Shown here: positions 1 through 64,000 of the stretch, piece after piece
Numbering within the stretch: the stretch's first letter is position 1
Layout: every line of letters begins with the position of its first letter
NCBI RefSeq assembly: GCF_002804205.1
Contig: NZ_CP024962.1
Coordinates: 248,001 to 312,000, forward strand
Direction of reading: 5' to 3'
DNA length: 64,000 nt
Origin: Entomoplasma freundtii
GTDB lineage: Bacteria > Bacillota_I > Bacilli_A > Mycoplasmatales > Mycoplasmataceae
Translations under genes and position numbers: made by a program
Notes under the pieces: model-generated
What the model was told of the DNA's origin: nothing
The model's database searches: none
What the model saw: only the letters and a program-made list of their open reading frames with translations

Positions 1-54
1 GCTAACCATATCGTTTTTAAGCGGATTAAATTTTCCTAAATATTTATATTCCAT
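1..54 (-). CDS. pdhA: Pyruvate dehydrogenase E1 alpha, N-terminal fragment
   Basis: Only the first 18 codons are in the window, reading MEYKYLGKFNPLKNDMVS from an ATG at 54 with an AGGGAG ribosome site just upstream. The start resembles mollicute PdhA, the thiamine-diphosphate subunit that oxidises pyruvate for acetyl-CoA synthesis. Context is the main support: nox and lplA lie directly upstream in the same direction, as in other mollicutes where lplA precedes the pdh genes and supplies lipoate to the E2 subunit. The identification rests on a short stretch plus gene order. Confidence 0.6.
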   Translation of the reverse strand, partial: MEYKYLGKFNPLKNDMVS

Positions 55-79
55 ATCAATCTCCCTTAATTGTCGAATT

Positions 80-1081
80 TTATTGAAATAATAAATGAAC
101 TAATTTTTCGTGAGTCATTGCCTCACCAAACACATCTTGTAGTAAGGGTAGCGGTACTAATCGAATTGTGTCGGAATTTAATTTTTGACCAATAAGGCAT
201 TTTGTGACAAGACCTATTGATAAAGAACCTAAAAAATCTCCTTCAAAATTTAAATCCTTAATAATCCCATCATCAGTATCCAACGAGGCCTTGATAAGAC
301 CGATTTCTGGTCAATAAACCTCTTTTTCGCTCATGAAACTTTGGTTTTTCCCAAAATTCCACTCCCAAGTTGAATATTTTTTTGCTACTAGTTGGTCAAT
401 ATTCAGCCAATCTTCATCATCCAAAACAATTTCTTGGACTTCATCATTTTTGGCATAGCTGATGGCCAAATTGTTAATAAAAGTTTCCATTGTCCATGGC
501 ACTGGGAGAAGATTTTTAATATTTATGACCCGTGCTCGGACTGATTTTACTTTTTTTGATTGCAATTTGAGCGGATTAACGTTTAAATATTTTTCTAAGC
601 GATTAAGGTCAACGTCATAAAGAATTGTGCCATGAGCTAATGTCTTGGTCGGCGTTTGTAATTGGGCATTGCCTGAAATTTTGGCTCCATCAATTTCAAG
701 ATCGTTACGACCACTGAACTTAACGTTCAAACCTTGATTTTGCAATAACGTAATAACTGGGGTTAAGCATTCTTCAAAAACCTTGTTAGGCGATAAGGCA
801 GCCTCTTTGTTTTTCTGGGCAATTAAAGAAAAACAAAGATTACCCAAATCTTGAAAGACTGCCCCTCCTCCGGTATTACGACGGACCACATTTACTAAAT
901 CGTTTTCAACTGGATCTAAGTTAATTTCGGCCAAAATATTTTGGTTTCGTCCAATCACAATGGTGTTTTCATTTTGCCAAAGGAACACAATTGGACAAGG
1001 ATATTTATTACTTGTAAGTAGATATTCTTCTGTTGCTAAATTATGGTATGGACTATTGGTCCTGGAAATCAAGAGATGCAT
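80..1081 (-). CDS. lplA: Lipoate-protein ligase A
   Basis: Attaches lipoate to the E2 or H proteins of oxo-acid dehydrogenase complexes using ATP. The 333-residue frame reads through one TGA (Trp) at 311-313. The N-terminal catalytic domain shows RRNTGGGAVFQDLGN, the lipoyl-binding Gly-rich motif, followed by GRNDLEIDGAKISGNAQ with the conserved Lys. The last 80 or so residues form the small accessory domain. The start ATG at 1081 gives MHLLISRTNSPYHNLATEEY, the usual family start, and overlaps the end of nox by 29 nt, so the two are probably co-transcribed and translationally coupled. Its next neighbour is pdhA, whose complex is the likely substrate. Confidence 0.93.
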
Positions 1082-2456
1082 TTTCGATAATCTTTTCCTT
1101 TTTAAAATAGTTTAGGCCTAGAACTTCTAAACCAGCTAAAGTAACAAAATTGTAAGGCTTGTTAAAGTGAGGAAGGAAGAAAATATCCACCAATGGGAGT
1201 TCATCAATCGTTAAACCTTTTTGGATAGCTAAAGCAAACATGTACATTGTTTCGGTGTGGTTATTTTCTGAGGCTATTTGGGCCCCCAAAATTTCTCGGG
1301 TTTTTTTATCCCAAATAATTTTCAATAAAACATCCTTTTGCGAACTCATAAACTCGGGTCTATCCTTATCGGTAAAAACAATTGAATCAAAATCAATATT
1401 TAAGCGTTTAGCAATCTCTGTTGTCAAACCTGTTGAGGCCATTTTAATACCAAAGACATCGATACCGTTTGCCCCCGTAAAAGCGGGAGCTGCTAATGAA
1501 TTATGATTAGTGATGTTTACTGCTGCTACAATACCGGTTCGAACAGCGGTGGTAGCCAATTGAATCGGTTGCGCTAAGTTAGTAGCCTTATTCATGACAG
1601 CAGCACAGTCACCAATGGCATAAATATCTGGGTCAGAGGTTTGAAGATAGGCATTGGTTTGAATGGCTTTGTTGGGTAGCAAGTCAATAACTCCTTCTAA
1701 AAGTTGTGTTTGTGGCTTCACCCCCACGGAAAAAATAACATAATCGGTTTTAATTTCACCTTTATCAGTAACAACGCTTTCACAAACACCGTTATTACCT
1801 TTGAAGGCAATTACTTTTTCGTTAAGATGGAGATCAACACCAGCTGCTGGCATGCGTTCTTTTTCAATTTGGTTGGTAAACTCTGCATCATAATAATTTG
1901 GCATAATGCGAGGTGCAACATCCACTAGCGAAACTTTCTTTCCTTTACTAATGAATGCATCCACTAATTCAACACCAATATAACCAGCTCCAACAATGGT
2001 GACATGTTTGATATTTGGGTTAGCGTTGGCTTCGGCAATAATTTTGCCGTGGTCGTAGTTTTTGCAGATTTGGATACGTTCTTGATCAATACCAGGAATA
2101 GGTGGAATGATTGGTCAAGAACCTGTCGCTACAATTAATTTGTCATAATTGTCAGTGATAATTTCATTCGTTTGTAAGTTTTTAATAGTGACTGTTTTAT
2201 TTTTTGCATCAATGCCAATTCAGTCATGATTCATCTTGACATTAATACCTTCTTCTTCCAAAATTTCAGGAGTGGCATAAAATAAAGCTTCTGGAGTCTG
2301 GACTTCTCCTTTAACTCATAGGGCGATACCACAACCTAAAAAAGAAATTTTATTATTGCGATCATAGGTTGTTATTTCGTTGTTTGGGTTTAAACGTTTT
2401 AAGGTACGAACTGCTGTTGTTCCAGCATGGTTAGTACCAATAACAATAATTTTCAT
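1053..2456 (-). CDS. nox: NADH oxidase (water-forming)
   Basis: FAD enzyme that oxidises NADH with O2, regenerating NAD+ for glycolysis and pyruvate dehydrogenase. 467 residues, with several TGA codons read as Trp (for example near 2116, 2222 and 2316). The N-terminal FAD fold opens with KIIVIGTNHAGTTAV; the redox cysteine is Cys42 in SFLGCGIALW; the NADH fold shows TIVGAGYIGVEL; the second FAD motif TSDPDIYAIGDCA follows. The ATG at 2456 has an AGAAAGG ribosome site, so the longer upstream reading is not needed. First gene of nox-lplA-pdhA. Single-Cys members are either water- or peroxide-forming; water-forming is the usual mollicute type and is inferred. Confidence 0.93.
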
Positions 2457-2538
2457 ATGATTACCTTTCTGACCTTTATTTCTCTTTTTTCCAATAAAAA
2501 ATAAATTTTCTGGAAAAAATACCAAATTAAGTGCTTTT

Positions 2539-2544
2539 ATTATA
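2539..2544 (-). promoter_or_regulatory. -10 box upstream of nox
   Basis: On the minus strand TATAAT stands about 83 nt before the nox start, in the only stretch between nox and the upstream terminator. No good -35 hexamer is visible at 17 nt. It is the most likely promoter for nox-lplA-pdhA. Confidence 0.4.
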
Positions 2545-2634
2545 ACTAGAAAAAACCGTTTATAAGTTGATAATTTTCTCCATTTTAGAACATTCTTAGG
2601 AATTTTTTCTAGAATGCATTATCTTGTAAAAAAA

Positions 2635-2666
2635 CAAAAAACACCAATTATAATTGGTGTTTTTTG
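2635..2666. terminator. Symmetric terminator between the FNT channel gene and nox
   Basis: A perfect 32-nt palindrome: the arm CAAAAAACACCAATTA is followed directly by its reverse complement, giving A-tracts on one side and T-tracts on the other. It follows the stop of the minus-strand channel gene at 2740 and would insulate nox from it. Confidence 0.85.
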
Positions 2667-2739
2667 TTTAACTTTATTCCTAGGTCTAATTATTAAAAGA
2701 CATGAAATTAGTTATTTAATAAAGTTTTATTTCAACTTA

Positions 2740-3831
2740 TTAGTTTTTATTAGTTTTTTTATTATCATCACTAGTTTCTAAGGTTTTTTCTTCAAGATTA
2801 CCACGTTCTTCTTTTAGTAATTTTAAACGGTATTCTGAAATTAAAAGTTTTGAATAAGAAGTGTTGAAAATAGCTAATAAGAACCCCATGATAACAGCTC
2901 CAAAATAATTTCCCAACATCGCTGGAATAATATTTAGGAGAATGAATAAACCACAAATACCCAATGGGGGAACAATAGCGCCACCATTAGCCGCAGTTCC
3001 AATAGATTCATGGAACACGCTAATAAAGAATAAGCCCCCAGCTACAAATCAGTTAGCCACACAGTGTTGGTAACCACTAATAGCAAACATGAAAATTAAA
3101 ATTCAAAACATAATAATTGACCCAATTAAGTTTCCTTTAGTCGCTTTATTGGCTTGCGATGATAAGGAAACTAACATATTACAAACAATGGCTGAGAAAA
3201 AAACTCACATAATAGTTTTAGCTACCATTGGAGCATCGATGCTGCTATATCATTTAGTGTTTGGAGATGCCAAACTGATATTGTCACCAATTTGGTGCCC
3301 AACAACATAAAGCTTTTTCAAGCCAAGGTTATTCACCACAAATTTGGCTATTTCTGGATCACCAAAAACATTAGCTAATTCCAATAAGAAACAAATGACT
3401 ACAGAGCCCACAATATTTCCGGCATAAACAGCTGCCATTGTTTTAAAGAAATCTTTATATCGAGCCACCCCATTCATCATTGGATAACCCAAGGACATAA
3501 AGGCTGTTAAAAAGCTTCCCCCAATAAAGTAAATTAGTGAAAGAACTAAAGGTAAAATCCCCCCAATAAGTAATTTTTGGACAGAAGGATTAGTAAAAGA
3601 ATAGGCAGCATACACACAGGCGATGTAGGCGATTCCAATCCAAATTCCGGCCAAGACTCCGGAAGTAAAGTGGATAAATGATTTCTTCTTTAAAGAATCG
3701 GCAATCGTTTTAAAGGCATGAATATAACCATAAGTAACTGCCGGTAATTTTTCGTTATATAGCGGTGAGTAATCTATAGCTTCAAGCGCACGAATTTCTT
3801 CGTCAAGATTTGTTAAATCTTTTTTTAACAT
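2740..3831 (-). CDS. Formate/nitrite transporter (FNT) family channel
   Basis: Membrane channel of the FocA/NirC family, which moves small monocarboxylates such as formate or lactate with protons. 363 residues, with TGA-Trp codons at 3250 and several places from 3050 to 3215. About six hydrophobic segments lie between residues 60 and 325. Family-like stretches include FFSAIVCNMLVSLS, SGYQHCVANWF and VFHESIGT. A hydrophilic N-terminal tail of about 55 residues and a charged, Lys/Glu-rich C-terminal tail make it longer than the usual 270-310 residues. The ATG at 3831 follows AAGGAG. It probably exports fermentation acids (inference); the D-lactate-type dehydrogenase at 40.3-41.3 kb would supply such a product. 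Confidence 0.82.
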
Positions 3832-3926
3832 TGAACTTTTTTCTCCTTAATAAACAAATTTTTAGTTTGTAAAAATTAACAATAACTAATTATTAATTAT
3901 ACAAACTTTCGACTTGAAAATACAAA

Positions 3927-4850
3927 TTAATTTTTTTTATTTACTCAAGAAAGGAGAATTTTTAGGTCACCATTCGCCTGAAGTGGTTCGATAGGACCTA
4001 GGGTAATTGCTGAATCACCTTTTTTAAAATTTTGGTGATTAATTTGACCGTTTCCTGATAAAACCGTCAATTGTAACCAATAGGGCTTTTCAGAAAGGAC
4101 TAAGGTTGGCTCCGCTTGAACATTCCAATGATAAACCGAAAAGTAGTCATTATTAAAAATTGCTTTTTTCCCTTCTTTAATAATGACATCTTCACTATCT
4201 GGCACAGTGGTGCAAGCAATTGAATCGGCAAGATCTAACCGACGAGGTTGCCCCGAATCATCCAAGCGGTCATAGTCATAAAGACGATAAGTGATATCAC
4301 TTGAACGTTGAATTTCGCAAACTACTACTCCAGGAGTAACTGCGTGAATTTTTCCGGGAGCTACATAGAGAAAATCACCAACTTTTACTGGCACCTTTCG
4401 CAAGAGTTGCTCTCATTTCTTATTATCAATTAAAGTGGTTAACTCATTTTTAGTTTTGGCATTATGACCATAAATCAAAAAAGCATTTTCGGGTGCTTCT
4501 AAAACATACCAAGATTCTGGCTTGCCTAATGAGTTATGTTTGGCCTGAGCATAAGTATCATCAGGATGAACTTGAACTGAAAGAAAATCATTAGGAGTCA
4601 AAATTTTGACTAGTAACGGGAATTCACCTTCAAAGTTACCAAACAAGTGTCGGTTATTTTCAAAGACATCCGCAAGTGATTGATTCGCAAAAGAACCATT
4701 TACAAAAGTACTTAGACCATTCGGGTGCGCCGAAATTACTCAGGCTTCACCAATATTTTTATTTTCTGGGAGTTGGAAGCCAAAGTTTTCTAAACCACGA
4801 CCACCCCAAATTTTTTCTGAAAAATAAGGTCTTAATTTTACTAATTCCAT
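3927..4850 (-). CDS. manA: Mannose-6-phosphate isomerase, class I
   Basis: Zinc enzyme interconverting mannose-6-P and fructose-6-P, feeding mannose into glycolysis. 307 residues once three TGA codons (4722, 4413 and 3945) are read as Trp; the last six codons WVNKKN come from that readthrough. Zinc-site motifs are clear: SVQVHPDDTYA (Gln, His), GKPESWYVLE (Glu) and APGKIHAVTPG (His). The start MELVKLRPYFSEKIWGGRGL is typical of the family. It lies 13 nt upstream of cutC's neighbour gap on the same strand, between cutC/metK and the FNT channel, and may share their transcript. Confidence 0.93.
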
Positions 4851-4863
4851 TTATAACAACTTT

Positions 4864-5532
4864 CTAGTTTTCTAAACAAGCTTTAAGCTCATTAATTTTG
4901 GTAATTGAAATTGGCGCCTCCCAATTATTGGCTTCACGAATAGCAGTGCCAACGTGAATTTCGTCAACAACCCCTTTCACTTGACCGATGTTGGCAAAGT
5001 TCACTCCGCCTCCACCCAAAATATTAATTTTGGTAGAATCTGTTAAAGTTTTCAAAAAGGAAAGTGATTCATTAATATTTTCGCGACCAGAAGTCAAAAT
5101 ACAATGGATTCCTAAGGCTTCCATTTTTGGTAAAGCTTCTAATTGGTTTTTTACTTCTTGAAAAGCTCGGTGAAAAGTAACAGTTTTATCTTTGGCATGA
5201 GTCACCGCTTGCTGCAAACGATTAAAGTCCACTTCTCCATCTGGTGTTAAGAAACCAAGGACAATCCCTGCGGCTTTAGTTTCATTGGCAATGAAGTCAA
5301 TATCATTTAGGATTTGTTGAAATTCTTCTTCAGTATAAACATAACCTTGGTCATGAGGTCGTACCATCACGTTGACAGGAACTTTAGCTAAAGCAGTGAC
5401 TGCTTTGATGTCAGCATGGCTTGGTGTTAAACCACCAACTTCTAAATCGCGACAGTACTCAACGCGGTCAGCTTTTGATTGGTTGATTAAAATAATATCA
5501 TCTAATGATTTGGCAATTACTTCTAATTTCAT
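4864..5532 (-). CDS. cutC: CutC family protein
   Basis: 222-residue TIM-barrel protein of the CutC family. It shows MKLEVIAKSLDDIILINQ at the start, then ADRVEYCRDLEVGGLTPS, VMVRPHDQGYVYTEEE, VTFHRAF and ILGGGGVNFANI, all family blocks in the expected order. The family was named for copper homeostasis, but that role is disputed and the true substrate is unknown. No TGA codon is used. It ends in a real TAG at 4864. It lies between metK and manA on the same strand, with 11 nt to metK and 13 nt to manA. Confidence 0.88.
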   Translation of the reverse strand: MKLEVIAKSLDDIILINQSKADRVEYCRDLEVGGLTPSHADIKAVTALAKVPVNVMVRPHDQGYVYTEEEFQQILNDIDFIANETKAAGIVLGFLTPDGEVDFNRLQQAVTHAKDKTVTFHRAFQEVKNQLEALPKMEALGIHCILTSGRENINESLSFLKTLTDSTKINILGGGGVNFANIGQVKGVVDEIHVGTAIREANNWEAPISITKINELKACLEN

Positions 5533-5543
5533 ATCTTTAATTC

Positions 5544-6704
5544 CTATTTTTTTAATTTTGTTTGAGTCTTTAAATATGTTTTTAAAACTTCGACTTTATC
5601 AAGTTTTTCTCAAGGAAATTCATCCTTACCATAGTGACCATAAGTCGCGGTTTTTAGAAAAATTGGTTGACGTAACTTTAAGGTATCAATCATTTTCGAA
5701 ACCGAAAAGTCAAAATTTGCTAATAGGGCCTCCATAATAATATTTTCAGGAACATGTTCAGTACCAAAAGTTTCAACAAAAATCGAGACTGGCTCTGGTT
5801 TACCAATTGCATAACTGACTTGGATTTCTAAACGATCGGCTAAGCCAGCAGCAACAAGGTTTTTGGCAGCATAGCGTGCCATATAGGCAGCAGTGCGGTC
5901 CACTTTCGTCGCATCTTTCCCAGAAAAGGCCCCACCCCCATGACGAGCATAACCGCCGTAGGTATCAACAATAATTTTTCTTCCTGTAAGGCCCGTGTCA
6001 CCCTGAGGACCACCAATAACAAACTTACCAGTCGGATTAATTAAAACTTTGAAATCTGTATTTAAGCCAAAATCTTTGGCAACCTTATCCATAATTTCTG
6101 TTTTAACAAACTTGATAAATTCTTGGTAATCATAGTCAGGGTCATGTTGAATCGACATTAGAATAGTATCGATTTGAGGTTGGTCAGTTGAATAATCGAT
6201 TGTTACTTGTGATTTCATATCTGGTCTTGCCCACTTAAAAGTGCCTTGTTTACGTAACTTAGAAGCTAAGTAAACTAGTTCATGTGCTAATGTCGAAGCT
6301 AATGGTAAGAAGGTTTTTGATTCATTTGTCGCATAACCAAACATAATCCCTTGGTCACCAGCCCCAATTACTTGGTTGCCTAATTCGATACCCTGGGCAA
6401 TATCTTCTGACTGTGGTTCGATAAGTACTTTTATTTCAGCAGTCTCGGCATCAATGCCAAATTGTGGGTCAATATAACCAACTTTTCTTAGTACTCCCCG
6501 AGCAATTTCCGCATAATCAAGGTTTGCCTTTGTTGAAATTTGCCCCCCGATTAAGACGAAGTTAGTTGTCGTGAAAACCTCACAAGCTACTTTGGCCAAT
6601 GGGTCTTGTTTCAAGGCCTCATCTAAAATGGCATCACTAATTTGATCGCAAATCTTATCAGGATGCCCCTCACTGACAGATTCACTTGTAAATAATTTTC
6701 GCAT
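5544..6704 (-). CDS. metK: S-adenosylmethionine synthetase
   Basis: Makes S-adenosylmethionine from methionine and ATP, the methyl donor for RsmB, RsmD and other methylases in this window. 386 residues with a TGA-Trp at 5610; the end then reads WEKLDKVEVLKTYLKTQ and onwards. Signature blocks are FTSESVSEGHPDKICDQISD, GAGDQGIMFGYATNE, GGPQGDTGLTGRKIIVDTYG and GGGAFSGKDATKVDRTAAY. The ATG at 6704 is chosen over a TTG at 6713 because AAGGA lies 9 nt before it. A stretch of about 160 nt of untranslated leader precedes it. Confidence 0.96.
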
Positions 6705-6898
6705 AATTAACAATCCTTACTTTGCTTTCTCACTTATAGTTTTTACGTAGTTTTTCATTAGGCTACTGTTGGCTAGTTTATATCTCTCATTAACTTAACT
6801 CGCTATTCAAAATTGCTTAGGAATTAAATACTAAACTATTGATAACTAATATTAGTAGTCGTACTATAAATAATTATATAAAAACCTTTTGAAATTGA
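6705..6898 (-). promoter_or_regulatory. metK promoter and candidate structured leader
   Basis: The minus strand has TATAAT at 6873-6878 just after the stop of the upstream gene, leaving a leader of roughly 160 nt before metK. The leader holds a 12-nt palindrome ACTAATATTAGT and repeated GGCTA/TAGCC blocks. I could not match it to a known SAM riboswitch class. No coding frame is visible. Confidence 0.3.
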
Positions 6899-7909
6899 TT
6901 ATAGCCAATTATTTAAAACTTCAAAAACTTTCACCTTATCTGGTTCGTTTAAAAGGTAGTGTTTCTGGGCTGGAAAATAATTGATTACTAATTGTGTGGC
7001 TTCAATTTTTTTTAACGTTTTTGTGGTTTTTTTAGGATGAGTATAAATGTCATTTTGCGGTTGTAAAATAAAGATTTTTTGTTCTTTGCCAATTTTATGC
7101 TGGCGATTATAGCGACTTAAATGGTGTCATTGTGAAACTTCTAACGTTGACAAAAAACCGCATTTAGCCATATTTTCATTAATTTCGTGTTGGAAATCAA
7201 CATCATTAGTCAAATCAGCACTTTGACCTACTAACGCCATTGCTTTTTGTGGTTTCAAAAACTTACCAATAGTTAAATTTCAATGATGAGAAAAACGTTT
7301 TTGGTAAGGATCATGGCTCACAAGTCCAGCCACCACTAAGCGTTTTAACTGCGGTTGACGGCGATAAACATAATGTGCCAATTCATAGGCTTTACCTTCG
7401 GCTAAGATGATTAACTCTTGATGCGGATATTGTTGGAGAAGGAAAGTCGTAATCGCTTTTAGATCTTGGAGGGAATTACCAAGGTGACGTTGTTTTGTTT
7501 CAAGTTTATTATTACCTGAATTACGTTGGTCATAACTCACGACCGAAACTAAAGCATTAGTCTGTTGAAAATAATTAGCTAAAGCCGTGAAATCATGACT
7601 ACTCATGCCTACATCGTGAAGTGCTAAAATAATTTTTTCACCTTTCGGATTAATTTGTCCAAACCAAGTTAACTGGTAACCGTCTTGAGCAATAAAGTAT
7701 TTTTGGTCGACCAATTCCGGAGCCTGAGTTATTGGGTTTCGACTTTTAAATGATTTGCAATGATAATAGCGAAGCAACAAAAAAACCAGAACCATAACTC
7801 CAAAACCAATACCAACAATAATTCCGACTAATTGAACTTTAGGAATCCAACCATTTTGAACTAAAAAAGTTCCGATTGAATGGTTTGTTTTGATTTGAGT
7901 TTGAAGCAT
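6899..7909 (-). CDS. Membrane-anchored alpha/beta-hydrolase-like protein
   Basis: 336 residues with TGA-Trp at 7280 and near 7129. Residues 27-46 form one membrane segment (LVGIIVGIGFGVMVLVFLLL), so the fold sits on one face of the membrane as a type II or III anchor. The core has IILALHDVGMSSHDFTALA (oxyanion region), VVSYDQRNSGNN, and a predicted nucleophile elbow near residue 172. There the sequence is IILAEGKAYE instead of the usual G-x-S-x-G, so the catalytic Ser appears missing. An acid-His region follows towards the C-terminus. It resembles mollicute proteins annotated as lysophospholipase or esterase, but activity is doubtful. AGGAG precedes the start. Confidence 0.75.
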
Positions 7910-7940
7910 TTTGACTCCTTGTTAGATGGCTTTTCTATGT

Positions 7941-8714
7941 TTAAAGATGTAAAAAAAGGTTCTCAATTTTAGTGGCTTGGTTTGTTTTCTCATCCACCTC
8001 AATAATCACCCCACAAAATTGAGCTGGGCCTGAAGCGGGTTCGAAACGACTTGGCAAACCAGTTTTTTCTTTATGGATTACTTGTTCAGGGTTGGCTCCA
8101 ATTATGGAATTATAAGGTCCGGTCATCCCTAAGTCAGTAATGTAAGCAGTTCCTTTGGGAAGCAGACGACTATCGGCGGTTTGGACATGAGTATGAGTAC
8201 CGACAAAGGCGGTTACTTGACCATCATAATTTCAGGCGAAGGCCATCTTTTCAGCACTAGCTTCTGCATGAAAGTCAATTAATAAAATATCATAAGCTTT
8301 TTTTTGTTTCAAAAATTGGTCCATTGCTTCATATGGATTATTTACATGATCCATAAAACTAGTCCCCATTAAGTTAAGCACGCCAACTCGTTTATGCTTT
8401 TTTTCCACCACGCAAAAACCATGGCCTGGAAGGTAACTTGTCATATTAAGTGGACGCAACAATGTTGGCTCATTTTGAATATACTCAAGGACACTTTTTT
8501 GCTTAAAAATATGGTTACCACTTGTTACCACATCAACGCCAAGTGCCTTTAATTCTTGAAAGTGTTTTTCGATAATTGATTTTCCGTGAGTGGCGTTTTC
8601 GCCATTGGCAACGACAAAATCAATTTTTTGCTTTTGAATTAGTTGTGGCAAATTCTTTTTTATCGCTTTGCGGCCAACTTCACCAAAAATATCGCCAATC
8701 ATTAAAATTTTCAT
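7941..8714 (-). CDS. ymdB: YmdB family metallophosphoesterase
   Basis: 257 residues, one TGA-Trp at 8232. In Bacillus, YmdB is a cyclic-nucleotide phosphodiesterase that affects RNA turnover and biofilm choice. Metal-site motifs are all present: MKILMIGDIFGEVGR (Asp), VANGENATHGK (Asn, Glu), TSGNHIFKQ (Asn, His), LIDFHAEASAEK (His) and GTHTHVQTAD (His). The length matches the family norm of about 260. It lies between ylxM and the hydrolase-like gene, on the same strand, with short spacers of 14 and 31 nt. Confidence 0.93.
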
Positions 8715-8728
8715 TTTGACTCCTTATC

Positions 8729-9067
8729 TTAAGCAACTTTATTTTTCAAAAGTTTAAGAATTGCCTGAATTTCAGGATTAGTTGACTCTTTAAATTTTTG
8801 GTAAATTGCTTCTTGCTGACTTTGTTGATCTTGGTAAGTTTTTAAGTGCAAATTAGTTTCTCATTTGTGAAGATTAGCAGTGGCTTTTTGAATTGAATCA
8901 TAAACGGCATTTTTTGATACTTGGTAATTGTCAGCAATTTCTTGCAGCGATAAATCCTCATTAAGATAAAGATTTAAATATAGGACTTGTTTTTTCGAAA
9001 GCAAACTTTCGTAAATAGCTAATAGTTCGGCCAAAGCGAAGTTATTTTGTGCTCTAACCTTTGGCAT
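8729..9067 (-). CDS. ylxM: YlxM family sigma-like DNA-binding protein
   Basis: 112 residues with a TGA-Trp at 8861. The helix-turn-helix reads LSLQEIADNYQVSKNAVYDSIQ, preceded by the helix KKQVLYLNLYLNED, which is the YlxM/p13 (UPF0122) pattern. In Firmicutes this gene accompanies ftsY and ffh and is thought to modulate the signal recognition particle. The ATG at 9067 overlaps the end of ftsY by 14 nt; a TTG at 9079 is possible but less likely. The overlap suggests translational coupling with ftsY. Confidence 0.85.
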
Positions 9068-10492
9068 CGTTTTTATCAACTACTTTCGTTTCTTTATTGT
9101 GTACTTCTTCTTCCATGAAGCCTTCAACCAAACCATATAGGTAATCTTCAACATCAAAAGGAATTAAATCATCAACATTTTCACCAATACCAACCATTTT
9201 CACCGGAATTTGCATTTTATCTTTAATAGCTAAAGCAATTCCACCTTTGCTCGTTCCATCCATTTTGGTCAAAATTAGTCCAGAAACATCAGTAATGTCT
9301 TTGAATTCGTTTGCTTGACTAATTCCGTTTTGGCCAGTAGTTGCATCAATTGTTAAAAGTACTTCGTGAGGACCGCTTTTATCGAATTTGTGGACGACAT
9401 CATACATTTTTTTCAATTCAGCCATCAAATTAACCTTGTTTTGCAAACGTCCCGCTGTGTCAATTAGGACAATGTCAAAATTATCCTCCTTAGCTTTTTG
9501 AAGACCATCAAAAATCACCGACGAAGGATCTTGCTTAGATTTTCCTTTGACAATGGTGACTTGGTTATCTAACCGGTTACGGTTTCACTCTTCTAATTGT
9601 TCCACTGCTCCAGCCCGGAAAGTATCCGCAGCGATAATCATCACTTTAGCGTCATTTTCTAAATAATAATTAGCAATTTTGGCTAAGGAAGTGGTTTTAC
9701 CAGTGCCGTTAACTCCTACCAACATGAAAATGTTGGTACGCCCCGGTTTAAAGTTTAATTCGGAATTACCATGATGACGAATATCATAAGCATTATATAA
9801 TTCTTCAACAAGTGCCTCTTTAAGTTCAGAAATGGATAATTTTTTTGCTTTTTTTTGTAAATTATGAGAAATCTTGAGAACTAATTCCATGCCCATATCA
9901 GTGCGAATTAAAATTTCCTCTAATTCCTCAAAGAATTCTTCATCAGTCTCTTGATATTTTTTAGAAAGTTTTTGAATATCTTTTGAAAAAGTCATGGCGC
10001 TTTTTAGCATGGCTTTTTCTAAACGCTCTTTTTTTAAAGCATCCCGACGACGGCGTTTAACCTCGCGGGGACTTAATTCCTCATTATTGGCTGAGACTTT
10101 TGTCCCTTTGGGACTTAGTTGCTCGGTGTCTGTGCCTTGTGACGAGGCTTTTTTTTTTCAGTTTCTGGAATATAAGTATTACGCTCCACTAACTCTTTAG
10201 CGAAAACGTGAACCCCTTGTTTTGGGGAAATAAAACCTTGTGAGTGAATATGTGGATCTTCGATTAAATCATCAAGTTGTTGACAAGTACGTTTGATTTC
10301 AGCATCAATGTCTTCAACAATAGCATGATTAAAACGGGCCTTATCATTTTCTTCTAAGGCTTTTGAATAATCGGCACGAGCACGACGAGAGCCATGTTTA
10401 TGACGGACTTTTTCTAAACACTCGTTAACATCTTCTGCTAACGCACATTTCTTTTCTTCCCTTTTTTGTTTTAAGTTACTTCAAAATCCCAT
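9054..10492 (-). CDS. ftsY: Signal recognition particle receptor FtsY, frameshifted
   Basis: Membrane-docking GTPase for the signal recognition particle. The ATG at 10492 (GGAG ribosome site) gives MGFWSNLKQKREEKK and a charged A-domain of about 115 residues. The frame then hits an A10 run (10149-10158) and, unshifted, stops at TAA 10115-10117 after 125 residues. A -1 shift at the run continues without a break through a charged linker into the NG domain: LVGVNGTGKTTSLAKIANYY (G1), IIAADTFRAGAVEQLEEW, DIVLIDTAGRLQNK (G3), LTKMDGTSKGG (G4). TGA-Trp occurs at 9585. An inner ATG at 10010 could give an NG-only form. It may be programmed slippage, a sequencing slip or a true lesion; the intact downstream frame argues against decay. 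Confidence 0.88.
10149..10158 (-). other. A10 slippery run in ftsY
   Basis: Ten A residues on the coding strand. In the upstream frame the codons are GAA AAA AAA AAG, which contain the heptamer A-AAA-AAG, the slippery site of E. coli dnaX. A -1 shift there gives AAA GCC TCG TCA, exactly the frame of the FtsY NG domain. The run is also long enough for RNA polymerase slippage. Confidence 0.7.
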
Positions 10493-10550
10493 AATAATCT
10501 CCATTCTGTTTAATATACGCCTTTATTTTACTAAAAAAGACCCAAAAAAC

Positions 10551-10590
10551 CAAAAAATCAACCGCCAGTCACGAGAGGACAAGGGTTGAT
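10551..10590 (-). terminator. Terminator after phoU
   Basis: On the minus strand ATCAACC pairs with GGTTGAT around a 20-nt loop, followed by a run of six T. It begins just after the phoU stop and separates the phosphate cassette from ftsY. Confidence 0.65.
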
Positions 10591-10599
10591 TGGCTAATC

Positions 10600-11280
10600 T
10601 TAAGCACTTTGATTAATTAAAGTTTCGGAAATATCTTCAAATTTACCAGTTCGAATAAAATTCAAGATTTCTTGAATGGCAACTAAATGTTCCCCGGCAC
10701 GTTCGAGGTTGGCAATTTGACGAATTTCGGCCATTAAAGTTTTGGCTTCTTTTTCGCCGTTGACATTTCGAGCTTTTTGGAAGAGTAACAAGTTATATTC
10801 TTTAAATTTATTATTTAAGGTGTTTTGCAACTCTAAAAGATGGTTCTTTTGTTCAAGATTAAAACTATCAGTTAACTTAGCTACCAAATCAAGCATTTGG
10901 ATTAGTAATTCAAACATTTCTGTTAAGGCCACAATTTCTTCAGGGCTTGGTTTGTACTTAATAAAAAACTTACAAGTTCATTTAGCATAATCGGCAATAA
11001 TTTCGATTTCTCGACCGATGAGGATTGAACCTACAGTCAAGCGTAAATCGCTTGCTACCATTTGTTGTTTCGCAAGTTTCCAGAGGGCAACATTTGTAAA
11101 GTCGTTTTGTAAACTATTAATATTGCGCTCATTCGTAATGGCTTCCAATACTAAATCGTAATTACTAGTACGGAGCGCTTCATAAGAAAGGACATATTGA
11201 ATTTTGGTTTCTTCAATTAATTCCTCGATGCGATTTTTAATTTGACGAATATCACTATCTAAAATTTTGTTTAATGACAC
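10600..11280 (-). CDS. phoU: Phosphate signalling/transport accessory protein PhoU
   Basis: 226 residues, all helical in appearance, with one TGA-Trp at 10978. PhoU proteins are metal-binding three-helix-bundle repeats that restrain the Pst transporter. The expected repeat is visible: DLRLTVGSILIGREIEIIADYAKW in the first half and IRQIANLERAGEHLVAIQEI in the second, each carrying the E/D-R-x-x-D/E type metal-binding pattern in part. It is the last gene of the pst cassette on this strand, 99 nt after pstB. No two-component phosphate sensor is seen nearby, so a role in restraining transport is more likely than phosphate signalling (inference). Confidence 0.88.
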
Positions 11281-11379
11281 TTCATTCAGCCTCCTCTATT
11301 TTCCGGTTTGGTTTAAAAACCAAACTGCTTCTATTTTGAAACCAGTTTTCTTTAGAGTTTAAGGCAGTCGTTGGCAATT

Positions 11380-12228
11380 TTATTCGTAACGTCCAGAAAT
11401 AAAATCCTCAGTTCTTTGGTCTTTTGGGTTGGTAAAAAGTTTTTTGGTACGTGAATACTCAATTAAATGGCCTTTCAAGAAAAAGGCAGTCATATCGCTA
11501 ACATGGGTTGCTTGTTGTAAAGAGTGGGTCACTAAAATAATTGTATAATCTTTTTTCAGTTCTAGAATCAGTTCCTCGATTTTTAGTGTCGCAATCGGGT
11601 CTAAAGCAGATGTTGGTTCATCCATAAGTAGAATTTTCGGTCGCATGGCAATTGCGCGGGCAATGCAAAGTCGTTGTTGTTGCCCGCCACTTAAGCCTAA
11701 AGCGGAGGCATTTAAAATATCTTTTACTTCATCCCAAAGTGCTGCCTTTTTAAGGGCATCTTCACAAATTTGATCTAAAATTTTGTGATCTTTGATACCT
11801 TGAAGTTTGGGACCATAAACAACATTATCGTAAATTGATAATGGGAAAGGGTTTGCTTTTTGGAAAACCATCCCCACTTCAGAGCGTAATTCCGGTACAT
11901 CGGTTCGAGGTGAAAAAATGTTATGGTCAAAAACATTGATTTCTCCTTCGTATAAATGGCCAGGAGTCAAATCGTTCATCCGGTTAATCGACCTTAATAA
12001 AGTCGATTTTCCTGATCCTGAAGGACCAATAAAGGCGGTGACATAGTTTTCCCGAATTTTCATATTGATGTCTCAAAGAATCTTGGTTTTGCCTTTATTG
12101 TAAAAAAAGTCAAAGTTTTTAACAGTGATAATTTCTTTCCGTTTCGGAGGAGTGCTTTTAATCCGGGTGGTTTTATCAAGCGTATCTGAATTCTCGTTGT
12201 CTATAACCGCCAATAACTGTTCTTCCAT
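11380..12228 (-). CDS. pstB: Phosphate ABC transporter ATP-binding protein
   Basis: 282 residues, with TGA-Trp in KILWDINM near 12072. The ATPase of the high-affinity phosphate importer. Walker [22 protein letters not shown], with the PstB hallmark SINRMND, then [18 protein letters not shown] (Q-loop), [18 protein letters not shown] (signature), [16 protein letters not shown] (Walker B) and VTHSLQQA (switch His). The start at 12228 is placed just 3 nt after the pstCA stop with a strong AAGGAGG inside the end of that gene; a 35-residue polar N-terminal extension results. Confidence 0.96.
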
Positions 12229-12231
12229 GGA

Positions 12232-14520
12232 TTAAATTTCCTCCTTCTTTTTAATTTTATTAAACTTTTGCCGTCTTTCGCGTCAAGCTTGATAAGTTTC
12301 TTTTATGTGTTTTCAACTTAGTCTCAATTTTAATCATTTTCCAAAATATTTAACACGTTTTTTGAAATTTCTTCATGAAGCGCGTTGACGAATTCGTCAA
12401 CGTTCAAAACTAAAGCTTTGGAACTTGTGGGATATATTTTTCATTTTTGCTTTTAAGGTGACTAAATGAGAACCGGACGAATCATTATTTTTCGTAAAGA
12501 AGGTAGCGATTTTCTGGATTCCAATATTCAAAGCAAAGACCAAAAGCACGGTAATGAGCGCAAGCAAATAAATTGATTCTTGGCCTTTTCCTGGTTGAGC
12601 TTCCGCAGCAAGCATATAAATGGCAGTTGTTAAAGTGGCGCCTTGACTTAAGAAACCTTCGGCAGGCATTCTAATAGCGGTTCCTAATGTTAGATAGACA
12701 GGGGCTGATTCCCCAATGATGCGGGCCATCGCTAAAATGATTCCTGTCATTAAACCTTCCCGCGCGTATGGCAAAATGATACGGAAAAGTTGTTGTAAAT
12801 TTGTCATTCCCAACCCCGCTCCGGCTTCGCGGTAACCTTCAGGGACACTTGAGAGCGCATCTTCAAAGTTGGTAATCAACATTGGCAAGATAACGATAGT
12901 CATCGTTAATGAGGAGGCAAAAATACTAAACGGTAGTTTTAGTAACACGATAAATACTTGCAACCCAAAAATTCCGAAAATAATTGATGGCGTTGATGAT
13001 AAGAGATTAATGATAAAACGTAAACTTTTGGTAACTCATGAAGCAGGGTTAGCATATTCAAAAAGATAAATAGCAGCAGCTAAAGCTAACGGAATAGCGA
13101 AGAATAGGGTAGCTACTACTAAAAGTATTGTGGTGAACAAAGCGGCGAAAATTCCGTCTTGACCATTAATACTAATAAAGGCTGATGGTGTTCCTAGTGC
13201 AATTAAACCCTTGATAATAATCGTTCCCAAAATTCAAATAATGAAAAATAAGACGATAGCTACTGAAAGACCCATTAGGAAAAGCATCATGATTGAATAA
13301 GCTTTTTTTCAAAATTTATTTTTGGTTTTTAAATTAACCATCATTCCTAATTCGGTTGCTGAATAAGTGGGGTGATAACTTTTTAAGTCCTCATCTTGAT
13401 TATGACTAGAGGCTAAAAGCGGTTTTTTAAAATGAACGGTTTTAATTTGTCGTTTGCTCTTCGTTTGCTCTACCTTTTGTCTTTTTTGCACCGCCATTTC
13501 TTCATTAGCGATTTTTAATTGTGCTTTTTGACGTAATTTATTAGCACGTTGACTATGTGAACGACTGATGTTTGAAAGCATCAAAACCGTTAAATTGATT
13601 AAAAAGACCATAATGAATAAAAAAGTAGCAATAGCAAATAGCGCAGCTTTATGCTGTGAACTTGAGGTCTCCGAGATTTCTAGTCCAATAGTGGAAGCTA
13701 AAGTTCGGATTGAAGAAAACAAGAAACCAGAGAAACTACTATTATCAAAACCACCAGAGGCATTTCCAGCAATCATCATAATCGCCATTGTTTCACCAAT
13801 AACACGCGAAATTCCTAAAATAACAGCGGTAATGATTTTCGTTGACGCTGATCGCAGAATAATTGTAAAAGCGGTTTTTTCACGACTAATCCCTAAGGCT
13901 AAACTACCATAACGATAACCTTCCGGCACACTTTTTAAAGCATTGTAGCTTAGGCTGACCATCGTTGGTATCGCCATAAAGGTCATTGTTAACGCGGCGA
14001 CCATTAAATTATCATTTGAAGGGGCACCCATTAAACGAAATAAAGCCCCGATATATTCACGAGCAAAAAGACCAAAAACGACAGAAGGAATTCCAGCTAA
14101 CAACTGAATTAAGGTAATGGCGATTTTTTGACCTCGTTTTGAGAGGTATTCGATAATGAAAACTGTTGAGAAAATTGTGAGTGGGACTGCAAAAAGCATG
14201 GTGATGAATAATAACATCAAAGTCATCCCGATAATCATCCCAATCCCGAACTGATTATCCTTAGGCTTTCAATTTGCGGTAAAAATAAATTTTCAAAAAC
14301 TAGTATAACGATACATTGGGACTGAACTATAAATGATATAACCAATCAAAAAGAAAATTAAAGCAACAATCAAAATAGTGAGAACATAAATTAAAACTTT
14401 GAAAGAAATAGCATTAATGGCTCTTTTTTTCGCTTTTGCTGTGGCGACATCAAAATTTTTTGGTTCTTTAGGCGGCGTTAAAACCGGATTTGGCGATTTT
14501 TTTTGATGTATTATTGCCAT
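12232..14520 (-). CDS. pstCA: Fused phosphate ABC transporter permease PstC-PstA
   Basis: One frame of 762 residues containing both permease subunits, with TGA-Trp at 14293, near 14264, 13309, 13234, 13036 and four to six more at the C-terminal end. The first half (residues about 45-290) has the EAA-type loop PEGYRYGSLALGISREKTAF; the second (about 400-690) has PEGYREAGAGLGMTNLQQLF. A charged linker of about 80 residues joins them, and a Lys/Arg-rich tail of about 60 residues ends the protein. PstC and PstA are separate in most bacteria. Its start overlaps the pstS end by 10 nt, and pstB follows within 3 nt, so the cassette is one operon. Confidence 0.92.
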
Positions 14521-15677
14521 TGTTTACCTCGTTGCCAATTCTCCAATTGGTAAAATTCGTTTATATGAAAAATAAAATAAAATTCCGCATTTGGTTGTGG
14601 TAAATTTTTGATTTCATTAATGATTTGTTGGGATAAACCTTCTTCTTTATAGATATCTTTTACTGCTGGACTCGTTGCAAACCAGTAAACAAATTTTAAA
14701 ATATCGGTCATCTTTTTATTTTGGGGATTGTTATGAAGCAACGCATTAAAAGGTCTTGTTAAAGGATAAGGTTTTCCTTCAGGATTAAGGGCTCCATCGT
14801 TTTTTACATCCCAAATTGAGCCACCCTTATGAATGAAAACGCTTTGGAGGTTTTTATATTTGTAAATATTTTGGGCATAACCCATTGAAACATATCCAAA
14901 CGCTCCAGGTGATTTAGAAATTTGGTAAAAAATACTTCCGTTATTACCATAAATGTTGGTGGCTCCTCCGGGTTTTACACCATTAGTTAATTTTTCAAAT
15001 GATGATCAAGTTCCTGAACCGGGAGTTGATGAATAAGGTTGAACATATAATTTTTTATTAACTTTCTCTAAGGCTCCGACATCAATATCATCCATTGGGA
15101 AAAATTTTGCTAAATCATACCAAGAAATTAAGTCATCAGGATTATTGTGCTCATAGATTTTTTTTAACAAAGTATTACTTACTAACTTATTGTCATCCGT
15201 TAAATTAAATTGGATATTATGAAACATTTCTGGAGTGAGTCCAGTTCTATCAATATTGTAGATAAACACAAGGGGGTCGTTAGCAAAATTAAGATAAAAA
15301 AAACCTTCGCCTTTACTTTGCATTTTTTCGATAAAAGCAGTTTCGCTTAGGTTACCAGCGCCATCTAAGAAATCATCAAGAGTGATTTGTTTCACTTCTT
15401 GGTCAAAATCTTCTTGAGGAACATCTTTTGAGATAAAGGCTACTTCATAAACGTGTTTTTTTAAATTAGTGATTCCGGTATTACTTCCAGTTGAAGAATA
15501 AATAAACTTTTTCTTTTTCTCTTTTTGGTAGCGAATCGTTATTTTTTGCATCAAAGGGTCAACGCTAGCAGACCCTCCAATATCAATAATGTCGTGCGGA
15601 ATAGCCAAGGTTCAAATTCATAAACCAAGGATAATTGATAACAAAAAAGAAAATGTTATCAAAAATTTTTTATTCAT
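14511..15677 (-). CDS. pstS: Phosphate-binding protein PstS
   Basis: 388 residues with TGA-Trp at 15632, 15638 and 15006. Binds extracellular phosphate and delivers it to PstCA. The N-terminus MNKKFLITFSFLLSIILGLW is a signal or anchor segment without a lipobox Cys, unlike many mollicute solute-binding proteins. Phosphate-site motifs are GGSASVDPLM, SSTGSNTGI, and PYSSTPGSGTW. GGAGAG precedes the ATG at 15677. First gene of pstS-pstCA-pstB-phoU. It probably stays tethered to the membrane by its uncleaved N-terminus (inference). Confidence 0.9.
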
Positions 15678-15743
15678 TTAAATCTCTCCGGTTAAATTAA
15701 TTAAATTCATTATAACAAAATCTCCAACTAACCCTCAATTTTT

Positions 15744-18722
15744 TTAAGCGGTCACTTGTTGCTCAGAGATTCCTAATTGTTTTGCTTCTACTAACTTGAT
15801 CTTGACCATTTTCGTGACTCCTTGGGTCTCCATGGTAACTCCGTAAAGAATATCGCAGTTTTCCATCGTTCCTTCACGATGAGTCACGATTAAAAATTGG
15901 CTATCTTTAGTAAAATGGCGAACATATCGAGCAAACCGTTCGACATTGGCTGGGTCCAATGGAGCTTCAGCTTCATCTAAAATCACAAGTGGTAATGGAC
16001 GAACTTTTAAAATCGAAAAAAGCACCGAAAGGGCAACGAGGGATTTTTCACCACCTGATAAAAGGTTGATGTTGGTAATTTTTTTCCCTGGAGGATTAAC
16101 ACGAATCTCGATTCCGGTTTCTAAAATATTGTCCGGATCAGTGTATTTTAAATTAGCATCACCACCGCCAAAAAGTTTTTGGAAAACTTCTGGTAGGACA
16201 GTATTAACGTCATCAACAACTTGTTTGAATTGGGTTTCCATTTCTTGGTCAATACTTTTAATAATATTTTCGAAGTTTTTCATCCCTTGGAAAAGACTTT
16301 CAAGTTCTTGCTTAAAGTAATCATAACGTTCTTTTTCAGTCTGATATTCAGCAATGGAATCGTAATTAACATTTCCTAAATTTCTTAGTTCTTGGATTAA
16401 AATACTAATTCTTTCACGAACTTTTTCCTCATCAGTAAAGCCTTCAACCTTTTGGTTCAAGACTGTTTCTAGGGTTAAACCATAGTCAGCTTGGAGTTTA
16501 GCTAATTTAGCACTATTATCTTTTTCAATTAACGTTAGTTCTTGTTGTGCCGAAGTTAAATGACTACGCTTGTTATTTAAAATTTCTCGCTTTGCTTGAT
16601 TGGCTGTATTTAACTCTTGTTGACGTTCAGCATATTTATTTTTAGCCAAAGTAATCTTGTTAATGTGATTTTGCAAATCATCACGTTGACTTTCGCATTT
16701 AAGAATTTCTTTTGCTAACCTTACTGACGCAAGTGTTTGTTGGGCTTGGCTTGAATTACCTAATAAACTTTTTCCAGTTAAAGCTAAATATTGGTTATTT
16801 AAATCTTGAAGTTGCTTTTGATATTGCTGAATTTGGTGATTACCGATACTAATTCGTGATTGACATTCATTAACCTCGTCACGAAGGCCATCACGAGCAA
16901 TTTTAGTTTCGTGTAGGGCTTGACCTTTAATTTTAAGAGCTTCATAAAGATTGGCTAATTGGTTTTCTAAGTCAACTAAATTACTTTCTTGACCTCTAGG
17001 CGTCTGAAAAAGATTTGACGTCTTGTTTTGGCCTCCAACAATCGCTCCACGTGGCAAAATTCTATCGCCAGTCAAACTAACGATATTAAAACGATTTTGA
17101 ATTGTTTGGGCCATTTGGATAGCGTCATCATACTCGTTAACGACAATTACCGTACCTAAGGCATAATCCAAAGCTATTTGGTACTCCGCTTTAATTTTTA
17201 CTATTTGGTTAGCAAAGCCAAGAAAGCCCTTTTGATTAGCAATCATTGTTGCTGTTGAGCCGGTAATTGTGGAAGGAGTTAAGGTATCCAAAGGTAAAAA
17301 AGTGACTCTACCAAGTTGGTTGGTTCGCAAAAAATTTACTGAGGCTTTGACATCCGCATTTGTGCGCATCACAATGGCGTTTAAAGTATTAGCGATAACA
17401 GCAGAAATAGCGATTTGGTATTGTTCATCAACGCTTACCAAATCCTTTAAAGAACCAATCACTCCGGGAAGATTTTTTTGGTTATTAATAATGGCTTGAT
17501 AACCTTGACTTTTATCAAACCCGCGAACTTTTTGGTTTCGAAGTTGAGTCAGACGATAGGTTAGTGGACCTTCTGTATTTTGCAATTGTTCCAATTCTTG
17601 CCGCAAGTTTTGGTATTTGTTGTTAACAGCATCATATTGTTCGTTTAAGCGGTCAAAATTATTTTTCGCTTCACGAATTCGATCTGTTTCCATTTGTTGA
17701 GCATTTTTAATATTGGCGAAATCTCTTTGGGTTTTATCGGCTTGGAGATTTGCAAAACTATTATTTTGTTTTTGTTGGTTTTCGTGTTCTTCGGCTGCAG
17801 TTTTCTGAATTTTTAAGTCGCTGATTTTCTCAACAAGTTTTTGAAAGTCCTGATTTAAATTGCTAATCGTATTACCTGATAAACTATTATCCTTAAGAAG
17901 TTCATTTAATTCTGTTTCTGATTGTTGTAAATCATTAGTTAATTGACGAACTTCAGTTTCTATGTTTGGCAAAAATTCCATAATTTCGCCAATTCGTTTT
18001 TGGTAACTTTGGACATCTAAAGTCAAAATAGACTTTTCAAATTGTTGGAGCTCGGTCTTTTTGGCTTCCGCTAAACGCGCTTTATGAGCTTGGCGTTCTA
18101 AATTAGGTAAACGTTTTTCAATTTCAAGCGTTAAATCATTTGCCCGGTGATAATTTTCCATAGCCTTAATTAATTTCGTTTGGGCTTCTCGTTTGCGGCG
18201 TTTATATTTAGCAACCCCAGCTGCTTCATCAAAAATTTCCCGACGTTCATCAGGCTTTGCTTCAGCAAATTTAGAAATCGTTCCTTGAGAAATTATGGCA
18301 ATACTTGATTTTGTTAAGCCAGTTTCTAAAGCCAAATCTTGGATTTCTTTTAATTTTACTCGTTCATTATTAATATAAAAATCGCTATCACGAGTTTTCT
18401 TATTAAAACGACGAGTGATTTCGACTAAAGGGGTAGCCCATTTTTGAAAAACATTCGTACTATTGTCAAAAACTAAGGTTACTTCAGCAGTTTCCTGAGG
18501 AGGTAAATTAGCACTTCCTGAAAAGACGACATCATCAAGACCAGCTCCACGAAGTGATTTTGATGATTGTTCGCCTAAGGCTCAACGAATGGCATCAGTA
18601 ATGTTTGATTTTCCACTTCCATTCGGACCAACAATGCCCACCATCTCATGAGTAAAATCTAGAACTGTTAATTCGGCAAATGATTTAAAACCGTGTGCGC
18701 GAATTTGTTTTAAAAACAACAT
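15744..18722 (-). CDS. smc: Chromosome segregation ATPase SMC
   Basis: 992 residues with TGA-Trp near 18583 and 18439. SMC dimers organise and separate sister chromosomes together with ScpA/ScpB. Walker [10 protein letters not shown] is at residues 32-39; two long coiled coils flank a hinge with [12 protein letters not shown] and GLVGGQNK-like blocks around the middle; signature [13 protein letters not shown] and Walker [20 protein letters not shown] are near the end. The start at 18722 gives [19 protein letters not shown], the family consensus. It is somewhat shorter than the usual 1,150-1,190 residues, mainly in the coils. rnc lies 78 nt upstream, as in Bacillus. Confidence 0.96.
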
Positions 18723-18799
18723 AGCTCTCTCCTTAATTTAGTATTCAAATTGTATGCCATTTGAATAATTCTTAAATCTTCTTGAAAAAATTCAGTCTA

Positions 18800-19522
18800 T
18801 TATTTGGACTTTGATATTTTTGCCTCTTTTTTGGTGATGTTTTTCATTTTCGACAAACAATCTTGGGCTGCTGCTTGTTCGGCTTGCGCTTTAGAAAAGC
18901 CTTTACCAATTCCAAATTTTTGGTTATCAAGTTGAATTGAGATTGTATACTCGGTACGATTTTCGCTTGGGAAAACTTCCTGGCTTTCCAAGACATATTT
19001 TAAATCATGACGATTTTCCGCTTGCAAAAGTTCTTGAAGTTCTGATTTATAATCGTAAGTTTTATTTTTAAATTCAGCTTTATCCATAATTTTAAAAAGT
19101 GTACTTTGCAATCACTTCAAGGTTTTGGCTTCACCTTGATCTAAGTAAATAGCGCCAGTTAAAGATTCAAATACATCAGCTAAGATGGAGTCTTTATCAA
19201 AACCACGGCTATTAATTTCTCCCTGACCTAAACGGATATATTTCCCAATGTTTAATGATCGGGCTACTTCAGCAAGACTTTCTTCGCGAACAAGATTAGA
19301 ACGATTTTTTGTTAATTTACCTTCAGGCCATTTTGGATAATTTTGAAAAAAGTAAAGGCTCGCATATTTTTGCAAAACAGCATCCCCTAAAAATTCTAAG
19401 CGTTGGTAAGTGTAATCAAGATGTTTTTCGTTGGCAAAGGAATTATGAGTCAAAGCCTCATCATAGAAGTGCCGATTTTTAATTTTGATTCCGTAGTGAT
19501 TAAGGAATTCTTCAAAACTCAT
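18800..19522 (-). CDS. rnc: Ribonuclease III
   Basis: 240 residues, TGA-Trp at 19112. Cuts double-stranded RNA, including rRNA precursors. The catalytic motif [15 protein letters not shown] and the second acidic block [18 protein letters not shown] hold the Mg-binding Glu and Asp residues. The C-terminal dsRNA-binding domain runs from about residue 155 ([10 protein letters not shown]) to [16 protein letters not shown]. The start lies 2 nt after the plsX stop, so the two genes are coupled; GGAGG lies inside the end of plsX. Confidence 0.95.
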
Positions 19523-19524
19523 TA

Positions 19525-20529
19525 TTAACTTTCGACCTCCATTTTTGTTTTTATTTTAGCTAAGACATCGCCTTGGATGGCTTCATAAGTCATTCTTAAC
19601 GTTGAACCAAATGCTTGCTCATCACTTGAACCATGGGATTTGAAAACAACGCCGTTTACTCCCAATAAAATTGCACCAGCATAATTTTTATAGTCAAACT
19701 TTGTGCCAACTTCTTTGAAGGCCTTTTTTAGAAATAAGGCTGGAATTTTACGAATTAAGCTTTTTGTCAAGGTTGTTTTAATTACTTTCATTAAGTTCTT
19801 TAAAGCACCTTCCATCGCTTTTAAAGCAATGTTGCCACTAAAACCATCAGTAACGATAATATCGGTTGACCCACTAATCATTTCACGAGCCTCAATATTA
19901 CCTTGAAAATTAAGTTTTTGATCAGCTTTCAAAAGTTCGTAAGCTTCACGATGAACATCTTTACCTTTAGACTTTTCTTCGCCAATATTCAAAAGAGAAA
20001 CACGTGGTCTTTCTTGATGAAGAACAGTTTGGGCATAAATCGTAGCCATTTTGGCAAAGTTATAAAGATCTTGAGCACTATTATCTGTATTGGCTCCAGC
20101 ATCTAAAAAGAGGACAGTATGATTTTCAACAATTGTTGGTCAAGTAGGCATAAAACCAGGTTTACCAACTCCTTCAAACTCTCCTAAGATAAAATGGGCT
20201 CCCGCAATAAACGCTGCTGAACTTCCTCCTGTTAACATTCCGTCAACACTTTTATTTTTAACTAATTCTAAAGCTTTCACCAGCGAAGAATCAGGCTTAC
20301 GACGAATATCCATAATTCCGCCATCCATCCCAATAACTTCTGGGGTATCAATTATTTGGTAATTTTTAGGGCAATTTGGCACAGTGGCTAAATGGTTTTC
20401 AATAGCCTTTTGGTTACCAACAAAAAAAATTTCAACATCGTGGTGATTTTGTAAAAAATGTAGACCAGCATTAATGGCTGGGATTAGTCCTTTGTCTGAA
20501 CCCATTACATCAAAAGCAATTTTATGCAT
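19525..20529 (-). CDS. plsX: Phosphate acyltransferase PlsX
   Basis: 334 residues, TGA-Trp at 20138. Forms acyl-phosphate, the donor for the first acylation of glycerol-3-phosphate in membrane lipid synthesis. The start MHKIAFDVMGSDKGLIPAI, GVDGMLTGGSSAAFIAGA-like block, VTDGFSGNIALKAMEG and YAGAILLGVNGVVFKSHGSS are PlsX blocks. Upstream lies the fatty-acid-kinase-like gene fakA, which can supply acyl-phosphate in organisms without fatty acid synthesis. Thus plsX and fakA probably serve uptake and use of external fatty acids, although a terminator separates them. Confidence 0.95.
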
Positions 20530-20583
20530 GCTTGGTTTCTCCTCTGATTTCTTTTTTATTTTATATTTTTCGGTTTTAATTAT

Positions 20584-20611
20584 GAAAAAAAAGCAACGTT
20601 TGGCGTTGCTC
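20584..20611 (-). terminator. Terminator after fakA
   Basis: On the minus strand AGCAACG and CGTTGCT (7 bp) pair around a short loop and are followed by eight T. It starts right after the fakA-like stop codon. Confidence 0.8.
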
Positions 20612-20615
20612 TCTT

Positions 20616-22283
20616 TTACTCAATGCTAATCAAGAAGTTAAAGATTTTTTGACCACCTTCAATAATTTCGTACTCAATATCATAGTTTTCATCAAGATAT
20701 TTACGAAGGTCACTAATACTTTTGGCGTCAGATTCTTGACCGGTAAAAACAGTAATAATTTCTGTGCGGTTTGTAATGTATCGACTTAAGCATTTTTCAA
20801 AAATTACATTAAGTGAAGGTACGCTCATCATAATGTGACCATCAACAATTCCCATATAGTCATCCTTTTTGATAGTAACCCCATCAACCACTGAATCTTT
20901 GGCGGCTTGAGAGATATTAAAGGAAGTGACACTTTTAATTGCCCGCGTTAAATTTGTATTATTTTTTTGTGGACTGGCACTTGGATCAAAGTTCAAAGCA
21001 GATGCCATCCCTTGTTGAATAGTTTTTGTGGGGATTACGAAAACTTTTGACTTATGTTCTTCTTTTTCGGCTTGACGAGCAGTTAATAACACGTTTGAGT
21101 TATTAGGCATGATTAAAACACTTTTGGCATCCACTTGCTCAATGGCTTTTAAGAAATCATTGGTCGAAGGGTTCATCATTGAACCGCCATCAATAGCTAA
21201 ATCAATTCCCAATTCATTTTCAAAATAATATTTTAGTTGTTCACTAGCCACGACAGCAATCGTTGCTTGTTCATTTGCTAAACTTCGTTTAGGAGTTATT
21301 TTAGAGTTTTCGGTTCATTTTGGCATTTTGTTACTTGTTGTTTTTTGAGTCACTTGGCGCTCAGCTTGCAAGTTCATGTTTTCAACCTTCACTGTTTGAA
21401 AATCACCATACTGTTGTAAGAAAATTAAAACTTGACCAGGATTTAAAGCATGAGTATGCACTTTCAAAATATCGTCATCAATGACCACTACACTTGAAGT
21501 ATTTCCATAAAGTTGAAGTTGATCCCGAATAGTATTCACTTGGAGTTTATTTACTCACTCAGGTCTGAGGAGGACGATGGTTTCGGTGCAATAACCAAAC
21601 TCCTTTTCCATTAGGTCCATCGTTAAATTGCCGCCTTCATTGGTTTCTAATTGTGCTAAGCGTGGCGTCACTTTATCGTTAATGACATAATTTGCAATTC
21701 CCTCTAAAAATTTAACTAAGCCATATCCGCCTGAATCAACAACACCAACGTCCTTTAGAGCTTTCAGTAGATTAGGTGTGTTTTCCAAGGATTGGTTAGC
21801 ATATTGAACAATTTTCTTTCAAAATTCTTTGACATCCATGTCATCAGGTAGTTTGTTAGCTTGCTCACTTGTTTCGCGAATAACAGTTAAAATTGTCCCC
21901 TCAATTGGTTTCATTACTGCTTTGTAAGCAATTTCGGTGGCTGCGTTTAGACCTTTTTTTCATTCTTTAGGACTCAAATCTTCAGAATTTTTCATTCCTT
22001 GAGATAAACCTTTTACAATTTGGGAGAAAATGACTCCCGAGTTACCCCTCGCGCCCATGATCAACCCACGTGAAAAAGTGGCCAAAATTTGACCAATTGA
22101 ATCTAACTCCGCATCCTTAATTTCATTAAAACCATTGGTAGCAGTTAGGTTCATATTTGTTCCAGTGTCCCCATCGGGTACAGGAAAAACATTTAATTTA
22201 TCAATATGGGGATAATTGTTATGGAGGTCGTTTACTCCACTAGCAATCATGTTTATTAATTTCTCTTTTTGAGTTGTCTTCAT
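20616..22283 (-). CDS. fakA: DAK-phosphatase family protein, FakA/YloV-like
   Basis: 555 residues with TGA-Trp at 21960, 21819, 21555, 21540 and 21315. FakA phosphorylates fatty acids held by FakB. The N-terminal DhaL-type nucleotide domain shows FPVPDGDTGTNMNLT, whose Asp residues bind Mg-ATP, and FSRGLIMGARGNSGVI; then KDVGVVDSGGYGLVKFLEG; the middle EFGYCTETIVLL and VHTHALNPGQVL; the C-terminal domain has the pattern of YloV. No fakB is seen in the window. Directly preceded by asp23 with a 59-nt gap, as in Bacillus yloU-yloV. Confidence 0.9.
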
Positions 22284-22342
22284 AAGTTAATTTTGTCCCC
22301 TAGATTATCTTTATTTACTTTTTTGGAAAACGCAAAAAAGTT

Positions 22343-22660
22343 TTAGTTTAACAGCATATCGTCCACAACGACATCAACAAGATATTTAGCCGCAAAGTTG
22401 GACATTTTTTCTAATTCATATTTAACACGAATTTGTACTTCGTTGATTACATCTTTAATATTTACGCCACTAATCAAAATCACATGGATTCGAAAACGCG
22501 TAAAGTCATCGGTAGTCATGAATTCAACAGCATTATCAATATTTGCTGTTGCAAGTTTGTGATTATCATCCGGATTGTAATTTGCAAATGAACTTACCCC
22601 CGGAACTGTAATAACAGCTTCTTTAATTACCTTGATAATTGACTTATCAATGTTTTTCAT
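22343..22660 (-). CDS. Asp23/Gls24 family protein
   Basis: 105 residues from the ATG at 22660; an in-frame ATG at 22684 would add eight residues but lies almost on the promoter. The family is a small alpha/beta protein found beside fakA (yloU in Bacillus), of uncertain role, linked to envelope stress in staphylococci. The sequence IIKVIKEAVITVPGVSSFAN near the start and IRVKYELEKMSNFAAKYLVDVVVDD at the end are typical. A possible minus-strand promoter TTGAAA and TATGCT with 18-nt spacing lies just upstream. Confidence 0.82.
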   Translation of the reverse strand: MKNIDKSIIKVIKEAVITVPGVSSFANYNPDDNHKLATANIDNAVEFMTTDDFTRFRIHVILISGVNIKDVINEVQIRVKYELEKMSNFAAKYLVDVVVDDMLLN

Positions 22661-22804
22661 GAAATCACCAACTTTCACTACCATATTTTAGCATAATTGC
22701 TTAAAACTTCTTTTTTCAAATCAAAAGTGCCTAAATCAACCACTTTTGATAACGCAAATCTTCATTTTTTTCAAATAGTTTCTAAAAGCTTACTTTTTTC
22801 TCTC

Positions 22805-22833
22805 TTGCTTTATTTACTTTTTTCAAGTATTAT
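22805..22833 (+). promoter_or_regulatory. Promoter of rpmB
   Basis: TTGCTT at 22805-22810 and TATTAT at 22828-22833 are separated by 17 nt, placing the transcript start about 30 nt before the rpmB ribosome site. It is divergent from the asp23 promoter. Confidence 0.55.
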
Positions 22834-22870
22834 TTGTTAGGTATTGTAGAAATAAAACGAGGTGAAAGAA

Positions 22871-23068
22871 ATGGCAAGAAAAGATTCATTGACAGGAAAA
22901 GCGGCTCTAACTGGGAACTCAAGATCTCACGCTTTAAATGCAACTAAAAGAAAATGAAACCTAAACCTGCAAAAGGTAAAAGTGACTGATGACAAGGGAA
23001 GAGTTTATACAATCAAAGTTTCAGCTCGTACTTTAAAATCTCTAAAGAAACAAGATAAAATCGCCTAG
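22871..23068 (+). CDS. rpmB: 50S ribosomal protein L28
   Basis: 65 residues, including one TGA-Trp in [15 protein letters not shown]. Basic protein of the large ribosomal subunit. The start [20 protein letters not shown] and the end [16 protein letters not shown] fit L28. GAGGTGAAAG precedes the ATG. In Bacillus rpmB also faces away from yloU/asp23, and that divergence is conserved here. A strong terminator follows. Confidence 0.95.
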
Positions 23069-23115
23069 TTATACCTAGTTATAAATTATTAATAATAAAA
23101 ATTTATTTTTTAATA

Positions 23116-23142
23116 AAAACCGTCCTTCTAAGGACGGTTTTT
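23116..23142. terminator. Bidirectional terminator between rpmB and the PTS gene
   Basis: AAAACCGTCCTT and AAGGACGGTTTT form a 12-bp stem around two bases, with A and T tracts on either side. It ends rpmB and, on the other strand, the PTS gene whose stop is 3 nt away. Confidence 0.9.
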
Positions 23143-23144
23143 AT

Positions 23145-24830
23145 TTATTTCAAAGTTTTCTTTTTTTCCAAATTATTATTTTTTTCAATTAATAATTTTT
23201 GGTTTCATTCTAATTTTGTAAACTTTTTGAGTTCTTCAATATCTTCACCAAAGTCTTCTAATAAAATATTTCGTGATCTATTTCAAAAGTATTTGGTTTT
23301 ACCTAAGATAAAAGTAGTTGAGAAGGCGACAGATATAGATAATAGTATTGATAGTGTTCCTCATAGGTAACCACCCCCAATTCAAGTAATAACGCCTGTT
23401 TTGAGTGGGGCTATATGTTGAAACATTAAAATACCGAAAATAGATGAGGCCCCTTGCAAAGCAAAAGTATTTGAAGCTACAAATAAAAGTGACCCAGAAA
23501 AGACGCCTATCGAACAACCAATTAAAGGAAATAGGTGTTTTAAATTGACGGTATATAATGAGGGCTCGGTAATTCCTCCAATAATGGCAGAAATGCCGTT
23601 TGATACTCCAACATTTTTCAAATTACGAATACGACGATGAACGCAAACAAAGGCAATTGTTGAAACACCTTGTGTAATATTGGAAATTGTAATGAGTCCT
23701 TGCAAATTAGTGCCGCCGTAAGCAGCTTGCCCTTGCAAAATGATTGGTGTCAATGAGTGGTGTAAACCAGTAATTACTAAAGGACCATATAAAGCGCCCA
23801 CTATAGGCATGGCAATATATTTGGCTACGTAGTGTGTTGATAATCAATTAATTCCAATTGATAAATAATTGGTGAAGAGCATACCAATTGGTGCCATAAT
23901 GAAAAGTCCGAATAGATAACCACCGCCAATAATTACTATAGGAGAAATAATCATTTTGGCAGTTGAATTCTTGATACGATCGCAAGATCGCTCAATTAAA
24001 ACACCAACACTTAGGACGATGATAATAGGAATTATTAAGCCATTATAATTAATTTTAAATGGATAGGTAATTCCCTTTCCAAACAATGTCCAACCAGGGT
24101 AAACGCTTATAATAGATTCACCATCAGGAACCTTGACATCACCCATATTTATGAGACCTGGTGCGGTTAAAACTATGGCAATTATTAAGCCATAAATCAC
24201 GTTGCCACCCATAGCTTTAAAGACTGTATAGCCCAAAACGATTGTGATAAATAATGTAAAGCTACCAGTTAAAATTCCTAATATCTCCGCGAATTCACCA
24301 AAAAAATGAGAAGTTGCCGCTAAACTTGTTTTGGGACCATTTCAGTCAACCGTTAATAATGACCAAATAGTTAGGAGCAGTCCATAACCAATCATAGGGA
24401 TAACTATTGGTGAAAAAACCTTGCCAATAAAGGAAAGAAAGGCTGTAAGGTGATGGCCACCTTTGCGATGTGCTTTTTTCATTGCGGCGATTTCGCTACT
24501 TTGTTTGACAAGAAAATCGGTTTGTTTAGCATTAAGGTGACTGCGATTTTTACCATCCTCTTCGAAACCGTTTATTTTGCAAAAATCTTTATAGAAAGAT
24601 TGAACATCTGTACCAATAATTACTTGGAACTCACCAGTAGCGATTGATTTACTAACGCCCATAAGTTGGTTATCTTTTTTAATTTTTTCTTCATTTATAA
24701 TTGTTCAATCTTTTAAATGAAAACGCATTCGAGTCATGCAATGAGTGAAATACTCAATGTTGTTATATCCTCCAAGAGATTCAAAAAGTTCTTTAACCGA
24801 TTCCTTATATTTACTAGTGGGTGTTTTCAT
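23145..24830 (-). CDS. PTS beta-glucoside-type EIIBC permease
   Basis: 561 residues with many TGA-Trp codons (for example near 24711, 24342, 23844, 23382). It imports and phosphorylates a beta-glucoside. The EIIB domain carries the phosphorylated Cys31 in FTHCMTRMRFHL; the EIIC domain follows with about ten membrane spans and ITEPSLYTVNLK, the usual substrate-site region. There is no EIIA domain, so a separate EIIA-Glc (crr) must donate phosphate. Its ATG overlaps the end of the glucosidase gene by 17 nt. The shared operon and neighbouring RpiR gene support a substrate such as cellobiose, arbutin or salicin. Confidence 0.9.
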
Positions 24831-26196
24831 CGTGAACCTCTTTGTTTTTAATTAGTTCTTGATACCAAAAAGCTGATTTTTTAAATCGTCGACTCATATC
24901 AGTCAAATCGACCTCAATAAAACCGTAACGATTTTTAAAAGCATTACGAAAACTCCAACAATCTAAGGCGGCTCACATATGATATCCAAAACAATTCGAG
25001 CCTTGATTCATTACTTCTTTAATAATTTGTAAATGATTAGTTAAAAATTTGATTCGATAATCATCTTGAATTAAACCTGATTGATCTCGATAACTTTCTT
25101 CATTTTCTACCCCAATCCCGTTTTCCGCAATGTATCATGGAATATTGTGAAACTCATTTTTGATAGTCATTCCAATATCATAAAGAGCTTCAGGATAGAT
25201 TTCTCAACCTCGAAAAGGATTCACGTTAGCTGTCTTAGGGATTTCTGCTACCACTTCTTCCAACCCCCACCTTGCCGACTTTATGTTATCTACTTGGCGC
25301 ACACGAGTCGGAAAGTAATAATTTATTCCAAGAAAATCTATTTTAGTATCCTTGATAATTGCAATTTCTTCGGTGCTATATGGTGGTAATAAGTTGTATT
25401 CTTTTAAAGATTCAATTAGAAGACTGCTAATTTTGCCATTAAACATGATATCTAAGGGTCCTCGGTTCACATATGCATCATGGAGTTGAGCGGCTTTTAA
25501 ATCTTGCGGTTTATTTGACAATGGATATGTATAATTTCAGTTATAAACAACCCCAATTGGTTTTTTTAATTTCAGTTTACGATACAATTTAATGACTTTT
25601 GAATGAGCTAAAAAAATACCATAAGCCTGTTTGATAGCTTCTTGCGGATTTCAAATTCCAGGATAATGACGTTTTCCTAAGTAGCCTTCAAATACCGGAA
25701 CGAGAGGCTCATTGAAGGTGACAAAACAATCCACTTCATCATGGAATTCTTTGAAGACAAATTCTGCATATTTAACAAACTTGTTAATTACTTTTCTTGA
25801 GGATCAACCGCCTTCTTGATAGGCTCAAAGCGGCATATCAAAATGAAATAATGTCATATAGAGTTTGATATGATTTTTTTTATATTCACGAATATAATCG
25901 TGGTAAAAAATAACTGCTTCTTCATTGAGTGTTTCTCCATCGGGAAACAATCTAGCTCAAGCAAAACCTGTTCGTAATGAATCAAAACCGATGGTTTTAA
26001 ACATCGCTATATCTTCTTTATAATATGTTGTTATATCACAAGTTAATTGAGGACCAACTTGATTAAAAAATAACTCTGGACTTTTATCAAAAAAGGCATC
26101 AAAAGTATTTAGACCAGTTTTGGTACAGCCGTGCCCTTCGGTTTGTAAAGCGCTAATTGAAGCTCCAAATTCAAAATTTTTCGGAAATTTAAGCAT
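24814..26196 (-). CDS. 6-phospho-beta-glucosidase (GH1)
   Basis: 460 residues with TGA-Trp near 25957, 25825, 25803, 25531 and 25204. Splits the phosphorylated disaccharide delivered by the partner PTS into glucose-6-phosphate and an aglycone or glucose. Glycoside hydrolase family 1 markers are FEFGASISALQTEG at the start, acid/base Glu163 in CFVTFNEPL, and nucleophile Glu358 in WYIAENGIG. Near the end AFKNRYGFIEVD is the usual 6-phospho-sugar region. GGAGGT precedes the ATG. The end overlaps the PTS start by 17 nt, so the pair is translationally coupled. Confidence 0.93.
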
Positions 26197-26311
26197 ATTC
26201 TACCTCCACGATTATTATTAGAAACTATTCGCTTCATTGGAAGTAGAATATGATGTGTATGAAGTAGTTCGCAAAAACGAAAGTAAAATAACAACATGGA
26301 GTAATGGTCAG
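26197..26311. promoter_or_regulatory. Divergent control region of the beta-glucoside cassette
   Basis: The 115 nt between the glucosidase start and the regulator start must hold both promoters. It contains the repeated block GAAGTAG twice (near 26240 and 26260) and a GCGAA/TTCGC pair, a plausible operator for the RpiR protein. No consensus promoter pair stands out. Confidence 0.35.
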
Positions 26312-27076
26312 ATGTTTCAATCAATAAAAGAAAAATTAACATTTATTAGTAATAATCTAGAAAATCCAACTTATGCCGAAATCGCTAATTATCTTCTAAA
26401 TTGCCTTGAAAAAAAACAAACCCCCACGTCAAAAAAATGTGCCGATCAAGTGCATTGTGCAGAATCAGTATTAACTGCTTTTGCCAAAAAATATGGTTAT
26501 AATGGTTTTAAAGAATTAGTAATTCGGTTAAAGGTTGAATCGGAATATTATGATTTTTCGCAACGACATTCGATAAATCCTGACCAAAAAAACCATTTAA
26601 AAACAAACTATCGTCATCTTATTGATGAATCGCTGGATTTAATTGATCAACAAGTTTCCAAAATGACAAATTTAATTAATGACATTCATGAAAAAAACAA
26701 AATTTATGCAATAAGTTGTTATCAACAATTATTTAATACCGAATTATTTATTAGTGAACTTCAACTTTTGGGCTACGAAGCCTTCATTAATTTGCAACGA
26801 AAAACTAACGCCATTTGATTGCGTAATCTTACGGAAAATGATATTTGTTTAATTGTTGCTTTCGGTTTAGATAATCAATATGTTGTTAATTATTATCAGT
26901 TAGCTACGATGAAAACAAAAAATATTTATGTGTTTTGTTCACCATCTCAACGCCATAAATTTCCTGTTTACAAAGAAAAAATCATTGTCGATTATTCTAA
27001 AAGAAGTTCGATTTTAGAGACGACTCGGAGTACGTTGGTTAATTATTTGTTTAGTCAAATTGTTTATAATCTTTAG
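26312..27076 (+). CDS. RpiR family regulator of the beta-glucoside cassette
   Basis: 254 residues from the ATG at 26312, which has GGAG 11 nt upstream; a longer in-frame start at 26237 would add a 25-residue tail reading through the control region and is less likely. One TGA-Trp at 26816. The N-terminal helix-turn-helix covers residues about 14-70 (NPTYAEIANYLLN, CAESVLTAFAKKYGYNGFKEL); the C-terminal SIS domain binds a sugar phosphate. Its divergent position beside the PTS and glucosidase genes points to local control of them, probably sensing a phosphorylated sugar. Confidence 0.85.
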
Positions 27077-27097
27077 TATTATTTTATAGGTAAAGTT

Positions 27098-27847
27098 TTA
27101 TTCAAAAGGCAAATTTAATTTATGACGGACAAAAATAATATTGTCGACACGATTTAATTTATGATTTTCAAAAATTTGTTCTGGTTTTAGAGGGGTAAAA
27201 AAGGCCATTAATTGTTCGGCATTTTGGTTTTCAAAAGTAGTTCAGTCATCGGCCACAGCAATAAATTTTTCCAAATTAATTAAGTCCAAAGTGTCGATAC
27301 CAATTGATTGCTTCATTTTTTCATTAATTTCATACGTATCATAGAGACTTGGGTTTTGTTTAAGTATTTGGGCCAATAAGTATTGGTTATAGGTTTGTAA
27401 TAATATTGATAAATTTTCTTCTGGAAAATTAGGGTTAATTTTTTGTCGATTATTAGTTCTTTTTCTTTTTAACTTTTCTACAATTCGTAATTTCTCTCAA
27501 TCGGTTAAAGATTGCTCGGCTAATTCTTTTTCTAAATCTAATGTTTTAGCTGATCCATGAATTTTAATTTCATTTGCCACCAATTTATTTCGAAAACCCA
27601 TTGCAAATAGAACTGCAGGTAAATTTAGTGTAAGACCAAAACTTAATTTCGTAAATTTATCAAGAACTCGTTTTTGGGTTTTAATAAAACTTCACCAAAC
27701 CAAATTAAAGAAAGAAAGAACGACAACTGTTAAACAAATGTAATAAACTTTATTGCCAGTAAAATAAACTAAAATCCCGGTGACTGTGGTCCAAACACAA
27801 ATTCATAAAATTAAAAAAACATAAACTAAAATCGCTCTTTTTTTCAT
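27098..27847 (-). CDS. Unknown protein with two N-terminal membrane helices
   Basis: 249 residues under the TGA-Trp code, with four such codons, so it is not visible under the standard code. Two hydrophobic helices lie at residues about 5-30 and 34-55, followed by a soluble, Lys/Glu/Asn-rich domain of about 180 residues with EQSLTDWEKLRIVEKLKRKR and LLQTYNQYLLAQ-type helices. I do not recognise the family. It faces the RpiR gene tail to tail with a 21-nt gap, without a clear terminator. The start MKKRAILVYVFLILW is a normal insertion signal. Function unknown. Confidence 0.7.
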
Positions 27848-27914
27848 TTTCTATCAATTCCTTAGGATTAATTCTAAACGTTTTTTGTATTTTTGTTGTA
27901 AAATATTATTAAGT

Positions 27915-28000
27915 TGCCCTCTTGGCGGAATTGGCAGACGCATCAGACTCAAAATCTGACGAGGAGACTCGTGTCGGTTCGACCCCGACAGAGGGCACCA
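27915..28000 (+). tRNA. tRNA-Leu(CAA)
   Basis: 86 nt including an encoded CCA. The acceptor stem GCCCTCT pairs with AGAGGGC; the anticodon stem TCAGA/TCTGA closes a loop with CAA at positions 34-36; the variable arm CGAGGAGACTCG makes it a class II tRNA; the T-arm holds GGTTCGACCCC. It reads the UUG leucine codon. Confidence 0.97.
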
Positions 28001-28009
28001 TTTTGTTAA

Positions 28010-28037
28010 CAAATCCAGTTTTACCTGGATTTTTTTA
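28010..28037 (+). terminator. Terminator after tRNA-Leu
   Basis: AAATCCAG and CTGGATTT form an 8-bp stem followed by seven T, starting 10 nt after the tRNA. Confidence 0.85.
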
Positions 28038-28100
28038 TTGAAAAATTGTTTTTCTGAAACAGTTTTTCAATAACTAAATATAATAAAAAAAGAGGTTTCG

Positions 28101-28520
28101 ATGAATAAGTGAAAAATTACCAAAAACGAAGCTGGTGAAATCCATGTTCGTTTTGATCCGGAAGGTGGAACTATTGGTAGTCTTGAACATGCAATTACTT
28201 TGGCAAAAAAGATTGCTCAAGACGAAAAGACTTTATTAATAGTTCATGATGATGAAGAGGCAACTAAAACCGATTACACCAATTTTTTAACTATTGAGGA
28301 AGTTCAAGGTCGTCAAGAAAACGAAGTCAAATTAGCCAAAGCGGAATTAACAGTCGCTAGAGCTTTGCTTTGAAAGTATAAAAACGCTTATAAAGAAGCC
28401 AAAACAGAAGAACAAAGAGAATTAGCAAGAAAAGCTTATTTAGAGGCTAAAGAACGAGTTCGCAAAGAAAAAATTAATTTAAAAAATGCCAAAAAAAAAT
28501 ATGCTTCAGTAATCGATTAA
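28101..28520 (+). CDS. Small unknown protein with a coiled-coil tail
   Basis: 139 residues with TGA-Trp at codon 4 and in RALLWKYKNAY, so it is hidden under the standard code. The first 60 residues look globular (MNKWKITKNEAGEIHVRFD, TLLIVHDDEEATK). Residues about 65-135 are a nearly continuous Lys/Glu/Ala helix likely to form a coiled coil. AGAGG stands 7 nt before the ATG. The stop codon sits in the loop of the following terminator hairpin. No family recognised; no operon partner. Confidence 0.72.
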
Positions 28521-28537
28521 ACTAAAGCATATTTTTT
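28495..28537. terminator. Bidirectional terminator shared by two converging genes
   Basis: AAAATATGCTT and AAGCATATTTT pair around a loop of 18 nt that includes the stop codon of the plus-strand gene. The T run ends inside the stop codon of thiN on the other strand. Confidence 0.75.
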
Positions 28538-29156
28538 ATTTGCTCATTATACAAAGCAAATCATGATTCGTGTTAATTTTGGGGTTTAAATAAGGCACAA
28601 AAGCGTTTGACATACATTTAGTTTCGAAAGGATCTAACTGTAAATCTTTTGCGTTATATACCATATTATTAATAGTTATTTGACTTGGGCGATTACTTAG
28701 AAAAGAGACATAAGTATAACCTTGATAGCGGTCAAACGGAATTTCTGTTTGACCTTTTTTTACTAAAAACATAATTGTTTCATCATTAATAAAGGTCAAA
28801 TCATATTGTCAAATTAAATTAAAAACACTTACGTTTTTATCATAACGTTTGGTAGCATTGGCGACAAAATAGATTTTTTCATAGCCCATCTGTTTAGCGT
28901 AGCAAACTGCTGCTTCACCATCAAAGCAATCTTTTTGTTCATCCAAAATAACAACCTTTTGGGCTTGATTCGTTATTTCTTCAAGTTCTTTGCTAGTGAC
29001 TTTATCAAAATCGCCAATGGCTAAACCAAGTGGCAATTTTTTTTCAATAATATCCAAAGCCCCGCGTTCTACACCAATTAGAAAAAAACCTTGTTTAACG
29101 AAGGATTCATAATTAATTTTTGTCTTCGCAGTGATAACAATCGCCTTTTTAGTCAT
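28536..29156 (-). CDS. thiN: Thiamine diphosphokinase
   Basis: 206 residues, one TGA-Trp at 28809. Converts thiamine to thiamine diphosphate, the cofactor of pyruvate dehydrogenase E1 and transketolase. The family blocks present are LAIGDFDKVT (usual GDFDS), EQKDCFDGEAAVCYA (usual KD.TD.E.A) where the second Asp-Glu pair lies, and the small C-terminal beta domain. The motif residues differ slightly from Bacillus ThiN. Its ATG overlaps the end of rpe by 8 nt. rsgA-rpe-thiN is the Bacillus order. Confidence 0.85.
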
Positions 29157-29820
29157 TAATTACCTCAAGTGTTGGGCCTATTCCGTTCGGATTTGCAAAC
29201 AAATAACTACCAATGACAACCTTGTCAACTCCCTCATTATTGACAATTGTTAAGGTATCCTTGTTAATACCGCCATCCACAGATACTGTATATTTTCAAT
29301 TGTGATTTTTCGCTAAAGTTTTTAATTCACCAATTTTTTTAGCGCTATCATCTAAAAAAGCTTGTCCTCCAAAACCAGGGTTTACCGTCATTACCAAAAC
29401 ATTATCAACCATGCCTAAATAAGGCTCTAAAGCAACTATAGGGGTCTGGGGTTTGATAGCTAAAGAGGCTTCAATTTTGTTTTGGTGACAAAGTTTAATA
29501 AATTCGAGAGTTTCTGTCGGGTTCATGGCTTCAAGGTGCATTGTCATCATTGTAGGTTTTAACTTAATAAAATCCTCAAAGAAAGCACTAAATGGCTTTG
29601 TTTTTACTTTAACCATAAAGTGAATATCGGTCTTAAAATCATATTTCTTTAAAATATCGCCAAGAATTTTCGCTCCGAACGTTAGGTTAGGTACAAAATC
29701 ATAATCCATTACATCATAATGAATTCACTTGATTCCGTTTTCTTTGAGTGTTTTCAAATCTTGATTAAGTGTTAAAAAATTTGCATTCAAAATGCTAGGC
29801 ATTATTTCAGGTTTTTTCAT
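29149..29820 (-). CDS. rpe: Ribulose-phosphate 3-epimerase
   Basis: 223 residues, TGA-Trp in IKWIHYDVMDYDF and at 29296. Interconverts ribulose-5-P and xylulose-5-P in the pentose phosphate pathway. Motifs are MPSILNANFLTL, IHYDVMDYDFVPNLTFG, MTMHLEA (metal-binding His), MTVNPGFGGQAFLDD and VDGGIN. The ATG at 29820 follows GAGG at good spacing and overlaps rsgA by 19 nt; a second ATG at 29802 overlaps the rsgA stop as TAATG and could also be used. Confidence 0.92.
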
Positions 29821-30722
29821 CCTAGTCGACCTCGTTTTTGTTTCATTTCTTCTATCATTTTACAGTAATCTTCATAAATAAATTGGGCACCCTTAAGGGA
29901 GTTTGGTGAGTTAAGGAATATACACCCGCTTTCGTAAAGGTGGGAACAATTGTTAAATTTGCATTGGTTTAAATAAGGTTTAAAAATTCTTAAGTTATAA
30001 AAAAGATCTTCCGGAGTAATGTCTTCTAAACTAAATGAGGCAAAACCAGGTGTGTCGGCAATTAAAATGTTTGGAGTTAATGGGTAAAGCTGAATAGTGG
30101 TTGTTGTATGTTTCCCTCGGTTTAAAGATTTTGAAATTTCTTGCGTTCTGATTTGCTTTTCAACAGTTAAAAAATGGTTTAATGTTGTCGACTTGCCTGC
30201 TCCTGTTTGGCCAACGAAGACAGAAATTTTGTTCATTAAGATTTTTTCTAATTTTTCAAACTCATTTTTCATTGGTTCTCGATTATTTATTTTGAGCACC
30301 TTGTATCCTAATTTTTCGTATGTTCGGACTTTTTTAGCGATTTCGAAATCTTTTGCTGAGTTTGTTAATAGATCGGTTTTCGTAAAAATCAAAATCGGAT
30401 CAATTCCTTTGACCTCTAACATTGCTAGGTATTTATTAAGTAAATATGAATTAAAGTCGGGTTCTTTCAGGGAGGTGACAATAATTACTTGGTCAACATT
30501 AGTCAAACGGGGTTTTGTTAGGGTATTAATTTGAGGTTCAAAACTGACAATGATTGCACTCTTTTCAGCTTCATCTAAAATTTCTAGATTGACTTTATCT
30601 CCCACCAAAGGTTGGTGAAAGCGCATCAAAGATTTTTTAATTTCTGCGCGATAGACTTGTTGTCCTAATAAAACGTCACTTTGGTGACTGTCAATTTTTA
30701 AAATAATGCCGTTTTGCTTCAC
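29802..30722 (-). CDS. rsgA: Ribosome small subunit-dependent GTPase RsgA
   Basis: 306 residues, with a TGA-Trp at 29817 that adds five residues. Checks and helps mature the 30S subunit. The circularly permuted GTPase order is visible: TKTDLL (G4) before GQTGAGKSTTLNHF (G1), then TTTIQLYPL (G2) and DTPGFASFSLEDI (G3). An N-terminal OB domain precedes it. The C-terminal zinc site is CKFNNCSHLYESGC. It follows prkC by 15 nt, the same order as in Bacillus. Confidence 0.95.
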
Positions 30723-30737
30723 GTTTTTCTTATCCTC

Positions 30738-31871
30738 TTAGCTCAGTAATATACTTAATAATAATGTTAGAACGAGTAATCCGATTAATATAAAAAATAT
30801 TAATGTATGACGAAAATTAAAAATTTTAAAAAACCGTTCAAATTGATATTTTTTGGTCCTTTTTAGCGTTTTCCGAATTTTTAAATGACTGATTTCTTGG
30901 TTAATCTCTTCCATCTTTGGTTGAGGACTAGCCAAAACTTGATGGAGGTCACTTTGAAATTCAGCAAAGGTTTGATAACGATATTTTAAATCTTTTGCAA
31001 GACATTTCATAATTAAATTATCTAAAGCAACTGGGAGGTTTGGATTAAACACTTTTGGATGAGTGATTGGTTCTTTCAAATGTTGATTGAGAATGAATGT
31101 ATAACGCTCTTTATCAGTTTTAAAATCTTTAAAAATAGCATAAGGGGTGACTCCTGTCGCTAGCTCATAAAGCATAATGCCCACAGAATAAATATCGGAT
31201 TGGAAGTAAAATTCATTATTGGTTAAATATTGTTCAGGAGCAGCATATTTTGGCGTTCCTTCAAAACCACTTACGTGACTTTTATCAATATTTGTTTTTA
31301 ATTTTGAAATACCAAAATCGGAAATTTTCACCACTTCTTCATCATTAATTAAAATGTTTTGTGGCTTTAAATCGCGGTGAATTATACCCACATCATGAAT
31401 TCCTTGCATACCTTTGGCAATAGCGTCAAAATAATAAATAATTTCTTGGTTAGTTAAAATGTTACCAAAATGACGAAATTTGTTTTGGAAGTTTGTTGCT
31501 CCAGTAGCTAAATCAATGACCATATAAAAAAGTTTTCGCGAACGATCAAAATCACGTAGTCCAATGACATTTTTATTGAAAATTAGTCGGGCAAAAGCTT
31601 CACGTTCCATATCTAAATGTTTTTCTTGTCGTGCAAAATCTTCTTGTTGCACCTTAATAATTTTCAAAGCAACAAGTTTTTGGTTATCAAGTGTATCAAT
31701 AGCTTGATAAACTTCGGCATGAGCCCCTTGACCAATTTTTTTTAGTATTTTATACCGCTCGGCAAAAAGAAAACCATTGTTAAAAAATGGTTTTTCTTTT
31801 TTGGTTTCTTTATCTATGGGTTTATCAATAACGTTTTCACCCGGTAATCCTTTATTTAGAGTTGCTGTCAT
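30738..31871 (-). CDS. prkC: Ser/Thr protein kinase, PrkC type
   Basis: 377 residues with a single C-terminal membrane helix (about 356-377) and almost nothing after it. The catalytic domain spans about 35-300: GQGAHAEVYQA (Gly loop), LVALKIIKV (Lys), GIIHRDLKPQNILIND (catalytic loop), KISDFGISKLK (DFG), and GTPKYAAPEQY. The extracellular PASTA repeats that bind peptidoglycan in Bacillus PrkC are absent, as expected for a wall-less cell. A 30-residue polar N-terminal extension precedes the kinase. Its start overlaps the stp stop by 1 nt (TAATG), so kinase and phosphatase are coupled. Confidence 0.95.
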   Translation of the reverse strand: MTATLNKGLPGENVIDKPIDKETKKEKPFFNNGFLFAERYKILKKIGQGAHAEVYQAIDTLDNQKLVALKIIKVQQEDFARQEKHLDMEREAFARLIFNKNVIGLRDFDRSRKLFYMVIDLATGATNFQNKFRHFGNILTNQEIIYYFDAIAKGMQGIHDVGIIHRDLKPQNILINDEEVVKISDFGISKLKTNIDKSHVSGFEGTPKYAAPEQYLTNNEFYFQSDIYSVGIMLYELATGVTPYAIFKDFKTDKERYTFILNQHLKEPITHPKVFNPNLPVALDNLIMKCLAKDLKYRYQTFAEFQSDLHQVLASPQPKMEEINQEISHLKIRKTLKRTKKYQFERFFKIFNFRHTLIFFILIGLLVLTLLLSILLS

Positions 31872-32620
31872 TATTTGACCTCAACCACAAGAACCGATAA
31901 ATTATCAGTTGAAAGGTTGGCTTTCGCCATATTAACAAGTTTTTTAACTCGATTCTTTAAATTTTTGCCATTTTTTAGGACATCATAAAAATCATCATGT
32001 TCTAAATAATCATGAACACCATCGGTGGTTAGAACATAGGTTCCAGATACCTTATTTAAAACGTGGGTTTCGATTCTTAAGGATTTGTTTGGTCCCAAGG
32101 CCGATGTCAAAATTTTTCAATAAGTGAAATCATGGGAATGATGCTTTTGAATCTTTGCTCGGTCTTGAGGTGCTGTGGAATTTCAAAGATTTTGATCAGT
32201 AGTAATTTGACGTAAATTACCATCAACGTATTTATAAACACGTGAATCTCCGATATTTACAACGTAAGCTTTATCATGCTCATGAAGAATGAGCATAGCC
32301 GCCAGAGTTGTTCCCATATCTCAAGTTTCGGGATGAATTTGGGCATGTTTTTGCATTTCCTTAATTGTTTTTAAAACGGTTGATTTTAATCAACTTAAAA
32401 CTTCTTCCTCTGTGGAACCGTCAAAATTATAGTTTTTAAAAAGTTTTAGAAAAGTATGGGCTGCTAATTCAGAGGCTACCTCACCATGAGGGTGGCCTCC
32501 CATCCCATCACAAATTATGCCAATGAAATCTCCATTGCGCTTTCTTGTGTAATCAATATGATCCTGATTTGATTTCCGATAGTTACCGATATCACTCATA
32601 GTCGCAACTCTAATTCGCAT
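31871..32620 (-). CDS. stp: PP2C-type Ser/Thr phosphatase
   Basis: 249 residues with several TGA-Trp codons (32390, 32323, 32192, 32122). Removes phosphate from proteins modified by PrkC. Metal-site motifs: RKSNQDHIDY, GIICDGMGGHPHGEVAS, VVNIGDSRVYKY, VLTTDGVHDYL and STDNLSVLVVEV. The ATG at 32620 is preferred because AAAGGA lies 11 nt upstream, while an in-frame ATG at 32632 has no room for one. Coupled to prkC by a 1-nt overlap. Confidence 0.93.
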
Positions 32621-32662
32621 TGGAAAAACCATCCTTTGTTCTTTAATTTTATCATTCTCTAA

Positions 32663-34243
32663 TTATGAGGGGTCGCGGGAAGCGTTTTTTCTTCTCTTTA
32701 AGACAATAATAAGCCCCAAACCAATTAATAGGACAATAATTGGTAAAACTAATCATCACCAACCAAAACCTATTTTTGTAGGCTTAATCTGGGTATCATC
32801 ACCTTTGCTTTCTTTTTCGTTACTTTCAATTTTAATGTGGTAAATAAGTTGTCCCTCAAGGAAAGGGTTGCTTTCATTCCCTTTAATTACAACTTGTTGT
32901 AGACCCACTTGCGGCTTTTCTGAAGCCCATTCAAAAGTGAAATCTTGCCAATCGTAACTTGCTAATTCAGTATTAGAAGCTTGCCAATTTTGAAATAGAG
33001 CTTCATTGAGCCGTTCCCAACCATTCTCGTTTGGACTTAAAACCCAAACTTTAAGTTTGGGTGGTTTTAACGAAGCTAACTTCAAAATTTTCCGTTCGAT
33101 GTTAATTACGACCAAGCCGGTTACTTTTTCTTGACCCTTCTTTGCCTCAATGATTAATTTGTTGTTTTCTTGTTTAAAAAGGCAATTTTTTTCCCATATT
33201 TTTTTGTAAGGTTCATAAAGTTGTCAAAAAATATCTCACGGATTTTCATCTTTACTATAAGTAATTGTTTGTCGAGAATCAATTAAATCTGGCAAATTGA
33301 ACTTTTGATTAATTTCCAAATCAAGTTTTAGTGAAGGTAAATAATAAGCCAAAACTTTAAGAGCGGGATTCTTTTGAAAAGTCAGTTCGAGTCGCAAACG
33401 AATTAAGCCATCTTCGCCAATGGTTTGCAATAATTTTTTTTGTTGCGGTGTAAATATTGGTCATGAAAAATAATCACTAAAATGATACTCATTATAAAGT
33501 ACGCTTTCACGAATTATTGTTTGTAAATGAGCATCATATTCCTCATCTCATTGGTGAGAAAATGGCAAATCCATTATCAAAGTTAGTTGCTTCAAGGCTT
33601 TGAAAAGTGGGGGTAGATAATGTCTAATCTCAAGGTTATTAATCAAGATTTGGACGTACTTCAAACCATTTCCACTAAAACTTAAATTATGAGCTAAGGA
33701 ATTATAAGGTTGAATATTGCTTTGAATCACATGCTTGCCAATTAAATTATTTTTTTCTAAACTAAAAGTTATTTCATGTCAAAAAATTGTTGGCTGGTTT
33801 TTATATCTTACAACCCAATGAAGTTCTGGACTTTTAACAACTAAATGACCCTGAAAATTAGTTAAATCAATCGTCATTGGTAAGTTTTTAACTTCTAAAT
33901 TACCTTTAGGAGTTTCTCAAAAAAGACTGAAGTTAAAGCGTAATTCTGATTGATAAAAATTACTTTTAGCAAGACTGACATCTTCGGCTGGCAGTTCCCA
34001 GTTAGTTGTGTGATTATAATGTTCACGAAAAAGTAGAACAAAAACCGAGGGCAGTTTTGGATAGGTTGGTGAATCTTTTTGGTAATCAATTACGTTAATA
34101 AAAGGTTTGCTAAAATATTCATCCTCAAATTGGTATTCTGAGTTGGCAATCGCTAAGAATTGGTTCTTGGCAATTGGATAATTTAAGTTAAATATCGGAG
34201 TTAGACAAGAAAACAAACTAAATAAAAAATATCAAAATTTCAT
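32663..34243 (-). CDS. Unknown secreted, C-terminally anchored protein
   Basis: 526 residues with about 12 TGA-Trp codons, so it appears only as fragments under the standard code. It starts MKFWYFLFSLFSCLTPIF, a signal peptide (a Cys at 13 could be a weak lipobox), followed by about 470 residues of Trp/Tyr/Phe-rich, beta-looking sequence, and ends with one membrane helix (LVLPIIVLLIGLGLIIVL) and an Arg/Lys tail. It would be displayed outside the cell. AGGAGG precedes the ATG. It sits between rsmB and stp, where Bacillus has rlmN. No family recognised; an adhesin or surface receptor is only a guess. Confidence 0.78.
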
Positions 34244-34296
34244 TTTCCTCCTATAGATGGTTCGGAAAATTTCCTTTTGATAGTTAATAATTATTT

Positions 34297-35610
34297 TTAT
34301 TTTTTCTGTAGTTTAGCAATATAAAAGCCGTCAGTTTTATTTTCAAAACCAAAAATTTGTTCTTCCTTTAAAAGTTTTCAATCTTGATGTTTTTGTAAAA
34401 AATGAGCAATTTGTTTTTGGTTTTCATCGGGATTCAAAGTACAAGTGGAATAGACTAACTGACCACCAGATTTTAGGTGTTTAGCTGCTTGATCTAACAA
34501 TTGGGCTTGTGTATTTGTTAAGTCTGAAAGTGTTTTGAAATCAAAATTTAGTTTAATTTCAGGTTTCCTTTTCAAAACACCCAAACCAGAGCAAGGCGCA
34601 TCTAACAAAATGGCGTCAAAATTTGCTAATGGTGGTTCACAAAGCGCATCCTGTTGTTTTAACTGAACATTTTTGACACCCAATCGTTTTAAGTTTTTTT
34701 CGATAAAAGGAATTTTTTGGGGATTGATTTCAGTTGCAAGAATTAGCCCTTGATTTTTCATTAAAGCAGCTAGATGAGTTAGCTTACCGCCAGGAGCAGC
34801 ACACATATCCCAAATTTTAAGATCGCTAGATAGGTTGTCAGCTAATAAGGTTTTGGCCACTAAAATGGAAGCTTGATCTTGAATGGTTAGAAAACCTTGA
34901 TTTAATAATGTTTGAATTGCTTTTGGGTTGGTAGTTCAAAAACTTTCGTCGGTGAGACCTTGATAAACTTCTTCTGGATTTAAGCCAAGATTACTAAAAA
35001 TATCTTGAGACGGACACTTCAAGGTATTTAAACGAAAACTATAGCGTGGTTTGTTTAAACTATCGGCCATGATTTTTTCTGCAATCTCCTGCCCAAAATC
35101 ATTTTTAAGTTTTGTATAAAGTATTTGCGGAAAGGCATATTTCAAAGCGAAATAGCAACTAGTGGGTTTTTCCTTAGCAAGGGTTTCTAGAGAATGGAAA
35201 CCTTCTCTTCTTAGAGCGTTTTGTAATGAACCGTTCACCAATTTGGCATAGGGGGGAAACTGGTCTTTGGCAATTTCAACTGCTTCATTGACCACGGCGT
35301 AATTAGGCACCCGGTCCATAAAATAAAATTGGTAAAGACTCATTCATAGTAAAACTTGTACTGACAACGGAGTTCTTTGCGGGTGAACTAATTGTCGAGT
35401 TAAAAAGTCAAGGTAAGGTTGTCATGTCAAAGTACCATGAACAAGCTGGAAAACAAAATTTTTGTCACGATCTGTCAATGTTTTATGATTTTGCACCCAA
35501 CGATTTAGCAAAACATGTGACTGACCATGATTTGTAAAGACTTTTGTTAAAATTTGTCAAACTTCAAGGCGCATCGAATTTTGAAGCTTTTCATTTTTCT
35601 TCTTTGTCAT
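34297..35610 (-). CDS. rsmB: 16S rRNA (cytosine-967-C5) methyltransferase
   Basis: 437 residues with TGA-Trp codons at 35556, 35420, 35344, 34936 and 34378. Methylates C967 of 16S rRNA using SAM. The N-terminal NusB-like domain covers about 1-140; the methylase domain has WDMCAAPGGKLTHLAALM (SAM motif I), DAILLDAPCSGLGVLKRKPE (catalytic Cys of PC motif) and LVYSTCTLNPDEN (second catalytic Cys). Length and order fit RsmB. Followed by the unknown anchored protein after 53 nt. Confidence 0.95.
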
Positions 35611-35633
35611 GAATTTTATCAACCCCCTAGTTT

Positions 35634-36569
35634 TTATTCATCATATTTTTGGGCAATACTAAAGAAATTGATTTTAAACATTAAACGTTGTACTTCCTTG
35701 CGGACATAGCTTTTATCATGAAGGTCTTGGAAATTACCGTGCGCAAGATTACGGTGGTACAAACGATTAGTCAAAGTTGACACTAACTTTTCTTCGGCAT
35801 CAAAATTTTTATAATCTGCTTTAGTAATCAAACCGCTATCCTTTAGATTCTTAATGTTGGCCGCTCAGTTTTTAACAAAGAAACCATAATCCTCATGGAC
35901 AATTTCGTACATCATTTTTTTTAATTTGTCGTAAACGGTAGTTTTGTCATAAGGGGCTGCTTTTTCTTTTCGTAAAATGTCGGTAATTTTTGCCACTGCG
36001 TTTTGCACCGTATCATTTTCAACGACATATTGGTAATTATGTTTTAACGGTACTTCTAACATTGCTTTATCAAGTCTTTTTTTAATTACTTCCGGAGATT
36101 CTGATTGACGTCCTTGAAGGCGACTAGCCAAATCCTTTAATGTTGGAGGCATTAAAAAAATTGATAACACATTTTTTTCTGTATTGATTGCCTGTGTAGC
36201 GCCATCAACTTCAATTTCTAAAATGACATTATTACCCTTAGCCATTTCAGCTTCAACATATTGACGGGGAGTTCCGTAATAATTACCAACAAATTGTGCT
36301 CACTCGATTAATTCTTTTTTTTCGATAGCTTCACGGAAACGTTCCGGAGTAACAAAGAAATAATCTAAACCTTCTTTTTCACCATTCCGAGGTTGACGTG
36401 TAGTCATGGAAACGGAGTATTTTAAATGTAGATCAGGATGAGTACGTAAGATATTATTGATGCTTCCCTTTCCAACCCCACTTGGTCCTGAAATAATAAC
36501 CATCCTTGGCTGATAATCTTTTTTACTTTCGTGGTTATTTTTTTGACTTGCTTCTGAATGGGTGGCCAT
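35634..36569 (-). CDS. gmk: Guanylate kinase with a long C-terminal extension
   Basis: 311 residues, TGA-Trp at 36300 and 35865. Phosphorylates GMP to GDP. The kinase part (about 25-215) has the P-loop ISGPSGVGKGSI, MTTRQPRNGEKEGLDYFFV (GMP-binding) and LQGRQSESPEVIKKRL (lid). The usual length is 185-210 residues. Here about 100 further residues follow KEKAAPYDKTTVYD; they look helical and charged, contain no known motif, and end in KINFFSIAQKYDE. AAAGGAG precedes the ATG at 36569. The start lies 2 nt after the rsmD stop. Confidence 0.9.
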
Positions 36570-36571
36570 TA

Positions 36572-37180
36572 TTATTGTTCTCCTTTTATTGGTTTTAGCG
36601 ATATGTTTGTTTGAAGTTGGTCTTCCCGTCTTCAAAGGTAGAAATGTTTGTTTTTGAAATCTTTATAACGTAAAAGTGTCAGCCCAGTTTGTTCAATTTT
36701 AGCAATGTCCAAAGGCACGGGCGATTCTGTCACAATTATTCCCCAAGGATTTAATAATCCATCCTTGAGGACATTAGCGAAAAAGATTTCATAGTAACTA
36801 CTTTCGGCAAAAGGAGGGTCAAAATAAATTAAATCAACACTAATTCCTTGGCGTTTCATAAGTTGCATTACCATTTTGTAATCAAGATTCCAAAGTTGAT
36901 AACTTGTAGAGTCAATGTCACGCAAATTGGTCTTGATAACATCTAAGGCTGGTAGAAAATGATCATTGATATAAGCCTTTTGAATGCCACGACTTAAACC
37001 TTCAATACTCAAGGCTCCTGAACCACCAAATAAATCAAGCGAAGTTTTCTTGGTAAAAATGAAGTAATTGTTCAAAATGTTAAAGATATCTTCTTTGACA
37101 CGAGCACTTGTAGGACGAGTATTGCTACCAGGTAAAGTCTTTAGTTTTCGGCCTTTATATTTCCCGGCAATTACAATCAT
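36572..37180 (-). CDS. rsmD: 16S rRNA (guanine-966-N2) methyltransferase
   Basis: 202 residues with TGA-Trp at 36632. Methylates G966 of 16S rRNA with SAM. Motifs: MIVIAGKYKGRKLKTLPG and TRPTSARVKEDIFNIL at the start, SLDLFGGSGALSIEGLSRG (SAM motif I) and DLIYFDPPFAESSYYE (catalytic DPPF). The C-terminal 20 residues come from reading through the TGA and run to a TAA 2 nt before gmk. Divergent from def, with about 138 nt between the starts. Confidence 0.93.
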
Positions 37181-37269
37181 TTTTTGCTCCTTAACTAATT
37201 CTATTAGTTTAAATTATACTCTAAGAAATGGCAATAATCATGAGCATTTCTCACGGTCAAATCGTAATC

Positions 37270-37298
37270 TTAAAACTATCTAGAATATAATGTATAAT
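37270..37298 (+). promoter_or_regulatory. Promoter of def
   Basis: TTAAAA at 37270-37275 and TATAAT at 37293-37298 with a 17-nt spacer, 21 nt before the def start. A second TATAAT on the minus strand in the same gap (near 37215) probably serves rsmD-gmk. Confidence 0.6.
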
Positions 37299-37318
37299 TC
37301 TAAAAGTAAGAGGTAAAA

Positions 37319-37936
37319 ATGAGTTGAGAAACAGATAAAAAATTAATGCAAGAAGAGGTGCCAACCAATCGTTGACTTGTCAAAGATACAAATACCACTA
37401 TTATTCGGGCACAAAGTGTTGATGTTTCTGATCCTCAAAATCTCACTTTAGAAGAAAAAAATACAATTAGTCGACTAATTGATTTTGTTCGTTATTCTCA
37501 AGATGCGGACTTAAATAATGAGGCGAATGATGACTATCTTCGTCCAGCAGTTGGTCTAGCGGCTCCTCAAATTGGTATCAATAAAAATATGTTTTTTGTG
37601 CGTTTCGAACATCTTCAAGATGATCAAGAAGTGGCGGAAGAATTTGCCATGATTAATGCGAAGATTGTGTCTCGCTCTACACAAATAGCCGCTTTAGAAG
37701 GCGGCGAGGGTTGCTTAAGCGTTGATGAAGACCAAACTGGTCTTGTTCCTCGCCATTACAAAATTGTAGTAGAAGGTTACGATTTTTTAACCCAAAATAA
37801 AATCTGTTTAACACTTCGTGGTTATTTGGCAATTGTTTTTCAACATGAACTTGATCACAATTGCGGTCGTCTTTATTACGATCACATTGACCGAAATTCT
37901 CCAATGGTTGCTAAAGAAGATTGATTTTTGATTTAG
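37319..37936 (+). CDS. def: Peptide deformylase
   Basis: 205 residues with TGA-Trp at codon 3, in TNRWLVKD, and at 37922 (end WFLI). Removes the formyl group from nascent proteins. The three family motifs are GLAAPQIGI, EGGEGCLSVDED (Cys metal ligand) and FQHELDHNCGRLYYD (two His and the catalytic Glu). The usual HExDHL has Asn in place of Leu. GAGGTAAAA precedes the ATG. Transcribed with or just ahead of rnjA. Confidence 0.94.
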
Positions 37937-38138
37937 GTCGGGCCTCTCGCTCTTATTTTTGGTCGATTCTAGTGTAAAATATTAATGACAACATTTACCT
38001 GGATTGCGATAATAACTAAAAAAATTACAATAAACGAGATGAAAAAATAATTTCAAATCCTAATCACTTTTTTTCTAAAAGCTCGTGTTAGTCCGCTTAG
38101 AAGAGCGTTCGTTTTCTTTATGCTGTAAGAGGAGTACT

Positions 38139-40226
38139 ATGCAAAATTTCAAATCTAATTTACCAAAAAATATTACCGCTGAAACTGAAGCAAAAACTGA
38201 AATTTCGAAATCATCATCTTTACCAAATGATTCGGAAGACACTGATGCAAAACCGTTTGTTTTTAAACAAAAAGCAGTTAATCGTCATTATGAACCAACC
38301 ACCCAACCCACAAAAGTTTTTGCATTAGGTGGTTTGGAAGAAATTGGAAAAAACACTTATGTGGTTGAATATGGTAATGAAATCATTATTATCGATGCGG
38401 GGGTAAAGTTTCCTGATGCTTCCTTATTAGGGGTAAGTGCAGTTATTCCTGATTATTCTTATTTAAAAGAAAACCAACATAAAATTAAGGCTTTATTTAT
38501 TACTCATGGACATGAAGACCATATTGGAGGAATCCAGTATTTGGTTAAGGATGTCCATATTCCGGTGATCTATGCTCCAGAATTAGGAGCTGCATTAATT
38601 CGCGACCGTTTGAAAGAAGCGAAATTACAAGATAAAACAGTGGTAAAAGACTATAAAGCTGACGACCGTTGACGCTCGTCAAATTTAAAGGTCAGTTTTG
38701 CAGCTTTAAACCATTCAATTCCTGATGCCTTTGGAATTTTGATTGAAACACCTAATGGAAACATTTTTACAACAGGGGATTATAAATTTGACTGAACGCC
38801 TTTAGGACATTATACGGAAATTAATAAATTAGCAGCCATTGGTGATGCAGGAGTAGAATTGCTTTTAGCCGATTCTACCAATGCTGAAGTTGAAGGTTAT
38901 ACTCCGGGTGAAAAAGGAATTATCGATAATATCGATAAATTATTTCTTAAAGCACCAGGAAGAATTTTTATTACTACTTTTGCCTCTAATGTTCACCGAA
39001 TTCAGTACATTATTGAAGCGGCCCATAAAAATGGTCGGAAAATCGTTATTTTAGGTCGTTCAATTGAACGAATTATCAAAATTATTCGTCAAATGGGCCA
39101 CTTAAAAATTAGTGAAAAGGAATTCATCAAGCCTATCGATGTCCAAAAATATAAACCAAATGAAGTAATTGTTTTAACTACTGGTTCTCAGGGAGAACCG
39201 ATGGCCGCTCTTTCACGAATTGCCAATAATCGTCATCCACAAATTAATATTCAACCAACTGATACAGTAATTTTCTCTTCATCACCAATTCCTGGAAATA
39301 AAGCTGATGTGGAGAATTTAGTTAATCGTTTGACTAGAGTGGGTGCGAAAGTGATTGAAAATTCGCCGCAACACAAAATCCATACTTCTGGTCATGCGAG
39401 CCAAGAAGAACAAAAGTTATTGTTTACTCTATTACGCCCCAATTATTTTTTACCAATGCATGGTGAATTTAGAATGTTAAAAAAACACATCGAAACTGGC
39501 GAAAGTGTTAACTTAGAAAAAGGTCATGGCTTCTTATTGGCAAATGGTGACCAACTTGAATTACTTGGCGGTAAAGCGAAGGTTGGTAAACGTGTTGAAG
39601 CCGAAGCTGTTTATATTGATGGCAAGGATGCAACCGCTCAAGCTTCAAATGTTATTCGTGAACGTGATATTTTAAGTCGCGATGGGTTAATGGCAGTTGT
39701 TGTTTCAATCGATTCACAAACGAACAAACTATTAAGTGCCCCTAAAATTATTTCACGAGGTAGTTTCTATGTTCGCGAATCAGCTAACATTATTGCCGAG
39801 TCAATTAACATTGTAACTAATACAGTTTTGGAAATTTTGAATTCGCCAAAACCTACTTTCGGAGCAATTAAACAAGGAATTAAATCTTCACTATCGCCAT
39901 ATATTTTTAATACGAAACGTCGTAATCCCTTGATTATTCCGGTTATTTTAAACAAAAAGAGCGATGTCTCAAATGATACTCAAAACCGCAATAATAATGG
40001 CAATACTAGCAATAATGGCAATAACGGTAACAATAACAATAATAATGATCGTTCTACAAACAGTTCAACAAATAATAAACCAACTTCTAGTGCTACTAGA
40101 ACCAAAGGTACTAGTGGAGAAGGAAAAGCTAATAACTCAGCCAAAAGCACGAGTTCTAACAAGAACCAAACTACTACCAAAAAGTCTAAGGACACTCTAA
40201 CCAGTAAACCTTTGGCAATTAGATAA
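38139..40226 (+). CDS. rnjA: Ribonuclease J with Asn-rich tail
   Basis: 695 residues with TGA-Trp at 38670 and 38791. Combined 5' exonuclease and endonuclease for mRNA turnover. The metallo-beta-lactamase core has [17 protein letters not shown] (H-x-H-x-D-H), [16 protein letters not shown], and the beta-CASP part with [12 protein letters not shown] and [12 protein letters not shown]. About 60 polar residues precede the core and about 85 follow it. The tail is dominated by Asn, then Ser/Thr/Lys, and is probably disordered. AGAGGAG stands before the ATG at 38139. The gene ends 2 nt into a strong terminator. Confidence 0.95.
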
Positions 40227-40260
40227 CAAAAAACACTGACGAACGTCAGTGTTTTTTGTT
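40225..40260. terminator. Terminator between rnjA and ldhA
   Basis: AACAAAAAACACTGACG pairs with CGTCAGTGTTTTTTGTT (17 bp) around two bases. It serves both converging genes. Confidence 0.92.
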
Positions 40261-40271
40261 AAACAATTTAA

Positions 40272-41270
40272 TTAGTTAATTTTGTTTTCACAACTATTAG
40301 TTTTAATTAATTGGTCCAAGTTTTTGAATGAAGTTTCAGCCATATTTTTAATAGCTTCATCAGTAAAGTAAGCTACGTGGGGTGAAACTAGTGTTTTTGG
40401 GTAAAGACTGATTAGTTCTTCAATCACCTTCAAGTTTTCAGGGAACTTGTTATTAAAATTATTATTAATAATTTCTGCTTCATTAGGGAAGACATCAGTA
40501 GCATATCCTCCTAAGTGATCGGCTTTTAGTGAAGCGATTACTGCTGGTAATGAAACTAATTCAGCACGTGAACTGTTAACAAGAATTGCTCCCTTTTTCA
40601 TGTTTTTAATGACATCGGCATTGATGATATCATCATTTTTACCTTTGAAGTAAGGCATGTGAATTGAAATCAAATCACTTTGGCTAATAACATTATCAAA
40701 AGTGGTGTAATCCAAGATTTGTTTTGCTGCTTCGTTTTCATATGGGTCATAAGCAATCACTTTTGAACCCATTCCTTTTCACATTTTAGCAGTTTCAAAA
40801 CCAATTTTCCCAGTTCCTAAAATACCAATAGTTGAATTTTTTGCTTCTTTAGCAAACATTTGACTATCGATTTTAAAGTTTCCTTTTTTAGTTTGGTCGT
40901 AGATATAAGGAATTTTACGTAATAAACTTAATCCTCCTGCAAAAGCTAACGAAGCGATCGCAGTTGGTGAGTATTGAGGAACACGACAAATTGTGTAACC
41001 CAATTTTGTAGCTTCATCCAAATCAATGTGGTTAAATCCAGCGGTTCTTGTCACGATGTATTTAACACCAAGTGATTTAATTTTTTGTAGAACTTCTTTG
41101 CTTGCATCACAGTTGACAAAGAGAACTAAGGCATCATAACCTTTAACATCTTCAACATTTTTTTTATTTAGCAATTCTTTAGTAAAGTGTAGATCGAAAT
41201 TATACCCTTTATTTGCTTCTTCAAAAATTGGTATTTCTGCTTCTTGCATACCATAACATAGTACTTTCAT
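40272..41270 (-). CDS. ldhA: D-2-hydroxyacid dehydrogenase, D-lactate type
   Basis: 332 residues, TGA-Trp at 40776. Probably reduces pyruvate to D-lactate with NADH. The NAD fold shows TIGILGTGKIGFETAKMW; the catalytic Arg is in ILVNSSRAELV, the Glu in the DVFPNEAE block, and the His in LVSPHVAYFTDEA. VTRTAGFNHIDLDEA is typical of D-lactate dehydrogenases. Converges on rnjA. Offers an NADH sink besides nox. Substrate choice within the family (lactate or hydroxyisocaproate) is inferred. Confidence 0.88.
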
Positions 41271-41333
41271 TAATATCCTCCGATTTTTAAGTATCAGATT
41301 TATTTTAACATTTTTCTAAATAAGCATTGGAGG

Positions 41334-42170
41334 TTAATAAATGAATATGACGGGTAGATTATAATTTATGTATTTTTGTTGGTCATAAAGTGGTTTACCA
41401 GCAATAATTTGTTCATTAAAGACATAAAGTTGGTAAAAATAATTACCTTTTCAAATATCTTGACGAATGTGGAACCGCGATCCACTGAGCAGAAAAAGGG
41501 TTTGTGTCCGTTTTTCGGAAACCAATAATTTGGATGGACTATAAGCGGCAATGTTAATTTCATCTAAACTTTCAAAGATGATTTGCTTTTTGAAAATTAC
41601 TTGTCGTTTATTATTAAGATAAACTTCATGTTCACCAACCCGACAAATTTTTTTAATATCTTCTGGGAAAACTTGATAATTATGAGCATCTTGAATTTGT
41701 AAGGTACGTTTATCAACGATATTTTTTCCCATCAAATGGTGATTTAAAAAACCGAGCAAAACTATATCTTGGTAAATTAAACGGGCATTATAGAAAACGC
41801 CTCCCTTGTCACCTTCTTGAATTAAGGATATTAATAATTGGTTTTTGATAAAGTTCATATTATAAAGATAGCCATTGAATAAGCGATAAAATGTTAAGCC
41901 CGATTTATTAGCTTTAAGTGGGCTAGAAATTAGTTGATGGGGATGTTGAAAAAAATCACTTTGAAAATCAGATTTTTGGTTCAATAAAAACGTTTTTAGT
42001 TCTTCGAAGGGCAATGTATTTAGAGTTGAAACGGGATGAACGAGATCGGCATCAGTAAAGTAGATTAAATCATCAAACATTCAAAAATTAGTAATCCAAG
42101 CACTTTCTAAAAAACTTAGACTACGCAAAGCCGGTAAAGTTTTTTGATTTTTTCGTTTTCAACCAAACAT
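41334..42170 (-). CDS. Unknown soluble protein beside an ABC exporter
   Basis: 278 residues with four or more TGA-Trp codons (42160, 42083, 41451). No membrane segment and no recognised motif. The sequence is rich in Phe, Tyr, Leu and Gln, mixed alpha/beta, starting MFGWKRKNQKTLPALRSLSF. AAGGAG precedes the ATG, 23 nt after the ABC transporter stop, so the two are likely one transcript. It may assist or regulate the exporter, but nothing in the sequence says so. Confidence 0.7.
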
Positions 42171-42193
42171 TTTGAATCTCCTTATTCTTGACT

Positions 42194-43960
42194 CTAACTA
42201 AATCCGGCGTCTCAAAGCGACTTAAAGGTTCCGGGCTGGCCAATTAATTCATCAAAAGTACCACTTTGGATGATACCCTCTCCATCAGCGCCTAACACAT
42301 AAATATGATTCACTTTTTTAATTGTCGATAGACGGTGAGCAATAATAATGGTAGTTTTTTTCTCCATTAATTTATCAAGTTCCTTTTGAATCTCCTTTTC
42401 CACAATATTATCTAAAGAAGAAGTGGCTTCATCCAAAATTAATAAATCAGGATTTTTCAAAATAATCCGAGCGATAATCAGCCGTTGTTTTTGTCCTCCA
42501 GACAATAATAGACCTCTTTCACCTAAAATGGTATGGTATCCATTCGGTCAACTTTCAATAAGGTGATGAATATTAGCTTTCTTGCAAGCCTCAATTACAT
42601 CACGTTTTCGAGAATTAAAAGTTCCATAACGCACATTGTCATAAACGTCCCCATAAATGATTTGTGGCTCTTGTTCAACATAACCAACAAATCTTAAATA
42701 AGACGATAAATCGTAATTACGTAGGTCCTGATTGTTAATGATGACTTGACCATCAGTTGGATCATAAAAACGGAGTAAAAGTTTCGAAATAGTTGTCTTA
42801 CCACTTCCGGTTTCGCCAACAAAAGCATAGGATTTGCCCTTTTCAAAAATTAACGAAGTTTTTGGAATCACTAGCCGATTAGGATTTTCAGGATAACGAA
42901 AGGCAATACTATTCATTTCAATAGTATTGATTCCTCCACGCAAACGCTTTCCTTTCCCATAATTATCGGTTAATAAGGGGTCACCCTGTAAGATGACTTG
43001 AATTCGTTCTGTGGAAGCACTGGCACGAGCTAAGCCAGGAATAATTCCTGATATTTGTCATAAAGGTCTCGTTAAGGCTGTTAAACCTGAAACAATTGGA
43101 ATCACATTAGCCATCAATTTGACAACATTATGTTGATGCATTCCATAAACTAGAGTAGCGACTGAAATAACAACCAATGAAACAATAACGTCGGAAACGG
43201 TTAATACCGTAATTAACGAGGCGCCAGTTTTAGCCACAGGTTTATAAGCTTGAACATAAGGCTCATGGATACTATTAATGCGGTTTTCTTCATAAATTCT
43301 TGTTCCTGAAGACTTGACTAATTTTATCGCCCCAATTTTATCAGTAATATCCCCATTAATATGGGTCATGATAGTTCGTGTTTTAAGAATATGTTTGCGG
43401 TAACTTTTCACGATTAAAACTAGTGAAAAGGCCATTGAGTAAATTAAAACCGTAGCCACCCCAGCTAATAAAGGATCGATTAAAAAAAGTGAAATTGTAC
43501 CAAAAATAAGAACAAGCGGGGCTTGAATAATGGAAGAAAGTAAGCCATTAATCTCTGCTCCAATGACACCGGTATCATTAATAATTTTGGTCATTAATTC
43601 CCCAATTTTCTTATTAGAATAATAAGAAATATCTTGGTTTAATAGGCGACTAACCATTTGGTTTCGTAAGCCAACCTCGATATAGGCTCCAATGATATTG
43701 CCTAAATAATCCTTCATAAATGTGCCAAAGCCAAGGATGATTAGCACCCCAAAAGTAACTAAAAGTCAACCCCATCACACCATACCATAATTATGTCCTT
43801 GATTAGGATCATAGTCATAGATGGCTTGTTTGATGACAATATTTGTCAAGAAAGAAATTGAGGCAATAAAAATGGCATTTGAAATAATGAAATATATCAA
43901 AAACCCAAATTGAATTGGGTACTTTTTACTGTAAGTTAACAATAATTTAAAGAAATTCAT
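42194..43960 (-). CDS. ABC exporter, permease fused to ATPase
   Basis: 588 residues with TGA-Trp near 43772, 43058, 42545 and 42212. A half-transporter of the MsbA/LmrA type, expected to work as a dimer. Five to six membrane spans in residues 1-320. The ATPase has Walker A FVGETGSGKTTISKLLL, Q-loop VGYVEQEPQIIYGDV, signature LLLSGGQKQRLIIARII, Walker B LLILDEATSSLDNI and switch IIAHRLSTI. The substrate cannot be told; lipids, peptides or drugs are all possible. GAAGG precedes the ATG. Confidence 0.92.
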
Positions 43961-44065
43961 GCGCTTACCTTCATCAAGATAAGTATAAAATATTCCACTT
44001 TCCGAAAGTTTAAGTAGCGTTTTTTTCTTATAATTAATTGTTAGCCAGGCTTTACAAAGCGATGG

Positions 44066-44434
44066 CTAATTTTTCGTTGTATCAATTACTGAGTTATCTT
44101 CAATTCAACTTTCGTCAAATTTCCAAGGTGTTTTGAGAACTCGTTTAATTTGTTTTCTTGAATCTAGACTGCGTCGGTTCGGAACACAATTCAAATGCAC
44201 CGCAATATAATTATCTGGTTGTAAAAATGGTTTTTTAGCATTAATTAAATCAAGGGTTCAATTAAACCCATCATGGTTCATTAATAAATGCTCAGCTAAA
44301 TTTTTTTGCAAATGATACTTACAAATATAACAAAGGCGAAACTCGGCCGCCTTTTTATTTACTAAGGTCGGTGTATTCTCCCAAGCCGCTTCAAAATCAC
44401 TTGCCTGGAATTCAATTATTTTTTGTTGTTCCAT
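44066..44434 (-). CDS. Small protein with a C2H2-like zinc motif
   Basis: 122 residues from the ATG at 44434 (AGGA 5 nt upstream; an ATG at 44446 is possible). TGA-Trp at 44258 and 44113. Residues about 36-55 read CYICKYHLQKNLAEHLLMNH, a C-x2-C-x10-H-x4-H arrangement like a C2H2 zinc finger. The rest is polar with a basic patch RRSLDSRKQIKRVLK. It may bind nucleic acid (inference). Lies 105 nt upstream of the ABC exporter on the same strand. Confidence 0.68.
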
Positions 44435-44466
44435 AGCTTTCCTCATTTAGCTTTCTATTTCTCGCA

Positions 44467-44505
44467 AATAAAAAGACTACTTATTAATTAAGGAGTCTTT
44501 TTATT
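44467..44505. terminator. Terminator between the fructose PTS gene and the C2H2-like gene
   Basis: AATAAAAAGACT and AGTCTTTTTATT pair around a 15-nt loop, giving T-tracts on both strands. It lies about 48 nt past the PTS stop. Confidence 0.75.
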
Positions 44506-44552
44506 GTATATATAATTAAAATTCATTATGAAAGAAAATGCAAATTTAAGAT

Positions 44553-46643
44553 TTAATTGTGAACAATTTCTGATTGTTTTGTTTGGTTTGCAATTTTAGT
44601 TTTGGTTTGGTTTTTTGTTAACTTTAATTTACCAAACTCAATTTTTTCACCGTTTTTTAAACTAAATAATAAGCGGAATAAAATGATATGTACAAAGGTT
44701 CCGGCAGCAATCGCTAACAAGAATAAAGGAATTCCTACATAACTACCACTAGTGGTGTCAACACCGCCAAAGATGGCAATAATAGGTCCTCCTCAAGCCC
44801 CAACATGTCCTCTCAATTTAAAGAGACCGGCCAACATTCCTGCGACACCACTTCCAACAATGTTTGGGATAATTACTGCTCAGGTATGTTTTGTGGCAAA
44901 AGGAATTGCCCCTTCACTAATACCCATAAAGCCTAAGATGGTTGTATTGATGGCCATGCCTTTGTCTTCATTTAATTTTTTTCGAAATAATAAGGAGGTA
45001 ATTCCGCAACCTAATGGCGCTACACCAAAAGCTGCCGCCGCACAACCCATGGCAATTCCATTATCAATTGGAATCAAAGCAGTTGCTCCGAATGAGGAAA
45101 TCTTGTTGATTGGACCACCCATATCAACTCCAGCTAGTAGGCCCAAGACGAGACCGACAAAGACCATTCCTACTCCACTAGCTTCCATTTTCATAATAGC
45201 AAAGTTAAAGTAACCTAAAGCCACACCGATTAAAGGTCCAAAAGTAAACATTCAGGCTAATCAAAAGATCAAAGTTAAAAAGACAGGGATAATTATGATT
45301 GGCATGATTGGTTGGATATATTTGTTAATTTTTCACTTTGTATTGATTCACTTAACTGTATAGCCAACAGCTAGTCCAAAGATGATGGCCCCCACAATAT
45401 TTAGTGGTTGCATCAAAGCATTGATGCTTTCGAAATTACCAGTAATTGGATTATCAACCATGACATTTTTGAAATAACCTTGTCAAACTAATTTAGGGTT
45501 ATTTCCAGCCATTGTTAAGATAAAGGCTGGGGCAATAGCTGAACGCCCAGCAACTGAATTGGCAATATAACCTCCAGCCACTCCCATCATAACGGTAAAA
45601 CCGATACCGGCAAATTGGTTTAAAGTGGCTAAGAAATTATCGCCATTTAAATCAATTTTGGCAGCACTTCCAATTCCACTCACGATTGCTGAAATTAAAC
45701 CAGCAAAGACAATGAAGGGAATCATATAGGAAATACCATTCATGATATGAGAAACTCATTTTTGTTTATCTTTGACAACAAAATTATCAAGATTTTTCGC
45801 TTCCCCAAGATTTTGTTCGATTTTAGCTTGTGCTAAGCCTTTTTGAAGTTCTTCAAGTGGTTTATTAACAACTGCTTTTGTACCAACTCGATAAATTTTT
45901 TTCCCAATAAAGCGGTCAGTTTCCACACCAATGTCTGTTGCCAAAATAACCATATCGGCTGCTTGGATTTGTTCATCGGTGAGGATAAACTCAGGACCTT
46001 TTTGCCCTTGGGCTTCAATATGTAGATCTCAATTTAACTCTTCAGCTGCCTTAAGCAAAGCTTCACGGGCCATATAAGTATGAGCTACCCCTGTAGCACA
46101 AGAAGTAATCCCTACAACTTTAGTAAGACGACTAAGTGAATTTTCCGATTGAGACTGATTATCGGTTTGGTGACTTAAATCGGCAGGTTGATTGATTAAC
46201 GTCACAATTTCATCTACATCATGAGAAAACTTTAATTTTTCACAAATTTCTTTATCCAAAAGTTTGATAGCAATCCCACTTAAGGTATCTAGATGAATAT
46301 CGGTTTGGTCAGTCGATTTGTTAGTTTCGTTAGTTCGATCAGGAATTAATAACAGAATTGCTTGAGAAACTTGATTAACGCCATCCCAAATGATCGGTTC
46401 CTGAAATCTCACAAAGAAAACTGCTGGCTCCAAAATGATTGGTGAGTGGGCATGAGGAATGGCAAAACCATTCTCAAAAGCTGTTGAAACTTCCGCCTCA
46501 CGATTGTTAAATGCTACTACTAATTCTTGGCTATCTTGAACAATATTAGTTGCCAAAGCCATTTTGGCAACTTGAGCAAAGAGCTCATCCTTGTTTTTGA
46601 TATCCAATTCCAAAAGAACCCGTTCTTTAGTTAATAGATTCAT
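44553..46643 (-). CDS. PTS fructose-type EIIABC permease (first copy)
   Basis: 696 residues with at least ten TGA-Trp codons. Imports and phosphorylates fructose or a related sugar. EIIA: active His64 in ENGFAIPHAHS. EIIB: Cys182 in ITSCATGVAHTYMARE. EIIC: about eight spans with GVAGGYIANSVAGRSAIAPA, VDMGGPINKISS and GFMGISEGAIPFA. It has a paralogue of the same design at 47.2-49.3 kb; a short lipoprotein gene lies between the two. No fructose-1-phosphate kinase is seen in the window, so the sugar could also be mannitol-like or a 2-O-glycerate (inference). Confidence 0.92.
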
Positions 46644-46678
46644 TTATTTAGGGGACCTTTCTGTGTCCTTATTATTTT

Positions 46679-47119
46679 TTATTCAAAGATTGCTAAATTA
46701 AAGGTAAATGTGACATTTTGAATTAAAACAGTGATTGGCACACTTTTTTCACCTTCACTAGGTTTAAATAAATCTTTAGATAATTCTTTATCTTCATCAA
46801 CTATAAGTTTTCCATTTTTGATAATTTCTTGGTCGTTAATAGACAAAGTTTTTAAATCAGCAAAAGGAATATAAACTTCTGAATCTAATTTGTTATCTTG
46901 ACAAAATTTTTGAATTTCTTGAATAACATATTTCTTGAAATCGAGTGGTTTTAAAGGAAGATCTTTACCCAAAATTTTCATTGTAGGTTTTACTTCTTCC
47001 ATCAATTTAGCATATTTTTCCAATTCACTGGTTTTTATTTTAGTTTGGCAACTCACAACAACACTAGCTGTAGTGGCGACCAAACCTAAACTACCTAAAA
47101 GACTAAGTACTTTCTTCAT
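46679..47119 (-). CDS. Short lipoprotein
   Basis: 146 residues. The signal peptide MKKVLSLLGSLGLVATTASV ends in VVSC at 21-24, the classic Spiroplasma/Entomoplasma lipobox and start. The mature part is about 120 residues, Lys-rich, with no recognised domain. AAAAGGAG precedes the ATG. It lies between two fructose-type PTS genes on the same strand (35 and 39 nt gaps), so it is likely expressed with them. It could help capture a substrate, but this is only inferred from position. Confidence 0.85.
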   Translation of the reverse strand: MKKVLSLLGSLGLVATTASVVVSCQTKIKTSELEKYAKLMEEVKPTMKILGKDLPLKPLDFKKYVIQEIQKFCQDNKLDSEVYIPFADLKTLSINDQEIIKNGKLIVDEDKELSKDLFKPSEGEKSVPITVLIQNVTFTFNLAIFE

Positions 47120-47158
47120 CTTTTTTCTCCTTTTAGTTTATAGTTTCGCTTTCGCTTA

Positions 47159-49267
47159 CTATGCTTGAGCGTTTGTTGCTTGTTTTTTATTTTTGAATAA
47201 TTTTGCTTTTTTGTTTGGTAAAGCTTTGGCTTTTGCTTCATTTTCAGCAATTAATTCAAAACCAACCCCTTTACCTCTGCGGGCATCTAAGTTCATTCAT
47301 AGTCCGTAAACTGATGTAGTAACAGCAACTCCACAAATAACAGCCAAGAAGTATCAAAGAGTCATTAATCCGTAAGGAACGGCTCCAAGAATAGCGACAA
47401 TTGGTCCTCCATGAGCAGCAGCATCGGTTACTCCAAATGCTCCAGCAATTCCACCGGCTACTAATGATCCTGACACGTTTGCGATAATAGCACGACGTGG
47501 GTCACGAATGGCGAATGGAATTGCGCCTTCACTAATTCCGATTGTTCCCATAATTAGAGCAGCTACCCCTAGGTTACGTTCTTCTTCAGTAAAGAATTTT
47601 TTAAATAATAAAGTTGACAATCCCATAGCCATTGGAGCGACAGGAATGGCAGCAGCCATTGCTCCCATTGGTTGGTAAATATGATCAGTAACTAAAGCGG
47701 CACAAGTGACAAAGGCAATCTTGTTGATTGGACCACCCATATCAAAACCAGCCATTGCTCCTAAGACAGCACCCAAACCTAATCCAACTCAGATTCCGAC
47801 ATTTCCTTGGTAGGCTCTATTGATAGCGTGTGAGATTTTGTCCATGACAAAGCCAATTGGACCACCAATTGCGTAAATGAATAATAGTGAAATCCCAATT
47901 CCAGCCATCAAAGGAATGAAGAAAATTGGCATTGCTGGTGCTAGTGATCTTGGCACTTTTCAAGTGTTTACTCATTTAACAAAATAACCGACCAAAATTC
48001 CGGCAATTAGTGCTCCTACAAACCCTGTTGGTGTTTGGACAGCACTCATCCCAGGTAAAGGCATGAATTTTCCAGCATCGTTACCAATAAAGGCACCAAC
48101 CATTGCTGGAGCAATTGCGGCACGACCAGCAATCGAGTTAGCAATAAACCCTGCCAAGATAGGAATCATCAAGGTAAAGGCTGAAGCTCCAATTAATTCT
48201 AGAACTGCTAATGGACCTCATGGCGATTTATAAATATCGTTACCATTAGCATCAATCCCGACAATTGGTCCTTTGGTTCCAGCTTCTGGACCCCAAATAG
48301 CTTTGGCTAGTCCTAAACTGAAGGCTAAACAGATTCCCCCCAAAACAATGACTGGAATCATGTATGAAATCCCTGCCAAAATATGTTGTAGTAAACCAGT
48401 TTTTGGTCCACTACTTGCTTTTTTACCTTTTGAATTATCAAATCCATTTGTCCCAAGATCTAAAATTGTTCCTTGTTCAATGGCGTTATTAATAATTTCG
48501 GTAGGGTTTTTAATCGCTTTTGCAACTCCGGTTTGGTAGAATTTCTTTCCCCCAAAACGATCTTTATCGACATTAACATCGGTTGCAAAAATAACTACAT
48601 CGGCTGAAGCGATTTCTGCATCGGTAAAAGGAGTACCGACTCCTTTTGAACCATGAGTTTCCACGCGAATATTGTGGCCCATTTCTTTACCGACCTTCAA
48701 GAGTTTATCTTCGGCCATAAAAGTATGGGCAATTCCAACAGCACAAGCAGTAATGGCAAGAATATTTAACGACTTGCTAGTATTTGCTTGTTCTGAAACC
48801 TCATTTGTAGTTGCGTTTTTTTCTTTGTTTAAGGCTTGCAACACTTCCTCAACACTTTCGGTTTTGTTTAATGTGGTTTTGAATTCTTCATCCATTAACT
48901 TAACGGCCACATCACTTAAAATACTTAGGTGTTGATCCCCGTTGGGTCCTTCTGGCACTAGTAAAGCAATTAAAATTTGGGTTGGTTTCCCGTCCATTGA
49001 ATTTCAATCAATTGCTTTTTTTAAACGTACAACAAAAACAGCAGCTTGCTTAACTTCCTTAATACGTGAGTGAGGAATGGCAAAACCATCCTCAAAGCCA
49101 GTTGAACCTTCGTTTTCACGGGCTTCAAAACCTTTAATTAAAGATTCTTTACTTGCGACAAGATTTAACGAATAAGCTTTTTCAGCAATAAATTCAAAAG
49201 CATCTTTTTGATCTTTTAAATCAACATCTAAGTAAATGTAATCTTTATTGAAAACTTGATTGTTCAC
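47159..49267 (-). CDS. PTS fructose-type EIIABC permease (second copy)
   Basis: 702 residues from a GTG start at 49267 with a strong GGAGG. Same layout as the downstream paralogue: EIIA His66 in EDGFAIPHSR, EIIB Cys in ITACAVGIAHTFMAED, EIIC with FIANSIAGRAAIAPA, FDMGGPINKIAF and GTIGISEGAIPFA. TGA-Trp at 49004, 48218, 47970, 47958, 47790, 47353 and 47297. The RpiR gene upstream probably controls it. The two permeases may have different sugars; the sequences differ most in the linker between EIIA and EIIB. Confidence 0.93.
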
Positions 49268-49354
49268 TTTTATAATCCTCCAAACAAAATTTTATAAAAA
49301 TATTCACGGAATGTATATTTAATTTTGAAAGAAATTTCGGAATATTTTCCAAAT

Positions 49355-49381
49355 GAAAAAGCGCCTATTTAGCGCTTTTTC
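49355..49381. terminator. Terminator overlapping the RpiR stop
   Basis: GAAAAAGCGC and GCGCTTTTTC pair around a 7-nt loop that holds the stop codon of the RpiR gene. Separates the regulator from the PTS genes. Confidence 0.82.
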
Positions 49382-50177
49382 AACTTCATGCTTCAACGAT
49401 TTCTTCGCTTTGGATGTCTAAAGTGAGGAGATATTTGAAAATAATTTCCCAAGCAGCCATTACCGCAGGCTTGGCAGCAAAGGAAAAAGAACGATATTTA
49501 GGGTCTCCAGATTTTATACAAACATAGTGTTGAGCTTTATTAATAAGTTCAGAATTAAAGTCTCCACTAAACAAAATTAGTGGAATTTTGCGTTTATTGG
49601 CTTCATTAGCGATTTGATTTGATTCGCGTTTATCACCCGAATAACTAATAATAATTACCAAATCATTGCTGGTCATATAGTTAAGATTAATTAATTGTTG
49701 GTGTCAATCACTCGATAACATCACATGTCTACCGACTTGCGAAAGTTTGTGTTCCACCTCGGTCTTAATCGTGCGATTACCCCCAATACCAACAACATTA
49801 ATTTTATTTGATCGGATAATTAATCGCGAAATCGCTTCGATTTCTTCACTTTTAAAGTAGTCTAATGTTTCCACAACAGCCTGGATAATTTTATTTTTGC
49901 CATCGTCAATGGTTTCTTTTTCCCGATTTCATATCAAAAAGTAACTAGGAGCCTCTTCATTAATTAAGTTCACAAAATGCTTATAAGATTGGCCAGTTAA
50001 ACTTTTAGCAAACCTTGATACTGAGGGTTGGCTACAATTGGCTTTTTGACTTAAAGTGGTTACCGTTAATTTAAACTGGCGATTTATTAATAGTTCATCA
50101 ATTATGACTCTGGCTAAACGGTGGTTTAGATTTTCTTCAGAAGATTGTGTCATTTCAAAAAGTTGGTCTAGAATCAT
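49365..50177 (-). CDS. RpiR family regulator near the fructose PTS genes
   Basis: 270 residues with TGA-Trp at 49929, 49704, 49386 and 49380. The last codons run into the terminator loop. HTH: LTVTTLSQKANCSQPSVSRFAKSLTGQSYKHF (about residues 38-70); SIS domain with INVVGIGGNRTIKTEVEHKL and VIIISYSGDKRESNQIA, the sugar-phosphate site. AGGT precedes the ATG. Probably a repressor or activator of the downstream PTS genes, by analogy with other RpiR-PTS neighbours. Confidence 0.87.
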
Positions 50178-50261
50178 CTTTTACCTCGCATTATTAGTCT
50201 TTTCAACAAATTGTGGTGAAAAGTTAAAAACTTAAAAGTCTTTATGCGGTGATTGTAAACC

Positions 50262-50290
50262 AAAAATATTCAATAACTGAATATTTTTTT
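50262..50290. terminator. Hairpin between HU-like gene and RpiR gene
   Basis: AAAAATATTCA and TGAATATTTTT (11 bp) around a 5-nt loop. AT-rich, symmetric; a second, minus-strand terminator lies just upstream at 50305-50332. Confidence 0.55.
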
Positions 50291-50304
50291 AAAAAGTAAA
50301 GGAT

Positions 50305-50332
50305 AAAAAATCCCAGAAGCGGACTGGGATTT
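50305..50332 (-). terminator. Terminator after the HU-like gene
   Basis: On the minus strand AAATCCCAG pairs with CTGGGATTT around 7 nt, then a run of T. It lies about 60 nt after the stop. An additional inverted repeat GACTGTAG/CTACAGTC (50347-50354 and 50391-50398) spans the stop codon. Confidence 0.8.
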
Positions 50333-50390
50333 AAGAATTAAAGTCAGACTGTAGACGATGATTGTGATATATTTGTCACTTCCGCTTCCT

Positions 50391-51038
50391 CTACAGTCTT
50401 GCGTCTTTTGGGTTTGCTTTGACCGCCTCGCGCATAAACTCAAGTAGTTCACGTTTGGTTAAGTCAGCGAGAATTACTTCTTCAAGTTCTGGACGTCCAT
50501 GAAAAAATAAATCGCGAGTTTCGTTAGCATGTTTAATTAAGTCGCTGCGGGCTTCCTTAATTTCTAACGAACCATCGACATTTGCTCTCTCTGGCATTTC
50601 TAATTCCACAAAAGTGACTGACATGATTTCTTTAGGAACTTGTTTTGAAAGTTGATGAGCATATTTCTTTGTCATACGGTTCACATAGGAAAGGGCTTTT
50701 TTATGTTTCTTTGAAACTTTTGTTTCGACCTTTGACCAATTGTTTGGATCGATGGCATCTTTTAAGGTTTTTGAAGCTATAAACTTTGGTTTTGTTCGTG
50801 CAGAAATAATAATTTTTTCACCAGTTGCTGGATTAACCCCGACGCGTTTTTTTACATGTTCGGTTTTGAATTTACCAAAACCATGAATTTCCACTACATG
50901 TTTTTCGATTAAATCATTAGCGATTGAATCGAAAATGATATCAACAATTTCTTTAGCATCTTTTGCGGTCAAAAAATCTTTTTCCATCATCAGATCTTCC
51001 GCAAGCGTTTTTTTAGTTGATAGCGTGTCTCACTTCAT
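50391..51038 (-). CDS. HU/IHF-family DNA-binding protein with a long C-terminal module
   Basis: 215 residues from the ATG at 51038 (GGAAGG ribosome site), TGA-Trp at codon 3. Residues 1-100 are the HU fold: LTAKDAKEIVDIIFDSIAND, VEIHGFGKFKTEHVKKRVG, then the DNA-contact arm GVNPATGEKIIISARTKPKF and KTLKDAID. Ordinary HU ends near residue 92. About 110 more residues follow. Their last 90 (from MTKKYAHQL onwards) resemble the extra tail of ribosomal protein L20 encoded at 56.7-57.5 kb, including ER..VDGS and LTKRELLEFMRE. Whether this is the main nucleoid protein cannot be told. Confidence 0.88.
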
Positions 51039-51203
51039 ATTGCCTTCCTTTCTCGGGGTTTCACCTTATTTTAATTTTACCCACTTAAAAGTGAAACTCT
51101 GGGAATCGACCTTTTTTTCCAAAAAAAGCCATTGGGGGTGTTAGATTTGCAATTTTGTTGTTTTCAAGACCTAATAAAGGAGATTGAAAAAACCTAAATT
51201 TCT

Positions 51204-51338
51204 TTAGCTTTCACTCGAATAACGCTGGTCTAATTTTTTAATGAAATAGGTACGCAAGGATCAGACAAGGCCAAAAATAACGATAGTTAAGAGGCTTGAC
51301 CAAATTTTAGTGTAACTTTGAAAGGTCGCGCTAGTCAT
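51204..51338 (-). CDS. Tiny single-span membrane protein
   Basis: 44 residues, MTSATFQSYTKIWSSLLTIV then FGLVWSLRTYFIKKLDQRYS, with TGA read as Trp in the helix. One membrane span at about 13-30 followed by a positive-charged tail, so the C-terminus faces the cytoplasm. Ribosome site is weak; a -10-like GTAAAAT lies directly before the ATG, so a leaderless message is possible. No family recognised. Confidence 0.45.
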
Positions 51339-51704
51339 ATTTTACGGGTTTGTCAAAGCGCAGTTTGACTTATTTTTCAACAAAATTATAAGAAGACAAA
51401 AATGGGCTTAAAAATTAGTAAAAGCAAATAACTAAGTTAAAACATAAGTGGTTCTTTGGTAAAAGTAATAATTAAGCTTAATGATTAATTAAGATTAGGA
51501 TAAATGTAAAAATTAAATCGAGGCTAGTTATAAATATAAGCAACTCAAGTTATTTACTTTCTGTTTTAAGTTTTGGTGTGTTGCTCAAGGCTAACAACTT
51601 TTTGACACTTTAAATATCTTTATCTTTTCAAGACCGTTTTCACAAAATTAAAAGATAATTAGGTTGTAGTTTTTTAGCACGATTGCAAAAGGAGAAAAAC
51701 AAAA
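51339..51704. other. Intergenic region upstream of ridA
   Basis: 366 nt, AT-rich, with no coding frame above about 20 codons on either strand. TTGACA at about 51601 could be the -35 of ridA, but no clear -10 follows at 17 nt. I see no RNA gene or repeat. Confidence 0.5.
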
Positions 51705-52082
51705 ATGAAAATAATTGAAACTGATAAAGCGCCTAAGGCCGTGGGGCCTTATAGTCAAGCAATCCAACTCGAAAATGGTTTCCTCTATACGTCAGGACAA
51801 TTGGGTCTTAACCCTGAAACAATGAAAATGCCCGAAAAGGTAACAGACCAAGCTTGAAATGCTCTTGAAAATATCGATAATATTTTAATTGAAGCTGGTT
51901 ATACAAAAAATGATGTTGTTAAAACTTTGGTTTTATTAGCCGATATCAAAGATTTTGTGGAATGTAATAAAATCTATACTGAATATTTTGGGGACCACAA
52001 ACCAGCGCGAAGCGCCTTTCAAGTAGCCGCTTTACCACTCGGTGGCAAAATTGAAATTGAAGCAATTGCTTATAAAGAATAA
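51705..52082 (+). CDS. ridA: RidA/YjgF family reactive imine deaminase
   Basis: 125 residues, one TGA-Trp in QAWNALENID. Hydrolyses reactive enamines and imines released by PLP enzymes. Motifs: APKAVGPYSQAIQLENGFLYTSGQLGL at the start (shown here in part), the catalytic Arg in KPARSAFQVAALPLGG, and IEIEAIAYK at the end. The length fits the family (about 125). GGAG precedes the ATG. Stands alone between terminators. Confidence 0.94.
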
Positions 52083-52100
52083 TTGAAAATATTAATACGT

Positions 52101-52140
52101 ACAATAAAAAATATCAGAGTTTCCTGATATTTTTTATTGT
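52101..52140. terminator. Terminator after ridA
   Basis: ACAATAAAAAATATCAG and CTGATATTTTTTATTGT pair around 6 nt, 19 nt past the stop. Confidence 0.9.
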
Positions 52141-52444
52141 TAAATTTTTAAAAGTATTTTCTTTAAACTCTTTTTCCAGCCTTTCAAGGATTTGTAGAAT
52201 ATTTATTTTTCCCATAAAAACTATCTGGTTTTTATTATTTTGCTAACAGTTAATTATTTCTGAATTATTATATTAAAAGTTAAGAAAATATTGGCTATGA
52301 TTTCAGTGCTTTTACCCTTGGAAAACTCGATTATTAAGGTCTTTTAAAACTAAGGCGTTTCCAAGGAAGCAATGACTCCTCGTGGTGAAAATAAAATGAA
52401 ATATAATTTTATATTTTACTTAACATTATTGAGTTGGGAGAACA
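52141..52444 (+). promoter_or_regulatory. Leader region with inverted repeat
   Basis: 304 nt without a coding frame. It includes a 9-bp inverted repeat CCTTGGAAA (52316-52324) and TTTCCAAGG (52358-52366) around a 33-nt loop, then an AT-rich stretch and GGGAG before the next gene. It may be a structured leader or an operator; no match to a known class. Confidence 0.3.
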
Positions 52445-54259
52445 ATGGCGACGCAGATAATTTACAATCCATTAGCAGAGTATCAAAATAACTTAAAGCA
52501 AATTCATAATGACAATTTAACTAATTTTTTTGACAATTTAGTACAACAAAACCAAATTGACGAAAATTTGAACAAAAAAACTGTTGAAGATTTTTATCAT
52601 AATAAAAAGAGTTTGACATTAACTAATAAAAAGAAAGCCAATTTGGAAAAAGGTCGCTTGGCTTTGATTTTTTTAGCAATTATCTTTGGAATTGCTCCAT
52701 TAGTGGGGTGGTTTTTACTACGGACTAATGCGCAAGTTTTTCTTTGGGTTGGACTCATGGCTGGAGTGGGATTAATTGGCCTTGGACTGTCAGTTTATTG
52801 CATAGTTAAAAAAATCAAGCCGAAAATCCAAAATCTTCACTCACAATCAACAACTTTTGAAAGCAAAATGAATGATTTAGAAACTAATTGTTGGTCACAA
52901 TTATTGGGCTTGAACCAAAGTTATGATTGACAATTAACGACACGTTTATTAGAGCAAACCTTGCCGATTGTCAAATTTGATCCTTATTTAAAACTAGATA
53001 AATTTCAACATTTTTTAAACCATGGTTTACGGAATACTGATTTTGATGAAACTGTTATTGATCTTAAGAGTGGGGAGATTGCTACAAACCCCTTTATTTT
53101 CGTGGAGAAGTTACACCATAATTTAGGAATGCAAGCCTATTTTGGGTCTATCACTATTTCTTGAACCGAAACTTATACTGACCATGAAGGAAAAACTCAA
53201 ACCCGAATCCAAACTCAAGTTTTAACAGCTTCTGTCGAACAACCTTGTCCTTTTTATAAAACTACTAAAGAACTCTTTTTTAGTCATGAAGTAGCTCCGA
53301 AACTAAATTTTCAACGTGAACCATCCAATTTGGTCCATAGTAATGAGCGAGATATTACAAAGGCTATGAAAAAACTTGATAATAAAGCCCGAAAGGCGAT
53401 TAAAGACGGTAACGATTTTAATTTAATGAATAATAGTGAATTTGAAGTTTTATTTAATGCGTTAAATCGGAATGATGAAATTCAATTCCGATTCCTCTTT
53501 TCTGATCTTGCTCAAAAGCAGTTAGAAGATTTTCTTAAGAATCCGGATTATCCGCATGCCGATGAATTTTATTGGTGAAAAAATCAAGAATTATCTTGCT
53601 TAATGGGTACCTATTTGACCAATGTGTCATGAGATTTTAATCCTCAAAAATACCAAAATTTTGATTTAGCAGCCGCTCGTCAAAATTTTATTAGTAGCAA
53701 TATGACTTTCTTTGAAAATTTTTATTTAGCAATTACACCCCTTTTGGCAACTCCACTTTTGCAAGAACCGCGTACTATAGAATATCCGACGTTAGCGACA
53801 CCAGAATATTTAGCTTCTTGGCAAAAAGAGGCTATTGTAGCTAATTTTGGTAATGAGTTAATTCACCCATTATCACGAACCAATAACATTTTTAAAATTG
53901 TGACCAATAATGCTGCCAATGGCTTAGAACAACTAATGGTTAAGGCCTTTGGTTACCAAACCATTGAACGCGTGACTTATATTCCGGTTTTAGGTGGCGA
54001 TGGTTATTGGCATAATGTGCCGGTCTGATGGACGGAGTATATTCCCGTTGCTCAAGAATCGGCAGTATTAGTTAAAAACGTCGAGGATTTAGCAATGCAA
54101 AAACGTCTCCAAAACCCTGATAATGCAGCGTTAAATGCTTATCTTGAAAAGCAGAACTTAGAAAGAAAAGATATTCATTTATTTGATAATATAATTAGTT
54201 TTAAGCATGAAACTGGTACATTTGATGAACACCAAACTTTTTGAAATGCGTTAAACTAA
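52445..54259 (+). CDS. Large membrane-anchored protein paired with LemA
   Basis: 604 residues with TGA-Trp at 52928, 53162, 53576, 53630, 54026 and 54242. An N-terminal helical stretch of about 70 residues is followed by two membrane helices at about 72-92 and 98-120, then about 480 soluble residues. Regions such as SWTETYTDHEGKTQTR and PVWWTEYIPVAQE recur in form, with many aromatic residues. I do not recognise the family with certainty; proteins of the DUF3137 type often lie next to lemA and have a similar plan. GGGAG precedes the ATG. lemA follows after 39 nt. Confidence 0.75.
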
Positions 54260-54298
54260 GGTTTAAACTTAAGATAATTTAATAAAAGGAGAAAAATA

Positions 54299-54961
54299 AT
54301 GGCAAATCGACTTGACGAAATGACCGGACCAGTTTCGGAAACTGGCAAAAATATTAATGTAATTAACAAACAACTTAAAATTGAAGTAGGCAAGGGCTCA
54401 AAAATTTTTCAAATTGTTTTATGGCTTTTTATTCTTCCAGGTTTTATTTTTTGAATTAAAAAAATCAAAGCCAAAAACTATTTAGACCGCTTAGAACAAA
54501 AAATTCAGGCAGCCGCTTCACAATATGATAATTATTTAGACCAACGGGTACAAATTTTAGAAAATATCGCTGGCCTTTTAAAACAATCAATCAATATTGA
54601 TAAAGATATTTTCACTTCTTTGGCTGCTTTGCGTTCAGGCACTAAATTGAATGATCAAAAACGTAATGAGCTAGCGACTGAAGTTGACTTAGTGAATACA
54701 AAGTTAAATGTGGCTTTTGAAAACTATCCTGAATTAAAATCGCAAGATACTGTTTTAGCAGCCATGAAACAAAACGATTATACGCAAAGAGAAATCTCAG
54801 CTTCACGTAGTAATTACAATGATTTTGTAAGTCGTTGAAACCAAGATATCCAAGTTTGACCAACATACAAAATTGTGGCTGCCAAAAATGGTTTTACCAC
54901 TCGTATTCCGTTTACAGCATCACAAGAAACTAAAACTAAAGCTCAAAGTACCTTCTTTTAG
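54299..54961 (+). CDS. lemA: LemA family protein
   Basis: 220 residues, TGA-Trp in GFIFWIKK, SRWNQDIQVW. LemA proteins have an extracellular N-terminus, one membrane helix and a helical domain; their role is unknown. Here the helix is at about 36-53 after a 35-residue polar start, later than the usual 1-25. The domain then has YDNYLDQRVQILENIAGLL, FENYPELKSQD and ISASRSNYNDFVSRWN, matching the family's (D/N)Y-x-R pattern. AAAGGAG precedes the ATG. A strong terminator follows. Confidence 0.88.
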
Positions 54962-55055
54962 AACTTTATAGATAAATTTTAAAACCCTAAAACCTTAGTC
55001 TTCCCCTTATTATTAGTAATCAATTGACATTTAGCTTTTAATAAAGTTAAACTTC

Positions 55056-55103
55056 AAAAATAGAAAACCTGGCTTTTTATAGCAGAGCAGGTTTTCTATT
55101 TTT
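55056..55103. terminator. Terminator after lemA
   Basis: AAAAATAGAAAACCTG and CAGGTTTTCTATTTTT (16 bp) around a 16-nt loop. Confidence 0.92.
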
Positions 55104-55150
55104 CTTGGTTACTTTTCCAAATTTAGTTTTGGTTTGGAGCGAGGTTTATA

Positions 55151-55193
55151 AAAAACAAGACCCCATTATCTTGCAGTGACGAAGGGGCCTTGT
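55151..55193 (-). terminator. Terminator after the degenerate HNH-like gene
   Basis: On the minus strand CAAGGCCCC pairs with GGGGTCTTG (one mismatch) around a 19-nt loop, then six T. It lies about 23 nt past the stop. Confidence 0.75.
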
Positions 55194-55215
55194 AGTATTG
55201 AGTGATTAATAATTT

Positions 55216-55515
55216 CTAATTGTAACCTTTGACTCTATCACAATAACTATGCATTGCTTGATAATGTTCAGAATGTTCATGACTTTTATCAACATTATTG
55301 GGGCTATTGTGGGGTGCTGTAACATAACCAACAACCCAACTATAATCGCTTTGAGCTCCATAGTTTCGAGAATATAGACGCTTATCTCTAAATTGACATA
55401 AGCCATCAGGGCAAAAAGCTATCCCTGTCGGTTCGCCATCCTCTAACTGGCCACTTGAATTAACTCAAGCAATGCCTTTTTCTAGAAAAGTAATTTCTTT
55501 TTCCTGAGTAACCAT
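55216..55515 (-). CDS. Degenerate HNH-nuclease-like protein (copy 1)
   Basis: 99 residues, TGA-Trp at codon 17. Homologous to the HNH protein at 58.5 kb: both share GIA(F/Y)CP...C, then SD(Y/A)SWVV, and end with YQAMH(S/N)YC(D/N). The metal-binding Asp-His of the HNH motif (DH in copy 2) is replaced by Gly-Tyr here, so nuclease activity is probably lost or changed, although the frame is open and the ribosome site GGAGGTGAG strong. A hairpin AAACCCTAA/TTAGGATTT with a T-run sits just before the ribosome site and may attenuate it. Divergent from infC. Confidence 0.75.
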
Positions 55516-55650
55516 ACCAAATCTCACCTCCTTTCAGAAGGATAAAAAGAAATCCTAATTTATGGTTAGGGTTTATTTTAAGACTGGTAGTTAGGAAAAG
55601 TAATTTCTTTTTTTCATAAAATTATCCATTTTATTTATTAAGCAAATTGC

Positions 55651-55678
55651 TTGATTTCTCGATTAATTCAGATAAAAT
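55651..55678 (+). promoter_or_regulatory. Promoter of the infC-rpmI-rplT operon
   Basis: TTGATT at 55651-55656 and TAAAAT at 55673-55678 with a 16-nt spacer. The predicted transcript begins near 55685, about 210 nt before infC. Confidence 0.6.
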
Positions 55679-55684
55679 AATAAA

Positions 55685-55897
55685 GTTAAAAAAAGAAGCA
55701 CAAGCTCACCGTCCGAATCATTTGACTTCATCTGACTTCAAAGCGGTCACTAAACCAATTTATTTATTTAGAATTTAATGAATAGACTAAAGGTGTGCTT
55801 TCTTTTGTTTGACGGCACACTTTTTATTTTGTTTTCTAAAAATTCTCAAGGATAATAAAAAACAAAATAATTTCAAAAACAAGGAGAAGGTTTATAG
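55685..55897 (+). promoter_or_regulatory. L20-type leader with attenuator upstream of infC
   Basis: The leader holds a terminator GTGTGC (55793-55798) / GCACAC (55815-55820) followed by TTTTTA. An upstream segment AAGCACA (55696-55702) is complementary to TGTGCTT (55794-55800), so it can form an antiterminator that breaks the terminator. In Firmicutes this operon is controlled by L20 through transcription attenuation of this kind. The sequence shows the two exclusive hairpins; control by L20 here is inferred from the family. Confidence 0.72.
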
Positions 55898-56455
55898 ATG
55901 GATCAAAACAACCAATCAAGAAATCAACGCTTTGCCCGAAATCATCATCAAGATCCGATTAATGGGTATATTCGCGCTCGTCAAATCTTGGTAATCGACC
56001 AATTTGGAAACAAACGTGGCGTTTTATCTAAGGGTGAAGCGATTGGTTTGGCTGAACGAGCTGGCTTAGATTTAATGCAGGTCGGAACGCAACCTGATGG
56101 TACTGCAATTGCAAAAATTGTAGATTATGGAAAGTATAAATACGAGCAACAAAAGAAACAAAAAGAAGCTAAGAAAAACCAAGTCAAAACTGAAAATAAA
56201 GAAATTCGTTTAACAGTTAACATTGGTGAACATGACTTAGATACCAAAGCTCGTAAAGCACGAGAATTCTTAGAAGAAGGTAATCGTGTCAAGATTTCTT
56301 TAAAATTCCGTGGTCGTGAAATTACCTACCTTGATTTAGGGAAAGCGACTTTGGAACGTTTCTATAAGAAAATTGAGGATATTGCCAAAATTGAAAAAGA
56401 AGCGAAACTAAACACACGTTTTCTAGACATGTATGTCGTGCCTAAGAAAAACTAA
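55898..56455 (+). CDS. infC: Translation initiation factor IF-3
   Basis: 185 residues. Keeps ribosomal subunits apart and checks the initiator tRNA. The N-terminal domain includes INGYIRARQILVIDQFGNK, LSKGEAIGLAERAGLDLMQV; the linker is Lys/Gln-rich (YEQQKKQKEAKKNQV); the C-terminal domain has EIRLTVNIGEHDLDTKARKA and VKISLKFRGREITYLDLG. About 20 extra polar residues at the N-terminus. AAGGAGAAGG precedes an ATG, not the rare AUU used in enteric bacteria. First gene of the operon. Confidence 0.96.
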   Translation: MDQNNQSRNQRFARNHHQDPINGYIRARQILVIDQFGNKRGVLSKGEAIGLAERAGLDLMQVGTQPDGTAIAKIVDYGKYKYEQQKKQKEAKKNQVKTENKEIRLTVNIGEHDLDTKARKAREFLEEGNRVKISLKFRGREITYLDLGKATLERFYKKIEDIAKIEKEAKLNTRFLDMYVVPKKN

Positions 56456-56494
56456 TTAAAACTAGTTACTAGTGAAAACAGAGGAGAGAAGAAG

Positions 56495-56689
56495 ATGCCA
56501 AAAATGAAAACAAAACGCGCGTTAGCAAAACGCGTGAAAAAAACTGGGTCAGGGAAACTAAAACGTGGTCATGCTTACCGCTCACATTTAGCTTTAGGAA
56601 AAACCACTAAACAAAAACGTCAACTAGAAAAAAGCACTGTGGTTTCAAAAAGTGATGAAAAACGTCTAAAAGGACTATTACAAAATTAA
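56495..56689 (+). CDS. rpmI: 50S ribosomal protein L35
   Basis: 64 residues starting [20 protein letters not shown], then [20 protein letters not shown] and KRLKGLLQN; the usual L35 length and pattern. Basic protein of the large subunit, often required for normal regulation of this operon. GAGGAGAG precedes the ATG. Lies between infC and rplT with 39- and 27-nt gaps. Confidence 0.96.
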
Positions 56690-56716
56690 TTGATAAAGGA
56701 TTAGGAGAGAAAACCA

Positions 56717-57550
56717 ATGGCAAGAGTAAAATTTGGAAAAGTAACGCGTTCACGTCGTAAACGTTGAATTAAACGTGCAAAAGGATATTATGGTTTAAAA
56801 AAATCATCATATAAAAAGGCGCATGAACAAGTAGTTCGCTCAATGGCCTATGCCTTTGTCGGACGTAAAGAGAAAAAACGTGATTTCCGTAAACTATGAA
56901 TCGCACGTATCAACGCCGCAGTTCGCCCTTATGGACTATCATATTCACGTTTCATGCACGGTTTAAAAGTCGCTAACGTTGACGTCAACCGTAAAATGCT
57001 ATCAGAATTAGCAATTAACAACCCACAAGACTTTGAAAAAATGGTTAATTTAGTGCAAACTACTTTAAACCAACCAGTAACCCACCCGGACTTAATGCCA
57101 ATTAAAGTCCCAACAGCAAAAGTAACTACTAATACTAAAGTAGTGACTAGTGAAGTAGCGGTTGAACCAACTAAAGTAATCGAAACAGTTAAAGCAGTTG
57201 AAATGGTTGAAGTGACTGAAGTAGTGGACAACGAAAACCAAGAAGATTACTTGGCAACAATCGAAACTAAATATGCGCAAGAACTAAAACCAAAACGTAC
57301 TAAAAAAACTACTGATGAAGCCGAAGCACCAAAAGTTGCTAAAGCAGACTTAAGTTTGGAAGAACGTTCAACTTTAGATGGATCAGACAAAATTAGTGAA
57401 AGTCGTGATGAATTAGAAAAACACGCCATGACCTTAAAAGCTAAATTACCAACTACTGAAAAAGCTTTATTAAAAGCGGATGTAAAAACAATGACCAAAA
57501 AAGAGATCATTAAATACATGCGTAAAGTTTCAAATAAATTAGCAAAATAA
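56717..57550 (+). CDS. rplT: 50S ribosomal protein L20 with a long C-terminal extension
   Basis: 277 residues, against 115-120 for ordinary L20. TGA-Trp at 56765 and 56897. Residues 1-120 are normal L20: [60 protein letters not shown]. Then come a Pro/Val/Thr/Glu-rich linker (about 121-190) and a module of about 85 residues ([12 protein letters not shown] to KLAK). The module resembles the tail of the HU-like protein at 50.4 kb. L20 normally represses this operon; the extension leaves that core intact. A decayed copy of the module's DNA lies at 59.16-59.28 kb. Confidence 0.93.
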
Positions 57551-57596
57551 TTCAGAAAATCTTTCGTTAACGAAGAAATATAATTCTCTAAGTATA

Positions 57597-57623
57597 GAAT
57601 ACTAATAATTTTTATTAGTATTC
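57597..57623 (+). terminator. Hairpin after rplT
   Basis: GAATACTAATA and TATTAGTATTC (11 bp) around five bases, 46 nt past the rplT stop. The T-tract after it is weak, but it is the only candidate for ending the operon. Confidence 0.6.
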
Positions 57624-58254
57624 CTAATGTATACAAAGAGAATTTTTATTTTGTCAAATTTAAAAAGCATAAAATATAATGTGATGAGCATACCGAAAAA
57701 TTTAGAATTTAGATGCCAAAAATAGATAAATAGTTTAGAAAGGCGCACAATCATAGCAAAAAATAAAACGATGCTCCATAAAAATTGCATAAAGAGTTGT
57801 CATCAAATAAAAAATTGTAGTTAACTTGAAAATTATATATAACCAATACCTAGTTATAAATTTAAGTAAAACAATAATTTTGTGAAAAAACAAAGTAAAT
57901 TTATTGTGAGAAAAACGTTTTTTTATAAGTATTACACGCCTTTTACTTAATAAGTATGAGATAAAAGGTAGTAAAAAGAGTTGTTATAATATAAAGTAAA
58001 TAATTTTGTTTATTTAAATATTCCTAAAGCAACGGAAAAATGTTTCATTATTGGTCCTAGATTGTCCATAACTAACGATAATAAAATTCTAAAAGATATT
58101 TAGAAAGCACTAAAAATTATCGAACTATTAATAAAAAAGTTAATGATAAATTATGGTAATTATTATAATCAACTTCACTTCTATGAGATCTTATGCCGTT
58201 AAAAACATTATGTTCGCGCTGTTCGAAAACTCTACCAATAATGAAATATATTAG
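57624..58254. other. AT-rich region without genes
   Basis: 631 nt. I find no frame above about 40 codons with a start and ribosome site on either strand, even with TGA as Trp. Short fragments such as NYGNYYNQLHFYE (58150-58190) may be remains of a decayed gene linked to the transposase-like remnant that follows. Confidence 0.5.
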
Positions 58255-58350
58255 CCATTTATTTTGCAATTAAAAAAAGAATTACTTCAATTGAAAACAT
58301 CGTTAATGCATTATATTGATTATCGCAATTATGAAAGAATAACGCCTTAA
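58255..58350 (+). pseudogene. Possible IS3-type transposase C-terminal remnant
   Basis: The frame reads LQLKKELLQLKTSLMHYIDY followed by RNYERITP and a stop. The pattern L-K-K-E ... Y-I-x-Y-x-N-x-x-R-I resembles the last part of IS3/IS150 transposases. No start, no inverted repeats and no upstream DDE part can be seen, so this is at best a short relic. Weak evidence. Confidence 0.28.
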
Positions 58351-58366
58351 TAGGAAAATTCTCTAT

Positions 58367-58424
58367 CGTTTATTTATTTAGTTAAATAAATAAACTTCGC
58401 ACTTTGAATTTGAGCGCGAAGTTT
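58367..58424. repeat. Two adjacent hairpins downstream of the second HNH gene
   Basis: First GTTTATTTATTTA and its reverse complement form a perfect 28-nt palindrome; then AACTTCGC and GCGAAGTT pair around 15 nt. They lie 78 nt after the minus-strand HNH stop and may end that message. Confidence 0.5.
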
Positions 58425-58501
58425 TATTGGTTTTATAAAACAATATTGTATATTTGCAAAACCATATTTATAAAAATTCTTTTGTCTTTTTAATTACATT
58501 G

Positions 58502-58786
58502 TTATCTTGCATCACCTTTACAACTATTACAATAATTATGCATTGCTTGATAGTTGTAATAATCATTAGCGCCGCCTTGAGCTAGAGGAACTATATGGTC
58601 TACTACTCAACTCGCATCAGAATGGTTTCCATAACTCGCAGCATCCATCACAGCGGAAGTCATTTTGCATCATTGTTTAGGACAATAAGCGATGCCGTAA
58701 GGTTTAGAGTCAAAAATTAAACCGCCAGATTTTTTTCATGCTGAATTTATATCATATTGTGATAGATTTCTTCTTTCAAATTTCAT
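58502..58786 (-). CDS. Small HNH-nuclease-like protein (copy 2)
   Basis: 94 residues with five TGA-Trp codons. The HNH zone is SWVVDHIVPLAQGGAND followed by NYQAMHNYCNSCKG: Asp63-His64, Asn, His83 and the CxxC after it. Another Cys pair (CPKQWC, 35-40) in front would complete a structural zinc site. This is the compact HNH layout found in small homing-like nucleases and phage or toxin proteins. GGAGGTGAA precedes the ATG. Its relative at 55.2 kb has lost the Asp-His. TATAAT lies 58 nt upstream, and a hairpin TATGAGAA/TTCTCATA lies between the two. DNA cleavage is inferred, not shown. Confidence 0.82.
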
Positions 58787-58939
58787 CTTTTTCACCTCCT
58801 TTCCAAATTATGAGAATAACAATCAAATTTCCTTCTCATAGTTGATTATAAGATTCAAAGTCTAAAATTATGTTTTTAATTTACCTAAAATTTTACTTTT
58901 TAAACATTCTGTTTTATTGAAATGGCATAGGAAAATAAA

Positions 58940-59138
58940 TTAAAAAAGAAGTGTAATTTCACTTACCGTATGAATTAATTACCATTATATAACTGTCAAT
59001 GTAGTCACTAAAAAAATTTATTTATTTAGGATTTAATGAAATAGACGAAAGATATGCTAATTTATTTTAAAACCAATTTTTTATATTGTTTTAGAAATTA
59101 GCAAGATTAACAAAGCAAACTAATTTCAAAATTAAGAA
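58940..59138 (+). pseudogene. Fossil of the infC leader
   Basis: Matches the intact leader at 55685-55885 block by block: an A-rich GAAG start, TAGTCACTA versus GGTCACTA, the shared TTTATTTATTTA, ATTTAATGAA, and AACTAATTTCAAAA versus AAATAATTTCAAAA. The terminator arms GTGTGC/GCACAC have been lost, and the downstream gene is absent. Confidence 0.78.
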
Positions 59139-59158
59139 GTGTTTTTTTAATTCATCAC

Positions 59159-59283
59159 GGCTTTAAAAGCAAAATCACTAACTATTGAAAAAGGTCTTAT
59201 TAAAATCAGGCGTACAAACGACAGCCAAAAAAAGAAATCATTAAATACATTTGTAAAGTTTCAAGCAAATTTGCAGAATACTA
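59159..59283 (+). pseudogene. Fossil of the rplT 3' end
   Basis: Nearly collinear with 57430-57550, the end of the L20 tail. Shared runs include CTTTAAAAGC versus CCTTAAAAGC, ATCATTAAATACAT and GTAAAGTTTCAA. Several frame-breaking changes mean it cannot encode the tail. No start codon or ribosome site. Confidence 0.82.
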
Positions 59284-59560
59284 AGTTTTAAAAATTGACA
59301 AACTAATGAAAAACTACTTTAGTTATATTTTTAATTATCGAGGAACTTTATAAATTCTTAATAATTACAATAGATGTTAAAGTCTATTTTTATATGTTTG
59401 GCATAATAAATTTTGTAAAAATGTTTGTTTAACAAAGAAAAAAATTCAACAATTTGAGAAACGATAATTTTTTTGTATCTTTGTTATTACATTCAAATTT
59501 TTCAACATACATATATATGTCAATAGTGAAATGACTATTAAAATAAAGAAGAGGTACAAA

Positions 59561-60061
59561 ATGTTAGATAGAAAGAAATTAGCTAGTGAGAATTCTATAG
59601 AAATAGACAATAGGGGCGATAAAACTAGACAAAAAGCAACCAAAGGGTCAAGAATAAATTCGCCAGAAAGTATTACTAATGTATATGATCCGAATAAAGT
59701 AAAAACAGATTTAGCTCTAAAACTTGTAGAAAAGAAAACAAAAATTGGAATAGAAATCAATAATATTTTGTTTAATTGCAAAGAGTGTAGAAAAAACCAA
59801 ATGAACAAAATTGAGGAATTAGAAAATTTAAGAAAAATTATCCAAGAAAAATATGACATTAAGAAACAACTTTATTCAGGAAGCCCTTATATATTCGATC
59901 CATCACTTGAATTACTCAAGATTAATCAAATGATTGAGGAAATAACTAACGGTTTCGGTTTTAACTTATGTGAAGAGCATTTTAAAACTGACTTCCAAAA
60001 ACTAAAAAATATGGAAATCGAGGTTCAGTCTCTAATTCAAACAATTAATCTAATAAAGTAG
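59561..60061 (+). CDS. Unknown Cys-containing soluble protein
   Basis: 166 residues from an ATG preceded by AAGAGG; an ATG 30 nt further upstream is less likely. No TGA-Trp at all and no Trp, so the code gives no check. The N-terminal 60 residues are polar and basic (RGDKTRQKATKGSRINSPES). Then come FNCKECRKNQMNK and later FNLCEEHFKTDF; C-x2-C plus C-x2-H could bind zinc. The rest is helical. No family recognised. It lies next to the fossil locus, in a region of low coding density. Confidence 0.62.
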   Translation: MLDRKKLASENSIEIDNRGDKTRQKATKGSRINSPESITNVYDPNKVKTDLALKLVEKKTKIGIEINNILFNCKECRKNQMNKIEELENLRKIIQEKYDIKKQLYSGSPYIFDPSLELLKINQMIEEITNGFGFNLCEEHFKTDFQKLKNMEIEVQSLIQTINLIK

Positions 60062-60109
60062 TACCAATTAAAAAAATTAATCTTTACAACTAAAAGGAGA
60101 TTAAAACTT

Positions 60110-60856
60110 ATGGATAAAAAAGTTGTCGTAATAACAGGTGCCTCAAGTGGGATTGGAGCCGCTCTTGCCAAGTTATTAGGTAATAGTAATGATGATTATC
60201 AATTAGTTTTAGGAGCACGTCGCGAAGTTTTATTAAAGGCTCTTGTTCAAGAAATAGAAAGCGATGGTGGTGAAGCAATTTACCAAGTTACCGATATTCG
60301 TCAAATAGCTGAAGTTGAAAAACTAGCCCAAGCAGCGATTAACCATTTTGGAAAAATTGATGTTTGAGTTAATAATGCCGGTATTTATCCCGGGAATTTT
60401 TTAAGTGACCGACAATATGATGATTGGGACCGCTTAATTGATACAAATCTGAAAGGCACTTTATATGGCATTGGCACCGCTTTACAGTGAATGATTCCCC
60501 GAAATAATGGACAAATTATTAATATCTCCTCAGTGGCAGCTCATGTGGTGAGTCCAATTAGTACTATTTATTCGGCCACTAAAGCGGCAATTTTGGCGAT
60601 TAATGAAGGCTTACGCCAAGAAGTAAGTTCAAAGAATTTAAATATTCGAGTGACCGCTATTTCACCGGGTTTTTTTAATACCGAAATTATTAATGATATC
60701 AAAGATGCCAAAATTAAATCGGACGTAGATCTTCTTTATGCCAAATATGGTATTTCTCCTGATCGAGTAGCCTTGACAATCAAACAAGCAATTGAATTAC
60801 CATTTGATACGTCTTGAAACGAAGTTGTCATCCGTCCCACCAAGGAAGTTTTGTAA
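60110..60856 (+). CDS. Short-chain dehydrogenase/reductase
   Basis: 248 residues with TGA-Trp at 60365, 60488 and 60815. NAD(P)-dependent oxidoreductase. The classical SDR motifs are TGASSGIGAAL (cofactor), NNAGIYPG, IINISSVAAH (catalytic Ser), YSATKAAI (Tyr-x3-Lys) and SPGFFNTEI. An Arg in LGARREVL near the cofactor pocket suggests NADP use. The substrate is unknown. AAGGAG precedes the ATG. Its own terminator follows. Confidence 0.92.
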
Positions 60857-60917
60857 GTCAAAGTAACAATTTTGATGAAGCTTTTTAAGCAAAACAAACC
60901 AAAAAATCAACCAAAAA

Positions 60918-60950
60918 ATAAAAACTCTCTTTAAAAGAGAGTTTTTATTT
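60918..60950. terminator. Terminator after the SDR gene
   Basis: AATAAAAACTCTCTTT and AAAGAGAGTTTTTATT pair almost to the centre, 62 nt past the stop. Confidence 0.9.
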
Positions 60951-61044
60951 TCATGATTTTAAACTACTAATTTTTAAGCTAAGTTAATTTAAATAATAGT
61001 CATTTATTGTCCTTTCATAAATGAAATTAAAAATTTAAGGACTA

Positions 61045-61069
61045 TAAACTTCCACTTAAAGGTGGTTTA
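61045..61069. promoter_or_regulatory. Possible operator ahead of murR
   Basis: TAAAC-TT-CCAC and GTGGTTTA form an inverted repeat (8 of 8 pairing except for a 2-nt bulge) about 22 nt before the murR start. It may be the binding site of MurR. Evidence is by position only. Confidence 0.3.
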
Positions 61070-61090
61070 ATCAAAGAAAGGATTATTAAC

Positions 61091-61876
61091 ATGTCAAAAT
61101 CAGCCTATAGTTTTCTTATCAAAAATAAAAATAACTCACCTTTACTTGCCTTAATTTATGACCAATGAAAAAAGGGTGAGAGTTTAGAAATTAATGAATT
61201 AGCCCATAAAGCTTACCTTTCAAAAAGCAGTATTACCCGATATTTTCAAACTGCAGGTTTTGATGGGTTCAAAGAATTTAAATATATTTTGCAAAATGAA
61301 AATATTAGTTCCGTCGCTCCAGAAACATCGTTTAATGACTACGCTTTTGAAGAAGAAATAATGATTCAACCAATTTTAGTGACTTCCAAGTTAAATGGTC
61401 TAGAAGTTTATAATCAAGCAATTAGTTGGTTAGAAAATGCCGGTTGTAATTATATTCTTGGCGTTGGTGGCAACCTTTCTGTTTGCTTTGAATTCCGCGT
61501 GCGCTTAGAACGCCTCGGTTTTCAAACATCTTATTTTTCTGACGTTCATAATATGTTTGTTTCGTTAACTCGTGCCAAAGCAAGCGACTTGCTTTGGGTT
61601 TTTTCTTATTCTGGAGAAACTCCAGAAATTTTGCATTTGACTAAGGAAGCCAAGAATCATGATTTAAAAATTATCGCAATTACTCGAAGTGGCAATAATT
61701 CGTTATCCCAATTGGCTGACCTCTGCTTCCAAATTGATGATTCAGAAAATTTAGTTCGTCTATTAGCTTTTAAGTCGCGAATTGCGATGACCTACGTCAT
61801 CTATAAGTTAATTGCGATGGTCATTGAACAAAAAAGTGAATTTTACCATCAGCGTCTGACTGCTAATATCTACTAG
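61091..61876 (+). CDS. murR: RpiR family regulator, MurR-like
   Basis: 261 residues, TGA-Trp at 61166. HTH: SLEINELAHKAYLSKSSITR followed by YFQTAGFDGFKEFKYIL; SIS domain with YILGVGGNLSVCFEFRVRLE, FSYSGETPEILHLTKEAK. E. coli MurR represses murQP and responds to MurNAc-6-phosphate. Directly ahead of the murP-like PTS gene and murQ on the same strand, so a local sensor of MurNAc-6-P is likely. GAAAGGA precedes the ATG. Confidence 0.82.
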
Positions 61877-61977
61877 AACTAGTTGCAAATGCTAAAACTA
61901 GTTCGAGATTAGGTATTTTTTCTTGCTATTAAATAACTCCTATTTTTATAATGAAGGAGCTAAAAGGAGAATTTACT

Positions 61978-63738
61978 ATGGCTCAACCTGCCCAAGTGGC
62001 GAAAAGTATTTACGATATAATTGGTGCTTCCAATATTATTTCTTATACCAATTGCATGACAAGATTAAGGATTAAAGCACTTCCTAATTTTGATCCTGAA
62101 AAAATTAAACAAGTACCTGGAGTTTTAGGTTTAGTAATGGGAGGGGCTGACGAATACCAAATCGTCTTAGGACCTGGCTTTGTGAATAAAGTTACTAAAG
62201 AATTTGGTGAACTTATGAAAACCGCTCCCCAATTAGTAACGGCAGATGGTCAAGCGGTGACGCCTACTTTCCAAAGTGCTGCTGATATTGGTCAGTTACA
62301 AAAGGCAAAATTACGTCAGAATAATGGTCATGTAAAAGGCTTCTTTTCCAAAATTTCCAAGGTCTTTACCCCACTAATTCCTGCCTTTATTGGGGCTGGA
62401 TTACTTTCAGGAATTGCGGGACTGATTCTTTCAGTTAATGGTGGTGCTAATGCTAACGCCACAGTGCAATCATGAAACCACATTTTAGTAATGATGTTAA
62501 ATTTATTAACCAATGTCTTCATTATTGCCGTTGGCTGACGACTTGGAAAAGAGTTTGGCGGCAACCCTGGTTTAGTCGCCTTAGTGTCAGCAATGTTTTG
62601 TGGCTTTGCGGGTGTCACTGTGGCAAGCGTCTTTATCCCGGTTTATGAAGGTGATATTATCACTGGCTATAACTTTTTAGGAAAAATTATTAAAGCAAGT
62701 GATATTGAACATAACTGGTTTACGGTTGGCTTTATTAATTTAGATAAAAATAAAGTGGCTTCTTTAGGAGCGCCTCATGCTGGTCTGATTGGGGCCATGA
62801 TTGCGGCAGGAATAACAATTAAACTTGAAAAAACAATTCGTCAATTCATGCCTGGAGTTTTAGATACGATTATTACTCCAGTGATTGTTTTAGTTCTGAT
62901 GTTAGTCTTAAATTTTGTCCTTGTTATTCCCGTGGCTGGTTACCTTTTCACTGGTATTACTTGACTATTTAATAACCTTTATACCAATCCTTTCGGAGCA
63001 GCCTTATTAGCCGGAATCTTCCTCTTTGCGCTGGCTTTGGGAGTTCATCAAGGGTTTATTCCTATTTACTTTGCCTTAATTGATAGTACTGGTGTAAATG
63101 GGCTATTTCCAATTATGGCTATGGGTGGAGTCGCCCAAGTTGGTGTTGCTTTAGGTTTATGAGTGTTAGCTGGTAAGGGTTCAATTTTGCGAAAACAAAT
63201 TTCGGGAGCTATTTTGCCTGGTTTCCTTGGAATCGGTGAACCGTTAATTTATGGAATCTCGTTGCCACGCGTTAAACCGTTTATCTTGTCATGTATTGGT
63301 GCTGCTTGTGGTGGATTTATCATGGGTGCCCTTAATACTTGAGGAGGTCTTGGGATTGGGATGAATGCCGCCACAGGACCTGGTGGTTTGGTTGCTGCCA
63401 TCACCATGACAACAATTGATGGCAATGCAGTTAAAGGAATGTTAGTTTATTTAGCGGTTGTCTTTATTGTTTACGGAATTGGGTTTGCCATTTGTATTCT
63501 GGGTTATTCGCGTTGATCTCGTAATGGGGTAGCAAAAACGAAACTTTATCTTAGTGATTGTAAAGTGTCGCTAAAAGAAGCGGAAGCTAAAAAAGCAAAA
63601 GCAAAAATTATTGGGAAAATGGTCGGTCATATTAGTTTATATATTTCCGTCGTTGGTTGATTAGTGCTTTGAACCACTAGTTATGCCCGTTTATCTATGG
63701 AAGCTAAACAAGAATTAAAAGATTATCAAGTTGTTTAG
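61978..63738 (+). CDS. murP: PTS EIIBC permease, probably for N-acetylmuramic acid
   Basis: 586 residues with TGA-Trp at 62473, 62536, 62962, 63160, 63340, 63514, 63658 and 63670. EIIB Cys26 in [17 protein letters not shown] has about ten membrane spans, with [15 protein letters not shown] and [16 protein letters not shown]. No EIIA domain. The general family includes sucrose, trehalose and MurNAc permeases; the choice of MurNAc rests on the neighbouring murQ (29 nt downstream) and the RpiR regulator. AAAGGAG precedes the ATG at 61978; an ATG at 61951 is in frame but poorer. Confidence 0.85.
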
Positions 63739-63767
63739 GAAAATAATTTAAAAAGAGAGGAAATATT

Positions 63768-64000
63768 ATGGGAAGTATTGATTTACAAAAAATAAACACC
63801 GAGGCGCAAAATGGACTGACACATCATTTAGAAACCAAAACAACTCCCGAAATTTTAACTTTAATAAATAATGAAGATCAAAAAATCGCTAAAGCCATTG
63901 CCAAAGAAATTCCGACAATTACTAAGGCAACTGATTTATGCTACGAAACCTTAAAAAACCAAGGCCGAATCTTCTATATTGGTGCTGGATCATCCGGTCG
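63768..64000 (+). CDS. murQ: N-acetylmuramic acid 6-phosphate etherase, N-terminal part
   Basis: 77 codons before the window ends. MurQ removes the lactyl ether from MurNAc-6-phosphate, yielding GlcNAc-6-phosphate and D-lactate. The start MGSIDLQKINTEAQNGLTHH, then PEILTLINNEDQKIAKAIAK and GRIFYIGAGSSGR, matches MurQ up to the SIS-domain phosphate site (usual GAGTSGRLG, here GAGSSGR). The usual T-E-x-R-N start is replaced by TEAQNG. AGAGAGG precedes the ATG. Confidence 0.88.
   Translation, partial: MGSIDLQKINTEAQNGLTHHLETKTTPEILTLINNEDQKIAKAIAKEIPTITKATDLCYETLKNQGRIFYIGAGSSG

Follow-up and report, generated by a model that had tools for sequence, protein, structure and literature searches.

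Within the window analysed here, a stretch of 64,000 nucleotides of the Entomoplasma freundtii genome, an HU-like protein and ribosomal protein L20 each carry a C-terminal extension, and a preliminary description of this DNA claimed that the two extensions share a tail. The locus raises the question of why a nucleoid protein and a ribosomal protein should end alike. The genes were read with genetic code table 4 (TGA=Trp), and the positions given earlier for both proved correct.

50391..51038, minus strand: HU-like protein with C-terminal module, 215 aa (ORF under table 4; PF00216 E=1.3e-25)
50751..51017, minus strand: HU DNA-binding domain, residues 8-96 (Pfam match)
50637..50705, minus strand: KY-helix of the HU-like protein, residues 112-134, SYVNRMTKKYAHQL (motif alignment; AlphaFold2 helix, pLDDT 92-94)
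50415..50603, minus strand: module in the HU-like protein, residues ~146-208 (profile E=3.7e-24; AlphaFold2 helices)
55898..56455, plus strand: infC (IF3), first in the infC-rpmI-rplT operon (ORF order, matched in a relative)
56495..56689, plus strand: rpmI (L35) (ORF)
56717..57550, plus strand: bL20 with C-terminal extension and module, 277 aa (ORF, Pfam)
56717..57070, plus strand: L20 core, residues 1-118 (PF00453 E=7.8e-43)
57071..57244, plus strand: L20 linker, V/T/K/E-rich, fast-evolving, residues 119-176 (sequence; linker rate measured on S6 carriers)
57245..57304, plus strand: KY-helix of L20, residues 177-196 (motif alignment)
57350..57547, plus strand: module in L20, residues ~212-277 (profile E=2.0e-25; AlphaFold2)

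The identity of both proteins is clear. The HU-like protein matches PF00216 at 89.9 bits against a cut-off of 22.4; as in HU/IHF nucleoid proteins, its HU domain is genuine and has the canonical DNA-binding arm, and the tail is extra. A second, ordinary HU of 93 aa is encoded elsewhere in the genome (G000:C1:663293). L20 is the only genomic match to the bL20 models (PF00453, TIGR01032; 145.4 bits against 30.8), lies in the order infC-rpmI-rplT, and its Pfam domain match spans residues 3-108. The non-carrier L20 proteins listed in the order are 115-135 aa long, with a single exception of 221 aa. Two NCBIfam models, NF051450 (L20, sunset domain variant) and NF011109 (L20/unknown domain fusion), also describe L20 with an extra C-terminal domain. 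The window L20 matches them over positions 1-186 of 219 and 1-119 of 232, respectively, leaving the extra domains unmatched, and membership in NF011109 and NF051450 was rejected on score (151.6 versus 187 and 123.3 versus 375 bits, respectively).

The gapless block shared by the two tails, from ER..DGS to MRE/MRK, contains the 18 identities counted originally but spans 55 residues rather than 57 or so. A gapped local alignment of the tails scored 102 (BLOSUM62). Shuffled sequences, proposed in the preliminary description as a control, stayed below this score: 5,000 shuffles of each tail (10,000 in total) gave a mean of 36, a standard deviation of 6.2 and maxima of 68 and 66, so the common tail holds. 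BLASTP aligned the tails at E=1e-9 with 32% identity over 97 residues, an alignment that takes in the upstream KKYAHQL/TKYAQEL helix, where likeness had also been noticed. Structure prediction, likewise among the suggested checks, was made with AlphaFold2, which confidently gives four helices in both tails: in the 71-residue L20 segment at positions 8-15, 24-36, 43-47 and 55-70 (mean pLDDT 92.5), and in the same order in the HU-like tail (mean pLDDT 84.3). The remaining check, a profile search for further carriers, returned 53 copies in 17 genomes, four of them in the E. freundtii genome itself. Chance similarity is excluded by the shuffles, the profile E-values and the fold, a two-copy duplication limited to the window by the 53 copies, and a simple basic tail by the acidic, well-folded core of the HU copy. 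As judged from sequence and predicted fold, the two tails are homologous.

The module comprises ~60 residues with the signature R-D-G-S..I.E..L.K ... L..(M/L)TK.E, and seven positions (D15, G16, S17, L27, T54, K55 and E57) are invariant in 53/53 copies. The family is defined by this signature, the four helices and, for intact copies, a profile E<1e-15; both window copies belong to it (E=2.0e-25 for L20 and 3.7e-24 for the HU-like protein, with AlphaFold2 helices). The core carries a net charge between -5 (HU) and +4 (L20), which, together with the invariant D, K and E, fits a specific protein interface better than charge-driven nucleic-acid binding. The polar residues among those conserved may have a structural role, as caps. 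Searches of Pfam and NCBIfam with the module gave nothing above cut-off, the nearest family being a sub-threshold Rho_N, and Foldseek comparison of both models with the PDB gave no match at E<=0.001, very small helical domains being hard for this program. Sequence matches in the PDB to caspase-3 and histone doublets (E 0.015-0.1) were partial, overlapped single helices and were judged to be chance. The literature searched contained no account of such a module, and the initial statement that no described domain resembles it is borne out for Pfam, NCBIfam and the PDB as searched. Thus, the module constitutes a previously undescribed, conserved family, predicted to be helical, that is absent from the domain libraries searched.

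All 53 copies fall within one Mollicute family, in Williamsoniiplasma, Mesoplasma, close relatives and Spiroplasma sp. TIUS-1; members of this small group lack a cell wall and mostly live in association with insects. Elsewhere in the order the profile gave no match, a scan of a public genome collection recovered the same clade and nothing beyond, and the viral contigs scanned contained no module. Four other genomes (G035, G068, G316 and G497) gave matches at E of roughly 1e-4 to 8e-4 that were judged false, as they span some 20-45 of the 71 positions; in three of the four they are repeated short ORFs, and the G497 match lies inside an ArsC/Spx-like protein.

The carriers are the ribosomal proteins L20, S6, S16 and S5, the HU-like protein, PTS EIIBC, an APC permease, FtsH and two-TM membrane proteins, with membrane proteins making up half or more. 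A ribosomal carrier is present in 17/17 carrier genomes, although the protein that bears the module differs, and in four of them (G022, G011, G018 and G031) one ribosomal protein is the sole carrier detected. In lucivorax, L20, S6, a PTS protein and three TM proteins bear the module. In E. freundtii, L20 is tailed, and S6, with an N-rich end, and S16, with a short frame, gave no module match in the profile search, by which very diverged copies could be missed. The module is usually reached through a long flexible linker and preceded by a short amphipathic KY-helix, an upstream element conserved in the motif alignment and absent from some carriers (the TM-module-HU proteins, the PTS of g9 and APC).

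HU and the module recur together. Their order within a protein varies, with at least three arrangements (HU-module, TM-HU-module and TM-module-HU), and relatives possess membrane-anchored HU proteins too. One two-TM anchor family, with 18 intact copies, carries HU in 13, the module in three, both in two, and no other cargo; the charge pattern of these anchors places the cargo in the cytoplasm.

Among S6 carriers of seven Mesoplasma genomes, dN/dS is 0.07 for the module, 0.04 for the KY-helix and 0.05 for the S6 domain, compared with 0.44-1.14 for the linkers. The module and KY-helix match the S6 domain in strength of purifying selection; the linkers do not. Copying between genes is also visible: in TIUS-1 the L20 and S5 genes have a common 3' end of 759 nt at 94% identity, a recent copy that shows how the tail spreads, and in G003 two PTS genes have 453 nt in common at 90%. 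From these copies, spread of the module between genes can be taken as proven. Of the earlier suggestion of a domain spreading between basic nucleic-acid-binding proteins, the spreading stands, given carriage by four ribosomal proteins, HU, PTS EIIBC, APC, FtsH and anchors; the restriction to such binders does not, because membrane proteins account for at least half of the carriers.

The identity of the carriers suggests well a shared partner or tethering role. We hypothesize that the module binds protein (another copy of itself, the KY-helix or a single receptor); carriers would thereby meet one another or gather at one shared partner. Ribosomes would be held via L20, S6, S16 or S5, the nucleoid via HU, and the membrane via transporters, FtsH and the dedicated two-TM anchors, keeping the three close. 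We give even chances to such a docking module linking ribosome, nucleoid and membrane. That ribosomal carriage is kept while its site moves is more in keeping with a tag than with an extension that binds rRNA locally. Several genomes have one detected carrier, so the joining of different carriers can be at most part of the function; a sole ribosomal carrier argues for a non-carrier partner or for ribosome-ribosome linking. The fuller proposal is somewhat less probable than not: that a near-minimal lineage evolved a dedicated tether, in which module and KY-helix join ribosomes to the nucleoid (HU) and membrane (anchors, PTS, permease) so that gene expression is organised at the membrane, and which was tagged afresh onto any available ribosomal protein.

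The module could instead be a nucleic-acid-binding helix-extended-helix of the Rho_N/SAP type, gripping mRNA, rRNA or nucleoid DNA on ribosomes and replacing HU as the DNA hook on membrane proteins. Its residues 29-68 weakly match Rho_N (PF07498) 5-40 (helix, extended loop, TK.EL helix), a likeness of the second half that keeps nucleic-acid binding in play. Rho_N is matched by more members than any other Pfam family (7/32 at E<=1), most carriers are nucleic-acid-associated or HU-bearing, and since anchors bear HU or the module alternatively, the module could do HU's job of binding DNA. However, even the best member (23.4 bits, E=5.9e-5) remains under the Pfam cut-off of 24.9 bits, and Foldseek, for which small helical domains are hard, returned no SAP/Rho_N structure. 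Unlike Rho_N, the module is confined to one Mollicute family and has an invariant extra N-terminal R..DGS..I.E helix-turn. Given also the core charge of -5 in the HU copy, the invariant D and E, and the redundancy that HU plus module in two proteins would imply, we regard this reading as rather unlikely.

A function local to the ribosome, in which the extension stabilises assembly or dimerises or hibernates ribosomes, the remaining carriers having arisen later as by-products, would account for the ribosomal carrier in every genome, alone in several, and has a parallel in the structured extensions of Mycoplasma pneumoniae S6, L22 and L29 (PMC9534751). It is distinctly unlikely, as the carrier shifts between lineages and across both subunits on long free linkers, and the membrane and HU carriers are numerous, with modules still conserved. 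Least probable is selfish or neutral spread, with 3' ends recombined between genes and a tail that does little. The TIUS-1 and G003 copies agree with it, as do degenerate and broken modules (APC, G027 652663), but it is already strongly disfavoured by the low module dN/dS, the seven invariant residues, a tailed ribosomal protein in all carrier genomes and non-random carriers, the anchor cargo being HU or module only.

The long C-terminal extensions of M. pneumoniae S6, L22 and L29, some structured and of largely elusive function, were described singly for each protein (PMC9534751), whereas here one homologous folded module occurs on four ribosomal and several non-ribosomal proteins. A table in Grosjean et al. 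marks some Mollicute genes as 'fusion' (PMC4014445). The present finding adds a conserved protein family missing from the domain libraries searched and shows repeated 'tagging' of ribosomes through 3'-end recombination.

The relative placement of ribosomes, chromosome and membrane within a bacterial cell has long been a question, and the usual answers are crowding and the coupling of transcription, translation and membrane insertion. If proteins of all three bear one dedicated module, such organisation would become genetically testable. Mesoplasma florum, a near-minimal model that is not pathogenic, apparently has one gene (S6) with the module and is hence suitable for such tests.

Two genes of the window (bases 248001-312000 of the single 838,114-base contig of the genome), both read with TGA as tryptophan, encode proteins extended beyond their Pfam domains:

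50391-51038, minus strand: HU-like protein, 215 aa, HU domain at residues 8-96
56717-57550, plus strand: ribosomal protein L20, 277 aa, L20 domain at residues 3-108

Neither tail matches Pfam above the cut-off. The likeness of the tails that the preliminary description had claimed is beyond chance, with an alignment score of 102 against a maximum of 68 among 10,000 shuffled sequences (5,000 per tail) and a BLASTP E-value of 1e-9. The 18 identities of its gapless block were borne out, over 55 rather than about 57 positions, and the upstream similarity was confirmed, with the short helix KKYAHQL (HU-like) / TKYAQEL (L20), hereafter the KY-helix, also covered. AlphaFold2 predicted the same helix series in both tails, neither mostly disordered: helices 8-15, 24-36, 43-47 and 55-70 in the L20 module (mean pLDDT 92.5, pTM 0.78), and a long confident KY-helix followed by a like series in the HU tail (84.3 and 0.78). 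No match to the module was found in the PDB by fold or by sequence.

When the HU-like protein was used as query in 60 relatives, many other ORFs were matched through the tail alone, and their alignment yielded a module profile. The further carriers that the preliminary description had anticipated were thereby found: 53 copies in 17 genomes, four of them in E. freundtii (L20, E=2e-25; HU, 4e-24; a 957-aa PTS EIIC-EIIB protein, 2e-24; and a degenerate C-terminal copy in an APC-type permease, 1e-5). Among the relatives, carriers comprise L20, S6, S16, S5, PTS EIIC proteins, FtsH, APC permease and small two-TM proteins. Searching 320 genomes from the order and 392 from the phylum gave no convincing copy outside the family. 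In an RpoB tree, which excludes carrier G022 (no RpoB match), 15 carrier genomes fall in one clade of Williamsoniiplasma and Mesoplasma together with the 'Acholeplasma' multilocale and M. photuris lineages; its sister group, probably the Mycoides group, lacks the module. Spiroplasma sp. TIUS-1 is an outlying carrier whose sister (G012) lacks the module, which requires transfer or repeated loss. In the draft assembly of A. multilocale, apparent frameshifts interrupt the S16 (L055) and PTS (L119) carriers.

Each of the 17 carrier genomes places the module on one or more ribosomal proteins, though not always the same one: S6 in 7/7 Mesoplasma genomes; L20 in Williamsoniiplasma, including E. freundtii, with S6 as well in three of the other genomes; L20 and S6 in G004; S16 in three genomes of group g9; L20 in M. 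photuris; L20 and S5 in TIUS-1. L20 measures 279-390 aa in carriers versus 115-135 aa in the listed non-carriers of the order, except G089 of another family (G089:C6:135599-135916), whose 221-aa L20 has a different extra domain and no module match. The S6 of E. freundtii (L163, G000:C1:816800-818400) has no module; it has an N/G/T-rich low-complexity end where its congeners have the module.

The proposal that the domain spreads held up, beyond the basic nucleic-acid-binding proteins that it named. In TIUS-1, the final 759 nt of the L20 (L057) and S5 (L058) genes are 94.5% identical, exactly up to both stop codons, the mark of a recent tail copy between two ribosomal protein genes; in G003, two PTS genes share 453 nt at 90%. 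Judged from these sequences, the tail moves through 3'-end copying. In W. lucivorax and G003, TM genes with the module directly adjoin rplT.

The module is under strong constraint. D15, G16, S17, L27, T54, K55 and E57 are invariant in 53/53 copies, and R11 and I20 identical in 52/53. Across seven Mesoplasma S6 genes, dN/dS is 0.05 for the S6 domain, 0.04 for the KY-helix and 0.07 for the module, versus 0.44 and 1.14 for linkers 1 and 2. Two constrained elements on free linkers have the sequence signature of a functional docking tail.

HU and the module are recurrent partners, found in three domain orders, one being the soluble HU-module protein of the window, because they occur jointly or alternatively on membrane anchors. 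In a two-TM anchor family of Mesoplasma and relatives, the C-terminal ends of the 18 intact members are HU (13), the module (3) or HU plus module (2), with no other cargo. A second anchor type has the order TM-module-HU, and related anchors of g9 carry HU or the module. From the N-terminal positive charge, the cargo is predicted to lie inside the cell. Membrane-anchored HU proteins (L221-L234, L235-L262; e.g. G022:C1:779269, G022:C1:503360), with two N-terminal TM helices, a long K/E/A-rich linker and a C-terminal HU domain, number at least one per Mesoplasma genome and apparently form an undescribed family.

Given the observed homology, constraint, carriers and copying, and the AlphaFold2-predicted fold, we give roughly even credence to the module acting, by protein docking, as a tether between ribosome, nucleoid and membrane. 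It would bind a partner, and the bound carriers would tether the three; since some genomes have a single carrier, that partner could be something other than a further carrier. The main rival, a Rho_N-like nucleic-acid binder, is suggested by Rho_N being the module's most frequent weak Pfam match, but seems doubtful, as those matches are all sub-threshold and the core of the HU copy is acidic. That the ribosome keeps the module while its site shifts would be expected of a tag more than of an extension binding rRNA locally. A ribosome-local role, which we consider improbable, and selfish spread, still more so, both explain less.

Ribosomal protein extensions are known in a Mollicute, M. pneumoniae (PMC9534751), and NCBIfam lists L20 fusions, but with other extra domains, which the L20 of the window does not match. 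The open-access literature searched describes neither the module, nor its sharing among ribosome, HU and membrane proteins, nor the anchors; with no Pfam match above cut-off and no PDB match, the statement that no such domain is known holds for these sources. Should the tethering reading fail, a new orphan domain family would remain.

Within the window, HNH-like copies lie on both sides of the infC-rpmI-rplT operon: a small HNH endonuclease gene (PF01844; 58502-58795, minus strand) downstream of rplT and a degenerate look-alike ORF without Pfam match (55216-55527, minus strand) upstream of infC. At 52445-54961 (plus strand), a 604-aa membrane protein that matches no Pfam family is encoded, and after it LemA (PF04011).

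Follow-up and report, generated by a model that had tools for sequence, protein, structure and literature searches.

Leader and operon

Does the RNA leader in front of infC-rpmI-rplT in Entomoplasma freundtii switch transcription on and off, and would ribosomal protein L20, a product of the same operon, be the regulator? The locus was studied in a window of 64,000 nucleotides, the whole stretch of DNA analysed, taken from a genome of 838,114 bases on one contig that reads TGA as tryptophan. Inspection of the letters without database searches (the sequence-only reading) had proposed an attenuator under the control of L20. On the evidence presented below, positions 55685-55825 very probably constitute a transcription attenuator that responds to L20 and belongs to the L20_leader kind known from Firmicutes. 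For this reading the elements, their mutual exclusion, conservation and covariation, and the homology with Rfam-positive leaders were computed. The operon is preceded, in this order, by a weak promoter match, the leader and a hairpin terminator with its T-run (55789-55825; Table 1), and the leader occupies the position of the Rfam family, the 5' leader of infC-rpmI-rplT. The ribosomal part of the L20 protein comprises about the first 120 residues and the remainder forms a tail.

Table 1. Features of the infC leader, its operon and related sites. Positions are those of the window, unless a contig is given.
Feature	Position	Strand	Basis or remark
Promoter-like site: TTGATT (55651-55656), 16-nt spacer, TAAAAT (55673-55678)	55651-55678	+	Transcript start expected near 55685
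Antiterminator, 5' strand, includes AAGCACA; begins at the expected transcript start	55685-55702	+	Pairs with 55794-55813
Helix H1: AGC (55697-55699)-ACAA-GCT (55704-55706)	55697-55706	+	Fold; rivals the antiterminator for AGC
Core GCTCACC (55704-55710) and helix H2, ACCGT (55708-55712)/GCGGT (55743-55747)	55704-55747	+	Motif, invariant columns, covariation, fold
Helix H3, AU-rich hairpin	55759-55786	+	Fold
Intrinsic terminator: arms 55789-55799 and 55814-55824, T-run 55821-55825	55789-55825	+	Fold, -15.7 kcal/mol
infC, translation initiation factor IF3, 185 aa	55898-56455	+	Pfam IF3_N and IF3_C
rpmI, ribosomal protein L35, 64 aa	56495-56689	+	ORF; name from sequence and operon position
rplT, ribosomal protein L20, 277 aa (TGA=Trp), presumed effector	56717-57550	+	Pfam Ribosomal_L20, residues 3-108
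Relic: duplicated leader (58934-59139) joined to broken rplT 3' end (59163-59280)	58934-59280	+	Sequence comparison, folding
Tail module, end of rplT	57341-57547		
Tail module, HU-like protein	50391-51038	-	
Tail module, elsewhere in the genome	C1:751462-751671	-	

Scanning 55540-55910 for promoters, three sites were found, compared to 1.8 in shuffled sequence, each with 9 of 12 consensus matches: the site upstream of the leader, one on the opposite strand and one at 55843-55871. Since the upstream site is weak when taken alone, the promoter assignment rests on the relatives. In the family, 58 of 60 leaders, that of the window included, had a -10 hexamer 27-35 nt 5' of the GCTC core, and 48 of the 60 had an exact TATAAT; the scan picked the best hexamer within a fixed range, and these counts are therefore biased towards a match.

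Two mutually exclusive structures

The complementarity put forward in the sequence-only reading was found in place. AAGCACA (55696-55702) and TGTGCTT (55794-55800) are fully complementary, and the terminator letters were located at 55793-55798 (GTGTGC), 55815-55820 (GCACAC) and 55821-55825 (five T). Because TGTGCTT overlaps the GTGTGC arm at these positions, the two pairings exclude each other, as had been stated. The 7-bp core of the antiterminator stood, and the pairing turned out to be much longer than described: 55685-55702 and 55794-55813 form 18 pairs with two single-base bulges (-17.2 kcal/mol), and through the pairs outside the core the bases presumed to be transcribed first are tied to the loop of the terminator. 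The 3' strand of the antiterminator is made up of the 5' arm and the loop of the terminator hairpin. Compared to 200 single-base shuffles of this strand, the type of shuffle used for all energy z tests, the duplex reached a z of -5.2. The AGC of the leader has two possible partners, the GCU of the core (H1, together with the terminator) or the GCU in the terminator arm (antiterminator), which makes H1 a second, small competitor.

A consensus scanner restricted to loops of 3-8 nt reported no terminator in 55540-55910; it misses the hairpin due to this loop limit, as the inner stem is interrupted. When growing transcripts were folded, the antiterminator was part of the minimum free energy structure at 3' ends 55805 (in part), 55813, 55818 and 55822, and the terminator at 55826 and 55832, with -31.1 kcal/mol compared to -28.9 kcal/mol when the antiterminator was forced. 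The antiterminator is therefore complete shortly before the T-run is finished, and the terminator is favoured by about 2 kcal/mol once the T-run has been made, all energies being model values for 37 C and for one strand alone. According to this folding model the two states would lie near balance, as is needed for a switch operated by a protein. By analogy with B. subtilis, the core and H2 likely represent the L20-binding H1-H2 junction. The Bacillus counterpart of H3 is described in an excerpt of PMC6097659 as dispensable for regulation.

Conservation and covariation in the family

Sixty genomes of the family, from 12 genera, were compared, all of which contain IF3 and rplT. The motif GCTC[AG]CC before infC, an AGC or AGT arm (H1) 5' of this core and an arm with T-run were each found in 60 of 60. 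The bare GCTCACC is uninformative, with 2 occurrences in the window versus 2.0 expected. In the 60-row alignment the core adjoining H1 provided 6 of the 15 invariant columns, and GGT, its partner in H2, 3 more.

The antiterminator strands fit each other better within than between genera. Cognate strands reached -15.4 kcal/mol, compared to -12.0 kcal/mol for non-cognate ones (12 genera; 0 of 20,000 permutations), and the double-centred difference between cognate and genus-swapped strands was -3.2. For the loop extension alone, analysed with genus g8 and the core 5-mer removed, -6.6 versus -4.5 kcal/mol was obtained (11 genera; 0 of 20,000 permutations). Both permutation tests take genera as independent. 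Compared to shuffled strands, 44 rows including the window showed z values of -2.9 or lower; the test was weak for the 14 rows of g8 (z -1.4 to -2.2), L032 (-1.8) and L055 (-1.7).

Paired changes were counted in alignment A3, which holds 32 of the 60 rows and leaves out the window, the 14 g8 rows, L058 and 12 rows close to others. Here both partners had changed in two pairs of H2 and in 2 of the 6 core pairs of the terminator. H1 was intact and invariant in all of its 3 pairs, and as it never varies in A3, covariation is silent about it. No double change was found at the six antiterminator core pairs among these 32 relatives. The clearest core covariation was seen in g8 itself, most rows of which carry AAAGTAGC/GCTACTTT instead of AAGCACA/TGTGCTT, so that covariation of the core rests on this genus. 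RNAalifold on the full 60-row alignment yielded seven pairs, all within or beside H2; by eye, MAFFT misplaces the g8 arms in this alignment. Conservation of the pairings in relatives, proposed earlier as a check, was thus borne out for the elements (60 of 60) and for the better fit of cognate strands, and for double changes in the core in g8 only.

The Rfam model and a lineage model

A comparison with the Rfam L20_leader model, likewise proposed as a check, gave a divided answer: the alignment was full-length, and the score of 25.4 bits fell below the curated cut-off of 58.7 for RF00558. In a permissive scan all 127 positions of the model aligned to 55687-55832 (E = 0.012), with H1, H2 and terminator in order; in H1, 3 of the model's 6 pairs were nonstandard there, as were several in H2. 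Under stricter filters the genome had no RF00558 match at E <= 0.01. Among 20 of the 60 family loci that were scanned, 4 matched at E <= 0.5, with 27.4-32.8 bits (E 0.015-0.35), none reaching the cut-off. Of 296 genomes sampled from the class, 215 contained RF00558 at E <= 0.01 and 62 had it above the cut-off. Two genomes of the family are among the matches listed; at least 20 others of the family, the present one included, were without match, and there are 61 unmatched genomes beyond those listed.

A covariance model (R1) was built from the 32 relatives, window excluded. It detected the window leader with 76.9 bits (E = 2.5e-11) as the sole match in this genome at E <= 0.01. Searching 198 genomes of the order, 45 matched, all in the family of the window; 31 of these are training genomes that match by construction, and 14 others include the present genome. 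R1 missed the 12 g8 genomes listed, despite the presence of the motif there. Ten Rfam-positive leaders of the class, presumably from Bacilli, served as controls. R1 recovered 8 of them in the right place (24.9-37.4 bits, E 0.00012-0.031) and missed L069 and L075. TCTCACC...AGGT stands at the same place in all ten (by eye). In seven, the duplex of 5' arm and terminator region reached -16.4 to -23.0 kcal/mol (z -1.7 to -4.1); this count leaves out L071 and L072, for which a wrong piece had been cut, and L073, where the T-run was included (-19.1 kcal/mol, z -2.6). A weak R1 match in the window at 24704-24854 (-) with 25.7 bits (E 0.02) probably reflects chance, and scores near 25 bits are consequently unsafe by themselves. 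Taken together, cross-detection by R1, the common core and the complementarity between 5' arm and terminator region make the leader homologous to the Rfam family despite its failing score. It is a known kind of switch, a divergent and unannotated member in a lineage missed by the public model.

Proposed mechanism and alternative explanations

With operon, H1/H2 core, antiterminator and terminator matching those of B. subtilis, and with the elements in 60 of 60 genomes, L20-mediated attenuation as suggested by the sequence-only reading is the best reading. The choice of L20 as ligand, and of the direction in which it would act, follows the B. subtilis precedent. RNA polymerase would start at about 55685. 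As long as ribosome assembly takes up the L20, the 18 nt at the 5' end would pair with the 5' arm and the loop of the terminator, allowing read-through into infC-rpmI-rplT. Surplus L20 would bind the H1-H2 junction (AGC-ACAA-GCUCACC...GGU) and keep AGC in H1; the antiterminator would then be blocked, the terminator would form and transcription would stop near 55821-55826. We infer from the Bacillus precedent that L20 keeps H1 closed and thereby frees the terminator arm. By such feedback L20 in surplus would probably stop the transcription of its own operon. The 23S rRNA of this genome contains AACAGCTCACTAGTC, of which, in a comparison of sequence, AGCTCAC alone is common to the leader; the common motif may hint at an imitation of the rRNA site. 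A more far-reaching proposal is doubtful, namely that the leaders of the Williamsoniiplasma/Mesoplasma/Spiroplasma family form a structurally distinct class of L20 attenuators, with H1 cut to 3 bp, a full-strand-swap antiterminator running from +1 and including the terminator loop, and a switch that depends on strand displacement no less than on the affinity of L20.

Among the alternatives, the same two-state terminator might be sensed by IF3, L35, polymerase speed or temperature, L20 having been lost as ligand in this lineage. We regard this as improbable. The H1 of only 3 bp compared to 6 bp in the Rfam consensus would agree with it, as would the distance of about 2 kcal/mol between the states, which speed or temperature could shift. 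However, the invariant core beside H1, the invariant GGT and the motif TCTCACC...AGGT, found by eye at the equivalent position of all ten Rfam-positive leaders, are what is expected for a protein site.

Clearly less probable still is a constitutive terminator combined with a separate infC promoter in 55833-55897, the complementarity being incidental. The distance from the T-run to infC is 72 nt in the window compared to 9-28 nt (median 19) in 59 relatives, and the gap contains the promoter-like TTCTCA-17-AATAAT (55843-55871), which equals the site upstream of the leader by number of consensus matches. Yet the gap of the relatives is too short to fit a promoter, a -10 hexamer is located upstream of the leader in almost all of them, and the antiterminator strands co-vary between genera. 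Least probable of all, the leader could be a nonworking relic in this genome, in line with an H2 loop of 30 nt versus 11-19 nt in relatives (some g8 values being ambiguous), the overlong gap and a decayed copy nearby, but the antiterminator and terminator energies lie inside the family ranges (-8.0 to -21.8 and -7.0 to -16.9 kcal/mol, respectively) and the core is kept, all of which the true relic has lost.

The decayed copy and the L20 tail

The sequence-only reading had also seen added interest in a second leader without terminator and in the long tail of L20. The duplicate 58934-59280 is a decayed relic of a duplicated operon end, with 71.5% identity in the leader part and 80.5% in the rplT 3' end, and with a 26-nt piece (59139-59164) inverted. 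The loss of its terminator was confirmed (-1.8 kcal/mol), but the antiterminator (-4.0 versus -16.9 kcal/mol) and the core (2 of 7 bases lost) have decayed as well, so that the copy adds no interest and was rejected as a working leader lacking only the terminator. An AU-rich stretch of H3 remained identical at 28 of 29 positions while the functional elements decayed.

The tail of about 157 residues is real, the protein having 277 aa compared to 116-121 in tail-less relatives. It was found in 7 of 60 genomes (g1 4 of 4, g3 1 of 1, g11 1 of 2, g12 1 of 4). As the leader is present in 60 of 60, leader and tail are unrelated, and a bearing of the tail on the leader was rejected.

The tail ends in a module of about 65 residues (ERAKLDGSxxIxExRSELQKHANKxR...NLRDMTKKELIxYMRxV) common to L20, an HU-like protein and a PTS EIIBC protein. 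Pfam gave no family above cut-off on the module in these three proteins. Matches were obtained in 18 of 60 family genomes, with up to 7 per genome; those of G027 were weak and short. Besides L20, the module is carried by different ribosomal proteins depending on the genus, by Pfam S6 (L085), S16 (L093) and S5 (L100). It precedes a C-terminal HU domain in L104, L105 and L107 and occurs on membrane-like proteins with hydrophobic N-termini, as judged by eye (L097, L101, L103). From these sequence contexts the module might possibly be a docking unit that ties ribosome, nucleoid and membrane together. A literature search on the module turned up one paper, which by title and abstract looked unrelated. 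The tail module may merit more attention than the leader.

Comparison with known systems

The findings indicate that a family with small genomes, in which Rfam-based annotation fails, has retained L20 feedback by attenuation. As R1 matched 45 genomes of the family, a lineage model could be used to annotate the leader. Being near-minimal, these cells also lend themselves to tests of ribosomal feedback. In the open literature no recognised description of an L20 leader in Mollicutes was found, an earlier mention in Deiorio-Haggar 2013 or Choonee 2007 being possible. The excerpt of PMC3766115 describes the L20 motif as apparently restricted to Firmicutes and found in Thermotogales too; the words Mollicutes, Tenericutes and Mycoplasma are absent from this excerpt.

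E. coli L20 represses its own rpmI-rplT via an mRNA site resembling its 23S rRNA site, according to an excerpt of PMC10931766. This control resembles the one presumed here in that L20 acts on its own genes. It differs, by the same excerpt, in being translational, in using a pseudoknot plus an irregular hairpin, and in leaving infC outside L20 control. A deltaproteobacterial L20 leader candidate was proposed to imitate two conserved portions of the L20 site in 23S rRNA, in contrast to the present case on another scaffold and in another lineage (PMC7247131, excerpt).

The closest system is the infC-rpmI-rplT attenuator of B. subtilis (Choonee et al. 2007, as cited in PMC6097659 and PMC10931766) and Rfam RF00558. 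The B. subtilis leader can adopt two alternative structures, of which bL20 binding favours the one with the terminator (PMC10931766, excerpt), and the L20 site is the H1/H2 junction, where mutations relieve repression (PMC6097659, excerpt). As far as these partial sources go, the window leader agrees with this system in the operon, in the order H1-H2-(H3)-terminator, in CUCACC...GGU at the H1-H2 junction and in a 5' arm that pairs with the terminator region. It differs in its H1 of 3 bp (AGC/GCU), compared to the 6 bp (AGAAGC/GCUUCU) of the Rfam consensus, in a score far under the Rfam cut-off, and in an antiterminator that begins at the presumed +1 and includes the loop of the terminator.
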